From: Aeoliella mucimassa
GTDB lineage: Bacteria > Planctomycetota > Planctomycetia > Pirellulales > Lacipirellulaceae
DNA length: 64,000 nt
Direction of reading: 5' to 3'
Assembly: GCF_007748035.1 (NCBI RefSeq)
Contig: NZ_CP036278.1
Span: 2,108,001-2,172,000, forward strand
Below the pieces are notes generated by a model. It saw only the letters and a program-made list of their open reading frames with translations. It did no database searches and had not been told where the DNA came from. Numbering within the stretch: position 1 is the first letter of the stretch; the number at the start of each line of letters is the position of its first letter. Below, one piece after another: positions 1 to 64,000 of this stretch. A program made the position numbers and the translations under genes.

Positions 1-846
1 ACTACCGAGTTCGATCAGCTCGCAGCCGACGCCGTAGCCGCTGGATAGATACACCTTGTTATCGCGATAAAGCGGAGTCGGAATCACGGCAACCTGGCCG
101 GGCCAGTCGTGTTGCCAGATGACTTCGCCAGTCGCAGGATCGACTCCAAAGGCTGTCTTTTGCAGCAGCTGAATGTACTGCGGAGAGTCATTGACTTTAG
201 CTTTGATTACCGACGAGTACTGAGCCCCTTCGGTAACATCGGCCGATTGCCATAAGAGCTTGCCGGAAAGCTTATCGAAGGCAGCCATGGCACCTTCGCC
301 ACCGCCGGGTGTGCAGATCACTTGATCGCCATCCACCAGTGGCGACTCCGCGTAGCCCCAGGTGGGCACGCCGCCGCCGAGGTCGAGCATCGAGACTCGC
401 CATAGTTCTTTGCCATCGGTCACCTGACAGCAGATCATGGTGCCGCCGCCGGTCATGGCGTACACCCGGTCGCCATCCACGGTGGGGGTGCTGCGTGGAC
501 CGTCACCCCAGCCGTTCTTGTAGTCAGATACGATGGGGGTGGCCCACAGTTTGTCGCCGGTGGCTTCGTCGAGGGCAATCAGGTGAGTGACTTCGTCGAG
601 CGAACCGAGCACGAACACCTTGCCATCGGCAATCGCTGGCCCTGCGTAGCCGAAACCGACTTCGCGGCTCATCCACACCAACGGTGGGCCTTCGGCTGGC
701 CACTCCTTGAGCAAGCCTGTTTCCTGGGAAACCGCGTCGCGATTCGGACCCATCCACTGAGGCCAGTCGTATTCACCGGCGTGAACCAGCGTGAAGGTGA
801 AAACCAAAGCAGTGCACAAACCTAATGCGTAGCGAGCGATTGCCAT
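1..846 (-). CDS. PQQ-like beta-propeller repeat protein, secreted (partial)
   Basis: This gene runs off the left edge; 282 codons from the N-terminus are visible. The start ATG is at 846 and is followed by a short signal peptide (hydrophobic stretch ending near VHAG, residues 1-21). Then comes a WPQWMGPNRD motif, typical of planctomycete outer-membrane-biogenesis/PQQ-type propellers. Repeated blade motifs follow, such as GKVFVLGSLD...IALDEATGDKLW, GDRVYAMTGGG...DGKELW, and DPATGEVIWQHDWPG. Members are periplasmic or exported eight-bladed propellers. Some are BamB-like scaffolds and others quinoprotein enzymes; no catalytic assignment is possible here. The family call is firm, the function is not. 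Confidence 0.85.
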   Translation of the reverse strand, partial: MAIARYALGLCTALVFTFTLVHAGEYDWPQWMGPNRDAVSQETGLLKEWPAEGPPLVWMSREVGFGYAGPAIADGKVFVLGSLDEVTHLIALDEATGDKLWATPIVSDYKNGWGDGPRSTPTVDGDRVYAMTGGGTMICCQVTDGKELWRVSMLDLGGGVPTWGYAESPLVDGDQVICTPGGGEGAMAAFDKLSGKLLWQSADVTEGAQYSSVIKAKVNDSPQYIQLLQKTAFGVDPATGEVIWQHDWPGQVAVIPTPLYRDNKVYLSSGYGVGCELIELGS

Positions 847-954
847 GCGCAGACCCTCTTCGTGTCGAGTGCTAATGATGTGTCGGCCGGTAGGATGATT
901 GGCCAAGGCGGGTAAGCCGGTCGCCATGATACCAAAAAACGCAGCGCCGGTCTC

Positions 955-2043
955 CTATTTCTCGCCCTCGCTCTCGCTCTCGCTCTCGCTCTCGCTCTCG
1001 CTCTCGCCCTCGTCGCTCGACGGCTCGGTCGGCTCGGTCGGCTCGTTGGTTGCGGGTTTGGGCGTTTCGGCGGTCTTGTCGCTATCACTCGACTCTTTTT
1101 CCGCTTCTTCGGTTTCCTCGGCTTTTTCGGTCGTTTCAGCCGGCTTCTTCTCGGCGGCTGCTTTTTCCGCCGCTTCCTTTTCCGCCGCCTTCTTTTCGTC
1201 TTCGAGTAGCGGGTCGAACACCAACCGAACCGGCCAATTCAGTGGAGGAATCCGGTCGGTGTAGGCCTCGAACAGCAAACTGGCGTTGTCGCTGCTCACC
1301 TCAGCCGGCACATCGAGCAGGGCCGAACTGAAGTTGGCCACGCAAACCAGATCGCCATCTTCGGCCAGGTAGCGGCTGGCACCGGTAACTTCGTTGTGAA
1401 CGAAACCGCTGCCGGCAAACACCCACGGCAGGTCCATTTGTTTCTTCGAGCGGTCGTCGCGAATCCACTTTTGCGCTTTTACGCGGTGATCTTTCCCTTT
1501 TTCGTCCTTCCATTCCACGTAGATATCAATTTGCGTTCCCGTAGGTGGCTTGAACTCCGGGGCGAACTTCACCGGCGTTCCCGGTTCGGCTCCCACGGCC
1601 AGCAATCCCGCGTGAATCACGAACGCTTTGCAGCTAACTACCACGATCGATTCGTGTTCCTTCGTCCGCGGCGTGCAGGCGAACATCTCAAGCAGCCCTT
1701 TTCGCAACGCAATGCGGCCATCGACGATCACCAGATTTTTCTCGCGATCGATCCACGCCCGACCTTCCTTGGTAAGCGGCTTGCCATTTTTGGGTGGGGC
1801 CATGAACGGACGCAGTTTTTCTTCCTCTTCTTCCCAGTCGTCCTCGGCCGGGGGATCGGTGGTTTCTGCTTCCGGCTTGTTCAGCGCCTGGTCGAGGGCA
1901 TCGCCCGACTCTTGCGCGGCCGGCTTAGTTTCGTGGGCCGAAAGCGTTCCCCAAACTCCAAATGCGATCAACGCCAGCGCGGCGACCAGTGTCCACTGGG
2001 TAGCAGAACGCCCAAGCGAGCGGTATGATAAACTTGGTGACAT
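955..2043 (-). CDS. Secreted/anchored acidic protein with Ser-Glu repeat tail
   Basis: A 362-aa protein of unknown function. The start at 2043 is supported by a perfect ribosome site (AAGGAG, 8 nt upstream). Residues about 17-38 form one hydrophobic segment, so the protein is exported or membrane-anchored. An acidic, Pro-rich linker follows (DDWEEEEEK). The middle (about 80-280) is a folded domain beginning WIDREKNLVIVDGRIALRKG and containing TGTQIDIYVEW. The last 80 residues are low complexity (EKEAAEKAAAEKK, then Ser-Glu repeats). The Ser-Glu tail is encoded by a hexanucleotide microsatellite, so its length may vary between strains. The central domain resembles planctomycete-specific YdjY-like proteins, but I cannot confirm that by eye. 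Confidence 0.75.
   Translation of the reverse strand: MSPSLSYRSLGRSATQWTLVAALALIAFGVWGTLSAHETKPAAQESGDALDQALNKPEAETTDPPAEDDWEEEEEKLRPFMAPPKNGKPLTKEGRAWIDREKNLVIVDGRIALRKGLLEMFACTPRTKEHESIVVVSCKAFVIHAGLLAVGAEPGTPVKFAPEFKPPTGTQIDIYVEWKDEKGKDHRVKAQKWIRDDRSKKQMDLPWVFAGSGFVHNEVTGASRYLAEDGDLVCVANFSSALLDVPAEVSSDNASLLFEAYTDRIPPLNWPVRLVFDPLLEDEKKAAEKEAAEKAAAEKKPAETTEKAEETEEAEKESSDSDKTAETPKPATNEPTEPTEPSSDEGESESESESESESEGEK
961..1014. repeat. Hexanucleotide microsatellite (CTCGCT)n
   Basis: Nine near-perfect hexamer units, six of them perfect CTCGCT (967-1002), lie inside the 3' end of the Ser/Glu-tailed protein gene. On the coding strand each unit encodes Ser-Glu. Because the unit is a multiple of three, slippage changes tail length without shifting the frame. 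Confidence 0.9.
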
Positions 2044-2175
2044 GGGAAGACTCCTTCGCGGGGTTAAGTTCCGTACTTGTTCGCCCTGTCCGGCTGGCGG
2101 ATGACTCCGTCGTATACAAGAGTTGGCAAACCGTTTGCTAACCATTGTTTCATCAGGCATTGTATCAGGGAAGTG

Positions 2176-4080
2176 ATGTCGACGACGATTCCAGTTCCGT
2201 GTGATTCGCAGCCCGCGAGTGCTGTTTTTTCTGCCGATGGTAGTGATCCCCGGCTTGTCCAATTTCTTGAACAATGGAAATCGGGCAAGCTCTGGCATAA
2301 GGACGCTCCCCGTAGCCTGACCAAAGGTTGGGCCAATTTGGAAGAGCAGCAGGCTTGGAAACGCTGGGCAAAGTACTTGTCGGCCCGCTCGGATGGTCCG
2401 CTCGACGAATATCAACATGGCAAGTCCGATCCGCTCGACTGGGGTCTGCCCGGTGGCGAGTCGCCCTTGGCCGAAGTAATTGCCTGGCGATCAAGTCTTG
2501 ATGCCATGCTCAAGAAGGCGACCAATGGCAAGCCGAATGCCAAGCTGGAGTCGCTGTTAGCCGAAACCCTGCACGACCTTCAGGAAGGCCCCTCGGCGAG
2601 CCCCCACGCGCTAAAAGCCGTGGTACTGGCTTACCGTCTGCCGGCCCTGGCTTCGTACTTGGAGCCGGCCATGTGGTGGGCGTGCACCGCGGTACTGCTG
2701 AATCTCGTGGCCGAATCGGCCAACGTATCGTCCGAAGCGCTGGAGCCCGAGCCGGTGCTGGTCGCATCGCTGCTGGCTGGCGAGCTGCCGCTGGTGCTGA
2801 GCGTGGTGCTGTCCGAATTGCAGCCGCTGCGGTCGCTTCGCGATGCTGCCCGCAAGTCGCTGAGCGAGGTGCTGATCGCCACCACCGATGGCGAAGGCCT
2901 GATCGACGCCACGTTGCTGCCGGCCATGCCGATGTTGGTGGCCAGTTGGACTCGTTCGCGAGCCATCGGCGAAGAACTCAAGAAGAACTGCTGGTCGAGC
3001 GAGGCCGAAACCCAGTACGAGTGGATGGTGCGGCAGATCATTCGGTTGTCGCGTTCCAGCGGCATGCCGGTGTTCACGGCCGAACCACTGGTCGCCTGGC
3101 CCGCTGGCGTGCTCGATACCGCCTTGGAACTGGCCGGCGACGACGAAGACGACACTGCAGCCGCGGCTCGGTTGGCCAAGGTGCTGCCATCCATCGACGG
3201 CGACTACGACGAAGAAGACCTGCCGGAGCCCTGCGTGGAATCGGAATGGTCGACCCTGGCGGTACTTGCGACCGGGTGGGAAAACTCGTCGTGCCGGGTG
3301 ACGGTTGATTACTCCCGCCCGCAACTTGGTATCGAGATTGAGACGGCCGGTCGAGTGTTAATGTCGGGAGCCTGGGAGACCAAGCTGAGCTTCGCTGGTA
3401 AGAAGTTGGAGCCAGTCGAACAGTGGGAACAGCAATGTTGGCATTCGGACGACGAATGCGACTTCCTCGACCTGGTGCTCGAATACACCAGCGGCGTACG
3501 CCTGGAGCGTCAACTGCTGCTCGGCAAGGAAGATGGCTTCCTGCTGGTACACGACGTGCTACATGGCCCGGCGCAACCTGCTGGCGAATGGCAATACTGC
3601 AGCAATATGCCGCTGTTTGGGGGAGTCACCTTTGCCGGCGAGGAGGAAACTCGCGATGGTCGTTTGCTGGATGTGAAAGGCAACGCGCGGGCGACGGTCA
3701 TGCCGCTGGCCCTGTCGGAATGGCGGATCGAAAAGCGGTTTGGCGAACTCTCCATGGAGAAGCATTCGCTGCAGCTCACGCAGTCGGCCCGATCGACTCG
3801 CCTTAGCTGCCCGCTGTGGTTCGACCTGCGATCACGACGCGCCTCGCGCCCGCGGACCTGGCGACAGCTCACCGTGGCCGAGTCGCTAAAGGTCGTGCCC
3901 GCCGAAGTGGCAGCAGGGTACCGCGTGCAGGTCGGCGACGCCCAGTGGTTGTCGTACCGCTCGTTGGCCCCCAAGGCAAACCGCACCGTGTTGGGCCAAA
4001 ACACAGCTGCCGAAATGCTGCTGGGGCGTTTCTATCGCACTGGTGAGTTTGCCGAAATCCTGGCTGTCGACCCCGCGTAG
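2176..4080 (+). CDS. Conserved hypothetical protein, 634 aa
   Basis: Not recognised. The start at 2176 follows AGGGA, and the reading frame is open to 4080. There is no signal peptide. The N-terminal half (to about 330) is helical and leucine/alanine rich. A short acidic linker follows (GDDEDDTAAAA). The C-terminal half is beta-rich with a pattern WETKLSFAGKKLEPVEQWEQQCWHSDDECDFLDL, like a beta-sandwich of the heparinase II/III C-terminal type, though this is only an impression. It diverges from the acidic secreted protein (132 bp between starts). It ends 9 bp before the YggS gene, suggesting co-transcription with that gene. Confidence 0.7.
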   Translation: MSTTIPVPCDSQPASAVFSADGSDPRLVQFLEQWKSGKLWHKDAPRSLTKGWANLEEQQAWKRWAKYLSARSDGPLDEYQHGKSDPLDWGLPGGESPLAEVIAWRSSLDAMLKKATNGKPNAKLESLLAETLHDLQEGPSASPHALKAVVLAYRLPALASYLEPAMWWACTAVLLNLVAESANVSSEALEPEPVLVASLLAGELPLVLSVVLSELQPLRSLRDAARKSLSEVLIATTDGEGLIDATLLPAMPMLVASWTRSRAIGEELKKNCWSSEAETQYEWMVRQIIRLSRSSGMPVFTAEPLVAWPAGVLDTALELAGDDEDDTAAAARLAKVLPSIDGDYDEEDLPEPCVESEWSTLAVLATGWENSSCRVTVDYSRPQLGIEIETAGRVLMSGAWETKLSFAGKKLEPVEQWEQQCWHSDDECDFLDLVLEYTSGVRLERQLLLGKEDGFLLVHDVLHGPAQPAGEWQYCSNMPLFGGVTFAGEEETRDGRLLDVKGNARATVMPLALSEWRIEKRFGELSMEKHSLQLTQSARSTRLSCPLWFDLRSRRASRPRTWRQLTVAESLKVVPAEVAAGYRVQVGDAQWLSYRSLAPKANRTVLGQNTAAEMLLGRFYRTGEFAEILAVDPA

Positions 4081-4089
4081 AGAATCGTC

Positions 4090-4803
4090 ATGGATCAGGT
4101 TGCTAAAAACCTGGCAGAAGTGCTCGAGCGAATCGCCGACGCCGCCTCGGCAGCGGGACGCGACCCCAGCGAGGTGACGCTGGTGGGTGTCACCAAGTAC
4201 GTCGGCGCGGCTCCCGCGGCCGAACTCGCCAAAGCAGGCTGCCGGTACCTGGGCGAGAATCGCCCGCAGCAACTTTGGGACAAGGCAGATGATCCGGCGT
4301 TCGCTTCGCTCGACGTCGATTGGCACATGATCGGCCATCTGCAACGCAACAAAGTGCCACGCACGGTGGCCCTGTCGAGCCTGATCCACAGTGTCGATAG
4401 CGAGCGATTGCTGGCGGCCATCGACAAAGCGGCCGCAGAGCTTGGCAAGCGGCAACCAGTGCTGCTCGAGGTGAATTGCTCCGGCGATTCGTCGAAGCAT
4501 GGCTTCACAGCCGACGCACTCAAGGAATTCGTGCCGAAGCTCGACGAATTCCCCACGGTCGACGTGCTGGGGCTGATGACCATCGCCTCGGGAGACCGCC
4601 AATTGTCGACCGCGGCCGACAATTTTCGCGAGCTTCGTACGCTCCGCGACGAGTTGCAGCAGGTCGCTCCCCAGGGTGTCGAGCTGTGGGAACTTTCGAT
4701 GGGCATGTCGGGCGACTTCGAAATCGCCATTGCCGAAGGGGCGACCCTTGTTCGAGTCGGATCTGCGTTATGGCAAGGTGTCGATTTGCCGCCGATGGGG
4801 TAG
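4090..4803 (+). CDS. YggS-family pyridoxal phosphate homeostasis protein
   Basis: A 237-aa cytoplasmic protein of the YggS/PLPBP (COG0325) family. It binds pyridoxal 5'-phosphate on a single alanine-racemase-like TIM barrel and buffers free PLP; it has no known enzymatic turnover. The PLP lysine is visible in VTLVGVTKY (about residue 37). Other family motifs are [41 protein letters not shown] and [26 protein letters not shown]. The length matches the family. ispG follows 44 bp downstream on the same strand. Confidence 0.93.
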
Positions 4804-4847
4804 AATGGCGTAATTCCGTCCCCCCGTCTCTCTCTGCCGACCACTCC

Positions 4848-5993
4848 ATGCTCCAGATTCAACGTAATCCCACCCGCAGCGTTCGTATTGGTACCGTGAC
4901 GATCGGCGCCGAGCATCCCATCGCCGTGCAAAGCATGACGGCCACCCAGACCCAGGATATCGACGCCACGGTGGCCCAGGTGCAAGCGTTGCACGAAGCG
5001 GGAGCCGATGTGGTTCGCATTGCGGTGGATAGTACGAAAGACGCCGACGCGATTGCCGAGATCCGCAAACAAACCAAGGCGAATCTCTCGATCGACCTGC
5101 AAGAGAATTACCGCCTGGCCGAATTGGTGGCTCCCCACGTGGAGAAGATTCGCTACAACCCAGGCCATCTCTATCACCACGAACGCACCAAGCCCTGGCA
5201 GGAGAAAGTGGCTTACATCGTCGGGGTGGCGGCGGACAACGATTGTGCGATCCGCATCGGAGTAAACTGCGGCAGCGTCGATCCGGCCAAGGCCGATAAG
5301 TACTCGGCCGACGATTCGATCTCGCCGATGATCGAGAGCGCGGTCGAGCATTGCGAGCATCTCGACTCGTTGGGATTCACGCGGTACTGCGTGTCGCTCA
5401 AAGATTCCGACCCTCGCAAAGTGATCGAAGTGAATACCCGCTTTGCCGAAGCGCGGCCCGACGTTCCGTTGCATCTGGGGGTGACCGAAGCGGGCTTGCC
5501 GCCCGATGGGGTGATCAAAACGCGGATCGCGTTCGAGCAGCTCATCAGCCGCGGCATCGGCGACACGATTCGCGTGTCGCTCACGGTTCCGAACGATCGC
5601 AAGCCCGAGGAAATTGCCGCCGGGCGGGACATTCTGGCCGACATTCGCGCGGGCCGAGTGCGGTCGGTGGTCGACTACGGTCTGGAGACGCTGAACATCA
5701 TCAGTTGCCCCAGTTGCAGCCGCGTGGAAAACGAAGCGTTTGTGGAACTCGCCCAGGACGTGAAGCAGATGACTCGTTACGCGGCCGAGCACGCGATTAC
5801 CATCGCGGTGATGGGGTGCCGAGTCAACGGACCCGGCGAGACCGACGACGCCGATCTGGGGCTATGGTGCGGGCCCAACTTCGTGAATCTCAAGCGCGGA
5901 GAGGAATCGCTCGGGCAGTACCCGTACGATGCCATCTTGCCACGGCTGAAGGAAGAGCTCGATCAGCTAATCGCCCAAAAGCAGAACGTCTAA
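4848..5993 (+). CDS. ispG: 4-hydroxy-3-methylbut-2-enyl diphosphate synthase (flavodoxin/ferredoxin)
   Basis: IspG (GcpE), 381 aa, the penultimate enzyme of the MEP isoprenoid pathway. It reductively opens MEcPP to HMBPP using a [4Fe-4S] cluster. The TIM barrel opens with [22 protein letters not shown]. The cluster-binding region is present: ISCPSCSR (two Cys) and a third Cys in [11 protein letters not shown], followed by the conserved C-terminal domain. Start ATG 4848 fits the family N-terminus; a longer upstream frame is YggS shadow. It is the bacterial single-barrel form of usual length. A strong hairpin follows the stop codon. Confidence 0.97.
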
Positions 5994-6004
5994 GCACAAA
6001 AAAA

Positions 6005-6036
6005 GCTGGCCCGCGAAAGGAACTTCGCGGGCCAGC
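6005..6036. terminator. Bidirectional intrinsic terminator
   Basis: A perfect 13-bp GC-rich stem (GCTGGCCCGCGAA with its complement) and a 6-nt loop lie between the convergent ispG and the Cys-rich gene. The plus side is followed by a T-rich run (TTTGTTTT). The other side is preceded by an A-run, which reads as a U-tract on the minus strand, so it should end both transcripts. Confidence 0.85.
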
Positions 6037-6066
6037 AATTTGTTTTCGTCTCAAAGCTTCGAGTGC

Positions 6067-6843
6067 TTAGCGACCAGACGACCAACCAACAGTGATCGTG
6101 GGAGGAGTGCTAGGCTTCTCTACCGCCTTGACCGAAGTAATCGTAGCCGGCTGCTTGTAAACCGCGGTCCAAACCGGAGCGGTCGGACGCTTGGTGATTT
6201 GATCGTTCGGATTCAGCAGCAGCGGAGCACTGAAGTCGTTGGCCGAGCTCTCGTTGGCGTTCTCGGGGGCTGGAGTCGGCTCCAGACGTTCCGATTCGCG
6301 GAAGGTCGGTGGAGGCGAGCTCTGCAACGAAGGAGCAGGCGAACTGGTCGAGCTGTTGTAAGCACTACCAGCAGTGCAAGTGGGGCAGCTCGAAACGGTC
6401 GAGTCGTAGCCAGCTTGCACCACACCGGAATTGCAGGTGGAGCAACCACTGCCTGATTGCATGATGACCGGGCGATAGGAGGTTTGGCATCCGCACGACG
6501 ACTGCCCGCAGGTGCTGCAGCTCGGTGAGTAGTACGAAGCGTAATTGGTTGCGTAGTTGTAAGCGGGAGCGTACGACGCTGCGTAGGTGGTCGGAGCAGC
6601 GTAGCCATAACCCACGGTGTAGGCCGGCGCGGGAGCGGGGCCGAACATGCGTTGGCCCAAGCGTCCAATGTACTTGCCGAGGTACCAACCGTCGTAAGCA
6701 TACGAGTTGTATACCACTGGCGAGTAGGTGACTTGTGGCACCGCACACGTGTTGCACTGGGCGCTAGCCGACTGGGCGATAGCACTCATGCCCAGCAATG
6801 CGAGGCAAGCAATCACATATTTCATGGAAAAAGCTTTCATCAT
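6067..6843 (-). CDS. Secreted Cys- and Tyr-rich protein
   Basis: A 258-aa protein (or 252 aa if translation starts at the third Met, 6825). A signal peptide is clear: MKYVIACLALLGMSAIAQSASA then Gln-Cys. The mature part is Tyr/Ala/Ser rich (VVYNSYAYDGWYLGKYIGR; GYGYAAPTTYAASYAPAYN). It carries paired cysteines at CNTC, CSTCGQSSCGC, CSTC and CPTC. The C-terminal third is Pro/Thr rich. Nothing catalytic is visible; a structural or surface role is plausible since planctomycete exported proteins are often Cys-rich. I know no named family. Confidence 0.75.
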   Translation of the reverse strand: MMKAFSMKYVIACLALLGMSAIAQSASAQCNTCAVPQVTYSPVVYNSYAYDGWYLGKYIGRLGQRMFGPAPAPAYTVGYGYAAPTTYAASYAPAYNYATNYASYYSPSCSTCGQSSCGCQTSYRPVIMQSGSGCSTCNSGVVQAGYDSTVSSCPTCTAGSAYNSSTSSPAPSLQSSPPPTFRESERLEPTPAPENANESSANDFSAPLLLNPNDQITKRPTAPVWTAVYKQPATITSVKAVEKPSTPPTITVGWSSGR

Positions 6844-7181
6844 TTATAACTCGTTTGGGAAGAGACGATTTACCCACCCCCCATCTGACTCGTCGCGGTC
6901 GCATAATGCAACCAGTTTCGACAGCTTCTTTGTCAAATGGAAGCAACTTTCACTTAGGCAGACCTTGCCGGTTGGCAAACCCTTGCGGTCGTGGTGGGAG
7001 CGTCCTTTGCGCCCAATGCCCGACATTGCATTCTACTTTAAGCGATAGACCCAAGTTGGCCATGTTGCAAAGAAACCACACACTTTGTGGGCTGATGCGT
7101 AAAGTATTCGCCTGTCGATAGTTGCATTCGCTCGCTGATAAGTAGCGACGCCCCATGCCAGCACTGGACAACTTGGTACCC
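6844..7181. other. Intergenic, nothing recognised
   Basis: About 340 bp between two minus-strand genes. It should contain the promoter of the Cys-rich gene. I see no RNA gene, no clear terminator and no repeat. Confidence 0.5.
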
Positions 7182-7877
7182 TCAGTCCAGTGGCTGCGAG
7201 TCGTCAACTGATACTACGCGTCGCTCCCAGCGACGGTTCGGTCGATGTGCCTGGCGAGCTTGGCGAACGCGACGTTCGTGCAGGTCGTAGAGGTCAGAGA
7301 ACAACTTCCGAATGTCGCCGTTGCAAGCATTGAAGGCGTTATGGAAGTCGCTATCGTCCACCGGCGTAGGAGACTCACGGACCAGATTGCGAAACACCTG
7401 GCGAATAGTTCCCTCGTCAGGCTGTAGCTTAAGCAGCATCGGTAAACCGACGTCGGTATGCGCTGTCACGAGCAGCCCACTCCGATTCCAGCGACTTCGC
7501 CAGCGAACAAGGCGGCGCATCATCACATCGAGTTGTTCGTAACCGTCGATCACCAGCAAGGTGTCTTCGTCGAGCGGAGTGCGGAGCAGTTGCAGGTCTT
7601 TGCGACACTCGTGGGAGTAGAGATCGATGCGTTTCCACTTTTTGCCGAATTCTGCCGCCAGCGGTTCGAGCGCGCAGAGCAAGGTCGACTTGCCGGCGCC
7701 ATGTCGTCCAAGAATCTGTCCTCGCCAAGCGTTGGCCGAAAGCGCTGTAAACAAACTGCGAGGCGAGGCCTCCGGCAACGGAATGTAGGTGACTTCCCGG
7801 GGACCGTTCCAGCAGGTCGAGAAGGGATTCGAATTGCGATCGGGAGGAACCACCAAAGTGCTACTCCTCATCGCCAT
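7182..7877 (-). CDS. Small P-loop ATPase, last gene of a four-gene run
   Basis: A 231-aa protein with a Walker A motif GRHGAGKST (about residues 57-65) and a Walker B-like TLLVIDGYEQL (about 106-116). The C-terminus is basic (ERRVRQARQAHRPNRRWERR). The fold looks like a STAND/ABC-like single NTPase domain; the substrate is unknown. The start at 7877 overlaps the end of the arrestin-like gene by 17 bp, and an alternative ATG at 7871 also overlaps it. Translational coupling is likely. Its neighbours, a membrane protein and an arrestin-like protein, suggest a membrane-associated complex (inference). Confidence 0.75.
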   Translation of the reverse strand: MAMRSSTLVVPPDRNSNPFSTCWNGPREVTYIPLPEASPRSLFTALSANAWRGQILGRHGAGKSTLLCALEPLAAEFGKKWKRIDLYSHECRKDLQLLRTPLDEDTLLVIDGYEQLDVMMRRLVRWRSRWNRSGLLVTAHTDVGLPMLLKLQPDEGTIRQVFRNLVRESPTPVDDSDFHNAFNACNGDIRKLFSDLYDLHERRVRQARQAHRPNRRWERRVVSVDDSQPLD

Positions 7878-8304
7878 CGGGCGATAGTAACGTCGGCAGG
7901 CGAGCGGGGGCTACGTTGCCGAGTTGAAACGATGCTTCGAGCACCTGCTGACGACCCTTCGGCAGGAATAATCGCAGCCTGGCGCACCAGCAGACTTTCA
8001 CGACGATGCCGTCGTAGCTCAGCGGGTTCTCTGGCAGCAGCGTGCGAAACTCCCGGCGACGCGTGAGTTCGACACCGTCAGGGCCATCGGTCGAGTACCG
8101 CTGGAAGTAATGCACGCCGAAATCTTCTTCCCCTTTGCCAGCGGTGTACCAAAGCACCGATAGCTCTGCCGAGCGTACGTCCTGTGCATTGTCGCTGTTC
8201 ACGCAAATGCTGCCGCGCAGTACGTCTCCTGGGGCAAACGGGGTCTCAGCATCGGTGATGCGGATGTCGGCCAACGGCGATTGATTCGCGGCAAGCACTC
8301 TCAT
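7861..8304 (-). CDS. Arrestin-like beta-sandwich protein
   Basis: A 147-aa protein. Its start overlaps the stop of the membrane-protein gene as ATGA (8304-8301). The sequence has arrestin-fold hallmarks: an early TPFAPGDVLRGSICV strand pair, then AELSVLWYTAGKGEEDFGV, and a FRTLLPENPLSYDGIVVKVCWCARLRLFL segment that matches the 'LP..P.S..G.......Y.V.....' pattern of arrestin/Spo0M-type proteins. It ends with a FQLGNV strand. Arrestin-fold proteins bind partners through edge strands and have no catalysis. The call is by motif only; a structure prediction would settle it. Confidence 0.6.
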   Translation of the reverse strand: MRVLAANQSPLADIRITDAETPFAPGDVLRGSICVNSDNAQDVRSAELSVLWYTAGKGEEDFGVHYFQRYSTDGPDGVELTRRREFRTLLPENPLSYDGIVVKVCWCARLRLFLPKGRQQVLEASFQLGNVAPARLPTLLSPDGDEE

Positions 8305-9674
8305 ACCAAGGCCTCCCCCGAGGTGCCGGGCGCGGTGCCGGCCAGGTCTTCGTCGGATTTTACCTGAATCGCTGGGCGGACATTCAATGCAAACTGGCGA
8401 TAAACCTCTTGCCGCCGCATGGTCTCGCCCTTCACGAGCAGCATCCAGCGAACTTCGTTGTGCGACGAGCGGAAGGAGTGCATCGCCCACTCGGGAATAG
8501 TGACCGTGAGATCCGCCTCGAAAGGCAATGTTGGCTCGATGTGCAACTGCTGCCATTTACGCAGCTCTTCGCGAAAGACCTGCTCGACCGAAGTCCGCAG
8601 ATCAGTCCCCTGACGAAAGCTAGCCGACTCTTCGCACACGAGCTCCACGGTGAGCCATCGCAGGTGCATCCAACCACCTTGTAGCAAGTACACGCGATAG
8701 GTTCCCCCAAGAGCGAGTGGGTGCGATGATATTTCGAGTAGTGTCATGCCGATGCCGCGACGTTCCCAGAACTCGCGGATCAGGTTGAACGCCAGCCAGA
8801 CGCCGACCAGGCCGAGCAGCAGTACGACTCCGAGCGCCAGCCAGGGCGTTTCGTTGTTCAGCACCTCGCGGGTAGCGACGTACACCAGGAACGCGACCAG
8901 CGTGTTCCAGAGCGCGCAGACGATCATTAAGCCGGCCATTCGCCATTTCTGGGTGCCGACCACCGGTAAGCGGTAGGGATAGCGGGTGCCGGGGCTTTCG
9001 TCTTCGAGTTCCACCGCAGGCAGCGTCGACGACTCGGCGGGTGATTCTCGTAGCGGATCGAGTCGCATCGCTTTCACCGCCACCAGGCTGCGCCGCTCAG
9101 CGGAAGTGGCCACCTGCATGAGCGAAGCCACGATGCCCCAAATGCCGACCCCGAGCAGCGACAGCGGAATGAGCGTAACTGGCCAAACCCACCAGCGAAC
9201 GTACCTACGTAGCACCAGCCGGCTCGGATCATTCGGGTGGTACCAGCAAGCGTGAGTCGTGCCAGGCTTGTAGAGTTCGGCCATTTGCAGCGCGTCGATG
9301 CGTGTCGGCGAGAAGTGACCGAGTTCGCGCTCGAGCCACACCGGCGGAAGCGAGCCATCGTCGGTCAGACGGGCCGCTTCGACTTCGATAGAGAACTCGC
9401 CGACCTCGATCGAGTTTTCGTCGAGCCGGATCGGCGTGTCGTGCTCGTACAGCTTCAGGGTGGTGACTTTGCAGACACCCGGTTCGTAGCCTGTAGGGCG
9501 TCGCGAGTCGGACCAGTCGGGGATCAACACCTGGAACACATGCAGCGCCAGGGTAATGCTGCCGACGACGAGCAGCGAGACGCTCAGGAAGACCTCGCTC
9601 CAATAGCCCAGATTGCGCATGCCGGTCGAGCGGCCACCGCGTTTCTTCTGGAGTAATGGATTGCGCCATGCCAT
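8301..9674 (-). CDS. DUF3592-like membrane protein
   Basis: A 457-aa protein. It has a hydrophobic N-terminal segment (about 27-50) and an extracytoplasmic domain of about 120 residues with the DUF3592 signature (YEHDTP...GEFSIEVEAARL...YKPGTTHACWYHPNDPSRLVLRR). A second membrane segment follows (WWVWPVTLIPLSLLGVGIWG). A further pair of segments lies at about 250-300, and then a cytoplasmic C-terminal domain of about 150 residues. It starts 33 bp after the RlmM-like gene and is coupled to the arrestin-like gene. The function is unknown. Confidence 0.75.
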   Translation of the reverse strand: MAWRNPLLQKKRGGRSTGMRNLGYWSEVFLSVSLLVVGSITLALHVFQVLIPDWSDSRRPTGYEPGVCKVTTLKLYEHDTPIRLDENSIEVGEFSIEVEAARLTDDGSLPPVWLERELGHFSPTRIDALQMAELYKPGTTHACWYHPNDPSRLVLRRYVRWWVWPVTLIPLSLLGVGIWGIVASLMQVATSAERRSLVAVKAMRLDPLRESPAESSTLPAVELEDESPGTRYPYRLPVVGTQKWRMAGLMIVCALWNTLVAFLVYVATREVLNNETPWLALGVVLLLGLVGVWLAFNLIREFWERRGIGMTLLEISSHPLALGGTYRVYLLQGGWMHLRWLTVELVCEESASFRQGTDLRTSVEQVFREELRKWQQLHIEPTLPFEADLTVTIPEWAMHSFRSSHNEVRWMLLVKGETMRRQEVYRQFALNVRPAIQVKSDEDLAGTAPGTSGEALV

Positions 9675-9707
9675 GGCTGTGCCAAACGTGCTGCGAGGAA
9701 CTGGGGG

Positions 9708-10928
9708 TTAGCGAAGGTGATGGGGGGGGACCATCTTTGTGGGAGCGTCGAAGCGTACCTCGGGAGGGCCACTGGGCGAATCGTCTGGCGCGCCCTTCGT
9801 GGGTCGGCGGCGCGAACGCTTCATCCGTCGTTGGCCTCGGCTATGCAGCGCCACCAGGCAAAGTTCCTGGCGATTATGGACTAGTTGTCGCAAGCGTATA
9901 TCACGGAACCCCCAGGAGCGGACTCGCTCGATGTATTGCGTGAGCAACTCGGGGCTGGCCACACTCCAGTCGGCCAGTTTGAGCGTGAGCACCAAACCGC
10001 GAATCGAAGTCGATGGGTGCGCGACTACGTCTTCGACTGCGTCCAACGTGTATTGCGGGGCGACGTTCAAGTCAGCGGCCAGCCACTTGGCCGGCGCGTA
10101 CTCCACTCGGCGAACTTCGTTCGATCGCTTGCGCATGTGTACAAATCGCGGATTGCCGGCCACCAGCTCGTCGACTTCCGCCGGATCGACACCGATTACC
10201 TGGAACCCACGGTTCAATAGCGCTTGGCTTGCTCCGCCGGGAGCACAACCAAGCTCCACCCACACGTCGCCACGAACCGCCGGCAAGCCCGACCACTTGA
10301 GGGCTTCCTCCATCTTCAGGTACGCCCGCGAAACCATGTCGTCGGGCGCGGCAATGGGCAGCATGCCACCGGGCCAGCGTTGATGGCGGGCGAGTGCGCG
10401 GTGCCAGCCGATATACCACTCGTTGGGTTCCACCATCACAACGTCGAGCACCACGCTGTCGGTGGGGGCCACTTTAGCGTCGATCAAATGACCATCGGTC
10501 AAAGCGTCCGACTCGCGGGCGGCCGCGAGCAACGCCTGACGGACTTCTTCGGCCAGCGGTGTGAGGGTTGGCTCGAAACCATTCTCACCCGGCAGCAAGC
10601 TGTCTCGCTGCCAGACCTGCAGCACGATGGATTCCTGCGAAGCGACCAAGGCAGCGACTCCCTCGATCTGCCAAACCTCGTGGGCAGCCGCTGTGAGCGA
10701 CGAGTTGCTCACGCGACCGAGCGAGATGGAAAGCGTGCGGGCGAACGTTGGCTGTCGGCTGGCGAGGATGGCTCCCACGTTGTCGCCGCATTTGAAGCTC
10801 ACGAAGCCAGGCCGCGAGAAGGCGAGCCGCCACTCGGGTTGCGAAGCTGCCAGCTCGGCCTTGAGCGGCTGCTCGGCACCCGGTTGGCACGTGAAAAACA
10901 CAAATTGACTGGCGGTTGGCGACGACAT
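9708..10928 (-). CDS. RlmM-like 23S rRNA ribose 2'-O-methyltransferase
   Basis: A 406-aa protein. The N-terminal part ([16 protein letters not shown]...) looks like a THUMP-type RNA-binding module. The C-terminal part is an FtsJ/RrmJ-type Rossmann methyltransferase with the SAM motif [14 protein letters not shown] (about 245), a [10 protein letters not shown] loop with the catalytic Asp, and a [10 protein letters not shown] motif with the catalytic Lys. This architecture is that of RlmM (YgdE), which methylates C2498 of 23S rRNA. The basic, Arg/Lys-rich tail is extra. The start at 10928 is divergent from msrB (105 bp). The methyltransferase family is secure, the exact target inferred. Confidence 0.8.
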
Positions 10929-11032
10929 ACAGGGGGCCTAAACTAAGCGTGGTGGTAATAGCGTATTCTACCATAAATCGGCTCTTGTGGGCGTGGGCCC
11001 GCGGGATAGGGCTTTTCTATAGGGAACGCATC

Positions 11033-11449
11033 GTGGCAGACGAAAACAAGCAAATTACCGACGAACAGTGGCGCGAAAAGCTCACCCCCGAGCAGTACCA
11101 CGTGACTCGCGAAAAAGGGACCGAGCCCGCCTTCTCGGGCGAGTTGACCGATAACGAGCGGCAAGGCAGCTACAAGTGCGTGTGCTGCGGGGCCGAGCTG
11201 TTTACGTCGGATCAGAAATACCACTCCGGATGTGGCTGGCCTAGTTTCTTCGCCGAAGCTGGCGAAGGCAACATCGACAAGCAAGTCGACACCAGCCACG
11301 GTATGGTCCGCGAGGAGATCCTCTGCAGCCATTGCGGTGCCCACCTGGGACACTTGTTTCCCGACGGTCCTCCGCAAACTGGCATGCGGTACTGCGTAAA
11401 CTCGCTATCGCTTAAGTTCGACGAAAAGAAGAAAGACAGCGACGAGTAA
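11033..11449 (+). CDS. msrB: Peptide-methionine (R)-S-oxide reductase
   Basis: MsrB, 138 aa. It repairs methionine-R-sulfoxide in proteins. Two CxxC zinc-binding pairs are visible (CVCC, CSHC). The catalytic Cys is in [10 protein letters not shown], with the substrate-binding GCGWPSF motif before it. I chose the GTG at 11033 because AGGGA lies 8 nt upstream and the family N-terminus ([23 protein letters not shown]) begins right after. The longer frame from 10916 would add a Trp-rich leader running back over the divergent gene's start; an export leader is therefore possible but less likely. Confidence 0.95.
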
Positions 11450-11476
11450 TACCTGCGAGAGGGCAGGGGACTCTGG

Positions 11477-12613
11477 TTACTTCTCGACAAGAAACAGATG
11501 TTCGGTCACATGGAGCGAGCGGTTCTTGAAACTGCGACTGCCACGGAAGGCATTGTATCGCTGCTTGATCACCTCGACCCGCCCGACCTTCTCGAGCATC
11601 GCCTGCATGTCGGCCGGAGCGATGAAGCCTTCGTCGTTGAACGAGATGAGCAGGAACCGGGTATCGATCTGTTGGACTAAGTCGGTCATTAGCCGTAGCG
11701 ACTCAATTCGTACGTTGTAGCCCGAGCGATTCCAGTCGACCGGTATGCCCGAGACGCGACTCACCCGCTCCGGGCGCTCGTAACGTGCGAGCAGGTTGAG
11801 CATGAAGTAGTTCGACCCGTACGGATGCTGGTTGTACGGGGGATCGAGATAGGCCAGGTCGAACTCGCCGGCCGATCGTGCGGCGACGTTTGCGTCGAGT
11901 TGCAGCACCTGCCAGTCGCACTCAAAGTGGCTTAGCACCGGAGGGCGAAGCACGATGTTGCCACGAATGCGACTCAGAGCGTCGCGCCCGCTGCCGCCGA
12001 ATTGGCCGATCTTGGTGGCTCGATCTTTGTAAAAACCTTTGAACACGCCAGCGGTATTCGCGTGCACCGATGCCGCGCTCAGTAACGGGGCGAGCAGGAA
12101 GTCGCGGTGCTCGGCCGGCACTTCGTTCAGATAGCGACGGTAATGATCGAGTCGCAGCGCGTTGTTGCGCGTGTAGAACACGCGGTCGTCGCGGGTGATT
12201 TGTGATTCGTCGCGCGGAGCGTACATCTCGCTCACGAAGCCTGGCTGCGGGGGATCGACCTCCAGGCGGGCGTTAAGTCGCTCGACCCATTCGTCGATGG
12301 CCGCCAGGTCGACCTCCGAGCGGTTGGCCAGATAGCACCTGCCGGCGATGGCCGCGTACAGCTCCAAGTCGTTGGATACCAACAACGAAGCATGACGCTT
12401 CAGTGCGCGAGAGACCACGCCCGATCCGCTGAACACATCGAAGCAGCGGAGGTGCGAACGATGCAGTCGACGTTTGATTTGTTCTACCGCGGTTTCGATC
12501 TGCGAAAGCAGCGACCGCTTGTTGCCTAGGTACGTAATCAACTGCTCCGTGAGATACGCCGGGTTCTCCTGGCGACTCAAGCGCGCGACGGGCTGGCAGG
12601 TGGTAACGCTCAT
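11477..12613 (-). CDS. D12-class N6-adenine DNA methyltransferase, solitary
   Basis: A 378-aa DNA adenine methyltransferase of the Dam/MboII-like D12 class. The order of motifs is alpha-class: YLGNKRSLL near residue 28, SAM-binding FDVFSGSGVV (about 58-67), a target-recognition region, then catalytic DPPYN (about 261). No restriction endonuclease gene is adjacent: the neighbours are msrB and a UvrD-type helicase 90 bp upstream on the same strand. It may be an orphan methylase with an epigenetic role or the relic of a restriction-modification system. The recognition sequence cannot be read from the protein. Confidence 0.87.
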   Translation of the reverse strand: MSVTTCQPVARLSRQENPAYLTEQLITYLGNKRSLLSQIETAVEQIKRRLHRSHLRCFDVFSGSGVVSRALKRHASLLVSNDLELYAAIAGRCYLANRSEVDLAAIDEWVERLNARLEVDPPQPGFVSEMYAPRDESQITRDDRVFYTRNNALRLDHYRRYLNEVPAEHRDFLLAPLLSAASVHANTAGVFKGFYKDRATKIGQFGGSGRDALSRIRGNIVLRPPVLSHFECDWQVLQLDANVAARSAGEFDLAYLDPPYNQHPYGSNYFMLNLLARYERPERVSRVSGIPVDWNRSGYNVRIESLRLMTDLVQQIDTRFLLISFNDEGFIAPADMQAMLEKVGRVEVIKQRYNAFRGSRSFKNRSLHVTEHLFLVEK

Positions 12614-12703
12614 CGGATATCGATGGAAAGGGGAAACTGGCTAGGTTTCCTCCTTATACCACGGAAGCCGGTTAGCGACCTACAGCGATTCTGACCACGT
12701 ATA

Positions 12704-15007
12704 TCACGAATTGGCCGGGCGTAGCGGACTGTGTGCCAGCACGAATTTGCGTTCGCCTGCCATGGCGAATTGCACGGTTGCTTTGCGTCCTGCCCCTGAG
12801 CCACCAAGGGCGATGATTTTGCCGGGGCCGAACTCGGGATGCACGACGGTCATGCCTTGCACGAAGACGTCGGGTGACACTCGCTTGTGGGGCTTGGGAT
12901 TCGTCCCGCCGGCATCGAGTTGAGCGGCGGTTTGCATGGCCGGTAGCGACACCGGCGGCTTCGGTTTGTCGTGTTCGGGGCCATGATCGAGTTCGAAGAC
13001 TTGTTCGTCGTAATCGGGCTCCTCATCGTAGCCGTCGTACTCGTCGACATCGAAGCTCAGGTCGATGTTGTCGGCTTCGCCCATCTGAAGTTCGTGCCGC
13101 GGCATCTCCATCAGGAACTTACTTGGTATCGCCACACGGCGCTGGCCGCGGAACTCGCGAATGCGGGCGTAGCTCAGTTGCAGTTCTTGCTCGGCGCGGG
13201 TGATGCCGACAAACGCCAGGCGTCGCTCTTCTTCCAGTTGATCGACGCTATCTAGCGATCGCTCGTGGGGCAAAATGCCATCTTCGGTCGCGATGAGATA
13301 GACCACCGGGAACTCCAGGCCTTTGGTCGCGTGAAGCGTCATCAGCGTCACTTTGTCGGCGTCGTTCTCCCAGTTGTCGGTCTCGTTCACCAGCCAGGTG
13401 CGTTCGAGGTAGGTCTCGAGTCCACCATCGCCGGTCGATTCGCTTTGCTCGTCGAACTGGCGGGCGTCGGTCAGCAGTTCTTCGACGTTCTCCAATCGCG
13501 ATTGGTCTTCGACATCCTCGCTCTTGCGGAGACTCTCTTTGTAACCACTTTCTTCCAAAGCGGTGCCGATGACTTCCTCGACCGATTCGCCTGCTACCGC
13601 GGAGAGCTTGTCGATGAGCGTGACAAAACCAGTGAGCGAATTGCTCGCCCGCTTGGTAAGCCCTTCGATCAATTTGCACTCGCGGGCGGCGTCGAGCAGC
13701 GAGGTGCCGTAGCGATACGCGTGCATGTTCAATCGCTCGATCGACTTCTTGCCAACGCCGCGGGTGGGAGCACTGACTGCCCGATCGAACGCGACATCGT
13801 CCTGCGGATTGTTTGCGAGTTGGCAATAAGCCAGCAAGTCTTTGATTTCCTTGCGCCCATAGAACTCCTGCCCGCGAACCATCTGGTAAGGCACTCCCGC
13901 TTTGCGGAGCGCCCGCTCGAGCGATCGCGACAACGCGTTCACGCGGTAGAAGATGGCAAAGTCGCTAGCGGAGCGTTCGCCACGTTCGATAGTACCGCGA
14001 ATCTGATCGGCGATGTCGCTTGCTTCGAGATCTTGATCCGCGTACGCGACCAGACGCACGGGATTGCCTTCGTCGTTTTCGGTGAAGAGCGACTTCTTCT
14101 TGCGGCGCGTGTTGTAGGCAATCAACTCGTCGGCGACACGCAGGATGCGCTTGGTGCTGCGGTAGTTCTGTTCCAGGCGAACGATTTTCACCTCGGGGAA
14201 ATCGTTCTCGAAGTTCAGGATGTTCGAAATGTCGGCCCCCCGCCAGCCATAGATCGATTGATCGGGATCGCCGGTGGCCGCGAGATTCGGATAGTCGTGC
14301 GACAGGGCCTTGAGAATGACGTACTGCGCCTGGTTGGTATCTTGGTATTCGTCGACCAGTACGTAGCGAAAGCGACTGTCGAGCTGCTGGCGAATCTCAG
14401 GATTGTCGTACAACAGCGTAGCGACGTGCATCAGCAGATCGTCGAAGTCGACCGCGGCCGATTGCAGCATCCGCTCCTGGTACGCAGGGTACACCTGGGC
14501 GACCACGCTCGAGAGCACCGACTGGCGGTGCGGCTGGTACGCTTCGGGGCGGATCAAATTGTTCTTCGCGCCGCTGATGGCCGTGGCAATGCGGTCGACG
14601 GAATAGTTCATCGTCGACACTTGCTGGGCTTCGATTACTCGCTTCAGCACCTGCTTGCTGTCGGAGGTATCGTAGATCGTGAAGTTCGGCCGCAGCCCAA
14701 CTAGTTCGCCGAACTCGCGGAGGATTCTCGCGCCGAATCGGTGGAACGTGCTAACCCAAACAGGTTGTCCAGGCACCAACGCCTGCACGCGGTTTTGCAT
14801 TTCGCTCGCCGCTTTGTTGGTAAAGGTGAGCGCAAGAATCTGACGCGCAGCGACTCCGCATTCTAATAGATGCGCGATGCGATGCGTGACGACGCGCGTC
14901 TTACCACTACCAGGGCCTGCGAGAATGAGCAGCGGGCCATCCACATGCATCACGGCTTCCCGCTGGGCTTCATTGAGTGATGCAACGTGAGATGAATAAG
15001 ACGACAT
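12704..15007 (-). CDS. pcrA: UvrD/PcrA-family ATP-dependent 3'-5' DNA helicase
   Basis: A 767-aa SF1A helicase. It has the Q-motif region (LNEAQREAV), Walker A AGPGSGKT, motif Ia (LTFTNKAASEM), motif II VDEYQDTN, motif III GDPDQSIYGWRGA, motif IV (QNYRS), motif V (TLMTLHATKGLEF) and motif VI (VGITRAEQEL). The C-terminal tail ends with the Tudor-like GMTVVHPEFGPGKII strand set typical of PcrA/UvrD. The start MSSYSS at 15007 is preferred over an upstream Met, since the family begins just before LNEAQ. It unwinds DNA in repair and removes stalled complexes. The DNA methyltransferase gene lies downstream on the same strand. Confidence 0.95.
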   Translation of the reverse strand: MSSYSSHVASLNEAQREAVMHVDGPLLILAGPGSGKTRVVTHRIAHLLECGVAARQILALTFTNKAASEMQNRVQALVPGQPVWVSTFHRFGARILREFGELVGLRPNFTIYDTSDSKQVLKRVIEAQQVSTMNYSVDRIATAISGAKNNLIRPEAYQPHRQSVLSSVVAQVYPAYQERMLQSAAVDFDDLLMHVATLLYDNPEIRQQLDSRFRYVLVDEYQDTNQAQYVILKALSHDYPNLAATGDPDQSIYGWRGADISNILNFENDFPEVKIVRLEQNYRSTKRILRVADELIAYNTRRKKKSLFTENDEGNPVRLVAYADQDLEASDIADQIRGTIERGERSASDFAIFYRVNALSRSLERALRKAGVPYQMVRGQEFYGRKEIKDLLAYCQLANNPQDDVAFDRAVSAPTRGVGKKSIERLNMHAYRYGTSLLDAARECKLIEGLTKRASNSLTGFVTLIDKLSAVAGESVEEVIGTALEESGYKESLRKSEDVEDQSRLENVEELLTDARQFDEQSESTGDGGLETYLERTWLVNETDNWENDADKVTLMTLHATKGLEFPVVYLIATEDGILPHERSLDSVDQLEEERRLAFVGITRAEQELQLSYARIREFRGQRRVAIPSKFLMEMPRHELQMGEADNIDLSFDVDEYDGYDEEPDYDEQVFELDHGPEHDKPKPPVSLPAMQTAAQLDAGGTNPKPHKRVSPDVFVQGMTVVHPEFGPGKIIALGGSGAGRKATVQFAMAGERKFVLAHSPLRPANS

Positions 15008-15327
15008 GCTGTCAGCGAAACGGTTAGTGGGTTGCTGGTGTTTAACTAAGGAGTGACTGCTAAAAATATACGCGGCTCGCTCGGTTTTCTCCATGCGTCG
15101 TCGCTAGCGTTTACTTGTGGTAATCAAAAAAATGCGGCAGACCCAGGTGCAGATCGAACACAACCTGCTATACTTTCGCCAGTTGAGATTGCACTCGGCC
15201 AGGGAAGTGCCGGCTGTTGGGCAACTCGAGTTTTCATTGTGTCCAGCATGCACCACTGGTCCATTGCCAGGCGAACAACTACCGTTGATGTTCGCAATTC
15301 AATCAACCATGGAGGGAGTCTCGAATC

Positions 15328-15600
15328 ATGACACGTATTCCTCTCAATCGTGCTGAAGCTGACAGCCAAGAACTGCAATCCCGCCTCGAAATGAGCACTG
15401 CCGAAATTGGTTTGGCTGTGCGTACCACCAACTGCCTTGAAGAAAAGGGTGTGTTCACGGTTCACGATTTGTTGAACTGCACCCGGGACGATTTGCTTTC
15501 GATCTCCAACTTCGGCGAGAAGACTTTGGAAGAAGTCTACACGGCGCTCGAGAAGCATGGCTTCTATCGCCCAGGTCGCCAGGCACCGTTGCCACGCTAA
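15328..15600 (+). CDS. Stand-alone RNA polymerase alpha-CTD-like protein
   Basis: A 90-aa protein. Residues about 24-80 match the C-terminal domain of RNA polymerase alpha: MSTAEIGLAVRTTNCLEEKG, then VHDLLNCTRDDLLSISNFGEKTLEEV with the helix-hairpin-helix (NFGEKTLEE). There is no N-terminal assembly domain. The start ATG follows AGGGAG. In RpoA this domain binds UP-element DNA and activators; a free copy could act as a DNA-binding regulator or decoy. It is divergently oriented from the helicase gene, with about 320 bp between them. Confidence 0.85.
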   Translation: MTRIPLNRAEADSQELQSRLEMSTAEIGLAVRTTNCLEEKGVFTVHDLLNCTRDDLLSISNFGEKTLEEVYTALEKHGFYRPGRQAPLPR

Positions 15601-15655
15601 GCCAACAGGGCCAACGCAGCGAGCCGAGCAACCAAAGTTCGCAGCTTACCAGTGA

Positions 15656-16621
15656 TTAAGAATTCCGGGCTTCGCGGCGGTAGACCAATCCATGGTCGAT
15701 CGGTGCGAAGCCCAGGTTTTTATAGAACTCAATCGCGGGTGCGTTGGTGAGCATCGTTTGCGTTTCGACGGTCGTGATGCCGCGCTTGTGCAGTTCCTTG
15801 AACGATTCGCCTAGCAGGTAGGTACCGTAGCCGTGGCGGCGGTATTCGTCGTCGACCCACAGGTCGAACATTCCCGCGGCTCGCAATCCCCAACTGCTCG
15901 CGAGCGGTTCGATGTCCCAGAACGTTACGTAGGCCAGCACCTTGTCCTGACGACGCCGGCGGAGGAAGAACCGGATCCGCTCCAGGCTGCCATAGACCGA
16001 AGTGTTCCACCAGTTCAGCGTGATCGGGGCGTAGAGCGTCTCGAAATTCACCTCGCGGGCGACTCGTCGCTGTTCGCGATTGACCATCGGACGGAACCGC
16101 ACCAAGTCGCGCTGCAGGATTACCACACGTCCGCGTTCGCGGTACTGGTTGCGCGAAAACACCCTGCGGCGTGGTTCGTCCGACAGCAAGATGCCCGGCA
16201 GTTCGCTGCCGCCGTACAGGCCGAGATAAAAACCGTTGAGTGGGTTAATGCCGCCGCCGTACAGCACCTTGGCTCCCCGGCCGCGGAGGTACGCTTCGCT
16301 CTGGGCGAGCAGCTGATCAGGCAGGTTCGAGTTCCACAGGTCGTCGCGAACCATGATCATGTAGGTCGTGCCGGTGTCGGTTTCTACCTGATTGTGAGGA
16401 TCGTTCGGGCCAAAACCGGCGTGGGCGAAGCCCACCATCTCGTCATCGTCGTTGACTGCGACAATAAAGCCCTTCGGATCGAAATAATGCTTGGAAAACA
16501 AGCACATTTCCAGCACGCCAGTAGATACAGGCTGGGCCAAACCGCGCTGCGGAGGCTGGCACGACCACAGCTTGGCGATCCGTGGTGGGTCGGTGTTGCA
16601 AAACGGGCGAAAACGGTACAC
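15656..16621 (-). CDS. GNAT-family N-acetyltransferase, two-domain
   Basis: A 321-aa protein with two GNAT-like halves. The N-terminal half has FIVAVNDDDEMVGFAHAGF and AYLRGRGAKVLYGGG...NGFYLGLYGG. The C-terminal half contains the acetyl-CoA loop pattern in WVDDEYRRHGYGTYLL and the end motif TNAPAIEFYKNLGFAPIDHG. The substrate is unknown. It is the last gene of a minus-strand trio with the Rieske protein and the acyltransferase, 40 bp below the Rieske gene. Confidence 0.85.
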   Translation of the reverse strand: MYRFRPFCNTDPPRIAKLWSCQPPQRGLAQPVSTGVLEMCLFSKHYFDPKGFIVAVNDDDEMVGFAHAGFGPNDPHNQVETDTGTTYMIMVRDDLWNSNLPDQLLAQSEAYLRGRGAKVLYGGGINPLNGFYLGLYGGSELPGILLSDEPRRRVFSRNQYRERGRVVILQRDLVRFRPMVNREQRRVAREVNFETLYAPITLNWWNTSVYGSLERIRFFLRRRRQDKVLAYVTFWDIEPLASSWGLRAAGMFDLWVDDEYRRHGYGTYLLGESFKELHKRGITTVETQTMLTNAPAIEFYKNLGFAPIDHGLVYRREARNS

Positions 16622-16661
16622 GCGAAGGCTATCGAACGCTTTCTAAAGGGGGTTTAGTCCA

Positions 16662-16979
16662 TTACGACGGGGCAGGTATCTCAATCTGTATGGTACCGCC
16701 CGATTCGCGAGCCCGGTAGACGGTCTGGCAAATCGACTCGCTCAGCAGCTGCCGGCCGGTACGAATATCGTACTGCCAGCCGTGCCAGGGGCACGTTAAC
16801 GTGCAGCCAGCGAGGTCGCCCGAGGCCAGGGGACCCCCCTGGTGGGCACAGATACCATCCAAAGCATAGAACTCGCCGTCGACGTTGGCCACGACCACGA
16901 TCGACTCGCCGACCACGGCTTCCAGCAGGGTGCCAGGCGGGCATTCGCCAACGGTTGCTACTTCGACCCATTCTCCCAT
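16662..16979 (-). CDS. Rieske [2Fe-2S] ferredoxin-like protein
   Basis: A 105-aa soluble Rieske protein. The cluster ligands are CAHQGG (Cys, His) and CPWHGWQYD (Cys, His), with the standard spacing. No signal peptide or membrane anchor is present, so it is the small, NirD/bacterial-ferredoxin-like type that donates electrons to oxygenases or acts alone. No oxygenase gene is nearby. It lies 18 bp after the acyltransferase gene on the same strand. Confidence 0.93.
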   Translation of the reverse strand: MGEWVEVATVGECPPGTLLEAVVGESIVVVANVDGEFYALDGICAHQGGPLASGDLAGCTLTCPWHGWQYDIRTGRQLLSESICQTVYRARESGGTIQIEIPAPS

Positions 16980-16997
16980 AGTCGCCTTCTCGTCGTG

Positions 16998-17936
16998 CTA
17001 GGCCGCCAACTTTCCGCGTCGTTCGAGCCGACGGCGGATTTTTTCCGGGATTTCGCCCTTCCAGCGGCGATGGATCCACCAATATTGCTCAGGATCGCTC
17101 AGGATGATTCGTTCAAGGCAACCAGTGTACCACTCGGTCATCGGTTGCACACCTGCGTGGGCGAAGTCGCGATCCGCCGGATCGACCACGTCGGCCACTT
17201 CGATCTCGTATTGCAGCATCCGCTGTTTTCGGCGAACCCCGACCACGATCGTGGGAGCCTCGAACGACAGCGAAAACAGGGCGACTGCTTTGTGTGTGGA
17301 AGCTGGCCTGCCGAAAAACGGAACCCAGCAGCCACGATTGCCGCCAGCCTGGTCGCCCAGCAGCGTGAGGGCCCCGCCGCTCGAGAGCAGCTGCTCGATC
17401 TGTTCGCTGCTGCCTTGCTTGGGAAGGATGTACTGCCCGGTGCGGCCGCGAAAGTCGTTGACAAACCGGTCGATGTGCCGGTTGTCGAGCGTTCGGGCCA
17501 CGGTATGCGTAGGAAAACCGAACATCCCGAGCAAGTAACCGCCGAGTTCGAAGTTGCCGTAATGACCCGAAATCACCACGCTTGGGCGCGTGGTGCACAT
17601 CGTGCGAATGATGGCCTCGTTCTGAGGCACGTCGACCAGTTCGCGCCAGTTGGTGCGATGCACCCGCCGTGGCGTGTGGGCGATCTCCATGATCATCAGA
17701 AACAGGTGCCGCCACATGCCCCAAGCGAGTCGCTGCTGCTCCGCTTCGGTGAGCGTCGGCAGGGCGATCTTCAGATTCTCGCGGAGCACTTTTCGTCGAA
17801 CCGGCAACACGGTGGTAAACAGCGTCGCCATTCCACCCGCGATGCGTTCGCACACCCCGATCGGCAGCGCCTGCACGAAGGCAATCGCCACACGAACCAC
17901 CAAGTACACGGCGTAGTCGATCAGTTGTTGAAGCAT
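16998..17936 (-). CDS. LpxL/HtrB-family lysophospholipid acyltransferase
   Basis: A 312-aa inner-membrane acyltransferase of the lipid A biosynthesis (LpxL/LpxM) family. The N-terminus has a hydrophobic anchor (YAVYLVVRVAIAFVQ). The catalytic HX4[D/E] motif is HYGNFE (about residue 125). Others are GQYILPKQG, LLGDQAGG and FFGRPASTHKA, and it ends near EQYWWIHRRWK. The start at 17936 gives the normal family N-terminus. Lipid A is documented in several planctomycetes, so late acylation of lipid A is plausible. It heads the Rieske/GNAT run; a repeat-rich intergenic region lies upstream. Confidence 0.9.
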   Translation of the reverse strand: MLQQLIDYAVYLVVRVAIAFVQALPIGVCERIAGGMATLFTTVLPVRRKVLRENLKIALPTLTEAEQQRLAWGMWRHLFLMIMEIAHTPRRVHRTNWRELVDVPQNEAIIRTMCTTRPSVVISGHYGNFELGGYLLGMFGFPTHTVARTLDNRHIDRFVNDFRGRTGQYILPKQGSSEQIEQLLSSGGALTLLGDQAGGNRGCWVPFFGRPASTHKAVALFSLSFEAPTIVVGVRRKQRMLQYEIEVADVVDPADRDFAHAGVQPMTEWYTGCLERIILSDPEQYWWIHRRWKGEIPEKIRRRLERRGKLAA

Positions 17937-19018
17937 CGCGCGGCAATCCTTTGTCGCAGCGGGTGAGCAGAACACGGCCCGCCATTCTGCCAGAACCAGC
18001 AGCCTGGTGGGAGGGCAGTTTGCCCAGGGCGAGTGCTGGCATCGCGAAAGTAAGCAGCGTGCAAGTTGGCCCTACGTGTCCCATTTTTCCTCTCCTTTTC
18101 GGGCCTCTCCATTTTTTTCAGGTTCGCCAGTTTCCCGCCCTGTACGAAATAGATTCCCATCGCTGAGCAAATAGATTCCCAATTTTCTCATCGATGGGAA
18201 AATTGAATCTCCGCCCACGCTACAAAACCAGTGCTTTTCGGCCTCGAATAGATTCCCATTTCCCAAAACGCATCGAGTGGGAATCTATTTTCGCCGTGGG
18301 AATCAATCGCAAGTCGTTGGTGGGTAACAAGTTGCATTAACACCTCCACGGAAAGTGCCCAAAATAGATTCCCATAGGTGGGAAAGTATTTTTGGGGAGG
18401 AGTCAGGAAACAGGATTCGGGGGACAGGGGAGTTTGGGATATATGATTTCTGAATGATGATTTCTGAGTTGCGAATGTCATCTTGAGGGAGCTTCCAGCG
18501 ACTGAAAGATCTAGCCTACAGCTTAAAGCCTTAAGCCTAGAGCCAATAAACCTTCCAGCGACGCAGCCCCACCAACGCTTTTCCAACGAGCGCAGCAGCG
18601 AACGCTCACGCGGGCAACCCTTCGCCTGCGTGTCGCCAGTAATCCAACATTTAGATAAACATCACATCTAATTCACCACCTTTCATAAGAAGCCAACAGC
18701 CGATAGCTGAAAGCCGACAGCCTTAAGTACCTGTCCATTGGAACACTATTGGTGGCCAATTTCCAGCGGAAACTGGGCTCTTTTAGAAAGCGTTTTGCCC
18801 GCTATCGCAGGGGGAAGAGTGGGAGATTCTCCCATTCTGGCCAGATGGTAACGCAGCCAAAAAATCGAACGACGAATCGGCAGCAGCGACGCTCGCAATG
18901 CCTGCTTGGGTGCAAGCATGCGGAGTAATAGCATCCAAGCAGGTAAGCAATCGATGCTGCCGGTTACCGAATACGCTAGCGATCGAATGGACTAGCTAAC
19001 TGGGCTGCGTGTGCGTGG
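17937..19018. other. Long intergenic region with a repeat element
   Basis: About 1.1 kb without a convincing gene. It contains repeat element copy A (18147-18632). The remaining 390 bp toward the oxidoreductase hold only short open frames with no start signal. No tRNA, CRISPR or riboswitch is seen. Confidence 0.6.
18147..18632 (+). repeat. Dispersed intergenic repeat, copy A
   Basis: A sequence of about 490 bp that recurs in inverted orientation at 38296-38800, by eye about three-quarters identical. Boxes AATAGATTCCCAT (or their complement) occur at 18147-18160, 18169-18182, 18246-18259, 18277-18291 and 18362-18375, some facing each other to form inverted pairs. Shared blocks include CATTTCCCAAAACGCATC and TGTCATCTTGAGGGAGC, in the same order in both copies. 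No coding capacity is evident; an open frame on the minus strand is composed of repeat boxes. Confidence 0.85.
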
Positions 19019-20092
19019 CTATTTCTTGCCCAGCACCGGATCGCTCTTCAGCGGCAGTTTCACTGGTTTGCCGGTTTGGGCCGATTTGTAGATGGCCAGA
19101 ATGATTTCCACGGCCTTGCGACCTTCGGGACCATCGACGGCCGGGGTGCCACCGCCTTTGATCGCCTTGCAGAAGTCAGCAAACTGCATGGCATGCCCAT
19201 GATGGCCGATGGCCGAGGGGTCGCTGGCACCGCCCCCGCCGCTCTTGCGCTCCGCCATTTCGGCGTGGATCTTTTCGTCCGACTTGCGTGCCTTGGCGAA
19301 ATCCCAGGTCTTGATGTCTTCCTCTTCAATCGAAGCCGAACCGGCTAAGCCATGCACCTCGACCCGCTTAAGATACCCAGGATAGGCTGCCGTGGTGGCT
19401 TCGATCACTCCCAACGCTCCGCTGGCAAAGCGTAGGGTTGCTACTGCAACGTCTTCCACCTCGATTCGCTCATGAGCCAGCGTATCGGTGAGCGCCGAGA
19501 TCTCGAGCACATCGCCCATAAGCCATTGCAGCAAGTCGACCGTGTGAATCGCCTGATTCATCAGCGCGCCGCCACCGTCGAGCTTCCAAGTGCCGCGCCA
19601 GGCGCCGGAGTCGTAGTATTCCTGCGTGCGAAACCACTTGATGTACGCATCGCCGAGGGTCAGGCGGCCGAAGCGTCCTGAGTCCATTGCCTTTTTCAGT
19701 GTTTTCGAAGCGGGGTGGAATCGGGAGGGAAAGATGGTGCCGAGCTTCACATCGTGCTTTTCGCAGGCGGCAATGATCTTGTCGCACCGCTTCAGGGTAA
19801 TCTCCAGCGGTTTCTCGACGATCACATGCTTGCCGGCCTTGGCTGCCTGCACTGCGGGTTCCATGTGAGCACCGCTAGGGGTGCCGATCGATACCGCATC
19901 CACGTCGCTGGCGGCTAGCATCTCTTCGAGCGTTTCGTAAGCAACAATCCCCACTTCGTCGGCGAACTTCTTGGCGCTATCGGGATTGCGGTCGTAGCAG
20001 CCCACCATCTCGGCACCCCGAACATCTTCGAGTGCGCGGTAGTGAAAGCGGCTGATCATGCCGCAACCAATCATTCCAAATCCAATCGCCAT
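19019..20092 (-). CDS. Gfo/Idh/MocA-family oxidoreductase
   Basis: A 357-aa NAD(P)-dependent dehydrogenase. Its N-terminal Rossmann fold has GMIGCGMIS and the typical CYDRNPDSAKKFADE. The family EKP motif is in VIVEKPLE, and the conserved His lies in MNQAIHTVDLL. The C-terminal domain is the standard beta-sheet half with GFFG replaced by RWTWKLDGGGAL-like text. Cytoplasmic, with no Tat signal. Substrate unknown, likely a sugar or inositol derivative. It stands alone, flanked by the repeat-bearing gap and by the divergent trmL-like gene. Confidence 0.92.
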   Translation of the reverse strand: MAIGFGMIGCGMISRFHYRALEDVRGAEMVGCYDRNPDSAKKFADEVGIVAYETLEEMLAASDVDAVSIGTPSGAHMEPAVQAAKAGKHVIVEKPLEITLKRCDKIIAACEKHDVKLGTIFPSRFHPASKTLKKAMDSGRFGRLTLGDAYIKWFRTQEYYDSGAWRGTWKLDGGGALMNQAIHTVDLLQWLMGDVLEISALTDTLAHERIEVEDVAVATLRFASGALGVIEATTAAYPGYLKRVEVHGLAGSASIEEEDIKTWDFAKARKSDEKIHAEMAERKSGGGGASDPSAIGHHGHAMQFADFCKAIKGGGTPAVDGPEGRKAVEIILAIYKSAQTGKPVKLPLKSDPVLGKK

Positions 20093-20249
20093 GGTTACTC
20101 TTTGGGGGGCAGGGGAGTGTCGGTGCTATGAAAAGTAGCCGTATTATAAGATGCTAGAGGGTGCTTCACTACCGACAGACGACTCCAAAAACACGTATAA
20201 CCGTTCGTAAAACACGGAGCCGAGGCTCGGTGTTCCTCCCCCAAACGCA

Positions 20250-20774
20250 ATGAGTATGCCGAATCTCGCAATGGAATCCGAGCCTTACAAACCACTGCTG
20301 CACATCGTGCTGTATCAGCCTGAGATCCCCCACAACACCGGCAGCGTGGGGCGGACCTGCGTCGCGGTGGGGGCCAAGCTCTGGCTCGTGCGGCCGCTGG
20401 GGTTCCAGGTCGATAACTACCATCTTCGGCGGGCGGGGCTCGATTACTGGCAGCACCTGAACTGGCAGGTCGTCGACGATTGGCAGCAACTGATCTCGCA
20501 CTTGCCGGTCGAGCGGTTCTGGTACTTCACCAAGTTCGCGCAGCACCGCTTGGGTACTGCGGAGTTCGAGCCGGGCGACGTGCTGGTGTTTGGGCGAGAG
20601 TCGCAGGGGCTGCCGGAGGATATCCGCAATCTCGCTCCCGAGCGGGGGCTGCGGATCGGCTGCCGCCCCGAAGTGCGGAGTTTGAACCTATCGAACAGCG
20701 TCGCGGTCGCTTGCTACGAAGCCCTGGGGCAATGGCGGCGGGCCGGCGGTTTGGGGCTGGAATTACCGGAATAG
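20250..20774 (+). CDS. trmL: TrmL-like tRNA (cytidine/uridine-34)-2'-O-methyltransferase
   Basis: A 174-aa SPOUT-class methyltransferase, the usual length of TrmL (YibK). Motif 1 is EIPHNTGSVGRTC, motif 2 LVFGRESQGLP, and motif 3 RSLNLSNSVAVACYEAL, which form the trefoil knot that binds SAM. It methylates the wobble ribose in tRNA-Leu isoacceptors in E. coli. Start candidates are 20250, 20256 and 20271; no good ribosome site separates them. murB follows 109 bp downstream on the same strand. Confidence 0.92.
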   Translation: MSMPNLAMESEPYKPLLHIVLYQPEIPHNTGSVGRTCVAVGAKLWLVRPLGFQVDNYHLRRAGLDYWQHLNWQVVDDWQQLISHLPVERFWYFTKFAQHRLGTAEFEPGDVLVFGRESQGLPEDIRNLAPERGLRIGCRPEVRSLNLSNSVAVACYEALGQWRRAGGLGLELPE

Positions 20775-20883
20775 CAAGGACTTCCGGCGGTTTTAAGAAT
20801 TTGTTCGCTGCCCCGGCCGAACTCCGGATTGACGCCAAGCGAGCAAACCATCACGATGCGGGGGACCAGGAGAGCCCCAAACT

Positions 20884-21762
20884 ATGCCGATTGACACTGA
20901 ATTCGAAAGTATCGTCCAAACCAATGTCCCACTCGCTCCGCGCACATGGCTCGGGCTTGGGGGACCGGCCGAGTATTTCGCCGAGCCAACATCGATAGAC
21001 GAGCTTGTTTCGCTTGTCGCCCGCTGTCATGCCGAGGGAATTGCCACACGGCTGATGGGGGGAGGCTCGAACCTGCTGGTCCGCGAGCAAGGGGTCGCCG
21101 GCATGGTGATCAGCCTCGCCCACTCGGCGTTCGCTGCGACCACGGTCGATGGTTCGCGTCTGAAGGTCGGCGGTGGCGCTTCGCTCGCCCACGTGATTAA
21201 CGAAGCCGTGCGGGCTGGGCTCGCTGGGCTGGAACCCTTGGTTGGCATTCCCGGCACCGTGGGTGGTGCCATGCATGGCAATGCTGGCAGTCGAGGGGGC
21301 GACGTCGGCCAGTGGGCCGTCGAAGCGACCGTGCTCACCCGTTCGGGCGAAGTGGCCGAGCGCAAGCGCGACGAGCTGGTGTTCGCCTATCGCGAGAGCA
21401 GTCTCGACGAACTGGCCATCCTCGACGTGACGTTCGATCTCGAGAGCGAAGACGCCGAGCAGCTCACGAAGCGGATGCAAAAGCAGTGGATCGTGAAGAA
21501 GTCGGGCCAACCGATGACCCATCAACGAACCGCTTGCCTGTTTAAGAATCCCCGCGGCATGAGTGCTAGCATGCTCATCGAGCAAGCAGGCCTGGCAGGG
21601 CTGAAAGTCGAAGGTGCCGAGCTGAGCAGCCGCCACTCGAACTTTGTGGTAGTCAGCGACGAAGCGACTCCGGCGCATGTGCTGAAGCTCATCGACCAGA
21701 TTCGCAGTCGGGTCGCCGAGCGTCTTGGGGTTGAGCTGGAAACGCAGCTCGAAATCTGGTAA
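20884..21762 (+). CDS. murB: UDP-N-acetylenolpyruvoylglucosamine reductase
   Basis: MurB, 292 aa, FAD-dependent; it makes UDP-N-acetylmuramate in peptidoglycan synthesis. The FAD-binding segment is LMGGGSNLLVRE, followed by GLEPLVGIPGTVGGAMHGNAG. The active-site segment is TACLFKNPRGMSAS, in which Cys stands where type IIa enzymes usually have the proton-donating Ser; such substitution is seen in other MurB groups. Length fits type II MurB, which lacks the extra E. coli loop. The FtsQ-like gene follows directly, a division-and-cell-wall (dcw) arrangement. Confidence 0.96.
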   Translation: MPIDTEFESIVQTNVPLAPRTWLGLGGPAEYFAEPTSIDELVSLVARCHAEGIATRLMGGGSNLLVREQGVAGMVISLAHSAFAATTVDGSRLKVGGGASLAHVINEAVRAGLAGLEPLVGIPGTVGGAMHGNAGSRGGDVGQWAVEATVLTRSGEVAERKRDELVFAYRESSLDELAILDVTFDLESEDAEQLTKRMQKQWIVKKSGQPMTHQRTACLFKNPRGMSASMLIEQAGLAGLKVEGAELSSRHSNFVVVSDEATPAHVLKLIDQIRSRVAERLGVELETQLEIW

Positions 21763-21840
21763 TTGCAAGGCTGGCCGCAGGAGCACGCCGTAGGTTTGCT
21801 TCCGCGATTTCGGTCTCTGTTATTTCCTATCGAGCTACGT

Positions 21841-22752
21841 ATGGCTGACGAAGAGCAATCCCAGCCTCTATCGTTTGTGACCCAATGGCTGCAACCTCGC
21901 CGGCTTGCCTGGGTCGCGGTGTTGATCGTGGTGGGGGTAATCGCCCGCCAAGGTTGGAACAGCGTGAACCTGCAGCTAACGTCGTCGCCGGAGTATCGGC
22001 TGACGATGGATACCGTGCAACTCGTTCCCGAGTCGCTTCCCCCTTGGATTCGTACCGACGTGAAGTCGCAAGTGTTCCGCGATTCGGGACTTACCGATTC
22101 GCTCACCCTGCTCGACAATCCTGCCGAAGTGCAGCAGCAGCTGGTCGATGCTTTTGAGCTGCATCCCTGGATCCGCAAGGTAGAACGCGTTGACCTGGTA
22201 GGGCCAGGGCGTGTGGAGGTGACGCTCGAGTATCGCGAACCGATCGCGGTCGCCGAGTTCGTGGCCAACGACACCCGAGAGCTGTTGCCGGTGGATGCCG
22301 AAGGGGTCCGCTTGCCCGACGGGGACCTGAGCGAAGTCGAGAAGACGTATCTACCGCGCATCAACTCGGTGCCCGATCGTCCTCTGGTAGGAGCCGCGTG
22401 GACCGACAGCCGCATGCTAGGAGCGGTGCGGATTGCTGCCAACTTACGACAGCTGTGGGATGCTTACAGCTTGCTCGACATCATTCCGTCGGAGTACCCG
22501 GAAGTCGCCCGCACGCATCGTTTCTACGTGTACGACCTGCGAACCAGCGGTGGAACGATCATCCGCTGGGGAGCTGCGCCGGGATTCGCTCCGCCGGGGG
22601 AGAGTACGTTCGAGCAAAAGCTCACGCGACTCTCTGGATACATTCAACAGCATGGGCGGCTTGATACGATCAACTCGCCGCAGTTGATCGACGTGCGCGA
22701 TGCCTTGCAGGTGGAAGCCCGCGTGGCGCAAGAGCCGGAAGTGATAAAGTAG
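21841..22752 (+). CDS. FtsQ-like POTRA-domain membrane protein
   Basis: A 303-aa protein with a cytoplasmic head (to about 20), one transmembrane segment (LAWVAVLIVVGVIA), and an extracytoplasmic part starting with a POTRA-like domain: VQQQLVDAFELHPWIRKVERVDLVGPGRVEVTLEYREPIAV. That 'hpwI..V......pg.l.V.v.eR.P.A' pattern is typical of FtsQ/DivIB. The position directly after murB supports the assignment. Start ATG 21841 is preferred; an in-frame TTG at 21763 would add 26 residues. The later region (SEVEKTYLPRINSV...) differs from classical FtsQ. Confidence 0.7.
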   Translation: MADEEQSQPLSFVTQWLQPRRLAWVAVLIVVGVIARQGWNSVNLQLTSSPEYRLTMDTVQLVPESLPPWIRTDVKSQVFRDSGLTDSLTLLDNPAEVQQQLVDAFELHPWIRKVERVDLVGPGRVEVTLEYREPIAVAEFVANDTRELLPVDAEGVRLPDGDLSEVEKTYLPRINSVPDRPLVGAAWTDSRMLGAVRIAANLRQLWDAYSLLDIIPSEYPEVARTHRFYVYDLRTSGGTIIRWGAAPGFAPPGESTFEQKLTRLSGYIQQHGRLDTINSPQLIDVRDALQVEARVAQEPEVIK

Positions 22753-22781
22753 CTCGCCCGTGTTATTGCTACGGCGAGCCG

Positions 22782-22803
22782 ACCGCACTGAGTCTAGTGC
22801 GGT
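22782..22803. terminator. Hairpin between convergent genes
   Basis: An 8-bp perfect stem (ACCGCACT/AGTGCGGT) with a 6-nt loop sits between the ends of the FtsQ-like gene and csrA. There is no clear T-run on either side, so terminator activity is probable but not certain. Confidence 0.5.
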
Positions 22804-22806
22804 TGC

Positions 22807-23025
22807 TTACTGATCGGCTTTGTCGCCGTTAAAGATTCTAAGCGGTTCGGTGGGCACCTCGAGTTCGGCTTCGATCTCCGCGGCGAGTTCGCCACGGACG
22901 ACTGCCATTTCGGGGGGTGCCACGATACCCAACCGTACGGCCCCGGAACTCAGCTTGACCACGGTGACCGACACGTCGGGGCCAATCTGAATAGTCTGGC
23001 CCGCTTTGCGAGAAAGCACGAGCAC
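22807..23025 (-). CDS. csrA: Carbon storage regulator CsrA
   Basis: A 72-aa RNA-binding post-transcriptional regulator. The family core is complete: LVLSRKAGQTIQIG at the N-terminus and VRLGIVAPPEMAVVR at the C-terminal half (the RNA-binding Arg is in place). The start is GTG at 23025, supported by GAAGGA 8 nt upstream; the usual MLVLSR becomes GTG-encoded. A longer upstream frame is not needed. CsrA dimers bind GGA motifs at ribosome-binding sites. It is monocistronic and convergent with the FtsQ-like gene. Confidence 0.95.
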   Translation of the reverse strand: MLVLSRKAGQTIQIGPDVSVTVVKLSSGAVRLGIVAPPEMAVVRGELAAEIEAELEVPTEPLRIFNGDKADQ

Positions 23026-23241
23026 GCTGTTGTTCCTTCGGTTGCGTGAGGGAGTATAGGGACAGGTCGTGGGAAACAACAATTCCCAACCTGAATTACC
23101 CAGTAATACCAGGTTTCTAGCAGCGTACCGCTGCAACTCCGCTCACGCAAGCGATCGCGCGGATTCTTTACAAGAGTTGGTCTTGCCTTAGCTGCCTATT
23201 TGCCCTGTCTTGGTGCTGAGGGGGCCCGAATGGGGTGTCCA

Positions 23242-23868
23242 TCAGGCTTCGGGGCCGGCGTCCTTGGCCAAAGCGCTAATTTGTTTGAACTCGGGCGTGC
23301 CTGCCCGCTCGCACCATTCGAACAGCGCCGCCTCGGTGGTGGTGAGCACCACGCCGGCCGATTCCATCCGCCGGAGGGCGATTTGATAGTCGTTATCGAA
23401 TCGCGAACCCGTTGCGTCGGTCGCCAGGTAAACCGTGAAGCCAGCGGCCATTAAATCGTAGGCGGTCTGTTGCACGCAAACGTGGGTTTCGACACCCGCG
23501 AGCAGTACGCGATGTCGGCCCGACTCGCCGAGTTGCTCCATTTGCTCCGCGAACACCGGCGTGCAGCAAGCCGAGCTGAACATAAGCTTCGCCGACGCAG
23601 GGGTATTCAAACGAGTGGCCAGCGACTCGACCGTTGGGCCAAGTTTCTCGGGGTACTGTTCGGTAACCACCATCTCGACGCCTAGTGCGGTTGCCCCGTC
23701 GACCAGTCGGCCCGCGTTCCACACAATCCGCTCTTGGCCAGCGATGGCCGGCATGAGTCGCTGCTGGAAATCGACCAGGCACAGCAAGGTGTCGCCAGCG
23801 TTCATCAGGTCGGGGCTGCGCGGCAAGAGTCGGTCGGATGCTGGGTTTTGCAGTTCTTTCTCGTCCAT
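23242..23868 (-). CDS. Isochorismatase-family cysteine hydrolase
   Basis: A 208-aa protein. Catalytic residues are visible: Asp in LLCLVDFQQRL (about 33), Lys in SAKLMFS (about 93), Cys in AGVETHVCVQQTA (about 131) with the cis-peptide before it. The family includes nicotinamidases and isochorismatases; this short form is close to the YcaC-like and planctomycete isochorismatase-like hydrolases. The substrate is unknown. The flanking genes give no clue. Confidence 0.9.
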   Translation of the reverse strand: MDEKELQNPASDRLLPRSPDLMNAGDTLLCLVDFQQRLMPAIAGQERIVWNAGRLVDGATALGVEMVVTEQYPEKLGPTVESLATRLNTPASAKLMFSSACCTPVFAEQMEQLGESGRHRVLLAGVETHVCVQQTAYDLMAAGFTVYLATDATGSRFDNDYQIALRRMESAGVVLTTTEAALFEWCERAGTPEFKQISALAKDAGPEA

Positions 23869-23945
23869 AACGAACTAGAATACCAATTGAAGCCTATTAA
23901 TCCCAGCCAGCCTAATGTAGCCGGAATTCCAATAAAGGGGACGAA

Positions 23946-24137
23946 TTGTCGAACTCCAAGAGTCTTTGCGATTGGTCGAAGTCGGAGCTGAAAGAGAATG
24001 CTCGCGAGCTGGCGTTGCTGGTCGCCGAGGCGAACCATTACTGCACCAAGTGTGGGCGGGTGGCCAACGACAAGCAGGTGCTTTGCAAGGCGAAGAAGTT
24101 GCCGCGGGTGACCGCTCGCAAGCACGAACAGAGCTAG
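23946..24137 (+). CDS. Small zinc-ribbon-like protein, 63 aa
   Basis: A short gene with a TTG start and a strong ribosome site (AAAGGGG). It encodes LSNSKSLCDWSKSELKEN and then HYCTKCGRVAND and VLCKAKKLP: two Cys in CTKC and one later Cys, a partial zinc ribbon. It is very charged and likely nucleic-acid or protein binding. It lies upstream of hslV (about 83 bp) on the same strand. It diverges from the isochorismatase gene. Confidence 0.65.
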   Translation: MSNSKSLCDWSKSELKENARELALLVAEANHYCTKCGRVANDKQVLCKAKKLPRVTARKHEQS

Positions 24138-24220
24138 GTAAGGTTGTGGAAGCGGCCCCTGGGCATCGATGCCTGATCTGCGACAATGAGGTGCAGATTT
24201 AACTCAAAGGAACACAGCGG

Positions 24221-24754
24221 ATGAAATTTCGATCGACCACCATACTTACCGTGCGTAAAGATGGATGCGTTGCCATGGGCGGCGACGGACAGGTGAGCCT
24301 GGGCCAAACCGTGATGAAGGCCGACGCCCGCAAGGTGCGGCGTTTAGCCGACGGCAACGTGCTGGCAGGTTTCGCCGGAGCGGCAGCCGACGCGTTTGCT
24401 TTGCTTGAACGGTTTGAAGAGAAGCTGCGCGACCATCCCTCGAACATGCCACGCGCAGCGACCGAGTTAGCGAAGGAATGGCGAACCGATCGCGCGCTCC
24501 GCCGACTCGAAGCGCTGATCGCGGTGGCCGACGCCGAAAACACACTGCTTGTTTCGGGCACCGGCGACGTGATTCAACCAACCGACGGCGTGCTCGGCAT
24601 CGGCTCCGGCGGCAATTACGCCTTGTCGGCCGCCCGCGCTCTGGTGGAACACTCCGATCTATCGGCTCGCGAGATCGTAGAGAAGTCGCTCAAGATTGCG
24701 GGCGAGATTTGCGTGTATACGAATGGCAACGTGGTGATTGAGGAAATAGCGTGA
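24221..24754 (+). CDS. hslV: ATP-dependent protease subunit HslV
   Basis: HslV (ClpQ), 177 aa, the proteolytic chamber of the HslUV proteasome-like complex. It has a short propeptide MKFRS and then the N-terminal Thr nucleophile in [10 protein letters not shown]. Further motifs are [32 protein letters not shown] and [16 protein letters not shown]. Its stop codon overlaps the GTG of hslU (GTGA), so the two are translationally coupled. Confidence 0.96.
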
Positions 24755-26094
24755 ACGATCTGACCCCCCGCCAAATTGTCGAACAGCTCGACCGTCATAT
24801 CGTCGGCCAGGCCGATGCCAAACGGGCGGTGGCCATCGCCATTCGTAATCGTTGGCGTCGCCAGCAACTCGACGAAGAACTGCGCAAGGAAGTCGCTCCC
24901 AAGAACATCTTGATGATGGGTCCAACCGGTGTCGGTAAGACCGAGATCGCTCGTCGGCTGGCCAAGCTCACAGGAGCGCCGTTCATCAAGGTCGAGGCCA
25001 CCAAGTATACCGAAGTCGGTTACTACGGCCGCGACGTCGAAAGTATGGTTCGCGAGCTGGTGGAAAACGCGATTGGCATCGTTCGCGAAGCAGAGCAAGC
25101 CAACGTGGAAGAGGAAGCCAAGCGTCGCGTCGATGAGCGGTTGCTCGATATGCTCGCCCCGCAGCCGAACACGTTCGACGTGGGAGTCGACTCGCCCGAT
25201 TCGCCGGAACGTTACCAACGAACCCGCGAAAAAATCAAAGCCATGCTGCTCGCCGGCGAAATGGAGCAGCGCACCGTCGAGGTGCAGGTGGAGCAGAAAG
25301 CCCAAGCGATGATGATTCCCGGCATGGGACCGGGCAACGATCAAATGGACTTCGACTTCCAAGGCATGATCGACAAAATATTGCCGAAGAACGTGTCGCG
25401 ACGCGAGATGACCGTGGCCGAGGCTCGCCGGGTGCTGTTCGAACAGGAATGCGAAGCCCTCATCAACCAGGAGACCGTCAACGCCAAGGCGGTGGAACTG
25501 GCCGAGAACATGGGCATCATCTTTCTCGACGAAATCGACAAGGTGGTTGCCTCCGACGGTGGTCGCGGGGCCGATGTTTCGCGACAAGGGGTGCAGCGCG
25601 ACTTGTTGCCGATCGTCGAAGGCACGACCGTGCAGACGCGATATGGCTACGTCCGCACCGATCACATTCTGTTTGTGGCCGCCGGGGCGTTCCACCGTGC
25701 GAAGCCGAGCGATCTGATGCCAGAGTTGCAAGGCCGATTCCCGATTCGTGTCGAGCTGAACGACCTGACGAAGGATGACTTCGTCCGCATCCTTACCGAA
25801 CCGCGCAGTGCGCTCACCAAGCAGTACTCCGCGTTGATGGAGACCGAAGGGGTGCAGGTAGAGTTCCTGCCCGACGCCCTCGAGACCCTGGCCAGCTACG
25901 CCTTTCAGGTCAATCAGTCGACCCAGAACATCGGTGCTCGCCGGCTCTACACCATCATGGAGCGGTTGCTCGAGGAACTCAGCTTCGAGGCTCCCGATAT
26001 GAAAATGGGTAAGGTGCAGATCAACGCCGCTTATGTTCGCGAACGCCTGGAAGAGGTTACCTCGAACGAAGATCTGAGCAAGTTCATCTTGTAA
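24751..26094 (+). CDS. hslU: ATP-dependent protease ATPase subunit HslU
   Basis: HslU (ClpY), 447 aa, an AAA+ unfoldase. Starts with GTG at 24751, overlapping hslV. Opens with [27 protein letters not shown]. Walker A is [15 protein letters not shown] and Walker B FLDEIDK; the [35 protein letters not shown] segment carries sensor 1. The I domain (about 110-230) has the typical charged insert. The C-terminus ends EDLSKFIL, the HslV-docking tail. It unfolds substrates and feeds HslV. Convergent with tsaE. Confidence 0.97.
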
Positions 26095-26099
26095 GTGGG

Positions 26100-26549
26100 C
26101 TACGCTGGCAGCCGCGCGGCGAGTGAACCAGTGATGGTGACCACGCGATGATCGTTCGGGTCGATTTCGAGCGTGATCACGGTCGCCCGTTCGGGGAGCA
26201 AGTGCTCCACGCGATCGCCCCACTCGATCAGGGTAACTCCGTCGCGGTCGAAGTACTCTTCGGCACCGAGTTCCAGGAACTCGTCGTCGTCCTTCAAACG
26301 ATAGACGTCGAAGTGATAGAGCGGCAACTTGCCCCGGGTGTACTCGTTCACCAGCACAAAAGTGGGGCTGGTGATCGATTCGACCGCGTTGCCGAGTGCG
26401 ACTGCAATGGCCTGCACCAGGCGAGTCTTGCCCGCCCCGAGCGTACCGACCAAGGCAAGCACGTCGCCTGGCTCAGCAGCAGCGGCGATCTGCCGACCTA
26501 GTTCATCGGTCTCGTCGAGACTGCGGCTCGTATAGGTGTAGGTCGTCAT
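26100..26549 (-). CDS. tsaE: tRNA threonylcarbamoyladenosine biosynthesis ATPase TsaE
   Basis: A 149-aa P-loop ATPase needed with TsaB/TsaD for the t6A modification at position 37 of ANN-decoding tRNAs. Walker A is VGTLGAGKTRLVQ. Other family motifs are ITSPTFVLVNEY, the HFDVYRL strand, and LIEWGDRVEHLLP. Length fits. It is alone on this strand; tsaB and tsaD are not in the window. Confidence 0.95.
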   Translation of the reverse strand: MTTYTYTSRSLDETDELGRQIAAAAEPGDVLALVGTLGAGKTRLVQAIAVALGNAVESITSPTFVLVNEYTRGKLPLYHFDVYRLKDDDEFLELGAEEYFDRDGVTLIEWGDRVEHLLPERATVITLEIDPNDHRVVTITGSLAARLPA

Positions 26550-26649
26550 GCGGGGATAGGTGCGCTAGGGGAGTGTAAAGCGACAATGGCGAAGGTCTCT
26601 CTTTGCGCAACTCTGGCGAGAGTCGCGACAGCCTCAGGTAGAACGTGGC

Positions 26650-27171
26650 TTAGCTAGCAGCAGCGGCAGGCTTGTTGGCTTCGGCCACACCGATCACCGC
26701 CTGGCGAGCCTTGAGGCAAGTCTGCCGGAACGCCTCGGCGTGTGGTACCGCGGGGAGTCGCAGTACCTCTTTGCCTTCGCGGCGAAACACGATGTCGCTC
26801 GCCCGATACCATTCGTAGCCCGACTGCTCTTCGAGTTCAGCGGTATCGAACTCGGTAAGTCCAATCTTGGCAAACGTCGCCTGGTCGGCTCGTTTGGTCG
26901 AAAGTGCATCGAACGGGTGTTCGATAATCACCTGCTTGTTCGTCAACCGATAGCGTCGGCACCACGGGTTCTGGGCACCAAACAATACCAGCGGCGTCCG
27001 CGGCACGATTTTATTAAAATACAGGAACGCAGTGATCGGAGTCGTGGCCAAGGCGATGAACCAGCCGGGGCGAGTTGGCACCGTGAGTACCGAGATTCGC
27101 GGGCCCATCCGAAACAACCGGCCCAGTTGCCGACCCAGGTTCGTGGCCGCAATCGACGGCCAGGCGTTCAT
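26650..27171 (-). CDS. PH-domain-like membrane-associated protein
   Basis: A 173-aa protein starting at ATG 27171 (a longer upstream frame has no support). It has an N-terminal amphipathic part, one hydrophobic segment (WFIALATTPITAFLYFN) and a C-terminal region that looks like a bacterial PH domain (bPH2/DUF304-like): RYRLTNKQVIIEHP...FDTAELEEQSGYEWYRASDIVFRREGKEVLRLPAVPHAEAFRQT. The function is unknown. The tail is Ala-rich. Confidence 0.7.
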   Translation of the reverse strand: MNAWPSIAATNLGRQLGRLFRMGPRISVLTVPTRPGWFIALATTPITAFLYFNKIVPRTPLVLFGAQNPWCRRYRLTNKQVIIEHPFDALSTKRADQATFAKIGLTEFDTAELEEQSGYEWYRASDIVFRREGKEVLRLPAVPHAEAFRQTCLKARQAVIGVAEANKPAAAAS

Positions 27172-27477
27172 TATCGTGGTTTCTTTCACGGCAGGTTTGC
27201 TCTTCCCAGCGAGTTGTGGTTGCCAAGGCACGCCGGTTACGCCCAGTTGGGGCCCACGTTCTGTGCCCAAGGGCAGGGGAGTGACCGTTCGGGCACTCGA
27301 TACTGGATGCAAGCATCCATTTTCGGCGATCCTGATGCCTCTAAATATACCGCAACTTGCTCTCCGCTGTCAGTCCGAGGGGGGAGTTTCTCTTGCAGGT
27401 TGGACGACTCCCGCGTACATTGCCGGCGGCAAAATGCCGCACCCCGTACCTCCCGGCCGTAGCACAAAGGATTACCG
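27172..27477. other. Intergenic, nothing recognised
   Basis: About 300 bp between divergent genes, so promoters in both directions are expected. No RNA gene or repeat is evident. Confidence 0.45.
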
Positions 27478-27753
27478 ATGGCCAATAGTGCCCAATGGCA
27501 GCAGACCTTTCTCAAGTGGCCCGCGTCGATCCAACGCCGGGGCATCCTGACCACGGTGCTCAACGAGCATATCCCGTTCAAGGGATTCATGACGACCGAC
27601 TCTTTGTTGCTACTGGAGCGACAGAATCCCGACTCACTCGGCGCTCGATTCGTCGTGCTTGAGTATGAGGTGATCAACTCAATGCGGTATATCGATCCGT
27701 TAAAGGCCGAGAACTTTGCTGAGCTTGGTTTTGTTGGCAAGCTCTCTCAGTAA
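27478..27753 (+). CDS. Conserved small hypothetical protein, 91 aa
   Basis: Not recognised as a named family. The ATG at 27478 follows AAAGGA. The protein has no signal peptide and reads like a small cytoplasmic beta-rich domain: WQQTFLKWPASIQRRGILTTVLNEHIPF...TTDSLLLLERQNPDSLGARFVVLEYEVINSMRY. It may be an Hfq/LSm-like or PilZ-like beta barrel, but I cannot tell. Downstream, 22 bp away, is a membrane protein gene on the same strand. Confidence 0.65.
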   Translation: MANSAQWQQTFLKWPASIQRRGILTTVLNEHIPFKGFMTTDSLLLLERQNPDSLGARFVVLEYEVINSMRYIDPLKAENFAELGFVGKLSQ

Positions 27754-27775
27754 CGTCAAACCAAGGAGGCCTGTG

Positions 27776-28288
27776 ATGACGGAGCAAGCTGAGGGTAAAC
27801 GCAGCCATGCACTTCGCCAGTGGGTTCGCTTCAGCCTTGGCACCTTACTGCTAGCGACCACCTTCACGTGCATCGCCGTGGTCGTGGGGTTATGGCAGAT
27901 CAAACCACCCAAGGACCTGCCCCAGATCATCACGGTACTTGGTCCCGTGACCTCGGGAGAGAAGGTCGCGCTCGACTATCCTACCGACGACGAAACACTC
28001 GCCGCATTCGATGAAGCCCTCGCCCAGCAGCCGGGGCTGGGGGGAGTCCGCTCGGCAAGTAAATTAAAAGATTGCGTGCTGATACGTGAGAAGATCGCCG
28101 ATTACATGGACGCAACCAAAGAGTACTACATGATCGGGAAAGCGCGGCTCCACCACGCGCACTATCGCTGCTCGTTGTATGCGGGGCCCGACCAGGAAAT
28201 TCGTTTTGTGTTGGTCATCGATCATCAGCACTTGCACATGATAAGCGAGCCAGCACAGGGAGAGGCTCTGGCCGACAGTAATTCGTGA
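27776..28288 (+). CDS. Membrane-anchored hypothetical protein, 170 aa
   Basis: The ATG at 27776 follows a near-perfect ribosome site (AAGGAGG). One transmembrane segment is seen at about residues 18-38 (LGTLLLATTFTCIAVVVGLW), preceded by a short basic cytoplasmic tail. The rest is a soluble domain without recognised motifs. The domain is likely periplasmic. It is probably co-expressed with the small gene upstream. Confidence 0.7.
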   Translation: MTEQAEGKRSHALRQWVRFSLGTLLLATTFTCIAVVVGLWQIKPPKDLPQIITVLGPVTSGEKVALDYPTDDETLAAFDEALAQQPGLGGVRSASKLKDCVLIREKIADYMDATKEYYMIGKARLHHAHYRCSLYAGPDQEIRFVLVIDHQHLHMISEPAQGEALADSNS

Positions 28289-28314
28289 GCGAACGAGTAG
28301 ATCCCCTGGGACCG

Positions 28315-29466
28315 CTACTCGTTAAGTTTCTGCAACTCGAGCACTTCTGAATTATCAATCCATGCGACAAAGTAGGGGTGCTTCGCTGCGCGGCGTTTCA
28401 TGATCAACAGAAACGGGCGGTCGACCACGTATTCGTATTCAATCCCACCTGGGGCGGCTTCGGCCGGTGTCGCTTCGAGTTCCGCTTCCGAAACGATTGC
28501 GGCACCCCCTTTGTCGAGTCGGAACTTGATCGATTGCACCGCTTTCGAAATGAAATGGCCTGGTGGATGAACCTTGTCCAGAATCAGCTTGTCGGAACCT
28601 TCGAGTTCGCTAAACTCATGCACCACCGATTGCACCACGTTGGGCACCCGTAGCACTTCGTCGCCTTCGAAGGCAAATGCCTGATCTTGATTCGCTGCGA
28701 TCTGCTCGTAGACATGTTCGATGGTCTCTTGCAGCGTCTCGGATCGGGGCACCACGGCCACCAGCAACTGATTTTCCTCCTGGTCCGCGGTCAGATCGAT
28801 GGCAAACTCCGCCAAAGTCGACGACGTAACATCTTCGGGAACCTGGAACAGCAGTTTCAGTTGCTTGGACTGCTTTGAGCTAAGCTCCCAATCGTGGCCA
28901 TGGTGCAGTTCGAATGCTTCCACGCGGTTCTTCTCACCATCGCCATCGGTGAACTCCAGCGTGCACTCCTCGAACGGAGTGGTGAACTTCACTTGTGCAT
29001 CCATGTAGCAGTAGGCTACCAATCCGTCGGCCTGCTCGAACGTCGGCGGACTGACGCTGGGAAATTGCTTTTTCATCTCCGCGTGAATGGTCTGCACGAT
29101 GCTCTGATCGGTCAGTCCAGCGGCCGCATAGAAACTGCCAGGCGGGAGGTCGGCTGCGCTGACTTCCGACTGATTCAGCCGGCTGGCGATCTCTTCGGCA
29201 TGCTCGACCTGCAGCGGCTCGCCAAGAGCATCGTCGCCCGCGCGGTTCCAGGCCACCTGGAACGTAGCGCACCACAGCACGTTGCTCCAGTCGGTGAGTG
29301 GAGTATTGAGCGTTGGCACGACCTGGGTGCCGTTCGACTCGCCAGTCCTTGGTACCTCGGGCGAGTTGCTCACCGGTTCGTCCGCTTGCTTTTCTCGGCA
29401 GCCAATAGCCAGAGTGAGCGTAGCAATAAGCAACCAACAGCATCGAGGGTTAAAACTACCAATCAT
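28315..29466 (-). CDS. Serpin-like lipoprotein
   Basis: A 383-aa protein, close to normal serpin length. It has a lipoprotein signal (WLLIATLTLAIGC, lipobox LAIGC). The serpin C-terminal signature YVVDRPFLLIM fits the family pattern (hydrophobic-x-hydrophobic-D-R-P-F). Just before it lies FISKAVQSIKFRLDKGGAAIVSEAELEA, which occupies the place of the hinge and start of the reactive loop. The hinge is atypical (GGAA rather than GTEAAA), so inhibitory ability is uncertain. The N-terminal half is divergent and may lack the usual first helices. It would sit on the outer or inner membrane. No protease gene is adjacent. Confidence 0.65.
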   Translation of the reverse strand: MIGSFNPRCCWLLIATLTLAIGCREKQADEPVSNSPEVPRTGESNGTQVVPTLNTPLTDWSNVLWCATFQVAWNRAGDDALGEPLQVEHAEEIASRLNQSEVSAADLPPGSFYAAAGLTDQSIVQTIHAEMKKQFPSVSPPTFEQADGLVAYCYMDAQVKFTTPFEECTLEFTDGDGEKNRVEAFELHHGHDWELSSKQSKQLKLLFQVPEDVTSSTLAEFAIDLTADQEENQLLVAVVPRSETLQETIEHVYEQIAANQDQAFAFEGDEVLRVPNVVQSVVHEFSELEGSDKLILDKVHPPGHFISKAVQSIKFRLDKGGAAIVSEAELEATPAEAAPGGIEYEYVVDRPFLLIMKRRAAKHPYFVAWIDNSEVLELQKLNE

Positions 29467-29640
29467 GACTATCGCTCCATCAAAGTTTAGAATCGTAGGA
29501 TCGCTATTTTACCACAAACCACCAGTTCGTCGCTCTGCTGGCAGTCATACCGACGAACCTCAACAATCTTGACCACTTGCAGAGATCCGCTAGAATCGAC
29601 GTCGATGAGGGGCACTCATCCTATTCTTGGGGGATGACCG

Positions 29641-31758
29641 ATGTTACGCGTAAACAGCTTGCTAGCGGTCGGGTTGTTGTTGTTAGCCACTCCGGCATGG
29701 TCGCAAACCGATCTGCCTTGGTGGGTTGATTCGGTGCATGTCTCCCCGCCAGGCGTGGGGGGAATCGGCGCGATTACTCTCGAAGGCACCTGGATCGATA
29801 CCGGTGCGCCCGATGCTATTTCGCACTCGGTGATCGATGGCAAGTTGCATCTCACGGTTGCCGCGCCCGACTTGAACGTGAACACCGGCGACGCACTCAC
29901 TCCGTGGACTCTCACCGAGGAGTTTGGCCCCCTCGATCCGCTGGTCAACGAAATCAACGGGTCGATCTTCTCGGTCGATCCCGCTAATCGCGGCAATCGC
30001 CAATGGGTTTCGGGACCTAATATTCTCGGCTGGATTTATCCCCAGCCACGTGGAGAGTTTCGTGGGCTAGGAAGTTTAGGGCAGGCAGGGCTGATGAGCG
30101 CAGCGTACGACGTGTCGGCCAATGGCAACGTCGTTACCGGGCAGGCCGCCATGGCAGATAGCGCCGGGGCGATCACCACCACCGCGTTCGCTTGGTCCGA
30201 GGCAACCGGCATGATATCGCTGGGCCTGCTGCCCAACGGCGCGCCTGGCAGCAGCACTGGCCGAGGTGTTTCGGCCGATGGCAATTATATCGTGGGCGAT
30301 TCGGCCTCGCGCGACGATTTTGGCCTTCACGGCCAGGAGGCGTTTCGCTGGTCGCTTGGTTCCGGCGTGGAAGGGCTAGGGCACCTGCATGAAGGATATG
30401 CAACGAGCGAAGCCCGAGCGACCTCACGAAACGGTGAAGTAGTGGTCGGCGTCGACGACTTCTATCCTCCAAGTTTCGCGCCGATTCCCATTGGGTACTT
30501 TCAACGCGCGTTTCGCTACACCGACGCTTCTGGCATGCAAGACCTCGGCACCTTGCCGGCGTACACCACGGACTCGGCCAGTGAAGCGGTCGACGTAAGT
30601 GCCGATGGAAACGTGATTGTGGGCAACGCGTTTCGCAGTCCTTATTCAGCAACCGACGCGATTCATTTCGATCAAGCTCAGCCGTTCCTATGGACCGAAG
30701 AAACGGGCATGCAGGGGTTGGGGAACCCAGGCCGGGCAGTGATTGCCATTTATCCCACTCCGAACCAACAGACGATCGCCAATGCGGTGTCGGCCGATGG
30801 CAAAATCGTAGTAGGAGTCGACCGCCTGTACTGGGAAGATTTGACACTGCCACCATGGCCAGCGGTGCCAGCTCCGTTTGATCAAGCCGTGATGTGGACC
30901 GAAGAGAGCGGCTGGCGAGACCTGCGACCGTTCCGCATGGCACCAGGGCCTGAGTTTGTTGGCTCCGAAGCGGTCGACGTGTCGGCCGAGACCGGCGCGA
31001 TTATCGGGCAGGCGTATCTCACCTCGGTCGATGCCACCAGTTCGTCGGCATGGCTCGAAGGCGACCTGGACGAACTTGGGCGGACTCAAGTGCCATTTAT
31101 TTGGGACGAAACACACGGCATGCGCCCGCTGGCTCGCGTGCTGGCCGGCGACTACGGCCTCGACTTCGAGGGCTGGCGACTTAACCAGGCGACCGCCATT
31201 TCGGACGATGGCACCACGATCGTCGGTGTCGGCGTGAACCCCGATGGTGTCGAGGAAGCCTGGCGGGCGGTGATGTATCGAACCACTCGGGCCGGCGACA
31301 CCGACTTTGATGGCGATGTCGATCAACTCGACGTTGCCGCATTGGCAGCCAATATGGGCAAATCTTCCACCCAGCAGGACCTCTACTGGATGGATGGCGA
31401 CTTCGACAACAATGGCGTGATCGACGAGGCGGATCACTTGCTGCTGCTCGCCAACTACGACGGTCGCGCGGTCGGCGATTTCAATGCCGATGGCATCGTG
31501 AATCTCGCCGATTACACGGTCTGGCGAGACCATCTCGGCCTGAACACCGGCATCGCCGACGCCAGCGGCGATGGCTACGTCACCAAGCACGACTACGATG
31601 TCTGGCAGCAGAACTTTGGCACCGTGCTCGATGGCAACCTCGCCCAACTCACCAGTGGCGCGGTGCCCGAGCCTGCGACTTCGGTCCTCACGTTGTTCGG
31701 TCTGGCTTTGTGCGTGGTTGCTCGTCGGCGCCACCGTGATTCCACTGCGACCGAATGA
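29641..31758 (+). CDS. PEP-CTERM protein with HAF repeats and dockerin-like loops
   Basis: A 705-aa exported protein, ATG at 29641 after GGGGGA. It has a signal peptide (residues 1-22, ending AWSQ). Residues about 140-530 carry repeated HAF-type units, e.g. GRGVSADGNYIVGDS, followed by AFRYTDASGMQDLG. About 555-680 are calcium-loop, dockerin-like segments: GDTDFDGDVDQLDV, GDFDNNGVIDEAD, GDFNADGIVNLADYTVWRD, GDGYVTKHDYDVW. It ends with VPEPATSVLTLFGLALCVVARRRHR, a PEP-CTERM sorting signal processed by an exosortase. Its stop is two bases from the end of the split fucosidase, on the opposite strand. Confidence 0.9.
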   Translation: MLRVNSLLAVGLLLLATPAWSQTDLPWWVDSVHVSPPGVGGIGAITLEGTWIDTGAPDAISHSVIDGKLHLTVAAPDLNVNTGDALTPWTLTEEFGPLDPLVNEINGSIFSVDPANRGNRQWVSGPNILGWIYPQPRGEFRGLGSLGQAGLMSAAYDVSANGNVVTGQAAMADSAGAITTTAFAWSEATGMISLGLLPNGAPGSSTGRGVSADGNYIVGDSASRDDFGLHGQEAFRWSLGSGVEGLGHLHEGYATSEARATSRNGEVVVGVDDFYPPSFAPIPIGYFQRAFRYTDASGMQDLGTLPAYTTDSASEAVDVSADGNVIVGNAFRSPYSATDAIHFDQAQPFLWTEETGMQGLGNPGRAVIAIYPTPNQQTIANAVSADGKIVVGVDRLYWEDLTLPPWPAVPAPFDQAVMWTEESGWRDLRPFRMAPGPEFVGSEAVDVSAETGAIIGQAYLTSVDATSSSAWLEGDLDELGRTQVPFIWDETHGMRPLARVLAGDYGLDFEGWRLNQATAISDDGTTIVGVGVNPDGVEEAWRAVMYRTTRAGDTDFDGDVDQLDVAALAANMGKSSTQQDLYWMDGDFDNNGVIDEADHLLLLANYDGRAVGDFNADGIVNLADYTVWRDHLGLNTGIADASGDGYVTKHDYDVWQQNFGTVLDGNLAQLTSGAVPEPATSVLTLFGLALCVVARRRHRDSTATE

Positions 31759-31862
31759 GTTAATAGGCGGCCAACTTGCGGATGCTGGGAGTGGCCACCG
31801 CGGTGGCGCGCAGCCGGAGGGCGCTCAGTTGCGTCGCGTCGAACCGGTGAATCCACTTATGA

Positions 31863-31871
31863 CCAATGGAT
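31863..31871. repeat. 9-bp target site duplication, left copy
   Basis: CCAATGGAT adjoins the left IS end and recurs at 32907-32915 at the right IS end. A 9-bp duplication suits IS5-family elements of the IS903 type. It shows this copy arose by simple insertion. Confidence 0.9.
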
Positions 31872-32906
31872 GGCCTTGTTGACTAACTCCACTCGAACTG
31901 TGGAAGCCCGAGTTGGGTGAATTGATTGATGATTTTACAGCGCAAGCGGGCTTCCGTTTGTTGGTTTTCGAATACTCGGTTTTTGAGATGGCTCCCAAAG
32001 CTTTGTTTCACTCGGTACATGGTCGTTTCCGCCAAGCTTCTACGATGATAGCCCACTTCCTCTTTCCAACTCCTACGCCCCTTGCGTCGAATCTGACGAA
32101 TTGCCTCGTCCCGGGGCAAAGGCTCCTCCGCAGAGTTGCCATGTTGTTTGATCTTGGCGTTGTGCTGCGGCGGAATCACCGGCTCAATGCCTTCGGATTC
32201 CAGCCCTTCATAAACCTTCCACTTGTCGTAACTACCGTCGCCGTGAAACTTTTTTACGGGCTGCTCCACCTGCTCCAGCATTTCGGGAACCGCATCGGCA
32301 TCGTGGCAACTGTTCTCGGTCAAAATCTCCGCCACAATCTCGCGGGTGTCAGGATTCACCGACAAATGCAGCTTCCGCCATGTCCGCCGCTTCGACTTGC
32401 CATGCGTCCGCATCTTCCATTCGCCCTCGCCAAACACTTTCATGCCGGTGCTATCCACCACGATATCGATGTCGCCCCTCTTGTTAGCGATATCGAGCGA
32501 AACATTCAGCTTGCTGGCTCGCTTGGCGAGCGAAGAATAATTGGGAATCGCTGCCTCGACGCCCAACATCGCCACCAGCGAGCGGCCGAATCCCTCAGTC
32601 TGCCGATAGGGAAGTTTCAGCAGTTCGCGAATCGTCAGCAAGCACTCGATCGCCGTATCGCTGAAGACAAAAGGGCGACCGACTTTTGTCTGGTCGTTAG
32701 GATGTTCCCAGTTCTCCAACGCCTCGTCGCTAAACCAAATAGTGATGTTTCCACGCTCGATGAGCGACTTGTTATACTCCTTCCAGTTCGTGACTTTGTA
32801 GGTTCGTTTTTCTTTCGTAGCCATGTTCGATCTCCGTAAAAAAGGTACGTGGTTCCATTCCACGTTAGTTTTTACGGAGGTTTGTGACTAATTGTTCAAC
32901 AAGGCC
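31872..32906 (-). mobile_element. IS5-like insertion sequence, copy 1 (1035 bp)
   Basis: The ends are inverted repeats starting GGCCTTGTTGA on both sides. Its transposase lies on the minus strand. It is flanked by a perfect 9-bp duplication (31863-31871 and 32907-32915). Copy 2 at 52443-53477 has the same length, and the two transposases translate identically over 326 codons. The near-identity suggests recent spread. Confidence 0.95.
31883..32824 (-). CDS. IS5-family transposase (copy 1)
   Basis: A 313-aa DDE transposase from ATG 32824 (an upstream in-frame Met at 32863 lies near the IS end). N-terminal part: VTNWKEYNKSLIERGNITIWF, a typical IS5 opening. The catalytic domain has DIDIVVDSTGMKVFGEGEW (first Asp), FHGDGSYDKWK (second Asp) and a late Glu in HRRSLAETTMYRVKQSFG, the IS5 Y-(2)-R-(3)-E-(6)-K block. 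The sequence is full length and looks active. An identical protein is encoded by copy 2. Confidence 0.95.
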   Translation of the reverse strand: MATKEKRTYKVTNWKEYNKSLIERGNITIWFSDEALENWEHPNDQTKVGRPFVFSDTAIECLLTIRELLKLPYRQTEGFGRSLVAMLGVEAAIPNYSSLAKRASKLNVSLDIANKRGDIDIVVDSTGMKVFGEGEWKMRTHGKSKRRTWRKLHLSVNPDTREIVAEILTENSCHDADAVPEMLEQVEQPVKKFHGDGSYDKWKVYEGLESEGIEPVIPPQHNAKIKQHGNSAEEPLPRDEAIRQIRRKGRRSWKEEVGYHRRSLAETTMYRVKQSFGSHLKNRVFENQQTEARLRCKIINQFTQLGLPQFEWS

Positions 32907-32915
32907 CCAATGGAT
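32907..32915. repeat. 9-bp target site duplication, right copy
   Basis: CCAATGGAT, matching the copy at 31863-31871. Confidence 0.9.
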
Positions 32916-34373
32916 TGTCCTTTCGCTAGCGGGTGCCAGGCTCCATCCTCCGTGCGGCCCTCGACCACGTAGCTGCGGACCCGTTCCCCCTGTTCGATGT
33001 CTTCCATTAACACGACTTGGTCAACCCGCTGGGGAGCAGCGAAGGTAAGTTCCACGAGTTCTCCAAAGCCGCTGGTCTCGCCAACCGGAGTCGCAAAACG
33101 CTCGCGGAGCCGATCGCCGAACGCTTGCAGTCGCTCAATATCGCTCTCCGGCACCAGACCCTCGGAGTTCACTACCTCGCCGAGGATGAAGTTGCAATTA
33201 CGCCCCACCGACTGGTCGTACATGGTCTCCAATGTCGACAGGGACAGCGCGTCGTCGTCTTGATTCGGCGACCAGAACCAGTTGTGTGTTCCGTTCGCCC
33301 CTCGCAGCGGAACATCCACCATGCCTGGCGACCAGCGGGCGGCCCCCGCGACGCCGGAGTGGAGGTGAGGTTTCCATAGCGAGGAGTTGTGCGACACGAA
33401 CTCGCCATCGCTAGCGGCTGGCATCGTCGCCCAGCATGGTGAGCCGGCGTGCCCCGCTTCGTTGCCGATCCAGCGATGATCCGAACGCTGCCCGCTATGG
33501 TAGAACACGCTATCGGGCTGGTGTTGCTCGAAGATCGGCAGCACGTCGGGGCCACCTTGCTGGGGAGTCATCACGCCGGCGTCGAACCAAATCTGCACCA
33601 GCGGGCCATACCGCGAGCAAAGCTCTTCGGTCATTTTCTCCGCCACGCGATTGAACTGCTGCTGCTTCTCAGTGCCGCGGCCGCGTCCCCAGTCGACATA
33701 GTGGCCCCACACTTCCCAGTACACATTTCGATGCGTGCTGAAGTAAATGCCCGGCAAAATGTCGGCCTTGCGACACGACTCCACGAAGTCGGCCACCACG
33801 TCCCCTTTGCCATCGCGCCACTTCGCCTGCTTCACCCCGTAGGGATAAAGATCGCTTTGCCATTGCATGAAGCCATTGAAGTGGGTCGCGGTAAACACCG
33901 CGTACTTCGCCCCCAGGGCTTTGGCCGCTTCGATCCACTGATCGGTGTCGAGCTTCGTAGGATTGTACAACGCGGGATCAAAACGCTTGCGAGTGGTGTT
34001 ATTCGGTGCGGTATCGCCGGCGGCCACCGGCATGTCGAAGTGATAGATCAAGCCAAGCTCGCAGTCTTGCCAACGTTGTTGAGCCGCAGTGGGCCGAGCA
34101 AGTTCGATCGTACCACCTGTGTTGCTATTGGCTGTGACTGGCGGTTGAGCGAGCAGCGAAGCGGGCGACTGCAGCAGGCCTTGCGTGACGCCGAGGGCCG
34201 TTGCCGATTGCAGAAAGCGTCGCCGAGAGACTGATGGCATCGGGCTATCCATTCGTTGGAGGAGGAGAACGCTGTAGAGTATAGCGCTTGCCCGAACCGG
34301 TTGCAGCCGTTTTCCGCGGAAAACGCGACTTGTCAGGTGCAATGCTCAGCCGCAGTGTTCCACGCCGGCGCGG

Positions 34374-36242
34374 CTACTGCTCGCCGATCTCGGGTTGCAC
34401 GCCGAGAATGCTCGAAAGCTCGAGCAGCAGGCGTTCGGCCGCTCCCATCTCGGCTCGTTGTTCGAGCACCGAGCGGGCGAGGGCCGGGTTGTCGGTCAGT
34501 AGCCCATCGGCGCCGCGGCTGATCATGGTCGACATACTCACCGCGTCGTTCACGGTCCACACATAAACCTCTTTGTCATTCTGGTGGGCGCTGCGGATCA
34601 GCCGGCGGTTCGCAAACCTCGCATTCACTGCCAGGAAATCGGCCTTCATTTTGCTCATGCTGCCAGCCGAAACCGACATCAGTAGACCAACCTTCCACTC
34701 CGGGCGAATCGATTTCATCTTCTCGACTTTGTCACGTTTTAGCGACATCGCCATCACCTGGTCGGTCATCCCTCGCGCTTCGACAAGTTCGGCCACACGC
34801 TCCTCAAGTTGCTGATCGTGCCCGTAGTATTTCAGCTCGATATTCACATGGATGCGGTCCTTGCAGAGATCGAGCACCTCGCCAAGGGTCGGCACACGCT
34901 CGGCGTTGAACTTTGCATCGTACCAGCTTCCGATATCGATCGACTCAAGATCGGCCAGGTTCGCATCCCAAATCTTCAGGCGATTGCCCGCCAGCTTCAT
35001 GAAGTCGCTATCGTGTACCACCACTACTTCGCCATCGGCAGTCTCCTGCACGTCGAGTTCAATGAAGTCGGCCCCGTCTTCGATCGCCTGACGAAACGCA
35101 GCCATCGTGTTTTCGGGCGCGGAGACCGAGGCCCCGCGGTGGGCCATGATCTTTACGTTGTCTTCCAGCGAAATATTGCGAATCGCCACGATACCCACGC
35201 CGAGGGCTATCGCAAATCCCAGCACTGCACCAACGACGATGCGTCGGTGATTGATGGCCGAAGGTTTCTTGTCGTCGACCGCTGCTTCAAGCGTCGCCTG
35301 CAACTCGCGATCGGTGCAGTTGGTGCCAAACTCGTGATAGAAACTGTAGAGCAGCGAGCTGAACGAAATCGTGCTGAGCAAATTGACCGCCAGATTCACC
35401 ACGGTCCACAGCAACAAGGTGATGCCAACCGTGAATGCCAGCAATCGCAGCGAGGCCGACGAGTCGGGCGTGATGGCCCTGCCGAGTAGTCCAACCAGAC
35501 CCGAGGCAATGCCACCGAGTGCGAATGTCGCGATCAACCAGGCGACGATCCAGAACAGTAGTTTGCGTCGATGCCCGGCTACTCGCTCGCGACTCACCTG
35601 CAACGCCTGCTGCGGGGCGATGTTCTCGAACAGCACCAGCGGCAACGCCAGAAACCAGTTGCAAGCCAAGCGCAGCAGTAGCACAGTCATGCCGGTCAGG
35701 CAGATGGCTGCCAGCGCCACCGCCCACAGAAACACTGGCGGCTTCTCTTTTAGATAAAAGTTGATGTCGTACTCGGTAAGCAGGCTCATGTAGATCGCAC
35801 CAATCACCACCAGAAACGGTAACACCGCCAGCAGAGTCCAAACCACGATCCGCATGGTCACTCGTAACAAAGGCCAGGCCTTACTTGCGGCAAAACGGAG
35901 TCCAACCGTTGTGAGCAAATGATTCGGTCGCGTATCGCAGGCGAGAATCCCCAGCAGGGCTGCTTGCTCGAGCGCAACAATTGCCAGCCACAGCCCCCCG
36001 ATCACGATCAGCGAAATCCATCCCACCGGGCCAAGGAAGAAGAACAGGATGTCCATGTCGGAGACCACCGAGCTTCCTCCCAAGGCAAGCATGCCATGAA
36101 AGAATATACTCACCAGCGGAGTGAGCACCACGAACGCGAGCACCTTGAACGCAATGTCGGTGAACACCAACGATTTCCACGACGAGCGAATGTGCTGCAC
36201 CACATCGTGGGCGAGGGTAGGGGGGGCGTTCGACGGTGCCAT
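34374..36242 (-). CDS. Membrane-bound glycerophosphodiester phosphodiesterase
   Basis: A 622-aa protein. Residues about 20-350 are a multi-pass membrane region (about six to eight segments), like the glycerophosphoryl diester phosphodiesterase membrane domain. The C-terminal 260 residues are a GDPD TIM barrel: KIMAHRGASVSAPENTMAAFRQAI, ADFIELDVQETADGEVVVVHDSDF (catalytic His and metal-binding Glu/Asp), HVNIELKYY, VYVWTVND, and DGLLTDNP. It hydrolyses glycerophosphodiesters to glycerol-3-phosphate and alcohol. The same fusion is seen in other bacteria. The start is ATG 36242. The fucosidase lies downstream on the same strand. Confidence 0.9.
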   Translation of the reverse strand: MAPSNAPPTLAHDVVQHIRSSWKSLVFTDIAFKVLAFVVLTPLVSIFFHGMLALGGSSVVSDMDILFFFLGPVGWISLIVIGGLWLAIVALEQAALLGILACDTRPNHLLTTVGLRFAASKAWPLLRVTMRIVVWTLLAVLPFLVVIGAIYMSLLTEYDINFYLKEKPPVFLWAVALAAICLTGMTVLLLRLACNWFLALPLVLFENIAPQQALQVSRERVAGHRRKLLFWIVAWLIATFALGGIASGLVGLLGRAITPDSSASLRLLAFTVGITLLLWTVVNLAVNLLSTISFSSLLYSFYHEFGTNCTDRELQATLEAAVDDKKPSAINHRRIVVGAVLGFAIALGVGIVAIRNISLEDNVKIMAHRGASVSAPENTMAAFRQAIEDGADFIELDVQETADGEVVVVHDSDFMKLAGNRLKIWDANLADLESIDIGSWYDAKFNAERVPTLGEVLDLCKDRIHVNIELKYYGHDQQLEERVAELVEARGMTDQVMAMSLKRDKVEKMKSIRPEWKVGLLMSVSAGSMSKMKADFLAVNARFANRRLIRSAHQNDKEVYVWTVNDAVSMSTMISRGADGLLTDNPALARSVLEQRAEMGAAERLLLELSSILGVQPEIGEQ

Positions 36243-36385
36243 TGCAGTTCTCCCAAGTTGCAAAAGGGGCCTCAGCCGCTCGGCCTCACCTGCCGGCCAA
36301 TGGCTGCGAACCATACTACCATTGTTGGCAAGAGAACCAACATCGAAACGGCGGAGGGTGGGGATTTATTTAGAGATCTGAACCA

Positions 36386-37819
36386 TCACATATCTCCCTC
36401 GTCGTCTAGAGCACCGATGGCCTCCAGTTGCCCTGTGACATAAGCGTAGTCTTCAGGGGACATATCGCGGGACTCATAGAATTCTAATGCTTCAGCGTCC
36501 GCAACGAACTCAACCTCGCCATGCAATGCTTCCACTTGTTGTGCGATTTCTTCGATTGATACACTGAAATACTCTTTGCGAAGGTTAACCTTGTTAACCC
36601 TGCGGTGATGAAATGCTTTATGTAATGCATGCTCCAATGCCGGAGCATTGTCGCAAGAAATCATCATGTGAACGTCAAAGGGGAAGGGTACCGATGCGTC
36701 TCCCAGTTCTTTGACTCGATCCATCGGTTCCAGTCTTCTTGTCATCCCAATTTTGAATACACTCACACCAAAGGAACCAAGGTTGGAAATAACATAGATG
36801 TAACCAGCCTTAGTAAGCTCCGCCATGGACTGGGTGCGTTTTGCCCTTTCTTCAGCTTCCAGTAGTTTCGCTCGCAGTGCCTCGATTTCAGTGCTGTGCT
36901 GATCAGCCGATTCGCTTAGAGCTTTCTCAAGAGCTAGTTCGATAGCCTTGCGCTCGGATTCGACGCGTTGCATCTCACGCTCTAATTCCTTCTCTGCTTT
37001 CTTTTCTTCTCGGATCTGCGCCTTGATGCGAGCTTGCTCTTGGCGGGCATGGTCTGCGAGAAGTACTTTCTCGTATTCAGATTTTAGTGCCGCAAACAAC
37101 TCACTCTCTTCGTTTCCGGTAACTACGAAGTCACTTTTTCGGCAAAAATCGATGACCTTTTGAAGCTTGTCTCGTGATGCAGTGTAATTGTTAGGAGTTA
37201 GCCTTGATGATATCCACTTGACACTGTCCTTAAGGAAACGTTTTCCTAGTGCGTCGACAGTTGAAGCCTTGTTTTCAGCCCAAGCAATCCGTTCCATGGA
37301 CTCGTCGCGTTCTTGCTTGACCTCTTCGGCCAGGCGGCGATATTCGTCATTCACCAACTCATCAAAGTTGAGTTTAAAACCCTTGTTTATGTTGACCGCT
37401 TCCTCAAGAGCTCGGGAACGCAATGCATAGTTTTCAGTCATTGCCTCGAGGGCCTCAGACGACTTGCGGATGCTGATGTGCAACTGAGAGAAATAGATAG
37501 CCAAAAACCCTGAAGAAGCTAGGGCAAGCACCCCCAATAGTAGTATGAACTGAGAATTGCCCATTAGCAAAGAGAACACACTGAACAATAAGATAAGCAC
37601 TACAAGGACTAAGCATGCATAGGTGCAGTAGTCGAACCAGTCTTTTGACTGCTGCGGTGGTATCTCCTGTGGGACATGTATAGGTGCCCTGGGTGAATCG
37701 ATAAACGAGACAATCGTGCCACACTTTGGGCACTTTCTGGGAGTACTAAAGGCTTCAATAGGAGCCTTGACCTTGGCCCCACACTCTGGGCAATACCTTG
37801 AGGTATTGTGTTCTGACAT
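36386..37819 (-). CDS. Zinc-ribbon/membrane/coiled-coil protein with T5orf172 (GIY-YIG) domain
   Basis: A 477-aa protein in AT-richer DNA than its neighbours. In order: a zinc ribbon with two CxxC pairs (YCPECGAKV..., KCPKCGTIV); two hydrophobic segments (about 67-87 and 92-110); a long charged coiled coil of the DUF4041 type (about 120-330); then TKAGYIYVISNLGSFGVSVFKIGMTRRLEPMDRVKELGDASVPFPFDVHMM, the T5orf172/Mug113 GIY-YIG-like domain, ending LRKEYFSVSIEEI. DUF4041-T5orf172 proteins occur in phages and genomic islands. The addition of a membrane anchor and zinc ribbon looks unusual. Nuclease activity is not proven. Confidence 0.85.
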   Translation of the reverse strand: MSEHNTSRYCPECGAKVKAPIEAFSTPRKCPKCGTIVSFIDSPRAPIHVPQEIPPQQSKDWFDYCTYACLVLVVLILLFSVFSLLMGNSQFILLLGVLALASSGFLAIYFSQLHISIRKSSEALEAMTENYALRSRALEEAVNINKGFKLNFDELVNDEYRRLAEEVKQERDESMERIAWAENKASTVDALGKRFLKDSVKWISSRLTPNNYTASRDKLQKVIDFCRKSDFVVTGNEESELFAALKSEYEKVLLADHARQEQARIKAQIREEKKAEKELEREMQRVESERKAIELALEKALSESADQHSTEIEALRAKLLEAEERAKRTQSMAELTKAGYIYVISNLGSFGVSVFKIGMTRRLEPMDRVKELGDASVPFPFDVHMMISCDNAPALEHALHKAFHHRRVNKVNLRKEYFSVSIEEIAQQVEALHGEVEFVADAEALEFYESRDMSPEDYAYVTGQLEAIGALDDEGDM

Positions 37820-38295
37820 CGTTTCCCCCCGATAAGATTAGAACATCGTCAAGCTATCCCAGACGATAGGGAGTGGCTCCATTTGTTTCCATTATTATTC
37901 CGGCCTTGTGCCGTGTCATGACCTAGCGAAGATATTCACGCCCCAAGTAAACACCTAAAGCGGTATTTGTAGACAAAAAACTACGGTTCGACTTATTTCA
38001 TCTTGGCTAATAGTATGCTTGTGCCATCTGACGGTGCCTAATAGCTGTTTTCCCTGGTGGGGGTTGGTACTGTTCGACGTAGCCTTTTTCACGCTACCTA
38101 AGACTAGCTGCGGTGTTATGCGTGCAATATCGTCACTCTGCACTGTCGGGCAGCTTAAGGAGAACCTTTTCTTCGTCGCTCAACACTTTTCACTGGAAAA
38201 TGGCCACCTGTGGTGGTCTAATGAACAGGTGGCTGAGGCTGTTGGCTTATTGATGAAAGGAGGGGAGTGAGATGTGATGTTTCCGAGGAACTCGA
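37820..38295. other. AT-rich intergenic stretch
   Basis: About 475 bp upstream of the T5orf172 gene. It should hold that gene's promoter. A plus-strand frame at 38019-38270 (83 codons) ends LFFVAQHFSLENGH...AEAVGLLMKGGE, but has no ribosome site and I cannot support it as a gene. It may be a remnant of acquired DNA. Confidence 0.4.
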
Positions 38296-38800
38296 ACGCT
38301 TAACGACGCGCTGGCGATGGTTTGCCGACGTGGGCGTTCGCTGCTGCGCGGTTGGTTAAGCGGCCGTGGGGCTGCGTCGCTGAAAGCTCCTGGACCCACG
38401 CTACGGGGCGCTCGTTGATAGCGCGTTCGAAATGGCTGGCTGAGATCTTTCGGTCGCTGGAAGCTCCCTCAAGATGACATCCGCAAGTCAGAAATCACCA
38501 TTCAGAAATCACCATTCAGAAATCATAAATCCAAACTCCCCTGGCCCCCGAATCCTGCTCCCTGACTCCTCCCAAAAATAGTTTCCCATGGGTGGGAATC
38601 TATTTTGGGCACATTGATCGGAGGTGTTGGTGTAACTCACTGCATACAAACGACTTGCGATTGTTTCTCATCGCAAAAATAGATTCCCATCGGATGCGTT
38701 TTGGGAAATGGGAATCTATTCGAGCGCGAAAACCGCTTGTTTTATAGGGTGGGCTCGGATTCAATTTTCCCATCGGTGGGAACATTGGGAATCTATTTCT
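38296..38800 (-). repeat. Dispersed intergenic repeat, copy B (inverted)
   Basis: The reverse complement of this segment aligns with 18147-18632. Box-pair AAAATAGTTTCCCAT / ATGGGTGGGAATCTATTTT lies at 38575-38606; further boxes lie at 38677-38690, 38708-38720 and 38785-38798. The conserved block around the TCATCTTGAGGGAGC sequence and the GCGCAGCAGCGAACGC sequence occur in the same order as in copy A. It separates the low-GC T5orf172 region from the NagB operon. Confidence 0.85.
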
Positions 38801-38836
38801 CGCTTCGGGGAATCGTTGCTAATCACGCATAAAAAA

Positions 38837-38866
38837 GACCGGAACAATCGGGTGATTGTTCCGGTC
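38837..38866 (-). terminator. Intrinsic terminator of the sugar operon
   Basis: A 13-bp near-perfect stem (GACCGGAACAATC) with a short loop, followed on the minus strand by six Ts. It lies 56 bp beyond the NagB/PIG-L stop codon and ends the four-gene operon. Confidence 0.9.
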
Positions 38867-38922
38867 GAGAATCTTGCCAGGCGGTGCGAGCCTGGCGGGT
38901 TTCGTTGTGAGATCGTGGGCTG

Positions 38923-40917
38923 TTACAGCACCGTGTCGAGGTCGCCCTTCCAGCGGACGAACCCTTCGATCGCTTCGTACTCGGCCAGGCCGAGGGCGTC
39001 GAACAGTTGGGCGGTCGAGCGGTTGCGGTCTTCGGCACGTTGCCAGAACTCGCGTGGGTCGGATCCTGGGAACAGGGCTTTGTCCTTTTGTGATTCGTGC
39101 TTGAAGATCGCCGCCCGCTTGCGCATCAGCTCTTGCGGGCTGATCGGCACCGACATTTCGAGCTGGTGGGGACCCCATTCCTGCCAGGCACCACGGTACA
39201 GCCAGACTGCACTATCCTGATACCACGATTCTTCCTTCAATCGCAGGCAAGCATTCAGCACGGCAGCCAAGCAGGTGCGGTGCGTGCCGTGCGGATCGGA
39301 AAGGTCACCAGCACAGTAAATCTGATGCGGCTGAACCTTGTTCAACAGATCCATCGTCATCTGAATATCTTCGTCGCCGAGCGGCTTCTTCCGCACCCGA
39401 CCTGTTTCGTAGAACGGCAGGTCCTGGAAGTGGAGTTGCTCGGCCGGCACGCCGCAGAAGCGGGTGGCTGCCCGGGCTTCGGCACGACGAATAATACCCT
39501 TGATAAACTGAACTTCAGGACTATCGACTTGACCAGGTTGCTTGTTTTTGACGAACTCTTCGATGTGGGCTTCGAGCTCCCCGGTGCGTTGGGGATCGAT
39601 GCCGAAGTGTCGATTGAATTCGGCTGCAAACTCGGCGAAGCGAATCGCGTCGTCGTCGAACACGGCAATGTTGCCCGACGTCTGGTAGGCGACATGCACT
39701 TCGTGACCTTGGTCGACCAGGCGAATGAGCGTACCGCCCATCGAGATCACATCGTCATCCGGATGCGGCGAGAAGATCAGCACCCGCTTGGGATAGATGT
39801 GTTCGTGGGCCTGCGAACGATCGCCCGGCTTCTTTTCGTGGTCGGGCTTACCGCCGGGCCAGCCGGTGATGGTGCTCTGCAGCGAGCGGAAGACTTGCAG
39901 GTTGATCTCGTAGGCCGAGCCGCGCGTGGCGACCAGGTCCTGCAGACCTTCCTCGTTGTAGTCTTCCTCGGTCAGCTTGAGCACTGGCTTGTCGACTTGC
40001 TGAGCCAGCCAGATGACCGCTTTGCGGATGAGGGTTTCGTCCCACTTCACCTTGCCGAGCGTCCACGGGCAGCGGCGGCGAGTCAGGTGCTCGGCCGCGG
40101 CTTCGTCGATGAAGAACTGCGAGTTGGGATGTTTTTGCAGGAAGCTCGCAGCGACCGAGCTGGTGATTTCGCCTTCGATGGCTTCGGCCGTGATGCGTGC
40201 TTTGCCTTCGCCGAAGGCCATGATCACCACTTGGTGGGCGTCGAGAATGGTGCCGACACCCATGGTGATCGCCCGGCGAGGCACGTTGTCGTCGCCGAAG
40301 AAGTCGCTCGCTGCATCACGGCGCGTAATGCGGTCGAGCGTGATCAAACGGGTGCGGCTGTTGCGGCCGGAGCCTGGCTCGTTGAAGCCGATGTGGCCGG
40401 TGCGACCAATGCCGAGCAGCTGCAGATCGATGCCGCCGCACTGCTGAATGGCCTGCTCGTAACGACGGCAGTAATCGTCGACGTCGGTGTCGACCAGCGT
40501 ACCATCGGGAATGTGGATGTTGGCCGGATCGATATCGACATGGTCGAACAAGTGCTCATGCATGAACCGCACGTAGCTTTGCAGCTCGTGAGGTTGCATG
40601 GGGTAGTACTCGTCGAGGTTGAAGGTAATGACGTTGCGGAACGACAGGCCTTCTTCCTGGTGCATGCGAACCAGCGCGTTGTACACGCCGACCGGGGTGC
40701 TACCGGTGGCGAGACCCAGCACGCAAGGGCGACCTTCGCCTTCGCGGGTGCGAATGAGCGCGGCAATCTGCTGCGCGACGGCCAGGCTGGCTTGCGTGGC
40801 GTGACGGAACACGCGGCAAGGGATCTTTTCTACTTCATCCAAAGGGACATTGTCGAAGCGGAGTTGCATCGAAGATTCGGAAGGTCGATTCGAAGGGCGT
40901 TCAGAAACAGTACTCAT
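38923..40917 (-). CDS. nagB: NagB-PIG-L fusion: glucosamine-6-phosphate deaminase with deacetylase-like domain
   Basis: A 664-aa fusion. The N-terminal half is glucosamine-6-phosphate deaminase: LGLATGSTPVGVYNAL, VITFNLDEYYPM (catalytic Asp), GIGRTGHIGFNEPGS and the His/Glu region. The C-terminal half is a PIG-L-type zinc deacetylase: RVLIFSPHPDDDVISMGGTL and the late DLSDPHGTHRTC metal ligand. NagB converts GlcN-6-P to fructose-6-P and ammonia; the PIG-L half may supply it by deacetylating an N-acetyl sugar. The start is ATG 40917, 4 bp after the SUMF1-like stop. This fusion is known in other bacteria. Confidence 0.93.
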   Translation of the reverse strand: MSTVSERPSNRPSESSMQLRFDNVPLDEVEKIPCRVFRHATQASLAVAQQIAALIRTREGEGRPCVLGLATGSTPVGVYNALVRMHQEEGLSFRNVITFNLDEYYPMQPHELQSYVRFMHEHLFDHVDIDPANIHIPDGTLVDTDVDDYCRRYEQAIQQCGGIDLQLLGIGRTGHIGFNEPGSGRNSRTRLITLDRITRRDAASDFFGDDNVPRRAITMGVGTILDAHQVVIMAFGEGKARITAEAIEGEITSSVAASFLQKHPNSQFFIDEAAAEHLTRRRCPWTLGKVKWDETLIRKAVIWLAQQVDKPVLKLTEEDYNEEGLQDLVATRGSAYEINLQVFRSLQSTITGWPGGKPDHEKKPGDRSQAHEHIYPKRVLIFSPHPDDDVISMGGTLIRLVDQGHEVHVAYQTSGNIAVFDDDAIRFAEFAAEFNRHFGIDPQRTGELEAHIEEFVKNKQPGQVDSPEVQFIKGIIRRAEARAATRFCGVPAEQLHFQDLPFYETGRVRKKPLGDEDIQMTMDLLNKVQPHQIYCAGDLSDPHGTHRTCLAAVLNACLRLKEESWYQDSAVWLYRGAWQEWGPHQLEMSVPISPQELMRKRAAIFKHESQKDKALFPGSDPREFWQRAEDRNRSTAQLFDALGLAEYEAIEGFVRWKGDLDTVL

Positions 40918-40921
40918 AGCT

Positions 40922-42070
40922 TTATTGGATTTTCTCAATGGCTTGGGGTAATTCAGGGTCGACGATGCCGCGTTCGCCCTTTCCTTCTTCGTCGATGCGG
41001 CGATTGGCGTGATCAAGTATCACCGGCAGATCCGCCTGCCAATACTTTTCGCGGTTGCTTCTTTCGGGGGCTTGCAGAGGACGAACAAGACGAAAGCCTA
41101 CCAGTTGGCCTTCGTACGAGGCAAACCACCAGGAGCTTGAAGGAACGTTCGGGTCGAACGACTTCCAGTCTTGGCTCGATTCGGCGCGGCTGGTTACCGT
41201 GCATTCATCGGCCATGCTGTCCCACGAGCCACCTTTTACCACGCGGGGGAATACTTCGGTGGGCCACGAAACCGCTTGATCAACAGTTGCTTTGCTGCCG
41301 TCGGCTGGTCCGTCGGCGGGGGGATTCGCCGAGTCGAGCACCCACTCGCCGGCGTTGCCATGCATGTCGTGCAGGCCCCAGGCGTTGGGCTTCTTCTTGC
41401 CGACTGGCCCGGTCTGCATGTCGTTCATGTCGTCGTACCAGGCGTACTCTTCCAGTTCGTCTTCATCGTCGCCGAAGCTGTAGAGGGTGGTGCTGCCAGC
41501 ACGGCAGGCGTATTCCCATTCGGCTTCCGACGGCAAGCGATAGAAGTTCTGGCCAAGCAAGCTCAGCCATTTGGTGTACTGCTTCGCAGCGAACTGGGTC
41601 ATCGACACGGCCGGCTGATTCGGTTCGTCGCCGGTGTCGTAGGTGAAGCCAGGGTCGTACAGCTTGGAAGGAGCGGTAACCGCATCCAATTTGTTTTCAT
41701 CCGTCACTTGGCGAAGCTTTTGGTCGTCGAACTTGGCAAACACAATCGCCAGGTTCATGAACTTCTTGTACTCGGCCCAAGTGACCTCGGTTTTACTCAT
41801 CCAGAAAGGTTCGATCTGGACATGAAGGGTTTTGTCGCCCTGCTTGAATTCGTACTCACCACCGGGCACCGGCACCATGGCAAAGGTGACATCGGTGCCG
41901 GGGATGGTATCGGTATATTCGACCATGTACCCCTGGTCGGTCTTGACCGAGCGCCCCTCTGCAGGGGGCTCGGCCATAAGACCAGGAGTTTCGGCGTGCA
42001 GCTGCGGGCAAATGCCCACGGCTGCCAGCAGAGCGATCGCTATCGGAAACGTTGTTATTACTCGAAGCAT
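40922..42070 (-). CDS. Secreted SUMF1/formylglycine-generating-enzyme-like protein
   Basis: A 382-aa exported protein (signal peptide MLRVITTFPIAIALLAAVG...HA). The FGE-sulfatase domain shows PVPGGEYEF, SKTEVTWAEYKKFM, QPAVSMTQFAAKQYTKWLS, RLPSEAEWEYACRAG, LHDMHGNAGEWVLD and RVVKGGSWDS. In true formylglycine-generating enzymes two Cys follow GGS; here the first position reads Ser (GGSWDSMADEC), leaving one. So copper-dependent oxidation of sulfatases is doubtful. Position in a sugar operon suggests a carbohydrate- or substrate-binding role. Confidence 0.85.
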   Translation of the reverse strand: MLRVITTFPIAIALLAAVGICPQLHAETPGLMAEPPAEGRSVKTDQGYMVEYTDTIPGTDVTFAMVPVPGGEYEFKQGDKTLHVQIEPFWMSKTEVTWAEYKKFMNLAIVFAKFDDQKLRQVTDENKLDAVTAPSKLYDPGFTYDTGDEPNQPAVSMTQFAAKQYTKWLSLLGQNFYRLPSEAEWEYACRAGSTTLYSFGDDEDELEEYAWYDDMNDMQTGPVGKKKPNAWGLHDMHGNAGEWVLDSANPPADGPADGSKATVDQAVSWPTEVFPRVVKGGSWDSMADECTVTSRAESSQDWKSFDPNVPSSSWWFASYEGQLVGFRLVRPLQAPERSNREKYWQADLPVILDHANRRIDEEGKGERGIVDPELPQAIEKIQ

Positions 42071-42079
42071 GCTCTCGTA

Positions 42080-43405
42080 CTATCCTTGATAAACGCTTGC
42101 CAGATCACCCAATTGAGTCCGCCCGGGGATGGCCACAGGAGGCTCAGGCAGATCGACCCAATCGTAGGTCGTGGGGCCCAGGCGGTTCGTGTCGTTGATG
42201 CAGTCTTCCCAAGTCAGGGTCTTACCAGTATAGCAAGCCATGCGGCCCATGATGGCCAGCATCGTGCTATTGCACATGTAATCGCCATTGGCGATTGGCT
42301 TGCCGTCGCGGATGCTCTTGAAGAACTCTTGGTGCTCCACGCGATACATGCTGGGACGATCGCCGCGGTAACGCCAGGTGCGCTTGCCGTTGTTGTCGTA
42401 AACCACGTTCTTCAGCACTTCGGCCTGGCCGTTGGTGCCGAGCACGCGCTCGTCGACGAACGTGTCGGTGTTGTCCTGCTGGCGGCAAGTGAAGTACACG
42501 TGCTTGCCATTGGGGAACTCAAAGAACACGGTGAAGTGGTCGAAGATGTGACCCCACTTCGGATCGGTCCGTTGTTGACGACCACCGATGCCCATGGCAC
42601 TGATCGGGGCTTCGTCGCCAAGCATCCAGGCGCACTTGTCGAGGCTGTGAATCGCTTGCTCGGCGATGTGATCGCCAGACAGCCAGGTGTAGTACAACCA
42701 GTTACGAACCTGGTATTCCATGCGGCTCCACTCGGGATTGTCGCCCCGGTGCCACAGGGTGCCAGCGTTGTACTTCGATTCGATGGCCACGATGTCGCCG
42801 ATGGCCTTCTCTTCGAGAATCTGCTGCATGGTCGCACGCACCGCGTGGTCGTAACGCCAGCAGAGACCCGAGACAATCGACAGGCCTTTTTCCGCAGCAA
42901 TCTTGCACGATTCCTGCACGTGCTTCACGCCAGGGGCATCGACCGCTACTGGCTTTTCGACAAAGCAATGCTTGCCAGCTTCGACCGCGTAGCGAAGATG
43001 CTCGGGGCGGAAGTGAGGCGGCGTGGCCAGCACTACCACGTCGACCGAGTCGATCACCTTCTTGAAGTTATCGAAACCGTCGTACATGGTCTCTTTGGTC
43101 ACGTCGACGCGATCGCTTACTTCAGCGTTCGCGGTGAAGTCCGTCAGGGCGCCTTCAGCACGATCCATGAATGCATCGCCAAGGGCGACCAGGCGGGCGT
43201 TCTTGTCAGCCATCAAGGCATCGATCGCGGCACCGCGACCACGACCACCGCAGCCGATCAAACCGACACGCAACGTTTCGTCGGTGCCAGCTGCGTGGGC
43301 GTACTGTGGTACGGTCATGGCTGCCAGGGCCGAACCGGCGATGGCAGAGTGTTTCAGAAAGTCTCGACGGCTATTGGGCGATGGGTTGGAGGAACTGTCC
43401 GACAT
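42080..43405 (-). CDS. Tat-exported Gfo/Idh/MocA-family oxidoreductase
   Basis: A 441-aa protein with a Tat signal (SRRDFLKHSAIAGSALAAM). The Rossmann half shows RVGLIGCGGRGRGAAIDALMA and the family EKP motif in HCFVEKPVAVDAPG. The substrate half has the AGLCWRYD-like and DHIAEQAIHSLDKCAWML segments. Such Tat-type members in planctomycetes act on complex sugars with tightly bound NAD. It lies between the sugar isomerase (51 bp) and the SUMF1-like gene (9 bp) in the operon. Confidence 0.93.
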   Translation of the reverse strand: MSDSSSNPSPNSRRDFLKHSAIAGSALAAMTVPQYAHAAGTDETLRVGLIGCGGRGRGAAIDALMADKNARLVALGDAFMDRAEGALTDFTANAEVSDRVDVTKETMYDGFDNFKKVIDSVDVVVLATPPHFRPEHLRYAVEAGKHCFVEKPVAVDAPGVKHVQESCKIAAEKGLSIVSGLCWRYDHAVRATMQQILEEKAIGDIVAIESKYNAGTLWHRGDNPEWSRMEYQVRNWLYYTWLSGDHIAEQAIHSLDKCAWMLGDEAPISAMGIGGRQQRTDPKWGHIFDHFTVFFEFPNGKHVYFTCRQQDNTDTFVDERVLGTNGQAEVLKNVVYDNNGKRTWRYRGDRPSMYRVEHQEFFKSIRDGKPIANGDYMCNSTMLAIMGRMACYTGKTLTWEDCINDTNRLGPTTYDWVDLPEPPVAIPGRTQLGDLASVYQG

Positions 43406-43456
43406 AGTATTTCGTACTCCTTTGATCGTAAGTGGAGGAAAGTGTTGAGGGCTGCT

Positions 43457-44383
43457 TTACAGCATCAGCACTTTGTTCATACGTTCCGCAATTTCGGCCA
43501 GTCGTTCCCGACCGCCGCCGCCTACTTCGGCTGTGCACCATCCGGTGTAGCCAATCTCTTCCAAAGCTTCACACACAGCGGGCCAGTTTACATCGCCATC
43601 GCCAATCTTGCAGAATCCATTTTGCTTGCCCCAGTCCTTCACGTCGAGTTTTACGATGCGATTTCCCAGAACTCGTACCCAATTTTCACTTGGGCTGAAC
43701 TTGCGTACATTGCCAATATCGAAATAAGCACCCACCCAGGGACTATTAATCTCGTCCAAATAATCCCGCAGTTGTTCGGGAGTCTCACAAAATCCATTCC
43801 AGACGTTTTCGATCAGTACCCGCACGCCGAGCTTGCTGGCGGTCGGAAGTACCAAGAGAATCTGCTCGATCGAGCGATTCCAAACGTCGTCGTGGGTCTC
43901 TTGATCCCCACGCACCGCGCCGGGAACCAGCAAGATGGTGTTGCCGCCATACGATTGGGTTTCCTTCAAGCCGACGATCAAGTCTTCGCGAGCCTGTTCG
44001 CGAACCGCCGGATCGGGATCGGAAAGCCGCACTTGCCAGTGTTTTTGGCCAACGGTCCCATGGACTGGCATCTCGGTCGCTTCCGATGCCGAGCGTACTT
44101 CCTTGGCGTCGTGCAGACCAGGCGTGGTGAGTTCCATGCCGTCGAAGCCGAGTTCTTTGCAGATCTCAAACTTCTCGAGCACCGTGCTGCCGGCACCGAT
44201 CATGCCCCATTTTACCGACTTAAAAATGCGCCCGCGATTCGCCGGCGTCGTAGCAGGCGATTGGGCGGTTGCCAGGCCTGGAATCGCCAGTCCTGCAGCA
44301 AGGGTACCAGCGGCAAGCATGAATTGGCGTCGATCATGCCCATGTTCGGTCAGTTGCCCGGACGGGCGGGGGAGGGTCGTCAT
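43457..44383 (-). CDS. Tat-exported sugar phosphate isomerase/epimerase-like protein
   Basis: A 308-aa xylose-isomerase-like TIM barrel with a Tat signal (HDRRQFMLAAGTLAAGLAIPG). Barrel motifs: LEKFEICKELGFDGMELTTPG, GGNTILLVPGAVRGD, ASKLGVRVLIENVWNGF, VGAYFDIGNVRKFSP, and VKLDVKDWGKQNGFCKIGDGDVNW, with metal-binding Glu, Asp, His-like positions. Members include hydroxypyruvate and IolE/IolI-type enzymes. It is the first gene of the operon. Confidence 0.9.
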   Translation of the reverse strand: MTTLPRPSGQLTEHGHDRRQFMLAAGTLAAGLAIPGLATAQSPATTPANRGRIFKSVKWGMIGAGSTVLEKFEICKELGFDGMELTTPGLHDAKEVRSASEATEMPVHGTVGQKHWQVRLSDPDPAVREQAREDLIVGLKETQSYGGNTILLVPGAVRGDQETHDDVWNRSIEQILLVLPTASKLGVRVLIENVWNGFCETPEQLRDYLDEINSPWVGAYFDIGNVRKFSPSENWVRVLGNRIVKLDVKDWGKQNGFCKIGDGDVNWPAVCEALEEIGYTGWCTAEVGGGGRERLAEIAERMNKVLML

Positions 44384-44623
44384 TGGTCTAATTCCACAGG
44401 GGCGCGAAACGTAATCTCAGTTGGCAGCGAGGTTTACCTACTAAGTGCAGCCCAAGCTCATTGTTGTCAGCAAAAACAGGTGGGAATACCCAAGAGGGCG
44501 TTATTCTCTCTCGGTGTCGCGCAAAAAGCAAACATTGCGGCCATTTATTGTTATTTGAGCGCTTTGGGCATTCCCTTACACGAGAAACGAAAAAACGAAC
44601 TGAATTTCTGTTTTTTCGGCCAT

Positions 44624-45949
44624 TCAAAGCACCAGCGGCCCCAGCCAGAAACACATCGAAAACGCCTTGAGCACCGGGATGCCGACGATAACCAGCGCCC
44701 CCCAAGCGCAGAAGTAATAAGTAAACCTCCGCGGATCGATCGGCCGCACGAGAAGTGGCTTTTCGGGATGGCGCAAGATTTGCCACCCCAGCGCGAGGGC
44801 GGAGATGGTGACCAAGAGCGCGGTCGAAAACTCGGAGAGCATAAGCATATCGCTATACATCTCCAGCACTTCGGCCAGGGAAGCGGGTTCGTACCGGAGT
44901 GCCACATCTACAAACGCCCGCAAGCTGGCAACTGCCACAAAGCCGGAGCCCAGCAGAAGCAGCAGACTTCTCGCGTCTTTAGGAACATCGAGTTGCTCGG
45001 GCGACGAGATTTGTGCGGCACTAGAAGTCGCCAGCCACCAAACCAAGCCGACCAGCATCAGGATGCCGGCGAGCGTATCCGAGGCCAATCGTGCCGTGCC
45101 GACCGACGCCATGTCGGGATTGATGCGAGGGAACTCGCAATAATGAAACCACAGATCGAAGCCAGCCAGTGCCAAGAGTCCAGCGACAAACAGCCACCGC
45201 GCTGTCGATTGCTTCGATGGATCGATCCGGCGACTCTCTCGCACCAGGATCAAAGCAGTCGCAACGACCACCATTGCTGCGATGGTGGCGGCCCAGAACG
45301 AAAAATAGCCTTCGAGTTGGTGATGAGGGAAGGCCCCTTCGCGTTGCAACCACAGGGGTTCGTAGCTCTCGATATGGTTGATCGCCACATGGACCAGCAT
45401 GGTGAGATTCGAACGATTCACCAGCACAAAGCCACCAAAGATAAGGCCGGTGCCAATGGTTAAGAGATTGATGGTCCTACTGAGTCGTCCCGCGCGACGG
45501 TCGCGATTCGGAGGACAAAGGAATAGCCGAACCGAAGCGAGCGAGCAGAAGATCCACAAGGTATCCGGCCAAAGAGGAGTCCAAACCATAAGGGACTCTT
45601 CGCCTCTTGGTTTTTCCAAAATTGCTCGCTCAAACAGGATGCTAAGAATTAGCAGAATACAGATGCCGAACGTCATGCATAAACAAGCAACGAATCGATT
45701 CCAACGAGCAAAGTTAAGCGGGCGCGAAGTGGGTTGCTCTATTCGCACGAGCGAGCGCAGGTGCCCCACCATCGCAAAGACCATCAACAAGGCTCCCGTT
45801 GCCTCGCAAGCAGGAAACCAGCGGAGCGATACTTCGTCACTCGCATTGAGCGGGCGACCAACCGCGAGCCCAGCGGCCACGGCCACGGTGATCCAAAGCA
45901 ATTGGCCGAGCGAGAATTTTGGTAGTCGGAATATCCACCAACTGGGCAT
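44624..45949 (-). CDS. Multi-pass membrane protein, unknown function
   Basis: A 441-aa protein with about ten hydrophobic segments across its length and only short loops. No family motif is recognised. It starts 3 bp after the stop of the threonine aldolase gene on the same strand, so the pair is likely one transcript. The role could be transport or sensing; there is no direct evidence. Confidence 0.75.
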   Translation of the reverse strand: MPSWWIFRLPKFSLGQLLWITVAVAAGLAVGRPLNASDEVSLRWFPACEATGALLMVFAMVGHLRSLVRIEQPTSRPLNFARWNRFVACLCMTFGICILLILSILFERAILEKPRGEESLMVWTPLWPDTLWIFCSLASVRLFLCPPNRDRRAGRLSRTINLLTIGTGLIFGGFVLVNRSNLTMLVHVAINHIESYEPLWLQREGAFPHHQLEGYFSFWAATIAAMVVVATALILVRESRRIDPSKQSTARWLFVAGLLALAGFDLWFHYCEFPRINPDMASVGTARLASDTLAGILMLVGLVWWLATSSAAQISSPEQLDVPKDARSLLLLLGSGFVAVASLRAFVDVALRYEPASLAEVLEMYSDMLMLSEFSTALLVTISALALGWQILRHPEKPLLVRPIDPRRFTYYFCAWGALVIVGIPVLKAFSMCFWLGPLVL

Positions 45950-45952
45950 CGA

Positions 45953-46999
45953 TCAACCGTTCAGGGGGCCTTGCTCGGCGATCTGTTGCAAGATTGCGCC
46001 GGCTTCTTGTACTTGTTCCATCGATACGTCGCGATGCACCACGGCGCGGACGCGATGGGGATCGAGGTCGAACATCGCGACGCCTTGCTCTCGGGCGCGG
46101 GCGACGAACTCGGCTGCGGTGCCCCAACTTGGTTTCACTTGGAAGAACAGCAGGTTGGTTAGCTGCGGGCCGGGGCGTTCGATTTCCAGGTGCGGGGCGG
46201 TGTCGATCGCGGTGCGTAGCACGTCGGCTTTATCGTGGTCCTCAGCCAGACGAGGAAGGTGGTGTTCGAGGGCGTGCATCGCTGCGGCGGCCAGGATGCC
46301 GCATTGTCGCATGCCGCCGCCGAGGGCTTTGCGAGTGCGACGGGCTTCGGCAATGAGTTCGGTGGGGCCCACCAGCGCCGAGCCGACCGGGGCGCCGAGT
46401 CCCTTCGAGAAGCAGACGCTCACGGTATCGAAGTGCCGCGCCCACTCGGCCGCCGACCGCCCGGAAGCGACCACCGCGTTCCAGAGCCGGGCTCCGTCGA
46501 GGTGTCGAGCGAGTCCCGCCTCGGCCGCCCACTGGCAAACTTCGGCAACTCCCTGATAGTCGAGCACCACCCCACCATGACGATTATGCGTATTCTCCAG
46601 GCAGAGCAACTTGGTTCGCGGATGGTGCAGGTCGCTACCTCGCACGCGCGGTGCCAGCTGCTCGATGGTAGGGAGTCCGCTCGGGGTCACCACCGGTTGA
46701 GTGGCGACGCCAAACAATTGGGCGTAGGCTCCTTGTTCGTAGTGATAGATATGACATTGAGCTTCGCAGAGGAATTCGTCCCCCGGCCGGCAGTGCACCC
46801 GCACTCCCAACTGGTTGCCCATGGTGCCGGAGGGGACGAACAGCGCGGCCGGTTTGCCGAGCAACTCGGCGACTTGCTGCTCGAGGGCGTTGACCGTGGG
46901 GTCTTCCACCATCACGTCGTCGCCCACCTCGGCCTGAGCCATGGCTTCGCGCATGGCGGGAGTCGGTTTCGTTACAGTATCGCTGCGAAGATCAATCAT
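45953..46999 (-). CDS. ltaE: Low-specificity threonine aldolase
   Basis: A 348-aa PLP-dependent fold-type I enzyme. It opens with MIDLRSDTVTKPTPAMREAMA. The motifs are EDPTVNALEQQVAELLGK, FVPSGTMGNQLGVRVHCRPGDE, LCLENTHNRHGGVVLD, HLDGARLWNA and the PLP lysine in SVCFSKGLGAPVGS. It cleaves L-threonine/allo-threonine to glycine and acetaldehyde. Start ATG 46999 fits; the long frame beyond it overlaps hisD in antisense and is rejected. It diverges from hisD with 166 bp between starts. Confidence 0.94.
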   Translation of the reverse strand: MIDLRSDTVTKPTPAMREAMAQAEVGDDVMVEDPTVNALEQQVAELLGKPAALFVPSGTMGNQLGVRVHCRPGDEFLCEAQCHIYHYEQGAYAQLFGVATQPVVTPSGLPTIEQLAPRVRGSDLHHPRTKLLCLENTHNRHGGVVLDYQGVAEVCQWAAEAGLARHLDGARLWNAVVASGRSAAEWARHFDTVSVCFSKGLGAPVGSALVGPTELIAEARRTRKALGGGMRQCGILAAAAMHALEHHLPRLAEDHDKADVLRTAIDTAPHLEIERPGPQLTNLLFFQVKPSWGTAAEFVARAREQGVAMFDLDPHRVRAVVHRDVSMEQVQEAGAILQQIAEQGPLNG

Positions 47000-47165
47000 C
47001 GACGGTCGTCCGGCTCGAAAGTGGGGGGCTGGGGGCTCAGGGAGGCAAACGTGTATTATGGTGTTTGCTCCAATCATTGTCATTTGCCATGGGCCTGCGA
47101 GGCAAGGCGGCACCCAAACCGGTGCCACTGCCGCCGCATCGGCCCCCAGCCCTGAACCTTTCGCT

Positions 47166-48527
47166 ATGTTACGCATCGACACTACCAAGCCCGAAGCCGC
47201 TGGGCAAATTGAATCGCTACGACAGAAGCTGGCCCCCGCCAGTGGCGACGTGGTTAGCGAGGCGGGCCGCCGAAAAACGATGGAGGTCTTTGGCGAGCCG
47301 CTGACGCCGGTTGAGGTGGTGAAGCGAATTTGCCAGGACGTCCGCGAGCGGGGACTCGACGCGGTATTGGAATACACAGCCAAGCTCGACGGTGCGGAAC
47401 TCACCGCCGAGACGATTCGGGTACCGCAGGAAGACTTGGCCGCCGCACACCAGGCAGCCGACAGCGAGTTCCTGGCGACCATCCGACGGATTCGCGAGAA
47501 CGTGCTGCGGTTCCAGTCGGCCATCCTGCATAGCGACACCACGGTACCGCTCGACGCCGGCGGTTGGCTGCGGCAACGCTACTTGCCGATCGAGCGGGCG
47601 GGGCTGTGCGTGCCGGGCGGGGCAGCAGCCTATCCCTCTACGGTGTTGATGACTGCGGTGCCAGCGCAAGCGGCCGGCGTAAAAGAGCTGGTGGTGGTCG
47701 CCCCCCCGACACCATTCGGAAGTTACAACAACGACCTGCTCGCAACCTGTCACGAGCTTGGCATCCGCGAAGTCTATCGACTCGGTGGAGCCCAAGCCGT
47801 AGCGGCCATGGCTTACGGGCTAGGTTCCGACGCGAACGCCGAGCTGATGCGTCCAGTCGACAAGATCGTTGGGCCTGGCAACTTGTTTGTCGCGCTGGCG
47901 AAGAAGTACGTGTTCGGCGACGTCGATATCGATTCGATCGCTGGCCCGAGCGAAGTGATCGTGATCGCCGACGAGACGACCAACGCCGAATACACCGCGG
48001 CCGACCTGCTCGCCCAGGCCGAGCACTCGCCGGGCAGCAGTGTGCTGATTACCTGGCACGCTCCGCTGATCGACCAGGTGGAAGCACAACTCGAGCAACA
48101 ACTGGCCGAGCTGAGCCGCAGCGATCTCACGCGCCAGGCGCTCGAGGAGTTCGGCGCGTTGATCCTGGTGAGCGATCGCGAAGAAGCGGCCGCGCTGGCC
48201 GATCAACTAGCGACCGAGCATTTGCACATCACGTGTCAGCAGCCCGAGCAGTTGCTCGATCAGATTCGAGCCGCCGGAGCGGTGTTCCTAGGACCTTACT
48301 CGCCCGTGGCGGTCGGCGACTACGCGGCCGGCCCGTCGCATGTGTTGCCCACCGGAGCAACCGCCCGGTTCGCCAGCGGACTGTCGAGCAACGACTTTCT
48401 GCGGACAAACAGCGTGATCTCGTTTACCGCGGAGAATCTGAACCAAGTTTCGTCCGACGTGTTACTGATGGCCGAGAAAGAAGGCCTAACCGCCCACGCA
48501 GCTAGCGTTTCACGACGCGTGAAGTAG
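47166..48527 (+). CDS. hisD: Histidinol dehydrogenase
   Basis: HisD, 453 aa, zinc- and NAD-dependent; catalyses the last two oxidations of histidine synthesis. The signature is [26 protein letters not shown], then [37 protein letters not shown] (zinc and substrate residues) and the AEHSPGS loop. His residues in EHLHITC and GPSHVLPTG are present. The other his genes are not adjacent. Start ATG at 47166 gives the family length; the upstream frame extends over the promoter. Confidence 0.97.
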
Positions 48528-48640
48528 CTCTATCTGCTGCATCGAGCTGATCACAGGAGATTCGATATTACCCGGATTGTGGATATCCGCTAGCATGCCG
48601 TCCTCGTAATACGGTTCACGACTCGAGGGCGGAGTATCGC

Positions 48641-49447
48641 ATGTTCCATCGGTTTACAAAGTTCCTCCGCCAGCATGTTCGCCTCCCTGCCAGCGTGGTC
48701 GTGTTGCTGGTGGTGTTAGTCCTGCTGTACGGCGTTCGCGGGGCCTGCACCGTGGTTTGGGGCATGCTGGTCGCGATGGCCGCGGCCCTACTCGGCGGTG
48801 GCGATGAGCAGGTGGTGGCCGGAGTCGTATGGCGCACGTTGCCGCTCGCCTTGGCATCGGCCGGCGTGGTATTCGCCGTGCGGAGTCGCTGGCTAACGCT
48901 GGACGGCATTCAGTCGTACCTGGCTGTGGCCGCCATCGTGCTTGGAGCCGCAGCGGTGGGGAATGCTTGCCATGAACAGTCCAGCCGCAGCGTCGCGGTA
49001 CTCGCTGTGAAGACGGATGAGGATTCAAGCTCCCGGCAACAGTCGCCAGCAAAGCCGGTTGGTTTGCCATCGTTGAATCAAGGGCAGGGGATGGCATTCG
49101 ACCTGGCCGGCGACGCAGCTCTGCAGGCCGACGTGCAGCCATCGTCATGGCAGCAGATGGGAGCGATTCGCTGGTTCGCCAAGCCCGACCTCGCCCGCCA
49201 GCCGCAACCGATTCCGCCCGTTCGCCTGTTTGGGGAGGGTCCCGGGGTGCTCGGCTGGATCGGCAGTGCGGTGAATCAGCTACTGGGATATTTGATTACC
49301 TACGAGCCTCGGTTGTTCTTAGCCTCGCTCGTCGCTGGCGGCTTTGTCGGCTGGCAGCTACATGGTCGCGTGTCGAAGGCCAACGCGGTAATCGCCGATC
49401 TAGTCAGTGGCAACTCGGACGAAAACGTGACGCGGAAAGCCGCTTGA
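48641..49447 (+). CDS. Membrane protein, unknown function, 268 aa
   Basis: Hydrophobic segments at about 18-35, 37-55, 60-80 and 88-105, followed by an extended Ser/Gln/Pro-rich region. A late membrane region lies at about 205-240 (LGWIGSAVNQLLGYLITYEPRLFLASLVAGGFVGW). No known family is recognised. It lies between hisD and the chemotaxis cluster, on the same strand as both. Confidence 0.7.
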   Translation: MFHRFTKFLRQHVRLPASVVVLLVVLVLLYGVRGACTVVWGMLVAMAAALLGGGDEQVVAGVVWRTLPLALASAGVVFAVRSRWLTLDGIQSYLAVAAIVLGAAAVGNACHEQSSRSVAVLAVKTDEDSSSRQQSPAKPVGLPSLNQGQGMAFDLAGDAALQADVQPSSWQQMGAIRWFAKPDLARQPQPIPPVRLFGEGPGVLGWIGSAVNQLLGYLITYEPRLFLASLVAGGFVGWQLHGRVSKANAVIADLVSGNSDENVTRKAA

Positions 49448-49659
49448 ATCGCGGCAAACTGCAGCCGAACGGGCGACAGTCTTTCACCGTGCAGCCGGTA
49501 TTACCGCTACGTTCCTTGCATTTGCAAGTGAATTAAAGGGTTCTTGTCTAGCCGTTTTTCGCGACTCGGCTGCCCGTGATTTGTGAACTATCTTTGTGAA
49601 AGTCGGGGTTCATGTAGTCCTCGATCCACTGTATCTGCTGTTGGTTCGTGAGGACTCTC

Positions 49660-50184
49660 ATGCAAGCCGAATGGATAAACCCGTTTGTGGTTGCCACCGT
49701 TTCGACGTTTGAAACAATGCTGCAGTGCGGCATTACCCGTGGTACGCCGTTTTTGAAAAAAGATCGTCAGCCAGGTTACGAAGTAAGTGGTTTGATGTCC
49801 ATGGAAGGGAATGCCCGAGGACTCGTCGTAGCAAGTCTTGATCGCGAAGTCGCGATAAAGGCTACCGAGCACTTCATGGGCAGCGCGACCGGCGCCATCG
49901 ATGCCGACGTGATCGACGTAGTCTGCGAAATAACCAATATGATCGCAGGTGGTGCGAACAATCGATTGGAAAGCTTGGAAATGCGTATTGGCTTGCCGTC
50001 GGTCGTGACCGGCAAGAACCATGTGATTAGCTACCCAACGGGAGTAGCCACTATTTCTATCCCGTTCCAAACCGATTGGGGTCCACTGTGTGTGGATGCC
50101 AGTATCAAGGGTTCATCTGAGATTGAGTCTTCCTCTAAGGATAAAGTATCCAAAGAGGGCAGTTTATCCACCGTGGGAGCGTGA
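49660..50184 (+). CDS. cheX: CheX-like chemotaxis phosphatase
   Basis: A 174-aa protein of the CheC/CheX/FliY family, which dephosphorylates CheY-P. The core motif is seen in DVIDVVCEITNMIAGGANNRLE (Glu and Asn, the catalytic ExxN pattern). The frame MQAEWINPFVVATVSTFETMLQ opens as CheX does. ATG 49660 with AGGA upstream is chosen; a GTG lies at 49648. Its TGA (50182-50184) ends 2 bp before the first CheY ATG. Confidence 0.9.
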   Translation: MQAEWINPFVVATVSTFETMLQCGITRGTPFLKKDRQPGYEVSGLMSMEGNARGLVVASLDREVAIKATEHFMGSATGAIDADVIDVVCEITNMIAGGANNRLESLEMRIGLPSVVTGKNHVISYPTGVATISIPFQTDWGPLCVDASIKGSSEIESSSKDKVSKEGSLSTVGA

Positions 50185-50186
50185 GT

Positions 50187-50552
50187 ATGAGAGCACTAAT
50201 TGCCGACGATGCTAAAATGATGCGGACGGTGATTCGCCGGACGCTAGAGGGTATGGGAGTCGATGGTATCGTGGAAGCGGAAGACGGCACCCAAGCCATT
50301 GATGCATTCCGTAGCGATGTCTTCGATATCGTACTTACCGACTGGAACATGCCCTTCAAGAACGGTCTGGAAGTACTAAAGGCGATCCGCGAGTCGGATT
50401 CCAAGGTGCCGGTGATCGTGATCACTACCGAAGGCCAGCAGAAGTACGTGCTCGAAGCCGTGAAAGCTGGTGTATCGGATTATATTCTGAAACCGTTCGA
50501 GGCGGCTACGCTCAAAGAGAAGGTTGAGAAGCTGCTTCCCAGCCTGGTTTAA
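50187..50552 (+). CDS. cheY: CheY-like response regulator
   Basis: A 121-aa single receiver domain. Phosphoacceptor Asp is in DIVLTDWNMPFKNG; the acidic pair is in ALIADDAKM; the Thr is in VIVITTEGQQ; the Lys is in YILKPFEA. There is no output domain, so it signals to the flagellar switch or to a partner. It follows cheX almost without a gap. ATG 50187 with GGGAG is preferred over a GTG at 50181. Confidence 0.95.
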   Translation: MRALIADDAKMMRTVIRRTLEGMGVDGIVEAEDGTQAIDAFRSDVFDIVLTDWNMPFKNGLEVLKAIRESDSKVPVIVITTEGQQKYVLEAVKAGVSDYILKPFEAATLKEKVEKLLPSLV

Positions 50553-51111
50553 GTTGCAATCGCAAATGGGTCGCGCGAAGGATCGCGAAGACCCATTCGC
50601 ACAATCTAGATGCCCGTGTCGAAGCGAATGGGTTCTCGACACTTTCTTTCGCATCATGGTAGAGCCCCAGTTTCGGTGGGCTTCTCGTCTGTCTTTGATA
50701 GATGAGTGCTATCTCTCTGCATTTCTCCGCGGTGTGTTTTTCACTGTCAGCTAATCAGTTCTCGAAGGCCATTGCAGGACTGTCCTGGCGCGCAGGGTGA
50801 TCATAACAGCCTGTTTTTAAAAGCTGCATGTGTGTTAATCGCCTTGCGAAAAGACATGTCTCTCGTGTGGATTCGGTATTGCAGATCCCATAGCTGCGCT
50901 TTTGCGCGTGTCTACCGCAATTAGGTGAAATAAATGAGACAGGTGCAGAAAACTGTTGCCTGTGACCTAGTGTCTAGTAACGAAGATCTGGCAGATAAGT
51001 GTTGGCGTTCCTCCAGATCTAGGCTGAAGGTCCAGGTTGACCTGCAGTCAATCGAAAGCGTCTTGTGCCAAAGTTTGGCGTAGCTGTTTTACCTGTAGGT
51101 TGCGAAAGATC
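50553..51111. other. Intergenic within the chemotaxis cluster
   Basis: About 560 bp. A hairpin at 50565-50597 (AATGGGTC...GACCCATT pairing) follows cheY and may end its transcript. The rest has no convincing gene; a promoter for the STAS/cheY/cheA part is expected here. Confidence 0.5.
50565..50597 (+). terminator. Hairpin after the first cheY
   Basis: A stem formed by AATGGGTC and its complement GACCCATT, separated by a GC-rich internal stem-like loop. It lies 12 bp after the stop codon. There is no strong T-run, so its activity is uncertain. Confidence 0.45.
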
Positions 51112-51426
51112 ATGTCTGCATCATTCACCATTCGGCGAAATCGAAAGCGACCCAGTCGTGTTTTGTTGAAGGGCGACGTCTGCGTGCCCGTGGTTGAAGA
51201 TTTGCAAGAAGCACTTCAAACACTCGCCAATGAAGAGGTGAAGCTGAGCATTGATTGCCAGCATGCGACGCACCTCGACGGAGCTGTGTGCCAACTGTTG
51301 CTGGTAGCAAATCAGTCGTGGCCTGGTGGGTCGGACTGTTTTGACTTGATCAATGTGTCTCCAGAGTTGCAAGAGCATCTTGAGCGTTCAGGCGTGTGTG
51401 ATGCAACAGGTGCCCTCACGTCGTAA
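51112..51426 (+). CDS. STAS-domain protein (chemotaxis-associated)
   Basis: A 104-aa STAS-type protein: RVLLKGDVCVPVVEDLQEALQTLANEEVKLSIDCQHATHLDGAVCQLLLVANQSW, the typical anti-sigma-antagonist-like fold, though the usual phospho-Ser position reads DGA. Located between two cheY genes and before cheA, it likely works in the same signalling unit, as seen in other bacteria. Start ATG 51112. Confidence 0.8.
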   Translation: MSASFTIRRNRKRPSRVLLKGDVCVPVVEDLQEALQTLANEEVKLSIDCQHATHLDGAVCQLLLVANQSWPGGSDCFDLINVSPELQEHLERSGVCDATGALTS

Positions 51427-51472
51427 ATCAGCATTCCATTTTTATTCCATAGACTGAACCTGCGAAGAAGCT

Positions 51473-51838
51473 ATGAGTAAGACCGCCCTAGTTGTCGACG
51501 ACTCTCGATCGCTGCGGACCATGGTCAGCGATACCCTTGAGGAAGCTGGCTACAACGTACTGCAGTGTGCCAATGGCCAAGAGGCGCTGGACACTGTTGC
51601 TGAGAAGAGCGTGGATTTCGTGATCACCGACGTCAACATGCCTTTGATGGATGGTTTGACGTTGGTCAAGCGATTACGCAGCCTTCCCGGAATGCAGTAC
51701 ATCCCGATTTTGATTCTCACCACGGAATCGACAAGCAATATGAAAAATCGGGGCAGGCTGGCCGGTGCGACAGGCTGGATGGTCAAGCCATTCAATCCCG
51801 CTCAATTGATCAATGTAGTCACTCGGATTGTTGCCTAA
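51473..51838 (+). CDS. cheY: CheY-like response regulator
   Basis: A 121-aa receiver domain: ALVVDDSRSLRTMV, FVITDVNMPLMDG (phospho-Asp), PILILTTEST (Thr) and GWMVKPFNPAQL (Lys). It is followed by cheA with 12 bp between its stop and the preferred cheA start. A strong AAGGAG at its end serves the cheA start. Confidence 0.95.
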   Translation: MSKTALVVDDSRSLRTMVSDTLEEAGYNVLQCANGQEALDTVAEKSVDFVITDVNMPLMDGLTLVKRLRSLPGMQYIPILILTTESTSNMKNRGRLAGATGWMVKPFNPAQLINVVTRIVA

Positions 51839-51850
51839 GGAGTGCGCGCC

Positions 51851-52453
51851 GTGTCCACGAATGTCAAGAATTACCGCAATATCTTCTTTGAAGAGTCGAT
51901 TGAGCATCTGGCCGATGTCGAAGCCGGATTGCTTGGACTCGAGGGAGATCCCAACGATAGTAGTTTGCTGGATCAAGTATTCCGTGGAGTGCACTCCATC
52001 AAAGGTGGTGCGGCCACATTTGGACTTGAAGCGGTCGCAAACTTCTCTCACTCGTTGGAAAACCACCTCGATCGATTGCGAGCAGGTGAGTGCGAAAACG
52101 ATGCAAACTCTGCAGATGCTCTGTTTCGGTCGGTAGACTGCTTGCGGGCGCTCGTCGAGGCTGCGCAGAGCGAGGAATCGTTAGAGGCCGACACCACTCG
52201 CGAGATCGAAGAAATCACGAACATTCTCAGCTTTGTGCAAGAAGCAGCTCAGGAAGCGATTGTGCCTGTTGAAGCTCCTGTGGTTGTCGCCGCAGCTGAG
52301 GTGCCGGTAAACACAAAGCAGGACTGGAGTATCACCTTCGTGCCAGGGCCGGGCGCCTTTCAGAACGGTCTTGATCCAACTCTCATTTGGCGCGAACTTA
52401 GCCAGTTGGGAGATTTGAAAGTCGAACTCGACAATTCCAACTGGCCTTGTTGA
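51851..52453 (+). pseudogene. cheA: CheA histidine kinase, truncated by insertion sequence
   Basis: Only the N-terminal 200 residues remain. The start is a GTG at 51851 with AAGGAG upstream (51837). The Hpt domain is complete: EESIEHLADVEAGLLGLE and FRGVHSIKGGAATFGLEAVANFSHSLENHLDRLR (phospho-His). A linker follows and then WSITFVPGPGAFQNGLDP, the beginning of a second repeated domain. The frame enters the IS at 52443 and stops four codons later. The kinase core, regulatory domain and CheW-like part are absent from the window, so this cannot be a functional CheA. Confidence 0.9.
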
Positions 52454-53477
52454 CTAACTCCACTCGAACTGTGGAAGCCCGAGTTGGGTGAATTGATTGA
52501 TGATTTTACAGCGCAAGCGGGCTTCCGTTTGTTGGTTTTCGAATACTCGGTTTTTGAGATGGCTCCCAAAGCTTTGTTTCACTCGGTACATGGTCGTTTC
52601 CGCCAAGCTTCTACGATGATAGCCCACTTCCTCTTTCCAACTCCTACGCCCCTTGCGTCGAATCTGACGAATTGCCTCGTCCCGGGGCAAAGGCTCCTCC
52701 GCAGAGTTGCCATGTTGTTTGATCTTGGCGTTGTGCTGCGGCGGAATCACCGGCTCAATGCCTTCGGATTCCAGCCCTTCATAAACCTTCCACTTGTCGT
52801 AACTACCGTCGCCGTGAAACTTTTTTACGGGCTGCTCCACCTGCTCCAGCATTTCGGGAACCGCATCGGCATCGTGGCAACTGTTCTCGGTCAAAATCTC
52901 CGCCACAATCTCGCGGGTGTCAGGATTCACCGACAAATGCAGCTTCCGCCATGTCCGCCGCTTCGACTTGCCATGCGTCCGCATCTTCCATTCGCCCTCG
53001 CCAAACACTTTCATGCCGGTGCTATCCACCACGATATCGATGTCGCCCCTCTTGTTAGCGATATCGAGCGAAACATTCAGCTTGCTGGCTCGCTTGGCGA
53101 GCGAAGAATAATTGGGAATCGCTGCCTCGACGCCCAACATCGCCACCAGCGAGCGGCCGAATCCCTCAGTCTGCCGATAGGGAAGTTTCAGCAGTTCGCG
53201 AATCGTCAGCAAGCACTCGATCGCCGTATCGCTGAAGACAAAAGGGCGACCGACTTTTGTCTGGTCGTTAGGATGTTCCCAGTTCTCCAACGCCTCGTCG
53301 CTAAACCAAATAGTGATGTTTCCACGCTCGATGAGCGACTTGTTATACTCCTTCCAGTTCGTGACTTTGTAGGTTCGTTTTTCTTTCGTAGCCATGTTCG
53401 ATCTCCGTAAAAAAGGTACGTGGTTCCATTCCACGTTAGTTTTTACGGAGGTTTGTGACTAATTGTTCAACAAGGCC
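52443..53477 (-). mobile_element. IS5-like insertion sequence, copy 2 (1035 bp)
   Basis: Same length and ends as copy 1 (31872-32906). The left flank (ATTCCAACT) and right flank (GTTTTAATG) do not match, so there is no target duplication. The left flank is cheA; the right flank is unrelated low-GC DNA. This pattern is expected from an IS-adjacent deletion or from recombination with another copy. Confidence 0.93.
52454..53395 (-). CDS. IS5-family transposase (copy 2)
   Basis: Translated identically to the copy 1 transposase (31883-32824), with the same DDE residues. Start ATG at 53395 by analogy with copy 1. Intact. Confidence 0.95.
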   Translation of the reverse strand: MATKEKRTYKVTNWKEYNKSLIERGNITIWFSDEALENWEHPNDQTKVGRPFVFSDTAIECLLTIRELLKLPYRQTEGFGRSLVAMLGVEAAIPNYSSLAKRASKLNVSLDIANKRGDIDIVVDSTGMKVFGEGEWKMRTHGKSKRRTWRKLHLSVNPDTREIVAEILTENSCHDADAVPEMLEQVEQPVKKFHGDGSYDKWKVYEGLESEGIEPVIPPQHNAKIKQHGNSAEEPLPRDEAIRQIRRKGRRSWKEEVGYHRRSLAETTMYRVKQSFGSHLKNRVFENQQTEARLRCKIINQFTQLGLPQFEWS

Positions 53478-53491
53478 GTTTTAATGTGTAG

Positions 53492-53513
53492 AAACTCCAA
53501 TTGATTGGAGTTT
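53492..53513. promoter_or_regulatory. Palindrome, box 1
   Basis: AAACTCCAAT and its perfect complement, with a 2-bp centre; 10-bp arms. Could be a dimeric protein-binding site. A related palindrome lies at 53643-53664, and ATTGGAGTTT recurs at 56533-56542 near the integrase. Confidence 0.55.
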
Positions 53514-53642
53514 CCCGAGTGTCACGTTTTCACACTAGTCGCCCAGCCTGCAAAGCCCCCCATTCGGGTGGACGCACAAATCTATTTTTAATACTTCCTT
53601 ACACGGAATAATTAGCTCTTTATTCCCTGCATGCTGGGCTAA

Positions 53643-53664
53643 GAACTCCAATCAAGTGGAGTTC
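53643..53664. promoter_or_regulatory. Palindrome, box 2
   Basis: GAACTCCA ... TGGAGTTC, 8-bp arms with a 6-bp centre. Same ACTCCA core as box 1 at 53492-53513, 150 bp away. Confidence 0.55.
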
Positions 53665-53785
53665 CAGGGGCGGGCGACACTGGTAAGTAGTAAGCATGAA
53701 GTTAAGTAGGGGTAATAGTACTGTGGAAGGTAACACACGGGCCTCGAAGGCGGCCCAACCTGTATACGGTGTTTTGTCGAGCCGT

Positions 53786-54421
53786 TTATTCGAGGGGGTG
53801 CCACTCAAAATATCGTTCTAGGATTCTCTTTACTTTCTTATCGCTCCAATTATCGCCTAGTTCTCGGGCGATACTACTCCATGGCTTACCAAGCTGCGAC
53901 AAGATGTAAGGTAGTTGTTTGGGAGCTTCCATGTTCCTAGGGCGTCCCCCCTTGCGGCTTGGGTTGTGAGTGTTGGCAGCACGCTTGCGAATGCCTGGTA
54001 GGTCCTTCGCGGGAGTGGTCAGCGGGTTGAGGGAAATGAAGTCCACACCGGGGAATCTACTCAACTTATGAGGGTGCCGACTAAAACGCTGGTAGTCAAA
54101 TGCAACAATCGGGAATCCCTCTTTTTCGGCATGTTCTATTGCTGCCATTAATTGAGGGGTGCTCCTAGAACCGATTCGTTGCCCGGATTCACCGATTCCG
54201 GAGTAAAAGGCGGCAACGGGTAGCTGTCTATCCCGGGCGAACAACTCAACAGCATACTTTTGGTACTCACCCTTTCGGCTCTCGCCGTCTTGGTTCGGCG
54301 AAGTACGTAGATAGCCGATGATTCCAGAGGTGTCGAGCCACCCGGTGTAAGATTCAACATCGTGAAGGTTGGAGGGAAACGGCTTTGAATTGTTGTCGCA
54401 TTTAGGTAAACTTAAATGCAT
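53786..54421 (-). CDS. Serine-recombinase-like (resolvase) protein
   Basis: A 211-aa protein. The N-terminal part resembles the resolvase catalytic domain: IIGYLRTSPNQ (Ser in the YxRxS position), AAFYSGIGESGQRIGSRSTPQLMAAIEHAEKEG, IVAFDYQRFSRHP (DR-like position altered). The C-terminal part has an HTH-like stretch (LPYILSQLGKPWSSIARELGDNWSDKKVKRIL) near the end. The start at 54421 has AGGA 8 nt upstream; 54430 is an alternative. It may act in excision or resolution of the integrative element. Several residues differ from active resolvases, so it could be regulatory. Confidence 0.7.
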   Translation of the reverse strand: MHLSLPKCDNNSKPFPSNLHDVESYTGWLDTSGIIGYLRTSPNQDGESRKGEYQKYAVELFARDRQLPVAAFYSGIGESGQRIGSRSTPQLMAAIEHAEKEGFPIVAFDYQRFSRHPHKLSRFPGVDFISLNPLTTPAKDLPGIRKRAANTHNPSRKGGRPRNMEAPKQLPYILSQLGKPWSSIARELGDNWSDKKVKRILERYFEWHPLE

Positions 54422-54450
54422 GACGATCATCCTAGTTAAGATCGTTAACC

Positions 54451-54489
54451 GCCCTCCAAGGTTGGCCGACCGTGGAGGGCACTTTTTTT
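54451..54489 (+). terminator. Plus-strand terminator inside a minus-strand element
   Basis: Stem GCCCTCCA/TGGAGGGC with further pairing inside, followed by seven Ts on the plus strand. All genes here lie on the minus strand, so it ends a transcript running opposite to them. Confidence 0.65.
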
Positions 54490-54496
54490 GACACTG

Positions 54497-54880
54497 TTAG
54501 TTTTTGAAAAGGTTCCAGAGTTTCCGGTCGGCCTCTTCGCTTTCGGCCTGAATACGCTGCAGGGCGTCGTCTAGACGCTCATCTAGTGTCTTGGGCCTCG
54601 TTTTGGCTTCCGCGGCGGCTACTTTTGCGAGTTTGGCACCGGGTTGAGCAGCAGGAGGGCCAAGCTGGGGGTACTTCTTGAGCAACCGACTCACTGCAAC
54701 TTGATGAAAGGGCCTACCATCCATCATTAAGTGGCCTTCGTCATTCAACCACTTTGCGATCTCACGTTGGGTCAATCCAAGGCTATTGAGTTCATAGAGT
54801 CTTGGCATGATGCTCTGGTAGTACTTATCTGCTTTTGACTGTCGAGCAGCACCAGCAGGGTGCTGGGGTACGGTTGCCAT
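54497..54880 (-). CDS. Small HTH-like protein of the integrative element
   Basis: A 127-aa protein, ATG at 54880 with AAGGAA upstream. A helix-turn-helix-like part lies in LYELNSLGLTQREIAKWLNDEGHLMMDGRPFHQVAVSRLLKKYP, similar to the 'recombinase' helix region of serine recombinases (LN..G....G..W....V...L). The C-terminus is charged and may be coiled (DERLDDALQRIQAESEEADRKLW). It may be an excisionase-like or regulatory protein. No named family is certain. Confidence 0.65.
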   Translation of the reverse strand: MATVPQHPAGAARQSKADKYYQSIMPRLYELNSLGLTQREIAKWLNDEGHLMMDGRPFHQVAVSRLLKKYPQLGPPAAQPGAKLAKVAAAEAKTRPKTLDERLDDALQRIQAESEEADRKLWNLFKN

Positions 54881-54995
54881 TTGTGGTATTCCTTGTTGGC
54901 GAGAACTGTACGGGTGCAACCTTGTCATTGTATCGTGTCTGTATAGAAATCCTAGCGCTTTTCTGGTAGATTCACACGATCCACCGTCCAGCAAA

Positions 54996-55019
54996 AAGCC
55001 CAGTCATATGGCCGGGCTT
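54996..55019 (-). terminator. Terminator of the integrase gene
   Basis: Stem AAGCCC/GGGCTT with a short loop, followed by T-run on the minus strand, 30 bp beyond the integrase stop. Confidence 0.75.
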
Positions 55020-55048
55020 AAGGGAGAAGTGAGAGTAGTTATAAACAG

Positions 55049-56428
55049 CTAGATAACGTACAGCTTTTCTAACTCGTCGGTTGCCTGGAAAAGGGCAGCA
55101 TATGCAGCTTGCACATAATGCCGCTTCATGCCTTTTTCAGCATGAGCTAAGAAAAGTTCTGTAAGATCTGGTCTGACTCTTTCTATCTCGTTTGCCGCCG
55201 ACTTGCGGAAGTGTTTGAAACCCCGCTTGTCGTTTTTCAGTCCTGCCTTTTTCGTTGCCTTCAATCTGTTAAAGGCAAAGCTAACGCAGTCGTTGGTTAC
55301 TAGCTTTCCGTTGTCGTTGATATTCTCGCGGTACAGAGACATTCCGTTTCGGTCGAGCAACAGCGGCCCACTGCTCTTATGGCTCCGATGCTTCTGCATT
55401 AGTTCTAGAGTAGAGGGCCAAAGCTTGGCTTTACTAGGTACACCACTTTTTTGGCGGTCACGGGTGACAATCCCGGTTTGCCAAGCAATCATGTTGGCTT
55501 CTAGAGTGGCAATGTCTCTTTGGGTGTACCCCAGATTAAGGCCTAGCATGATATACAATCGTGTCCGCTGACTGGCCTTGGACAACAGGAGTTTGATTTC
55601 CTCGGTGGTCCAAAAGAGGGGTTTCGGCTTGTCTCGTTTAACACGGGAGTAACTTGAAAGGTCTTTTGGCAAGTCATCAAGTATGTTCTGGTCTACTAGC
55701 CACTTAAGCCACTTGCGTACAGTGTCTAACCGCTTCTTAAGCGTGGCCTTGCCGATTTGATGCTCATCACCCGAATCTAAGAAACTCCATTGCTTATCAC
55801 GGTATAAGTTCAGCATGGCCGCCGTGATCTCATCCACATAGATGGTCTGCGGGTAATTCACCCTGAGGAAGTCTCTGAAAGTCTTCAGCTTAGCGGTATC
55901 CTCTGACCACTGTTTAAGTGATAGCTCCTCTTGCTCGGTTTGGAGTTTTCGTTGTTCATGCCAGAAGTTGGCGAGTGCTTCAATTCGTAACTCCCCTGCA
56001 TAAGGGTTGTTCTCATCGCTCACCACTAGCTCGGGATTCAAGAAAGGGCCGATACCGGTGCTGACGATCCAAGCCGGATCGTCGGCAGAGCGTGAGGCAG
56101 CAGGCGAAGCCCCTTTGGAAGTGTTGCGGGCCGCTGCTGGTGTTCGTACTGCTGCCGTGGTTGCTCTCACCGGGGCGGGGGGAATGTAAGTAGGTGCTGC
56201 GTTAAAAACTTGTTCTTCGGGTACTAAGGCCCCCGTTGTGGTGTAGGGACTCGGGCCGAGCCCGTCTATGTAAGCCTTGAGTCGCTCCCATTCTCTTAAG
56301 GCATTCTCATACCCCGTGCGGTCTCGTTTGCCGTTGGCTTGGCTTCTCATGTAATACGTCTTGCCCAGATATCTCTTTCGCCATCGCTTCGCGTGAGGCA
56401 TCCAGGTTAGTTTGTAGGCGTAGGCCAT
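55049..56428 (-). CDS. Tyrosine recombinase/integrase
   Basis: A 459-aa phage-type integrase. A basic N-terminal region (KRWRKRYLGKTYYMRSQANG) and a core-binding domain (LTEDTAKLKTFRDFLRVNYPQ-like text) precede the catalytic domain. Catalytic residues: Arg in GYTQRDIATLEA, second basic group in FKHFRKSAANEIE (HxxR), and the Tyr nucleophile in KRHYVQAAYA. The gene starts about 330 bp from tRNA-Gln, as integrases of tRNA-targeted elements do. Lower GC than its surroundings. Likely functional by motif content. Confidence 0.9.
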   Translation of the reverse strand: MAYAYKLTWMPHAKRWRKRYLGKTYYMRSQANGKRDRTGYENALREWERLKAYIDGLGPSPYTTTGALVPEEQVFNAAPTYIPPAPVRATTAAVRTPAAARNTSKGASPAASRSADDPAWIVSTGIGPFLNPELVVSDENNPYAGELRIEALANFWHEQRKLQTEQEELSLKQWSEDTAKLKTFRDFLRVNYPQTIYVDEITAAMLNLYRDKQWSFLDSGDEHQIGKATLKKRLDTVRKWLKWLVDQNILDDLPKDLSSYSRVKRDKPKPLFWTTEEIKLLLSKASQRTRLYIMLGLNLGYTQRDIATLEANMIAWQTGIVTRDRQKSGVPSKAKLWPSTLELMQKHRSHKSSGPLLLDRNGMSLYRENINDNGKLVTNDCVSFAFNRLKATKKAGLKNDKRGFKHFRKSAANEIERVRPDLTELFLAHAEKGMKRHYVQAAYAALFQATDELEKLYVI

Positions 56429-56609
56429 TGCTGCAGTTGCTCCGAAATGTGACCAAAGGGGCTAAGGTCGGGGGGAGCAAGATAAGCAACTCGGTTAGCT
56501 TCATGCAAACGATTCCACGGTTCCAATCACCGATTGGAGTTTGGCCATTTAGCAGACCCAAAACCCGAACGGTTTTGATACCGCATCTTTGACCTTTTCT
56601 TGACCTTTG

Positions 56610-56673
56610 GGGAACACTTAGGGAACACTTTGGGAACACTTTGGGAACACTTTGGGAACACTTTGGGAACATT
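56610..56673. repeat. Tandem 11-bp repeats
   Basis: Five full units and one shorter unit of GGGAACACTTT (units start at 56610, 56621, 56632, 56643, 56654 and 56665). The 11-bp period is near one helical turn, so bound proteins would lie on one face of DNA. They precede the integrase by about 180 bp. Confidence 0.9.
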
Positions 56674-56676
56674 GCA

Positions 56677-56711
56677 CGAAAAAACCGGGTTGGCTCGAAA
56701 ACCACCCGGTT
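56677..56711 (-). terminator. Terminator downstream of tRNA-Gln
   Basis: On the minus strand, AACCGGGT ... ACCCGGTT is followed by a T-run (6 Ts). It lies 45 bp beyond the tRNA 3' end and reads in the tRNA direction. Confidence 0.8.
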
Positions 56712-56755
56712 ACCGTAAGTGCTTATTTAGAAAGGACTTGCGTTTTTTTAAGAAG

Positions 56756-56827
56756 CTGGGGAGCAGGGACTTGAACCCCGACTAACGGAATCAGAATCCG
56801 TCGTGCTACCGATTACACCACTCCCCA
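56756..56827 (-). tRNA. tRNA-Gln (CUG)
   Basis: A 72-nt cloverleaf on the minus strand. Acceptor TGGGGAG pairs with CTCCCCA; the anticodon stem ACGGA/TCCGT encloses the loop TTCTGAT, anticodon CTG, reading CAG. The T-arm carries GGTTCAAGTCC. The discriminator base is G and CCA is not encoded. The 3' end faces the integrase, as expected for an attachment site. Confidence 0.95.
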
Positions 56828-56851
56828 AGAGTTTGGCTCTCGAAGGACTCA

Positions 56852-56880
56852 AATCTAGGGTTTAGGGTTCGGGAAATCAA
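56852..56880 (-). promoter_or_regulatory. Sigma-70-like promoter of tRNA-Gln
   Basis: On the minus strand, TTGATT (56880-56875) and TAGATT (56857-56852) are separated by 17 bp, each matching the consensus at 4 of 6 positions, and lie about 25 bp before the tRNA 5' end. Confidence 0.5.
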
Positions 56881-57018
56881 GGTGGATTGGTACCCCGCTA
56901 CGGAGAGAGGGGGGGCGGGCGGGCTTTCTGTTGTTTTTGGAGGTATTCTTGTCCTCTGGCATCGAATCCGCGCGCAATAGATTAGTAGTCTAGATTCGTC
57001 CATTCTACGGGAGCTACT

Positions 57019-58020
57019 ATGTTGTTGCCAAAACTAAAGCAGGTTTCACTTGTACTGGCCTTGGGGTTCTCGGCAGCACTCGCCCAGGCTGAAGGCTACG
57101 ATCCGCTGCAGGTGGACGACTTGAAACTGCCGGAGCCGATTGACCTAACGATAAATGACACCGCACGCGATCGGGAAATTCCCGTGCGGATCTACCTCCC
57201 AGTGAGTGAGAAACCGGTCCCGGTGGTGCTGTTTAGCCATGGGTTGGGGGGATCGTGCAAGAATAATCCTTACCTCGGCCAGCACTGGTCGGCCCGCGGG
57301 TACGTGATCGTGTTCATGCAACATGCGGGGAGCGACGAGACGGTATGGCAGGACGTTCCACGTTGGAAAATCATGTCGGCGATGAGTTCGGCGGCCAGCG
57401 GCAAGAACATCATGGATCGTGTTCGCGACGTCTCGGTGGTGCTTGATCAATTGACCAGGTGGAACGAAGCCGCGGCCAGCGACCCTACTGCCGCCAAGCT
57501 AGCGGGGCGATTGGACCTGGATCATGTAGGAATGTCGGGGCATTCGTTCGGCGCGGTCACTACCCAGGCCGTTGCGGGGCAGGCTTTTGGCGGACGCAGC
57601 CTGTTTGCCGAGTCGCGCATCGATGCGGCTGTGCTGATGAGTCCCAGTACCCCACGACGGGGGAGTGCCAGCCAGGCGTTTGGCGAGGTCTCGATGCCCT
57701 GGCTGCTGCTGACCGGTACGCACGACGCTGGCCGCATTGGCGATCAGACGCCCGAAAGCCGTCAGCAGGTCTATCCGGCGCTGCCGACCGGCGGCAAGTT
57801 TCAACTGGTTTTGAACGGGGCCGAGCACTCTGCGTTTGGCGATCGAGAACTGCCTGGCGATCGTGAGCCACGCAATCCGAATCATCACAAAGCCATTCTG
57901 GCGACCACCACCGCGTTTTGGGATACGTATCTCCTGGAGAACCAGCAGGCGAAAGCCTGGATCGAATCCGAACAAGTTCGCCAGGTGCTCGAATCTGACG
58001 ACAAGTGGGATATCAAGTAG
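57019..58020 (+). CDS. Secreted alpha/beta hydrolase (chlorophyllase/PAF-AH-like)
   Basis: A 333-aa exported hydrolase (signal peptide MLLPKLKQVSLVLALGFSAALAQA). The fold shows VPVVLFSHGLGGSCKNN (oxyanion region), GMSGHSFGAVTTQAV (Ser nucleophile in GHSFG), a late Asp region near TGTHDAGRIGD, and His in GAEHSAFGD. Members are esterases/lipases active on phospholipids, plant or polymer esters. Start ATG 57019. Substrate unknown. Confidence 0.87.
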   Translation: MLLPKLKQVSLVLALGFSAALAQAEGYDPLQVDDLKLPEPIDLTINDTARDREIPVRIYLPVSEKPVPVVLFSHGLGGSCKNNPYLGQHWSARGYVIVFMQHAGSDETVWQDVPRWKIMSAMSSAASGKNIMDRVRDVSVVLDQLTRWNEAAASDPTAAKLAGRLDLDHVGMSGHSFGAVTTQAVAGQAFGGRSLFAESRIDAAVLMSPSTPRRGSASQAFGEVSMPWLLLTGTHDAGRIGDQTPESRQQVYPALPTGGKFQLVLNGAEHSAFGDRELPGDREPRNPNHHKAILATTTAFWDTYLLENQQAKAWIESEQVRQVLESDDKWDIK

Positions 58021-58186
58021 TCGGCCGCCCCAGTCGACCTGCTTGCACCTGGTGATTCCTTGAGAAAAGCAATTTGCCAACTACTTTCGCCGATGCCGCC
58101 AGTCTCGTAAGATAAAGGAGTTATGGGGAGGGTTCGCCATGAGTCGGCGGGCACACACGGTGGTGGCTTGTTGCAGGTAGTTAGCG

Positions 58187-59857
58187 ATGGCGTTTCTCGA
58201 AATCCTTCAAGGTGTAGAACCTGGTAAGCGGATCGAAATTCCGCCCGGCCGCTCGGTCATGGGACGCAGCAGCGAGTGCGATATTCCGCTCGACGTCGCG
58301 GCTGTGAGCCGGCAACATGCGGCGATCATCAAGGAGTCCGACGGGGTCTTCGTCGAGGATCTCAATAGCCGCAACGGTACCTTTGTCAACGAACAGCGGG
58401 TCGAGGGACGACGCCAGCTGAAGCATGGCGACCGCATCCTAATTTGCGATCAGGTGCTCGGTGTCCACGTCATGCAGGGGGTCCCCCTGGGGGGGCATGA
58501 GCCGAAGGACGATACCTCGCTGGCGTATTTGATGGACGACCACGGCACCGCCAGCGTGATGGCGACGCTCGACGTCTCCGCCCGCGCGGCCAGTATCGGG
58601 CTGTCGGCCCGTCCTGAAGTGAAACTCGCCGCGCTGTTGGAGATTTCCAATAGCCTGAGCAAGACCCTGCAGGTGGAGCAGATTCTGCCCAAGATTCTCG
58701 ACAGCCTGTTCAAGATCTTCCTGCAAGCGGATCGCGGTTTCGTGATCATGCGCCCCGGCGACGACGCGCCGCTGGTGCCGGTGGCCGACAAGTATCGCAA
58801 AGCCGGGCAGGACGAACGCACACGGATCAGTAAGACCATCGTCCAGCAGGCGATGGACAATAAGTCGGCGATTCTGTCCGCCGACGCGGCAACCGACGAA
58901 CGCTTTGGACTGGCCGAGAGTATTTCCGACTTCCAGATTCGCTCGATGATGTGTGCCCCGATGCTCGATTCGGAAGGGCATCCGCTCGGCGTCATCCAGA
59001 TCGATACCAACAACCAGAAGAGTAAGTTCTCGAACGAGGACCTCGAAGTGCTGGCTGCCGTGGCCAGTCAGGCGGCCGTTGCCATCGACAACGCGCGCAT
59101 GCACGAAGTGGCCGTCGAACAGCGCGCCTTGCAGCGCGACCTCGACTTGGCCGCGCGAATGCAGCGGGCGTTGCTTCCTTCGAAGGCTCCTGAAGTGTCG
59201 GGCTACCGGTTCTTCGACTACTACGAATCCGCCCGCCAGGTCGGCGGCGACTACTACGATTACGTAACGCTGGCCGATGGCCGCTTTGCGGTGGTGCTCG
59301 GCGACGTGGCCGGCAAAGGGGTCAGCGCTGCGATTCTCATGGCGCGACTCTCCAGCGATGTGCGATTCAGTCTGGCCAGCGAAAAGTGCCCTGCAGCTGC
59401 GGTATCGCGGGCGAACTTTACGTTCGCTCAACACGACTGGGCCGATCGTTTTGTGACCATGATTGTCGCCGTGGTCGATCCGGCGGCGCATCGCATGACA
59501 CTCGTCAACGCTGGGCATATGCCGCCACTGTTGCGGCGAGCCAGTGGCGAAGTGGTGGAAGTGGGCGATGAGATCGCCGGCCTGCCGATCGGCGTGATCG
59601 ATGACTTTGAATACGAGTCGCTCGACCTCGAACTCGCTCCCGGCGACTCGCTAACCATGTTTACCGATGGCTTCAGCGAAGCGATGAACTCCGCCCGCGA
59701 TCTTTATGGACTAGAACGGCTGGCCGAGCAGATCAAAGTCGGCGATGCCGATGTCGAGAAGCTTGGGCACCATGTGCTCAGCGACGTTCGCAGCTTTGTC
59801 GGCGATTTTGCCCAGAGCGACGACATGTGCTTGGCCTGCTTCGGCCGGTGCGGTTAG
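58187..59857 (+). CDS. FHA-GAF-PP2C (SpoIIE-type) protein phosphatase
   Basis: A 556-aa signalling protein. The N-terminal FHA domain (about 5-100) has GRSSECDI, SRQHA and DLNSRNGTFVN and binds phospho-Thr. A GAF domain (about 150-305) includes TTDERFGLAESI-like and SMMCAPMLDSEGHPLGVIQIDTNN text. The C-terminal RsbU/SpoIIE-type phosphatase (about 315-556) shows MQRALLPSKAPEVSGYRF, QVGGDYYDYV, VLGDVAGKGVSAAILMARL, and MFTDGFSEAMN, with Asp metal ligands. It probably dephosphorylates an anti-sigma antagonist or STAS protein. No partner gene lies next to it. Confidence 0.93.
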   Translation: MAFLEILQGVEPGKRIEIPPGRSVMGRSSECDIPLDVAAVSRQHAAIIKESDGVFVEDLNSRNGTFVNEQRVEGRRQLKHGDRILICDQVLGVHVMQGVPLGGHEPKDDTSLAYLMDDHGTASVMATLDVSARAASIGLSARPEVKLAALLEISNSLSKTLQVEQILPKILDSLFKIFLQADRGFVIMRPGDDAPLVPVADKYRKAGQDERTRISKTIVQQAMDNKSAILSADAATDERFGLAESISDFQIRSMMCAPMLDSEGHPLGVIQIDTNNQKSKFSNEDLEVLAAVASQAAVAIDNARMHEVAVEQRALQRDLDLAARMQRALLPSKAPEVSGYRFFDYYESARQVGGDYYDYVTLADGRFAVVLGDVAGKGVSAAILMARLSSDVRFSLASEKCPAAAVSRANFTFAQHDWADRFVTMIVAVVDPAAHRMTLVNAGHMPPLLRRASGEVVEVGDEIAGLPIGVIDDFEYESLDLELAPGDSLTMFTDGFSEAMNSARDLYGLERLAEQIKVGDADVEKLGHHVLSDVRSFVGDFAQSDDMCLACFGRCG

Positions 59858-59905
59858 GCCGCTCACGCTTCCGCGCGACGGCCCAACGCACCTTAGCACC
59901 GTTTG

Positions 59906-61459
59906 CTACTTCTGCGGACGTTGCCGCTGGTCGTCGTAGTGATCTTCGGTTACTTCCAGATCCTTGCGAAGCGCAACGAGCTTGGTTTCCAACTCCGCCC
60001 GCACTTCGGCGTAGTCGGGATTGTCGTAGACGCTCGTCATTTCTTGGGGATCTTCTTGCAGATCGAACATCTCCCACTGATCGAGATCGAAGTAATGGAT
60101 CAGCTTGTAACGATCGGTCGCGACCCCATAGTGCGGTGACACCGAGTGCGATGCAGGCGGCCCTTCGTAGTAGTGGTAGTAGAATGCATCGCGCCAGTTC
60201 TCGACGGGCTTGCCTTCGAGCATCGGCTTGAAGCTCGCTCCTTGCATGTCGTCGGGAGTCTCCACGCCGGCGATATCGAGGAACGTTTCGGCGAAGTCCA
60301 GGTTCGAGACCATCCGCTTTTCGACCGAACCAGGTTTCACCTTGCCAGGCCAGCGAACCAGCAGCGGAGTACGGAACGACTCTTCGTACATGAATCGCTT
60401 GTCGTACCAACCATGCTCGCCAAGGTAGAAGCCTTGGTCGCTGGAGTACACGACCACGGTGTTCTCAGCCAGTCCGTTCTCGTCGAGGTAATCGAGTACA
60501 CGCCCCACATTGTCGTCGACCGAGGCGATGCAACGCAGGTAGTCTTTGATGTACCGCTGGTAGTTCCAGTGAGTCAGGGCGTCGCCTTCAGGCGGGTTCT
60601 TCATGTAGGCTTCGTTCTCCGCCTGGTAAGCCGCCTGCCAGGCTTCTTTTGCCTCGGGAGTCATCAAATTGAGTTGACGCTTCGCGTACTGATTGTCCGC
60701 GGGCCAAACCTTCATGTCTTCCACGGGACGCATGTGGTCGGCGATGCGCATCAAGGCGTTTCGCGCCGCGTCGGCTCGGCCTTCGTAGTCGTCGAACAGA
60801 GTCGCCGGCTCGGGGATCGTCACGCCATCGAAGTCGGCTACGTGCTCTTTGCTTGGCATCCATTCGCGATGCGGAGCTTTATGCTGCAGCATCAACAGGA
60901 ACGGCTTCGACTTATCGCGACCGCTGTCGAGCCAACCTAGCGCTTCGTCGGTTACCACGTCGGTCGCGTAACCAGGCATGGTTTTGTTGCCATCAGGCGT
61001 GCGAAACACCGGGCTGTAGTATCGCCCTTGGCCGGGTAGCACTTTCCAGAAGTCGAACCCGGTCGGCTCGGTTCGCAGGTGCCATTTGCCGACGATGGCG
61101 GTTTGGTAGCCCACCTTTTTCAGTAGCTTAGGAAAGGTTTGCTGCGAGCCATCGAAGGTGCTGTGGTTGTCGTAGAAACCATTCTTATGGCTGTACTTGC
61201 CCGTAAGAATGCACGCCCGACTAGGACCGCAAATCGAGTTGGTGACCACGCAGCGATCGAATCGCATGCCTTCGTTCGCCAGGCGATCAATGTTTGGCGT
61301 TTGATTGCGATTGGAGCCATAAGCACTAATCGCTTGCCAGGCGTGATCGTCGGAGAAGATAAACAAAATGTTCGGCTGCTTCGCCTCGTCGGCGAACACA
61401 GGCGAGCCAATCATCAACAATAGTGTGAACGCTGCGAGCAACAGTTGCTTGGTACGCAT
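59906..61459 (-). CDS. Sulfatase
   Basis: A 517-aa type I sulfatase with a signal peptide ([23 protein letters not shown]). Catalytic motif [20 protein letters not shown]: Cys in CGPSR is the formylglycine precursor. Metal-binding DDH in [16 protein letters not shown]. Later motifs are GKWHL and [37 protein letters not shown]. The substrate is a sulfated glycan or similar. Members are abundant in planctomycetes. The Cys requires a formylglycine-generating enzyme; an authentic one is not in this window. Confidence 0.95.
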
Positions 61460-61550
61460 GGTATTTCGGGCTCCCTGGTGAATCGAAATCGTAGAGCTAC
61501 GATGCCCTAAGTGTACCGTGGGGGCGTGCGCGATGCACGTTGCGAAAAGC

Positions 61551-62042
61551 TTAGTTCGCCGCGGAAGGGAGCGAGAGTTCGGTTATCGCTTCGAGATGCT
61601 GCGGGTAGTGCTCTACCGCTTCGCGGGGCTCCATGTTGAACAGCACCCGTCCGGCGGTGGTCCATTGGTCGCTTCGCCATTCCAGCAGCGCGGTCGCGCA
61701 CCGCAAGTTACTGACGGCCGCTACGTCCTCCATGCCGCCGCCGAGCACGGCTTCGAACGACACGGTGATGCCGACCAGCGCGTAGATATCGCCGGTCGCC
61801 CGGTCGCGGCAAAGCAAGGCGGAGTCGTGAAATTGACTCGATTTCCAGGCCAGTCCCCGGGGTTTCCCCGTTGCTGCAGCGGCGGTGAGAAAGTTGGATT
61901 CCACCTGCTGCCAGTCGTTTATCAGGGCTTCGCTGGCTAGTTGCAGCCGGCGACTCCATAGCCAGCGGCCCACCACCCCGCGCAGCAGCCAGCCAACGAT
62001 GGCCAGGGCCAGGCAAAACCAAAACAAAAAACGCAGAAACAC
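61551..62042 (-). CDS. Hypothetical membrane-anchored protein, 163 aa
   Basis: One N-terminal membrane segment (residues 2-25, [21 protein letters not shown]). The rest is a soluble domain without a motif I know: [54 protein letters not shown]. It is alone on its strand between the sulfatase and the Pro-rich gene. Confidence 0.7.
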
Positions 62043-62107
62043 CGGGGCAACTCGCAGTTAGCGATGGGGCTCAATCGAGTCACTTAACCTAGCACGAGAT
62101 GCCCCGT

Positions 62108-62605
62108 CTACCAATTGGCCGGCCCGCTCGGAGGGGCCGACTTCTGCCCAGCGGGGGGATTCGTCGGCGGCACCGGCAACTGGCCCTGTGTGCGGTCGTG
62201 CGACGGAGAGGGAGGCTCGAATAACTGCGGTTCGGGAGCCACGGTAGGAGCTGCCATGGGGGCGGCGATTGGAGCCCCCATCGTCGCGATGGGGGGAGCC
62301 ATTGGCGGGATAGGTTCCCCTGGCCAGGCCTGAACGGGGCCCTCTTGCTGGCAGCCTAAGCACGACATCCCCCACACGATGGGGGGATTCGACGGAGTGC
62401 TCGGCAATCGCCGGACCCCGGGGCTGGCGACCGAGTTCTTCCACCGCGGACCGATCATCATCGGCGCGTGGTGCCCCGGCCCGAATCCGGTGCCCACGAA
62501 TTGATAGGGAGTCGAGGGGACGTTCCAGTAGCCGGCCGCGTGGGCCGAACCGCAATAAGCTCCGGCAGCCAACAGTACAACAGCAGCGGTCGTGATGCGT
62601 AGCAT
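62108..62605 (-). CDS. Secreted proline-rich protein
   Basis: A 165-aa exported protein (signal peptide to about residue 24, SAHA). The mature part is Pro/Ala/Met rich with repeated MGAPIAAPMAAPTVAPEP-like text. One short CLGC motif is present. It looks like a structural or low-complexity planctomycete surface protein. ATG at 62605. There is no known family. Confidence 0.65.
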   Translation of the reverse strand: MLRITTAAVVLLAAGAYCGSAHAAGYWNVPSTPYQFVGTGFGPGHHAPMMIGPRWKNSVASPGVRRLPSTPSNPPIVWGMSCLGCQQEGPVQAWPGEPIPPMAPPIATMGAPIAAPMAAPTVAPEPQLFEPPSPSHDRTQGQLPVPPTNPPAGQKSAPPSGPANW

Positions 62606-63121
62606 GAACAGGGCCAAGTTTGCGGGGAACAGAAAGGGGGGAACTCGAACTGCCAGCAGTTGCTATTGTCATCGGCGCGAAGCAACTGGCGATTCTCGGC
62701 GATCGGCCAGATTGCCAGCTTTCCTGCTTGCTGAGTGCGGCTTAGGGCGGTTAACCAAACTGCGAGCGGTGACCACGCTGTTTTACGCAGTAATACTGCA
62801 GAGATTTGCATCCTGTTTTCCGCTCCCAGCGACGCGAAGGATTGAACCGAGTGGAACAATGTTGCGTACCATTCCAATAGCCCTCGTTAGAAAGCATGTG
62901 AATCTAGGCAAAATGCTTCGATGTTGCTTCCTACGGAGGATACATGTATTATTCGGTTAAGTAGTGTCCCACAAGCAACTTGCGACAAGGTGCCGGCGTG
63001 CGGGGCGGGGTGAAATGCCGCTGTCGCCACCAAGTGGTTGCGACCGATAATCGCATGGAGACGCTACCTTCCCTCTAAAACCCGCCTTCAAGTCTTTTTT
63101 TCTGCTTAGGAACAAATCACC
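62606..63121. other. Intergenic, nothing recognised
   Basis: About 515 bp between divergent genes. It should contain promoters for the Pro-rich gene and the protease. No RNA gene or repeat is evident. Confidence 0.45.
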
Positions 63122-64000
63122 ATGCAGCAAGTTCTCGCTGGTCGTTCTGGCCTTTTACGTTTGGCTGTTGCCAGTCTCTCTGTCGTCGTGCTGGTAGGGC
63201 CCGCGCTAGCTCGTCCCACCGAGCCATCGGCCACCGACCGGCAAATTGCCCTCGCCGTGTCGATTTTGATGGAGCAGCAACACCTGACTCAACGCAAAAT
63301 CGACGATCAGGCCTCGGAACGTTGCCTGCAATCGATGCTCAAGACGCTGGATCCGCTGAAGTTGTACTTCTATCAGTCGGACGTCGATGAGTTCGCCGGT
63401 AGCGAACATGAACTCGACGACATGGTGCGTCGCGGCGATATCAAAATGGCCTACCGCATTTTCGACCGCTTCCTGCAGCGTGTCGACGAGCGGATTACCA
63501 TGGCGCTGAAGGAAGTAGACGTCGATCACGACTTCACGCTCGATGAAGAGATGGTTCGCGATGCTGACGCAGCGACCTACGCCAAGACCCCCGAAGAAGC
63601 CCAAGACAAATGGCGTCGCCGGGTGAAGTACGAAGTGCTGAACCTGATCGCCGACGACATGGACATCGACGCGATTCGCGAGAAGCTGCGTCGTCGTTAC
63701 ACCAGCATTGGCAAGCGTTGGGAGCAAACCAGCAACGACGAGTTGATGGAAATGTACCTGACTGCGATGACCACGGGTTTCGATCCTCACTCCACTTACA
63801 TGTCGCCGACGACGCTCGACAACTTCGAGATTCATATGCGACTCAAGCTCGATGGCATTGGTGCTTCGCTTCGTAGCGAAGATGGTTACACCAAGGTGCA
63901 CCAGATCATCGCTGGCGGTGCTGCCGATCAGGATGGTCGCCTGAAGGGTGGCGACGAGATCGTTGGCGTTGGCCAGGGTTCCGATGGCGAGATCGAAGAC
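63122..64000 (+). CDS. Tail-specific (Prc/Ctp) carboxy-terminal processing protease, partial
   Basis: The gene runs off the right edge with 293 codons visible. A signal peptide (residues 1-30, LAVASLSVVVLVGPALA) is present. The N-terminal Prc domain shows QHLTQRKIDDQASERCLQSMLKTLDPLKLYFYQSDVDEF. The PDZ domain begins at LKLDGIGASLRSEDG and VHQIIAGGAADQDGRLKGGDEIVGVGQ. The Ser/Lys catalytic site would lie beyond the edge. Prc-type proteases degrade or process periplasmic proteins. AGGAAC lies upstream of the ATG at 63122. Confidence 0.93.
   Translation, partial: MQQVLAGRSGLLRLAVASLSVVVLVGPALARPTEPSATDRQIALAVSILMEQQHLTQRKIDDQASERCLQSMLKTLDPLKLYFYQSDVDEFAGSEHELDDMVRRGDIKMAYRIFDRFLQRVDERITMALKEVDVDHDFTLDEEMVRDADAATYAKTPEEAQDKWRRRVKYEVLNLIADDMDIDAIREKLRRRYTSIGKRWEQTSNDELMEMYLTAMTTGFDPHSTYMSPTTLDNFEIHMRLKLDGIGASLRSEDGYTKVHQIIAGGAADQDGRLKGGDEIVGVGQGSDGEIED

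What the first reader, a model, noticed from the sequence alone, without database searches (positions are those of the whole stretch)
18147..18632. A roughly 490-bp intergenic element present twice in opposite orientation
The segment at 18147-18632 matches the reverse complement of 38296-38800 over nearly its full length, with shared blocks in the same order and most differences being scattered substitutions. Both copies are packed with AATAGATTCCCAT boxes, some as facing inverted pairs that could form hairpins. There is no transposase, no CRISPR-type spacing and no plausible protein. It could be a MITE-like mobile element, a structured non-coding RNA, or a chromosomal site bound by a DNA-organising protein. 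I know of no named element with these boxes.
Basis: seen in the sequence. Interest (0 to 1): 0.75.

Follow-up and report, generated by a model that had tools for sequence, protein, structure and literature searches.

The report
Species-specific mosaic intergenic repeat with boxes
The pair of look-alike gaps between genes belongs to a family of about 140 copies of a non-coding element found only in one planctomycete species, probably an unusual "hitchhiking" mobile repeat whose exactly preserved 12-letter boxes are recognised by a still unknown protein and whose copies keep at least about 12,000 letters apart.

Summary
Confirmed and larger than reported. The genome is Aeoliella mucimassa Pan181 (6,608,792 bp). 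Both window copies (18148-18777 +; 38797-38186 -) belong to a family of ~139 elements, nearly all intergenic. Boxes are 99.6% conserved across 64 copies while linkers are 21% divergent; divergent subfamilies keep the boxes. No ORF, Rfam hit, terminal inverted repeat or target duplication was found. The family is absent from 3 congeners, 39 other family genomes and 391 further Planctomycetota genomes. A congener has a near-empty orthologous site. Copies avoid each other: 3 gaps <9 kb versus 19 expected. An IS200-type element (5 of 9 copies) and IS110 relatives insert into it, as IS621 does into REPs. RAYT-like genes carry no boxes within 1.5 kb. Best reading: a non-autonomous, BIME/REPIN-like mobile mosaic element whose boxes are sequence-specific binding sites; the mobilising enzyme is unidentified. 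Main rival: spread copies now maintained as chromosome-organising sites. Structured RNA is not supported, because no compensatory changes were found. Mobility is inferred, not observed.

The parts
18148..18777 (+). element copy 1, whole (a weakly similar 3' extension runs to about 18810)
   Evidence: nhmmer 652 bits over model positions 2-618 of 619; edges by all-against-all coverage
18148..18159 (+). upstream 5'-array box, 22 bp before the main box
18170..18211 (+). main head box plus imperfect hairpin H1 (AATAGATTCCCAATTTTCTCATCGATGGGAAAATTGAATCT)
18247..18289 (+). hairpin H2: two boxes facing each other across a fixed 19-nt gap
18358..18395 (+). hairpin H3: box facing an imperfect box
18396..18728 (+). 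modular, length-variable middle (heptamer-like words, GATGTCATCTTGA..GAAAGATCT module, GCAGCAGCGAACGC module)
18729..18777 (+). conserved 3' tail ACCTGTCCATT..GGTGGCCAATTTCCAGCGGAAACTGG
   Evidence: 140 tails genome-wide, control 0
38186..38797 (-). element copy 2, whole
   Evidence: nhmmer 566 bits (genome 2146812-2146186)
38785..38797 (-). main head box of copy 2
38678..38720 (-). hairpin H2 of copy 2
38577..38604 (-). hairpin H3 of copy 2
38186..38233 (-). 3' tail of copy 2

Best explanation
It is a high-copy, non-autonomous intergenic mobile element, a mosaic repeat comparable to BIME/REPIN or BOX repeats, that spread within the A. mucimassa lineage. Shown: about 139 dispersed copies with sharp 5' edges and a common tail, no ORF, no terminal inverted repeats, no target duplication, absence from relatives, a near-empty orthologous site, invariant boxes at fixed spacing, and a minimum-distance effect. 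Inferred: a sequence-specific DNA-binding protein acting in trans reads the 12-bp boxes (20-22-bp array plus paired boxes in the head), assembles a nucleoprotein complex on the fixed-length head, and is or recruits the enzyme that moves the element; binding at existing copies disfavours new insertions nearby (target-immunity-like), giving the exclusion zone. IS elements that insert into copies are passengers, not the motor. The enzyme is not identified.
For: Copy number and dispersal: 643 boxes, 130 heads, 131 perfect hairpins, 140 tails with control 0, about 139 merged elements. In 2.4 Mb, 54 elements; of the 35 inspected, all lie between genes (only IS ORFs overlap them), in every gene arrangement. 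Near-empty site: 120 bp in A. straminimaris versus 1053 bp here between the same two genes. Absent from congeners, family and 391 other phylum genomes and from plasmid, phage and viral-contig collections. Boxes 99.6% conserved against 21% deviation in 110 linker columns; 7 insertions and 16 deletions in 64 x 222 positions, mostly in two decayed copies. Divergent subfamily keeps exact boxes and a related tail. Array spacing 20-22 bp in 37 of 39 cases. Under-dispersion: 3 gaps <9 kb versus 19 expected, 0 of 5000 simulations; also against random intergenic placement, p about 0.001.
Against: No mobilising enzyme found. Every over-long copy whose content was read contains an IS110-, IS5- or IS200-type element, not an autonomous version; one (4663046) was not read. 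No target motif or target duplication to prove insertion. Copies are 80-90% identical and not recent, so current mobility is not shown. Regular spacing and box invariance fit host function equally well.
Confidence: 0.6

Rival explanations
1. Spread copies have been kept by the host as chromosomal sites: a nucleoid or domain-organising protein binds the boxes about every 45 kb, and selection acts on each copy where it lies.
For: Exact box conservation with fixed head length while linkers drift; only 2 box differences in 336 positions among nearest pairs against 9.1% elsewhere; under-dispersed positions; intergenic placement.
Against: Absent from all congeners, so not a conserved chromosomal system. 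Several copies are interrupted by IS elements in the middle or directly at a box. No link to replication direction. No candidate binding protein.
Confidence: 0.2
2. A RAYT (TnpA-REP) or IS200/IS605-type single-strand transposase moves the element by its hairpins, i.e. it is a true REP/REPIN-type family.
For: Hairpins, no inverted ends and no target duplication; 13 Y1 transposase matches in the genome; an IS200-type element integrates right after TCTATT at the foot of the box palindromes.
Against: RAYT-like Y1 genes (L327, L328, L332) carry no boxes within 1.5 kb, whereas RAYT genes are always flanked by their REPs (PMC2817692). The IS200-type copies have their own, different ends and behave as insertions into existing elements. 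No replication-strand orientation bias.
Confidence: 0.12
3. A family of structured non-coding RNA genes.
For: Head folds better than shuffles as RNA (z -4.4) and as DNA (z -4.9).
Against: Stem positions are invariant with essentially no compensatory change over 64 copies; the same box is equally preserved unpaired in the 5' arrays; no Rfam match even at E 1; no orientation relation to neighbouring genes.
Confidence: 0.05
4. A single old duplication of one intergenic stretch.
For: None beyond the two window copies.
Against: About 139 copies genome-wide.
Confidence: 0.01

Closest known systems
REP / BIME / REPIN repeats with RAYT transposases
   Same: More than 100 intergenic copies, palindromic units in alternating orientation, species-specific, non-coding, targeted by IS elements (IS110-family IS621 into E. 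coli REPs, PMC11208160).
   Different: 500-1000 bp mosaic, far longer than single REPs; 12-bp boxes in a 20-22-bp array plus a fixed 222-bp head; no RAYT gene with boxes found.
BOX elements of Streptococcus pneumoniae (from memory)
   Same: Modular 5' part, variable middle and 3' part; intergenic; non-autonomous.
   Different: Unrelated sequence; no invariant-box array or exclusion spacing known to me there.
STAR elements of Staphylococcus (PMC3532100)
   Same: Interspersed intergenic repeats with internal spacers; located at different loci in each species; suggested to be maintained by selection or molecular forces.
   Different: From memory, no fixed head, no hairpin tail and no composite of constant order.
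MITEs, including Tn3- or Tn7/Mu-like derivatives
   Same: Non-coding, many copies; minimum distance resembles target immunity; 20-22-bp repeated sites resemble TnsB or MuA end sites (from memory).
   Different: No terminal inverted repeats, no target duplication; no Mu-transpos_C protein found in the genome, though the control genomes gave no hit either.

Membership tests
REP/BIME with RAYT | RAYT gene flanked by two inverted copies of the repeat | tested here: not met
   L327, L328 and L332 (long Y1 proteins) have no boxes within 1.5 kb
REP/BIME with RAYT | More than 100 intergenic palindromic copies | tested here: met
   131 perfect box hairpins, about 139 elements
Classical DDE MITE | Terminal inverted repeats | tested here: not met
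   0 of 44 copies have an inverted box within 90 bp after the tail
Classical DDE MITE | Target-site duplication | tested here: not met
   Flank k-mers match no more often than shuffled pairs; exact 3' end is uncertain
IS200/IS605-derived element | Ends shared with an autonomous IS200/IS605 copy | tested here: not met
   The IS200-type element has different ends (ATCCAACC..TTCAGT) and inserts into the repeat
IS200/IS605-derived element | Insertion 3' of a fixed short target | tested here: inconclusive
   Base before the first box is never T and usually G or A, with no clear target word
Target-immunity transposon (Mu, Tn7, Tn3) | Insertions avoid existing copies | tested here: met
   host selection could give the same pattern
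Target-immunity transposon (Mu, Tn7, Tn3) | Cognate transposase and AAA+ partner present | tested here: inconclusive
   No Mu-transpos_C match, but the controls did not ring either; AAA+ partner not tested
Structured ncRNA | Covarying base pairs | tested here: not met
Structured ncRNA | Transcription | not testable with these tools
   no RNA-seq available

The most novel reading that the evidence does not exclude
A selfish repeat has been turned into a chromosome-wide set of about 140 protein-assembly sites: an unknown protein binds fixed arrays of AATAGATTCCCA boxes at intervals of some 45 kb, with a roughly 12-kb exclusion distance, and so shapes the planctomycete chromosome in one species only.
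Probability: 0.15. Interest if true: 0.8.

Novelty: new variant of a known kind. Interest (0 to 1): 0.58.

Why it matters
No high-copy intergenic element of this design turned up in my paper searches for planctomycetes. It combines invariant, helically phased boxes with a modular body and a strong minimum distance between copies, which makes a testable case of either immunity-like self-avoidance by a non-autonomous repeat or capture of a repeat for chromosome organisation. It also shows the REP-IS621 relation repeated in another phylum: IS110 and IS200 types home in on a species-specific repeat.

Tried and rejected
Autonomous copy: all over-long copies read hold IS110, IS5-like or IS200-type insertions. 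Coding: variable columns show no 3-base phase (29/27/22). RNA: no covariation, no Rfam match. Replication-linked orientation: the + bias is alike in both halves, so rejected. Paralogous empty site: the only hit was a 142-bp repeat inserted into an upstream box, so uninformative for the element's own ends. Tail search in congeners: excess over the reversed control is similar in unrelated genomes, and the few inspected hits from congeners did not resemble the tail. Reverse transcriptase genes: no boxes nearby. Second orthologous site (OmpA-like gene): the element lies at a synteny break, so it is not a clean empty site.

Full report
WHERE IT IS. The window is position 2,108,001-2,172,000 of a single 6,608,792-bp contig. 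That length equals the published one for Aeoliella mucimassa Pan181 (PMC13315336; PMC7717034). The host is therefore a Lacipirellulaceae planctomycete.

OBSERVATION. The two copies are real and opposite. They are two members of a large family. Genome searches give 643 boxes at up to one mismatch (control 0), 130 heads, 131 perfect facing box pairs and 140 tails (control 0). Merging these lists gives about 139 elements. An nhmmer scan of 2.4 Mb gives 54 elements, extrapolating to about 149 per genome.

ANATOMY. From 5' to 3': 0-4 upstream boxes at 20-22 bp steps (37 of 39 spacings); a main box that starts hairpin H1; hairpin H2 made of two boxes facing each other across 19 bases; hairpin H3 made of a box and an imperfect partner; a modular middle with heptamer-like words; and a tail ACCTGTCCATTAGAACACCACAGGTGGCCAATTTCCAGCGAAAA. 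Head-to-tail distance is mostly 400-560 bp. About 15 copies share a longer 3' extension of up to 450 bp, several ending in CCACTGCTGG...CCAGCAGTGGCACC.

CONSTRAINT. In 64 aligned heads the boxes are 99.6% conserved and 71 further columns equally so, while 110 linker columns deviate in 21% of cells. Some linker columns are close to random. The head has almost no indels: 7 inserted and 16 deleted bases in 64 x 222 positions, most of them in two copies. The H2 stem shows no meaningful compensatory change. Divergent copies (for example genome positions 693810, 891427, 2208187, 4947046, 5090369) keep exact boxes, although the rest can hardly be aligned. I read this as sequence-specific protein sites at fixed distances, not as an RNA fold. 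That is inference. Variable sites do not follow codon phase.

DISTRIBUTION. No match to the paired-box pattern in 391 other Planctomycetota genomes. The 12-base box appears at most four times in any relative against 586 here. The head and tail are not found in the genus or family, nor in plasmid, phage or viral collections. In A. straminimaris the two genes around copy 1 are separated by about 120 bp instead of 1053 bp. The element is therefore a lineage-specific gain at that place, or less likely a loss in the relative.

PLACEMENT. Of 35 elements examined for gene context, all lie between predicted genes, apart from IS genes inside them, with no preferred gene arrangement. Orientation is biased to the + strand (83:47, p 0.002), alike in both chromosome halves, which I cannot explain. 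Copies avoid each other. Genome-wide only 3 gaps are under 9 kb against 19 expected (none of 5000 simulations as low), with a coefficient of variation of 0.64 against 0.95. Against random intergenic placement in 2.4 Mb, p is about 0.001. Target-immunity-like avoidance or selection for spacing can both give this.

PASSENGERS. An IS200-type element (Y1 transposase, PF01797) has nine copies or remnants; five sit in elements, each directly after the TCTATT that ends an inverted box, and a sixth lies in what looks like a divergent relative (p 2e-4 for 5 of 9 against the intergenic share). IS110-family elements lie in the middle module of three elements. An IS5-like element with 27 identical copies in 2.4 Mb lies in or next to six. 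E. coli IS621, of the IS110 family, targets REPs in a comparable way (PMC11208160).

MECHANISM. No inverted ends and no target duplication were found, so a classical MITE is rejected. No RAYT-like gene is flanked by boxes, so strict REP-RAYT membership is not met, although the element works like a BIME or REPIN in copy number, placement and IS attraction. The best-supported explanation is a non-autonomous mobile mosaic repeat moved in trans by an unidentified box-recognising system (0.6). The strongest rival is that spread copies are now maintained as chromosome sites (0.2).

LIMITS. Mobility was not observed. Only 2.4 Mb was read base by base. Element ends are defined by loss of similarity, not by an insertion junction. 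Gene calls come from a simple in-house finder. The claim of selection at each place cannot be separated from selection along transposition lineages without strain data.

Noticed in passing
genome 6526681, 4299627, 4148888, 2675460, 3885758 (L322, L326, L325, L324, L331): An IS200-type element (about 585 bp) integrates after TCTATT, always at the foot of an inverted box in the repeat; other copies (L321, L323, L329, L330) use TCTATT or TCTTTT elsewhere.
   Followed up: yes
genome 16591-18302, 6274852-6276572, L039: IS110-family elements (two identical, one related in the other orientation) sit in the middle module of the repeat; the two identical ones use the same site, near AGTAGGGTGGGTCCAGGAGC.
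   Followed up: partly
27 places in 2.4 Mb, e.g. genome 309006: An IS5-like element has 27 copies that are 100% identical over 780 bp, suggesting a very recent burst.
   Followed up: partly
genome about 4799910-4800050, 1925899, 652742: A 142-bp palindromic repeat (TTTATTCTGAAGG...GGGGGATCATTTACTCC) occurs at least three times, once inserted into an upstream box.
   Followed up: no
whole genome: The element is biased to the + strand (83:47 heads, 89:51 tails) in both replichores alike; unexplained.
   Followed up: partly
middle of elements; also G001, G013, G021, G033: Heptamer-like words (AGGAATCAGGATTC, AGCCGACAGCTGAAAGCC, TTTCTGAATGATGATTTCTGA) recur in several Lacipirellulaceae genomes without the element.
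   Followed up: no
genome 2068376 (L338) versus L339-L341: The element downstream of an OmpA-like gene lies at a synteny break: congeners have a hisH-like gene directly after that gene.
   Followed up: partly

Follow-up and report, generated by a model that had tools for sequence, protein, structure and literature searches.

A candidate SNIPE-like nuclease of Aeoliella mucimassa that carries a zinc ribbon and a predicted membrane hairpin

Introduction

A gene in a 64,000-nucleotide window (the whole stretch of DNA analysed here, from the 6.6-Mb single-contig genome of Aeoliella mucimassa) encodes a 477-aa protein with a zinc ribbon at one end and a GIY-YIG nuclease domain towards the other, which raises the question of what such a protein does and what the ribbon contributes. 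An earlier note, made from the DNA alone, had described it as a probably acquired DUF4041-T5orf172 protein, unusual in being tethered to the membrane and possibly active in phage defence. PD-Lambda-1 is now known as SNIPE (Nature 2026; PMC13190303), a nuclease that is bound to the membrane and cleaves the DNA of phages as it is injected. SNIPE resides in the inner membrane and cuts lambda DNA during injection, E414 and DUF4041 are both needed, and changing E414 to alanine abolishes defence (PMC13190303). SNIPE is also described as contacting the tape measure protein.

Results

The nuclease domain is intact and matches SNIPE

The open reading frame (36386-37819, minus strand) starts with ATG, contains no internal stop and encodes the parts listed in Table 1. 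Pfam MUG113 and T5orf172 match residues 339-430 at 66 and 64 bits (cut-offs 22.3 and 20), and both models match 25/25 members of our alignment of relatives (A1). PADLOC models for PD-Lambda-1 match at E 8.7e-84 and 4.2e-82, with the best stretch covering residues 242-456 only; PHROG 1847 matches at E 1.2e-83, and the linker and nuclease are also matched by an E. coli phage protein of 500 aa that is annotated as PD-lambda-1. E396 aligns with SNIPE E414, and glutamate occupies this position in 76/78 aligned rows (it is residue 414 in P0002, a phage copy of PD-lambda-1), while Y342, N346, G351, K356, L372 and H400 are invariant in all 78. The catalytic residues of the domain that the earlier note had called GIY-YIG-like are thus in place, and the phage-defence role it had thought possible gains support from homology to the PD-Lambda-1/SNIPE model.

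Other T5orf172/MUG113 proteins share this nuclease domain, above curated cut-offs; short matches among them (L026, L028 and L029) lack the anchor, the coiled coil and the DUF4041-like core. A Foldseek search of the PDB with the whole AlphaFold2 model of the 477-aa protein returned nothing at E ≤ 0.001. Its best row was the GIY-YIG nuclease Slx1 (E 0.7), and the named matches among viral models were largely T5orf172 or Bro-type proteins.

Table 1. Coordinates in the window of the gene, its predicted parts and the surrounding variable slot
Feature	Residues	Position	Strand	Basis
Whole gene, ribbon-bearing SNIPE-like nuclease (477 aa)		36386..37819	-	Open reading frame and profile matches
Zinc ribbon CPEC-x16-CPKC, predicted cytoplasmic	10-33	37721..37792	-	Pfam DZR, conservation
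Transmembrane helix 1	68-86	37562..37618	-	Hydropathy, AlphaFold2 model
Transmembrane helix 2 (preceded by a loop of ~4 residues)	91-109	37493..37549	-	Hydropathy, AlphaFold2 model
Coiled coil	110-190	37250..37492	-	Helix 89-205 in the model
Putative divergent DUF4041-like helical core	~191-252	37064..37249	-	hhalign; no Pfam match
Charged linker helices	253-336	36812..37063	-	Kept in relatives; helical in the model
T5orf172/MUG113 GIY-YIG nuclease domain	337-432	36524..36811	-	Pfam, alignment
Variable slot between genes syntenic in a congener		31631..38923	.	blastn against L102

A membrane hairpin is predicted to keep the ribbon in the cytoplasm

The ribbon cysteines are C10, C13, C30 and C33. 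Pfam DZR scores 24.4 bits on the ribbon, slightly below its cut-off of 27.3, and the ribbon is conserved in relatives. Two hydropathy maxima, at residues 68-86 and 91-109, make up a tight hairpin (68-109), and residues 59-86 and 89-205 are helical in the AlphaFold2 model (mean pLDDT 81.8), with the coiled coil lying between the membrane segments and the nuclease. The N-terminal ribbon, the two membrane segments, the coiled coil and the tethering of a GIY-YIG nuclease to the membrane, all part of the earlier description, therefore stand, the tether as a predicted hairpin and the nuclease above its Pfam cut-offs.

Two hydrophobic stretches follow the ribbon in 19/19 proteins in which ribbon and nuclease are fused. 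Lysines and arginines number 4 in total in the hairpin loops of these 19 proteins and 71 in the 20-residue segments that follow helix 2, the pattern expected if ribbon and nuclease both face the cytoplasm; from hydropathy (used for helices and topology in place of a trained predictor) and charge, we infer such an N-in/C-in arrangement. Among 53 rows without a ribbon, 42 have one helix, 10 have none (several being fragments) and one has two, and this sole two-helix row represents part of a broken gene of the ribbon type. On this hydropathy reading, helix number would track the ribbon, as needed for the ribbon to stay inside.

Membrane anchoring alone is not novel, since membrane helices occur in most SNIPE homologues: one or two are predicted in 66% of 474 (PMC13190303), and by hydropathy at least one is present in 72 of the best 80 of 406 viral-contig relatives. 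Contrary to what the earlier note had assumed, the family is thus not usually soluble, and the tether it had singled out as unusual is the rule.

The middle of the protein may be a divergent, shortened DUF4041

The DUF4041 label did not hold as given. Pfam PF13250 (DUF4041) has no match at E ≤ 1 in the 477-aa protein and none at E ≤ 0.01 in any of the 25 proteins of alignment A1, which rules out a plainly present DUF4041; the Pfam domain was found in 4/4 classic SNIPE controls. Comparing ribbon-type with classic middles by hmmsearch gave weak matches (best E 0.16 to 0.4), and a one-helix profile matched one classic row at E 8.5e-6. By hhalign, 19 ribbon-type and 11 classic middles aligned in the expected register with a probability of 85.5% (P 5.6e-6), and the final 61 columns of the ribbon-type middle fell on the DUF4041 core of E. 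coli PD-lambda-1. This profile-profile alignment to the core, the one comparison that points to it, suggests that the ribbon-type middle is a divergent and shortened DUF4041. At the position of SNIPE E223, where a change to lysine gives stronger defence against one phage (PMC13190303), hhalign places an arginine in the 477-aa protein, a single residue in a weak alignment.

The ribbon occurs in cis or in trans within a separate branch

Relatives were collected from one genome-contig scan (27 loci), three whole-genome searches and annotated records. The whole-genome searches gave a match of any kind at E ≤ 0.001, some short or ribbon-only, in 32/392 genomes of the phylum, 10/39 of relatives and 74/397 of the class, and nearly all relatives that were found by sequence and carry a name belong to Planctomycetota. 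Before counting, 5/95 loci without a tblastn hit at 1e-8 were left out and 14 duplicates were removed (90 to 76 distinct). The tree, built on linker and nuclease columns from 76 rows (3/79 were left out as too short; three classic rows, P0002/L069, P0003/L072 and P0004/L070, repeat reference proteins), separates 44 mostly planctomycete rows from 32 classic SNIPE rows, both branches at 99/90.

Within the branch of 44, the ribbon is fused through the membrane hairpin in 19 rows, including the 477-aa protein, and a partner ORF with a ribbon lies upstream of the nuclease in another 18, or 19/44 with a divergent one at L089. The gene is split at L040/L047, with ribbon and hairpin in the upstream ORF; a Sumerlaeota contig (L060) has, upstream of the nuclease and within ~1-420, a small ORF of another kind that encodes CxxC pairs and a hydrophobic segment; and L059 has neither ribbon nor partner, with the same kind of nuclease and one membrane helix. 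The remaining rows are truncated (L085/L061) or could not be judged (L086, L066). The fused set is what was left of 26 initial ribbon rows after 7 proved to be read-throughs of two genes. A helical/winged-helix domain that seemed fused to the nuclease in L049-L054, L033 and L009 was rejected for the same reason: these are two genes in one frame, and tblastn had crossed the stop codon.

Outside the branch, a ribbon was found in 0/29 classic loci (at the N-terminus or within 800 nt upstream, where upstream DNA was lacking for 2 loci and shorter than 700 nt for 13 more) and in 0 of the best 80 of the 406 viral-contig relatives, which came from 481 candidate stretches with an alignment query (a first viral scan had given one). 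A viral-contig copy (L097/L135) has the same kind of nuclease and one membrane helix without a ribbon and, with L059, indicates that the ribbon is not universally required. A literature search, with preprints and most subscription journals outside its scope, gave no paper that links SNIPE to a zinc ribbon or to a partner protein.

Several ribbon-fused proteins (L073, L077, L078, L079 and L081) carry an extra N-terminal GYF_2-like domain, and L045/L073 have two or three ribbons, which speaks for a shuffled N-terminus. Some gene copies are split or interrupted by stops (L047 8417-9391, L038, L012, L025 and L086), which fits frequent gain and loss. On a Leptospira plasmid (L071:2411-2659) and a Hymenobacter plasmid (L072:1415-1900), a gene for a 'NINE protein' lies directly upstream of the DUF4041 gene and is perhaps another recurrent neighbour of SNIPE.

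The 477-aa protein and E. coli SNIPE (PD-lambda-1; PMC13190303 and PMC9519451) have in common the C-terminal T5orf172/MUG113 GIY-YIG nuclease with the same catalytic glutamate, a long coiled coil and an N-terminal membrane anchor. E. coli SNIPE has one N-out helix, Pfam DUF4041 and a place in the classic branch, whereas the 477-aa protein has a zinc ribbon and a two-helix hairpin, predicted N-in, no Pfam DUF4041 and a place in the separate branch. Because two helices and an N-in/C-in charge pattern set it apart from the E. coli type, we do not call it simply a SNIPE but a SNIPE-like protein of a separate branch. A small N-terminal domain is also shared with SNIPE homologues that bear DUF4428, a putative zinc ribbon in Pfam. 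The homologues reported with DUF4428 are ones in which no membrane helix is predicted (PMC13190303, Extended Data Fig. 10 legend), whereas the ribbon described here comes with a hairpin or on a partner.

The upstream partner is coupled to the one-helix form

The partner is a protein of ~220 aa with helices, a winged helix and a C-terminal zinc ribbon, encoded directly upstream of the nuclease and closely spaced: in the loci that allowed the nuclease start to be placed, its distance from the partner stop is -4 to +60 nt (in the other partner loci the nuclease ORF is over-extended upstream and its start was not placed). Its four ribbon cysteines are invariant in 13/13 aligned partners. No Pfam family scored above cut-off and no PADLOC match was better than E 0.02. 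The AlphaFold2 model (mean pLDDT 88) shows a helical part, followed by a winged helix and an end that resembles a ribbon; Foldseek returned nothing at E ≤ 0.001, with TFIIE rows in its list. Residues ~107-168 superpose on the winged helices of MarR, Fur, Z-alpha and TFE-alpha with Z 9-10.5 and, in most rows, an rmsd of 1.1-1.4 over ~60 residues. TFE/TFIIE also bear a ribbon; the likeness to TFE-alpha, MarR and Fur concerns the partner's winged helix only, which is a common fold. The superposition barely covers the N-terminal helical part and the ribbon, and so we claim no fold for either.

Among the 397 class genomes, all ten strong matches to a partner profile adjoin a nuclease (one is a fragment beside a broken nuclease), and the weaker matches are nearly all ribbon-only. 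The sole match in the Aeoliella mucimassa genome is the ribbon of the 477-aa protein itself (E 6e-5). No partner ORF adjoins 36386-37819, which bears out the single-gene setting given in the earlier note, and none was found beside the fused form anywhere in the fused set (n = 19). The ribbons in cis and in trans are likely homologous; zinc ribbons are common and short, which keeps this at likely rather than proven.

These arrangements bear on the simplest alternative, that the protein is a SNIPE of the ordinary kind and holds a ribbon by chance in its variable N-terminus, with ribbon and hairpin merely positioning it in the membrane. The N-termini of SNIPE homologues do vary greatly: 7% have two membrane helices, and DUF4428 is present in some (PMC13190303). 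The GYF_2-like domains or doubled ribbons of relatives fit loose domain shuffling. A mere adapter, however, would not need a separate ribbon partner that recurs upstream of the one-helix form in 19/44 rows, nor does it sit well with the missing partner beside fused forms, and we regard this alternative as unlikely.

The gene was probably acquired, and its neighbours look ordinary by eye

The GC content of the gene is 0.477 against 0.578 for the window, where 0.6% of stretches of equal length are as low, and in 21/23 relatives the gene is AT-richer than its own flanks. Named by eye, the flanking genes are phosphodiesterase-like and NagB-like; besides the gene under study, the variable slot contains a transposase gene and two more genes. 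In one congener (L102), the NagB and a PEP-CTERM-like gene, 7.3 kb apart in the window, are syntenic with different DNA between them; the slot was seen in this congener only, L103 and L104 giving no second flank. Another congener (G394) has the partner form, and G392 and G393 have no match. An empty site was not found, as the phosphodiesterase-like and NagB-like genes are not adjacent in the relatives searched. The low GC in relatives and the slot that differs between species speak for horizontal acquisition, so that this part of the earlier note, as well as its low-GC setting, is supported. Promoter-like sites were at chance level (2 found, 2.4 expected).

Elsewhere in the window, identical 326-aa transposase-like translations occur at 31883-32863 and 52454-53434, both on the minus strand, and the end of the second directly adjoins that of an Hpt/CheA-like ORF (51842-52453), which is seemingly interrupted. 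The low-GC stretch 53786-56827 contains a resolvase-like ORF and, beside tRNA-Gln (56755-56827), an integrase-like ORF (55049-56428); it is probably an integrated element.

Enrichment in defence islands, which the earlier note had proposed to look for, was not seen among 110 neighbour proteins of 19 relatives (112 selected, less 2 upstream partners, from 175 candidates before distance and length cuts). The Pfam families listed for them are mostly metabolic or transport; the PADLOC matches listed (25/72 families) have one member each, some to general helicases; and the neighbours within the window are, by eye, ordinary genes. These neighbours would fit a membrane nuclease for other incoming DNA, serving uptake processing or blocking plasmids or conjugation rather than phages, and the partner's winged helix could then regulate its own operon. 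The patchy occurrence, low GC and variable slot count against such a function, as do the abundance of relatives on viral contigs and the finding that E. coli SNIPE leaves plasmid transformation unaffected (PMC13190303), and we hold it to be improbable. Less credible still is a phage- or element-borne exclusion gene stranded in the chromosome, aimed at competing phages and not kept by the host: phage PhiR26_1 has PD-lambda-1 close to its cII/Cro genes and the viral-contig copy L097 follows what looks by eye like a repressor ORF, but no phage structural genes were recognised by eye around the gene within the window and the integrase-like ORF is 17 kb off, beside the tRNA.

Discussion

We favour, with reasonable though far from full confidence, the reading of this protein as a SNIPE-like anti-phage nuclease from a branch whose members make use of a zinc ribbon in the cytoplasm. 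At the level of sequence, the nuclease motif, the hairpin, the ribbon, the place in the tree beside classic SNIPE and the close coupling of partner and nuclease are plain to see. From these we infer a membrane location, a cytoplasmic ribbon and the cutting of incoming phage DNA. The hairpin would hold the protein in the inner membrane with ribbon and nuclease on the cytoplasmic side, and this fixation would keep the nuclease off the chromosome. As phage DNA comes in, the DUF4041-like core and the coiled coil may contact it, an injection protein or both, and the nuclease would cut the DNA on arrival. The ribbon would be an accessory module, contacting DNA or protein or restraining the nuclease, and in the sister lineage its job would be done in trans by the coupled winged-helix/ribbon partner; that the ribbon, with the partner's winged helix, senses DNA or an injection complex or restrains the nuclease is speculative. 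The membrane-anchored SNIPE-type nuclease is known already; what appears new is the separate branch, with a ribbon supplied in cis or in trans.

A bolder proposal, which we put forward tentatively and consider possible rather than probable, is a two-module SNIPE of planctomycetes, in which a cytoplasmic zinc-ribbon subunit (with or without a winged helix), fused through the hairpin or present as a coupled partner, detects the incoming DNA or the apparatus that injects it and unleashes the nuclease held at the membrane. If true, a separate subunit for sensing or licensing would be a first for SNIPE and would account for the way in which self is told from non-self in a branch with a reduced DUF4041. 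With the ribbon on the same chain in some members and on a partner in others, sensing and cutting could be separated experimentally, and the partner adds a candidate family named by neither Pfam nor PADLOC. To our knowledge, few phage defences have been tested in Planctomycetota, and the branch would extend the SNIPE system to this phylum with its unusual cell envelope.
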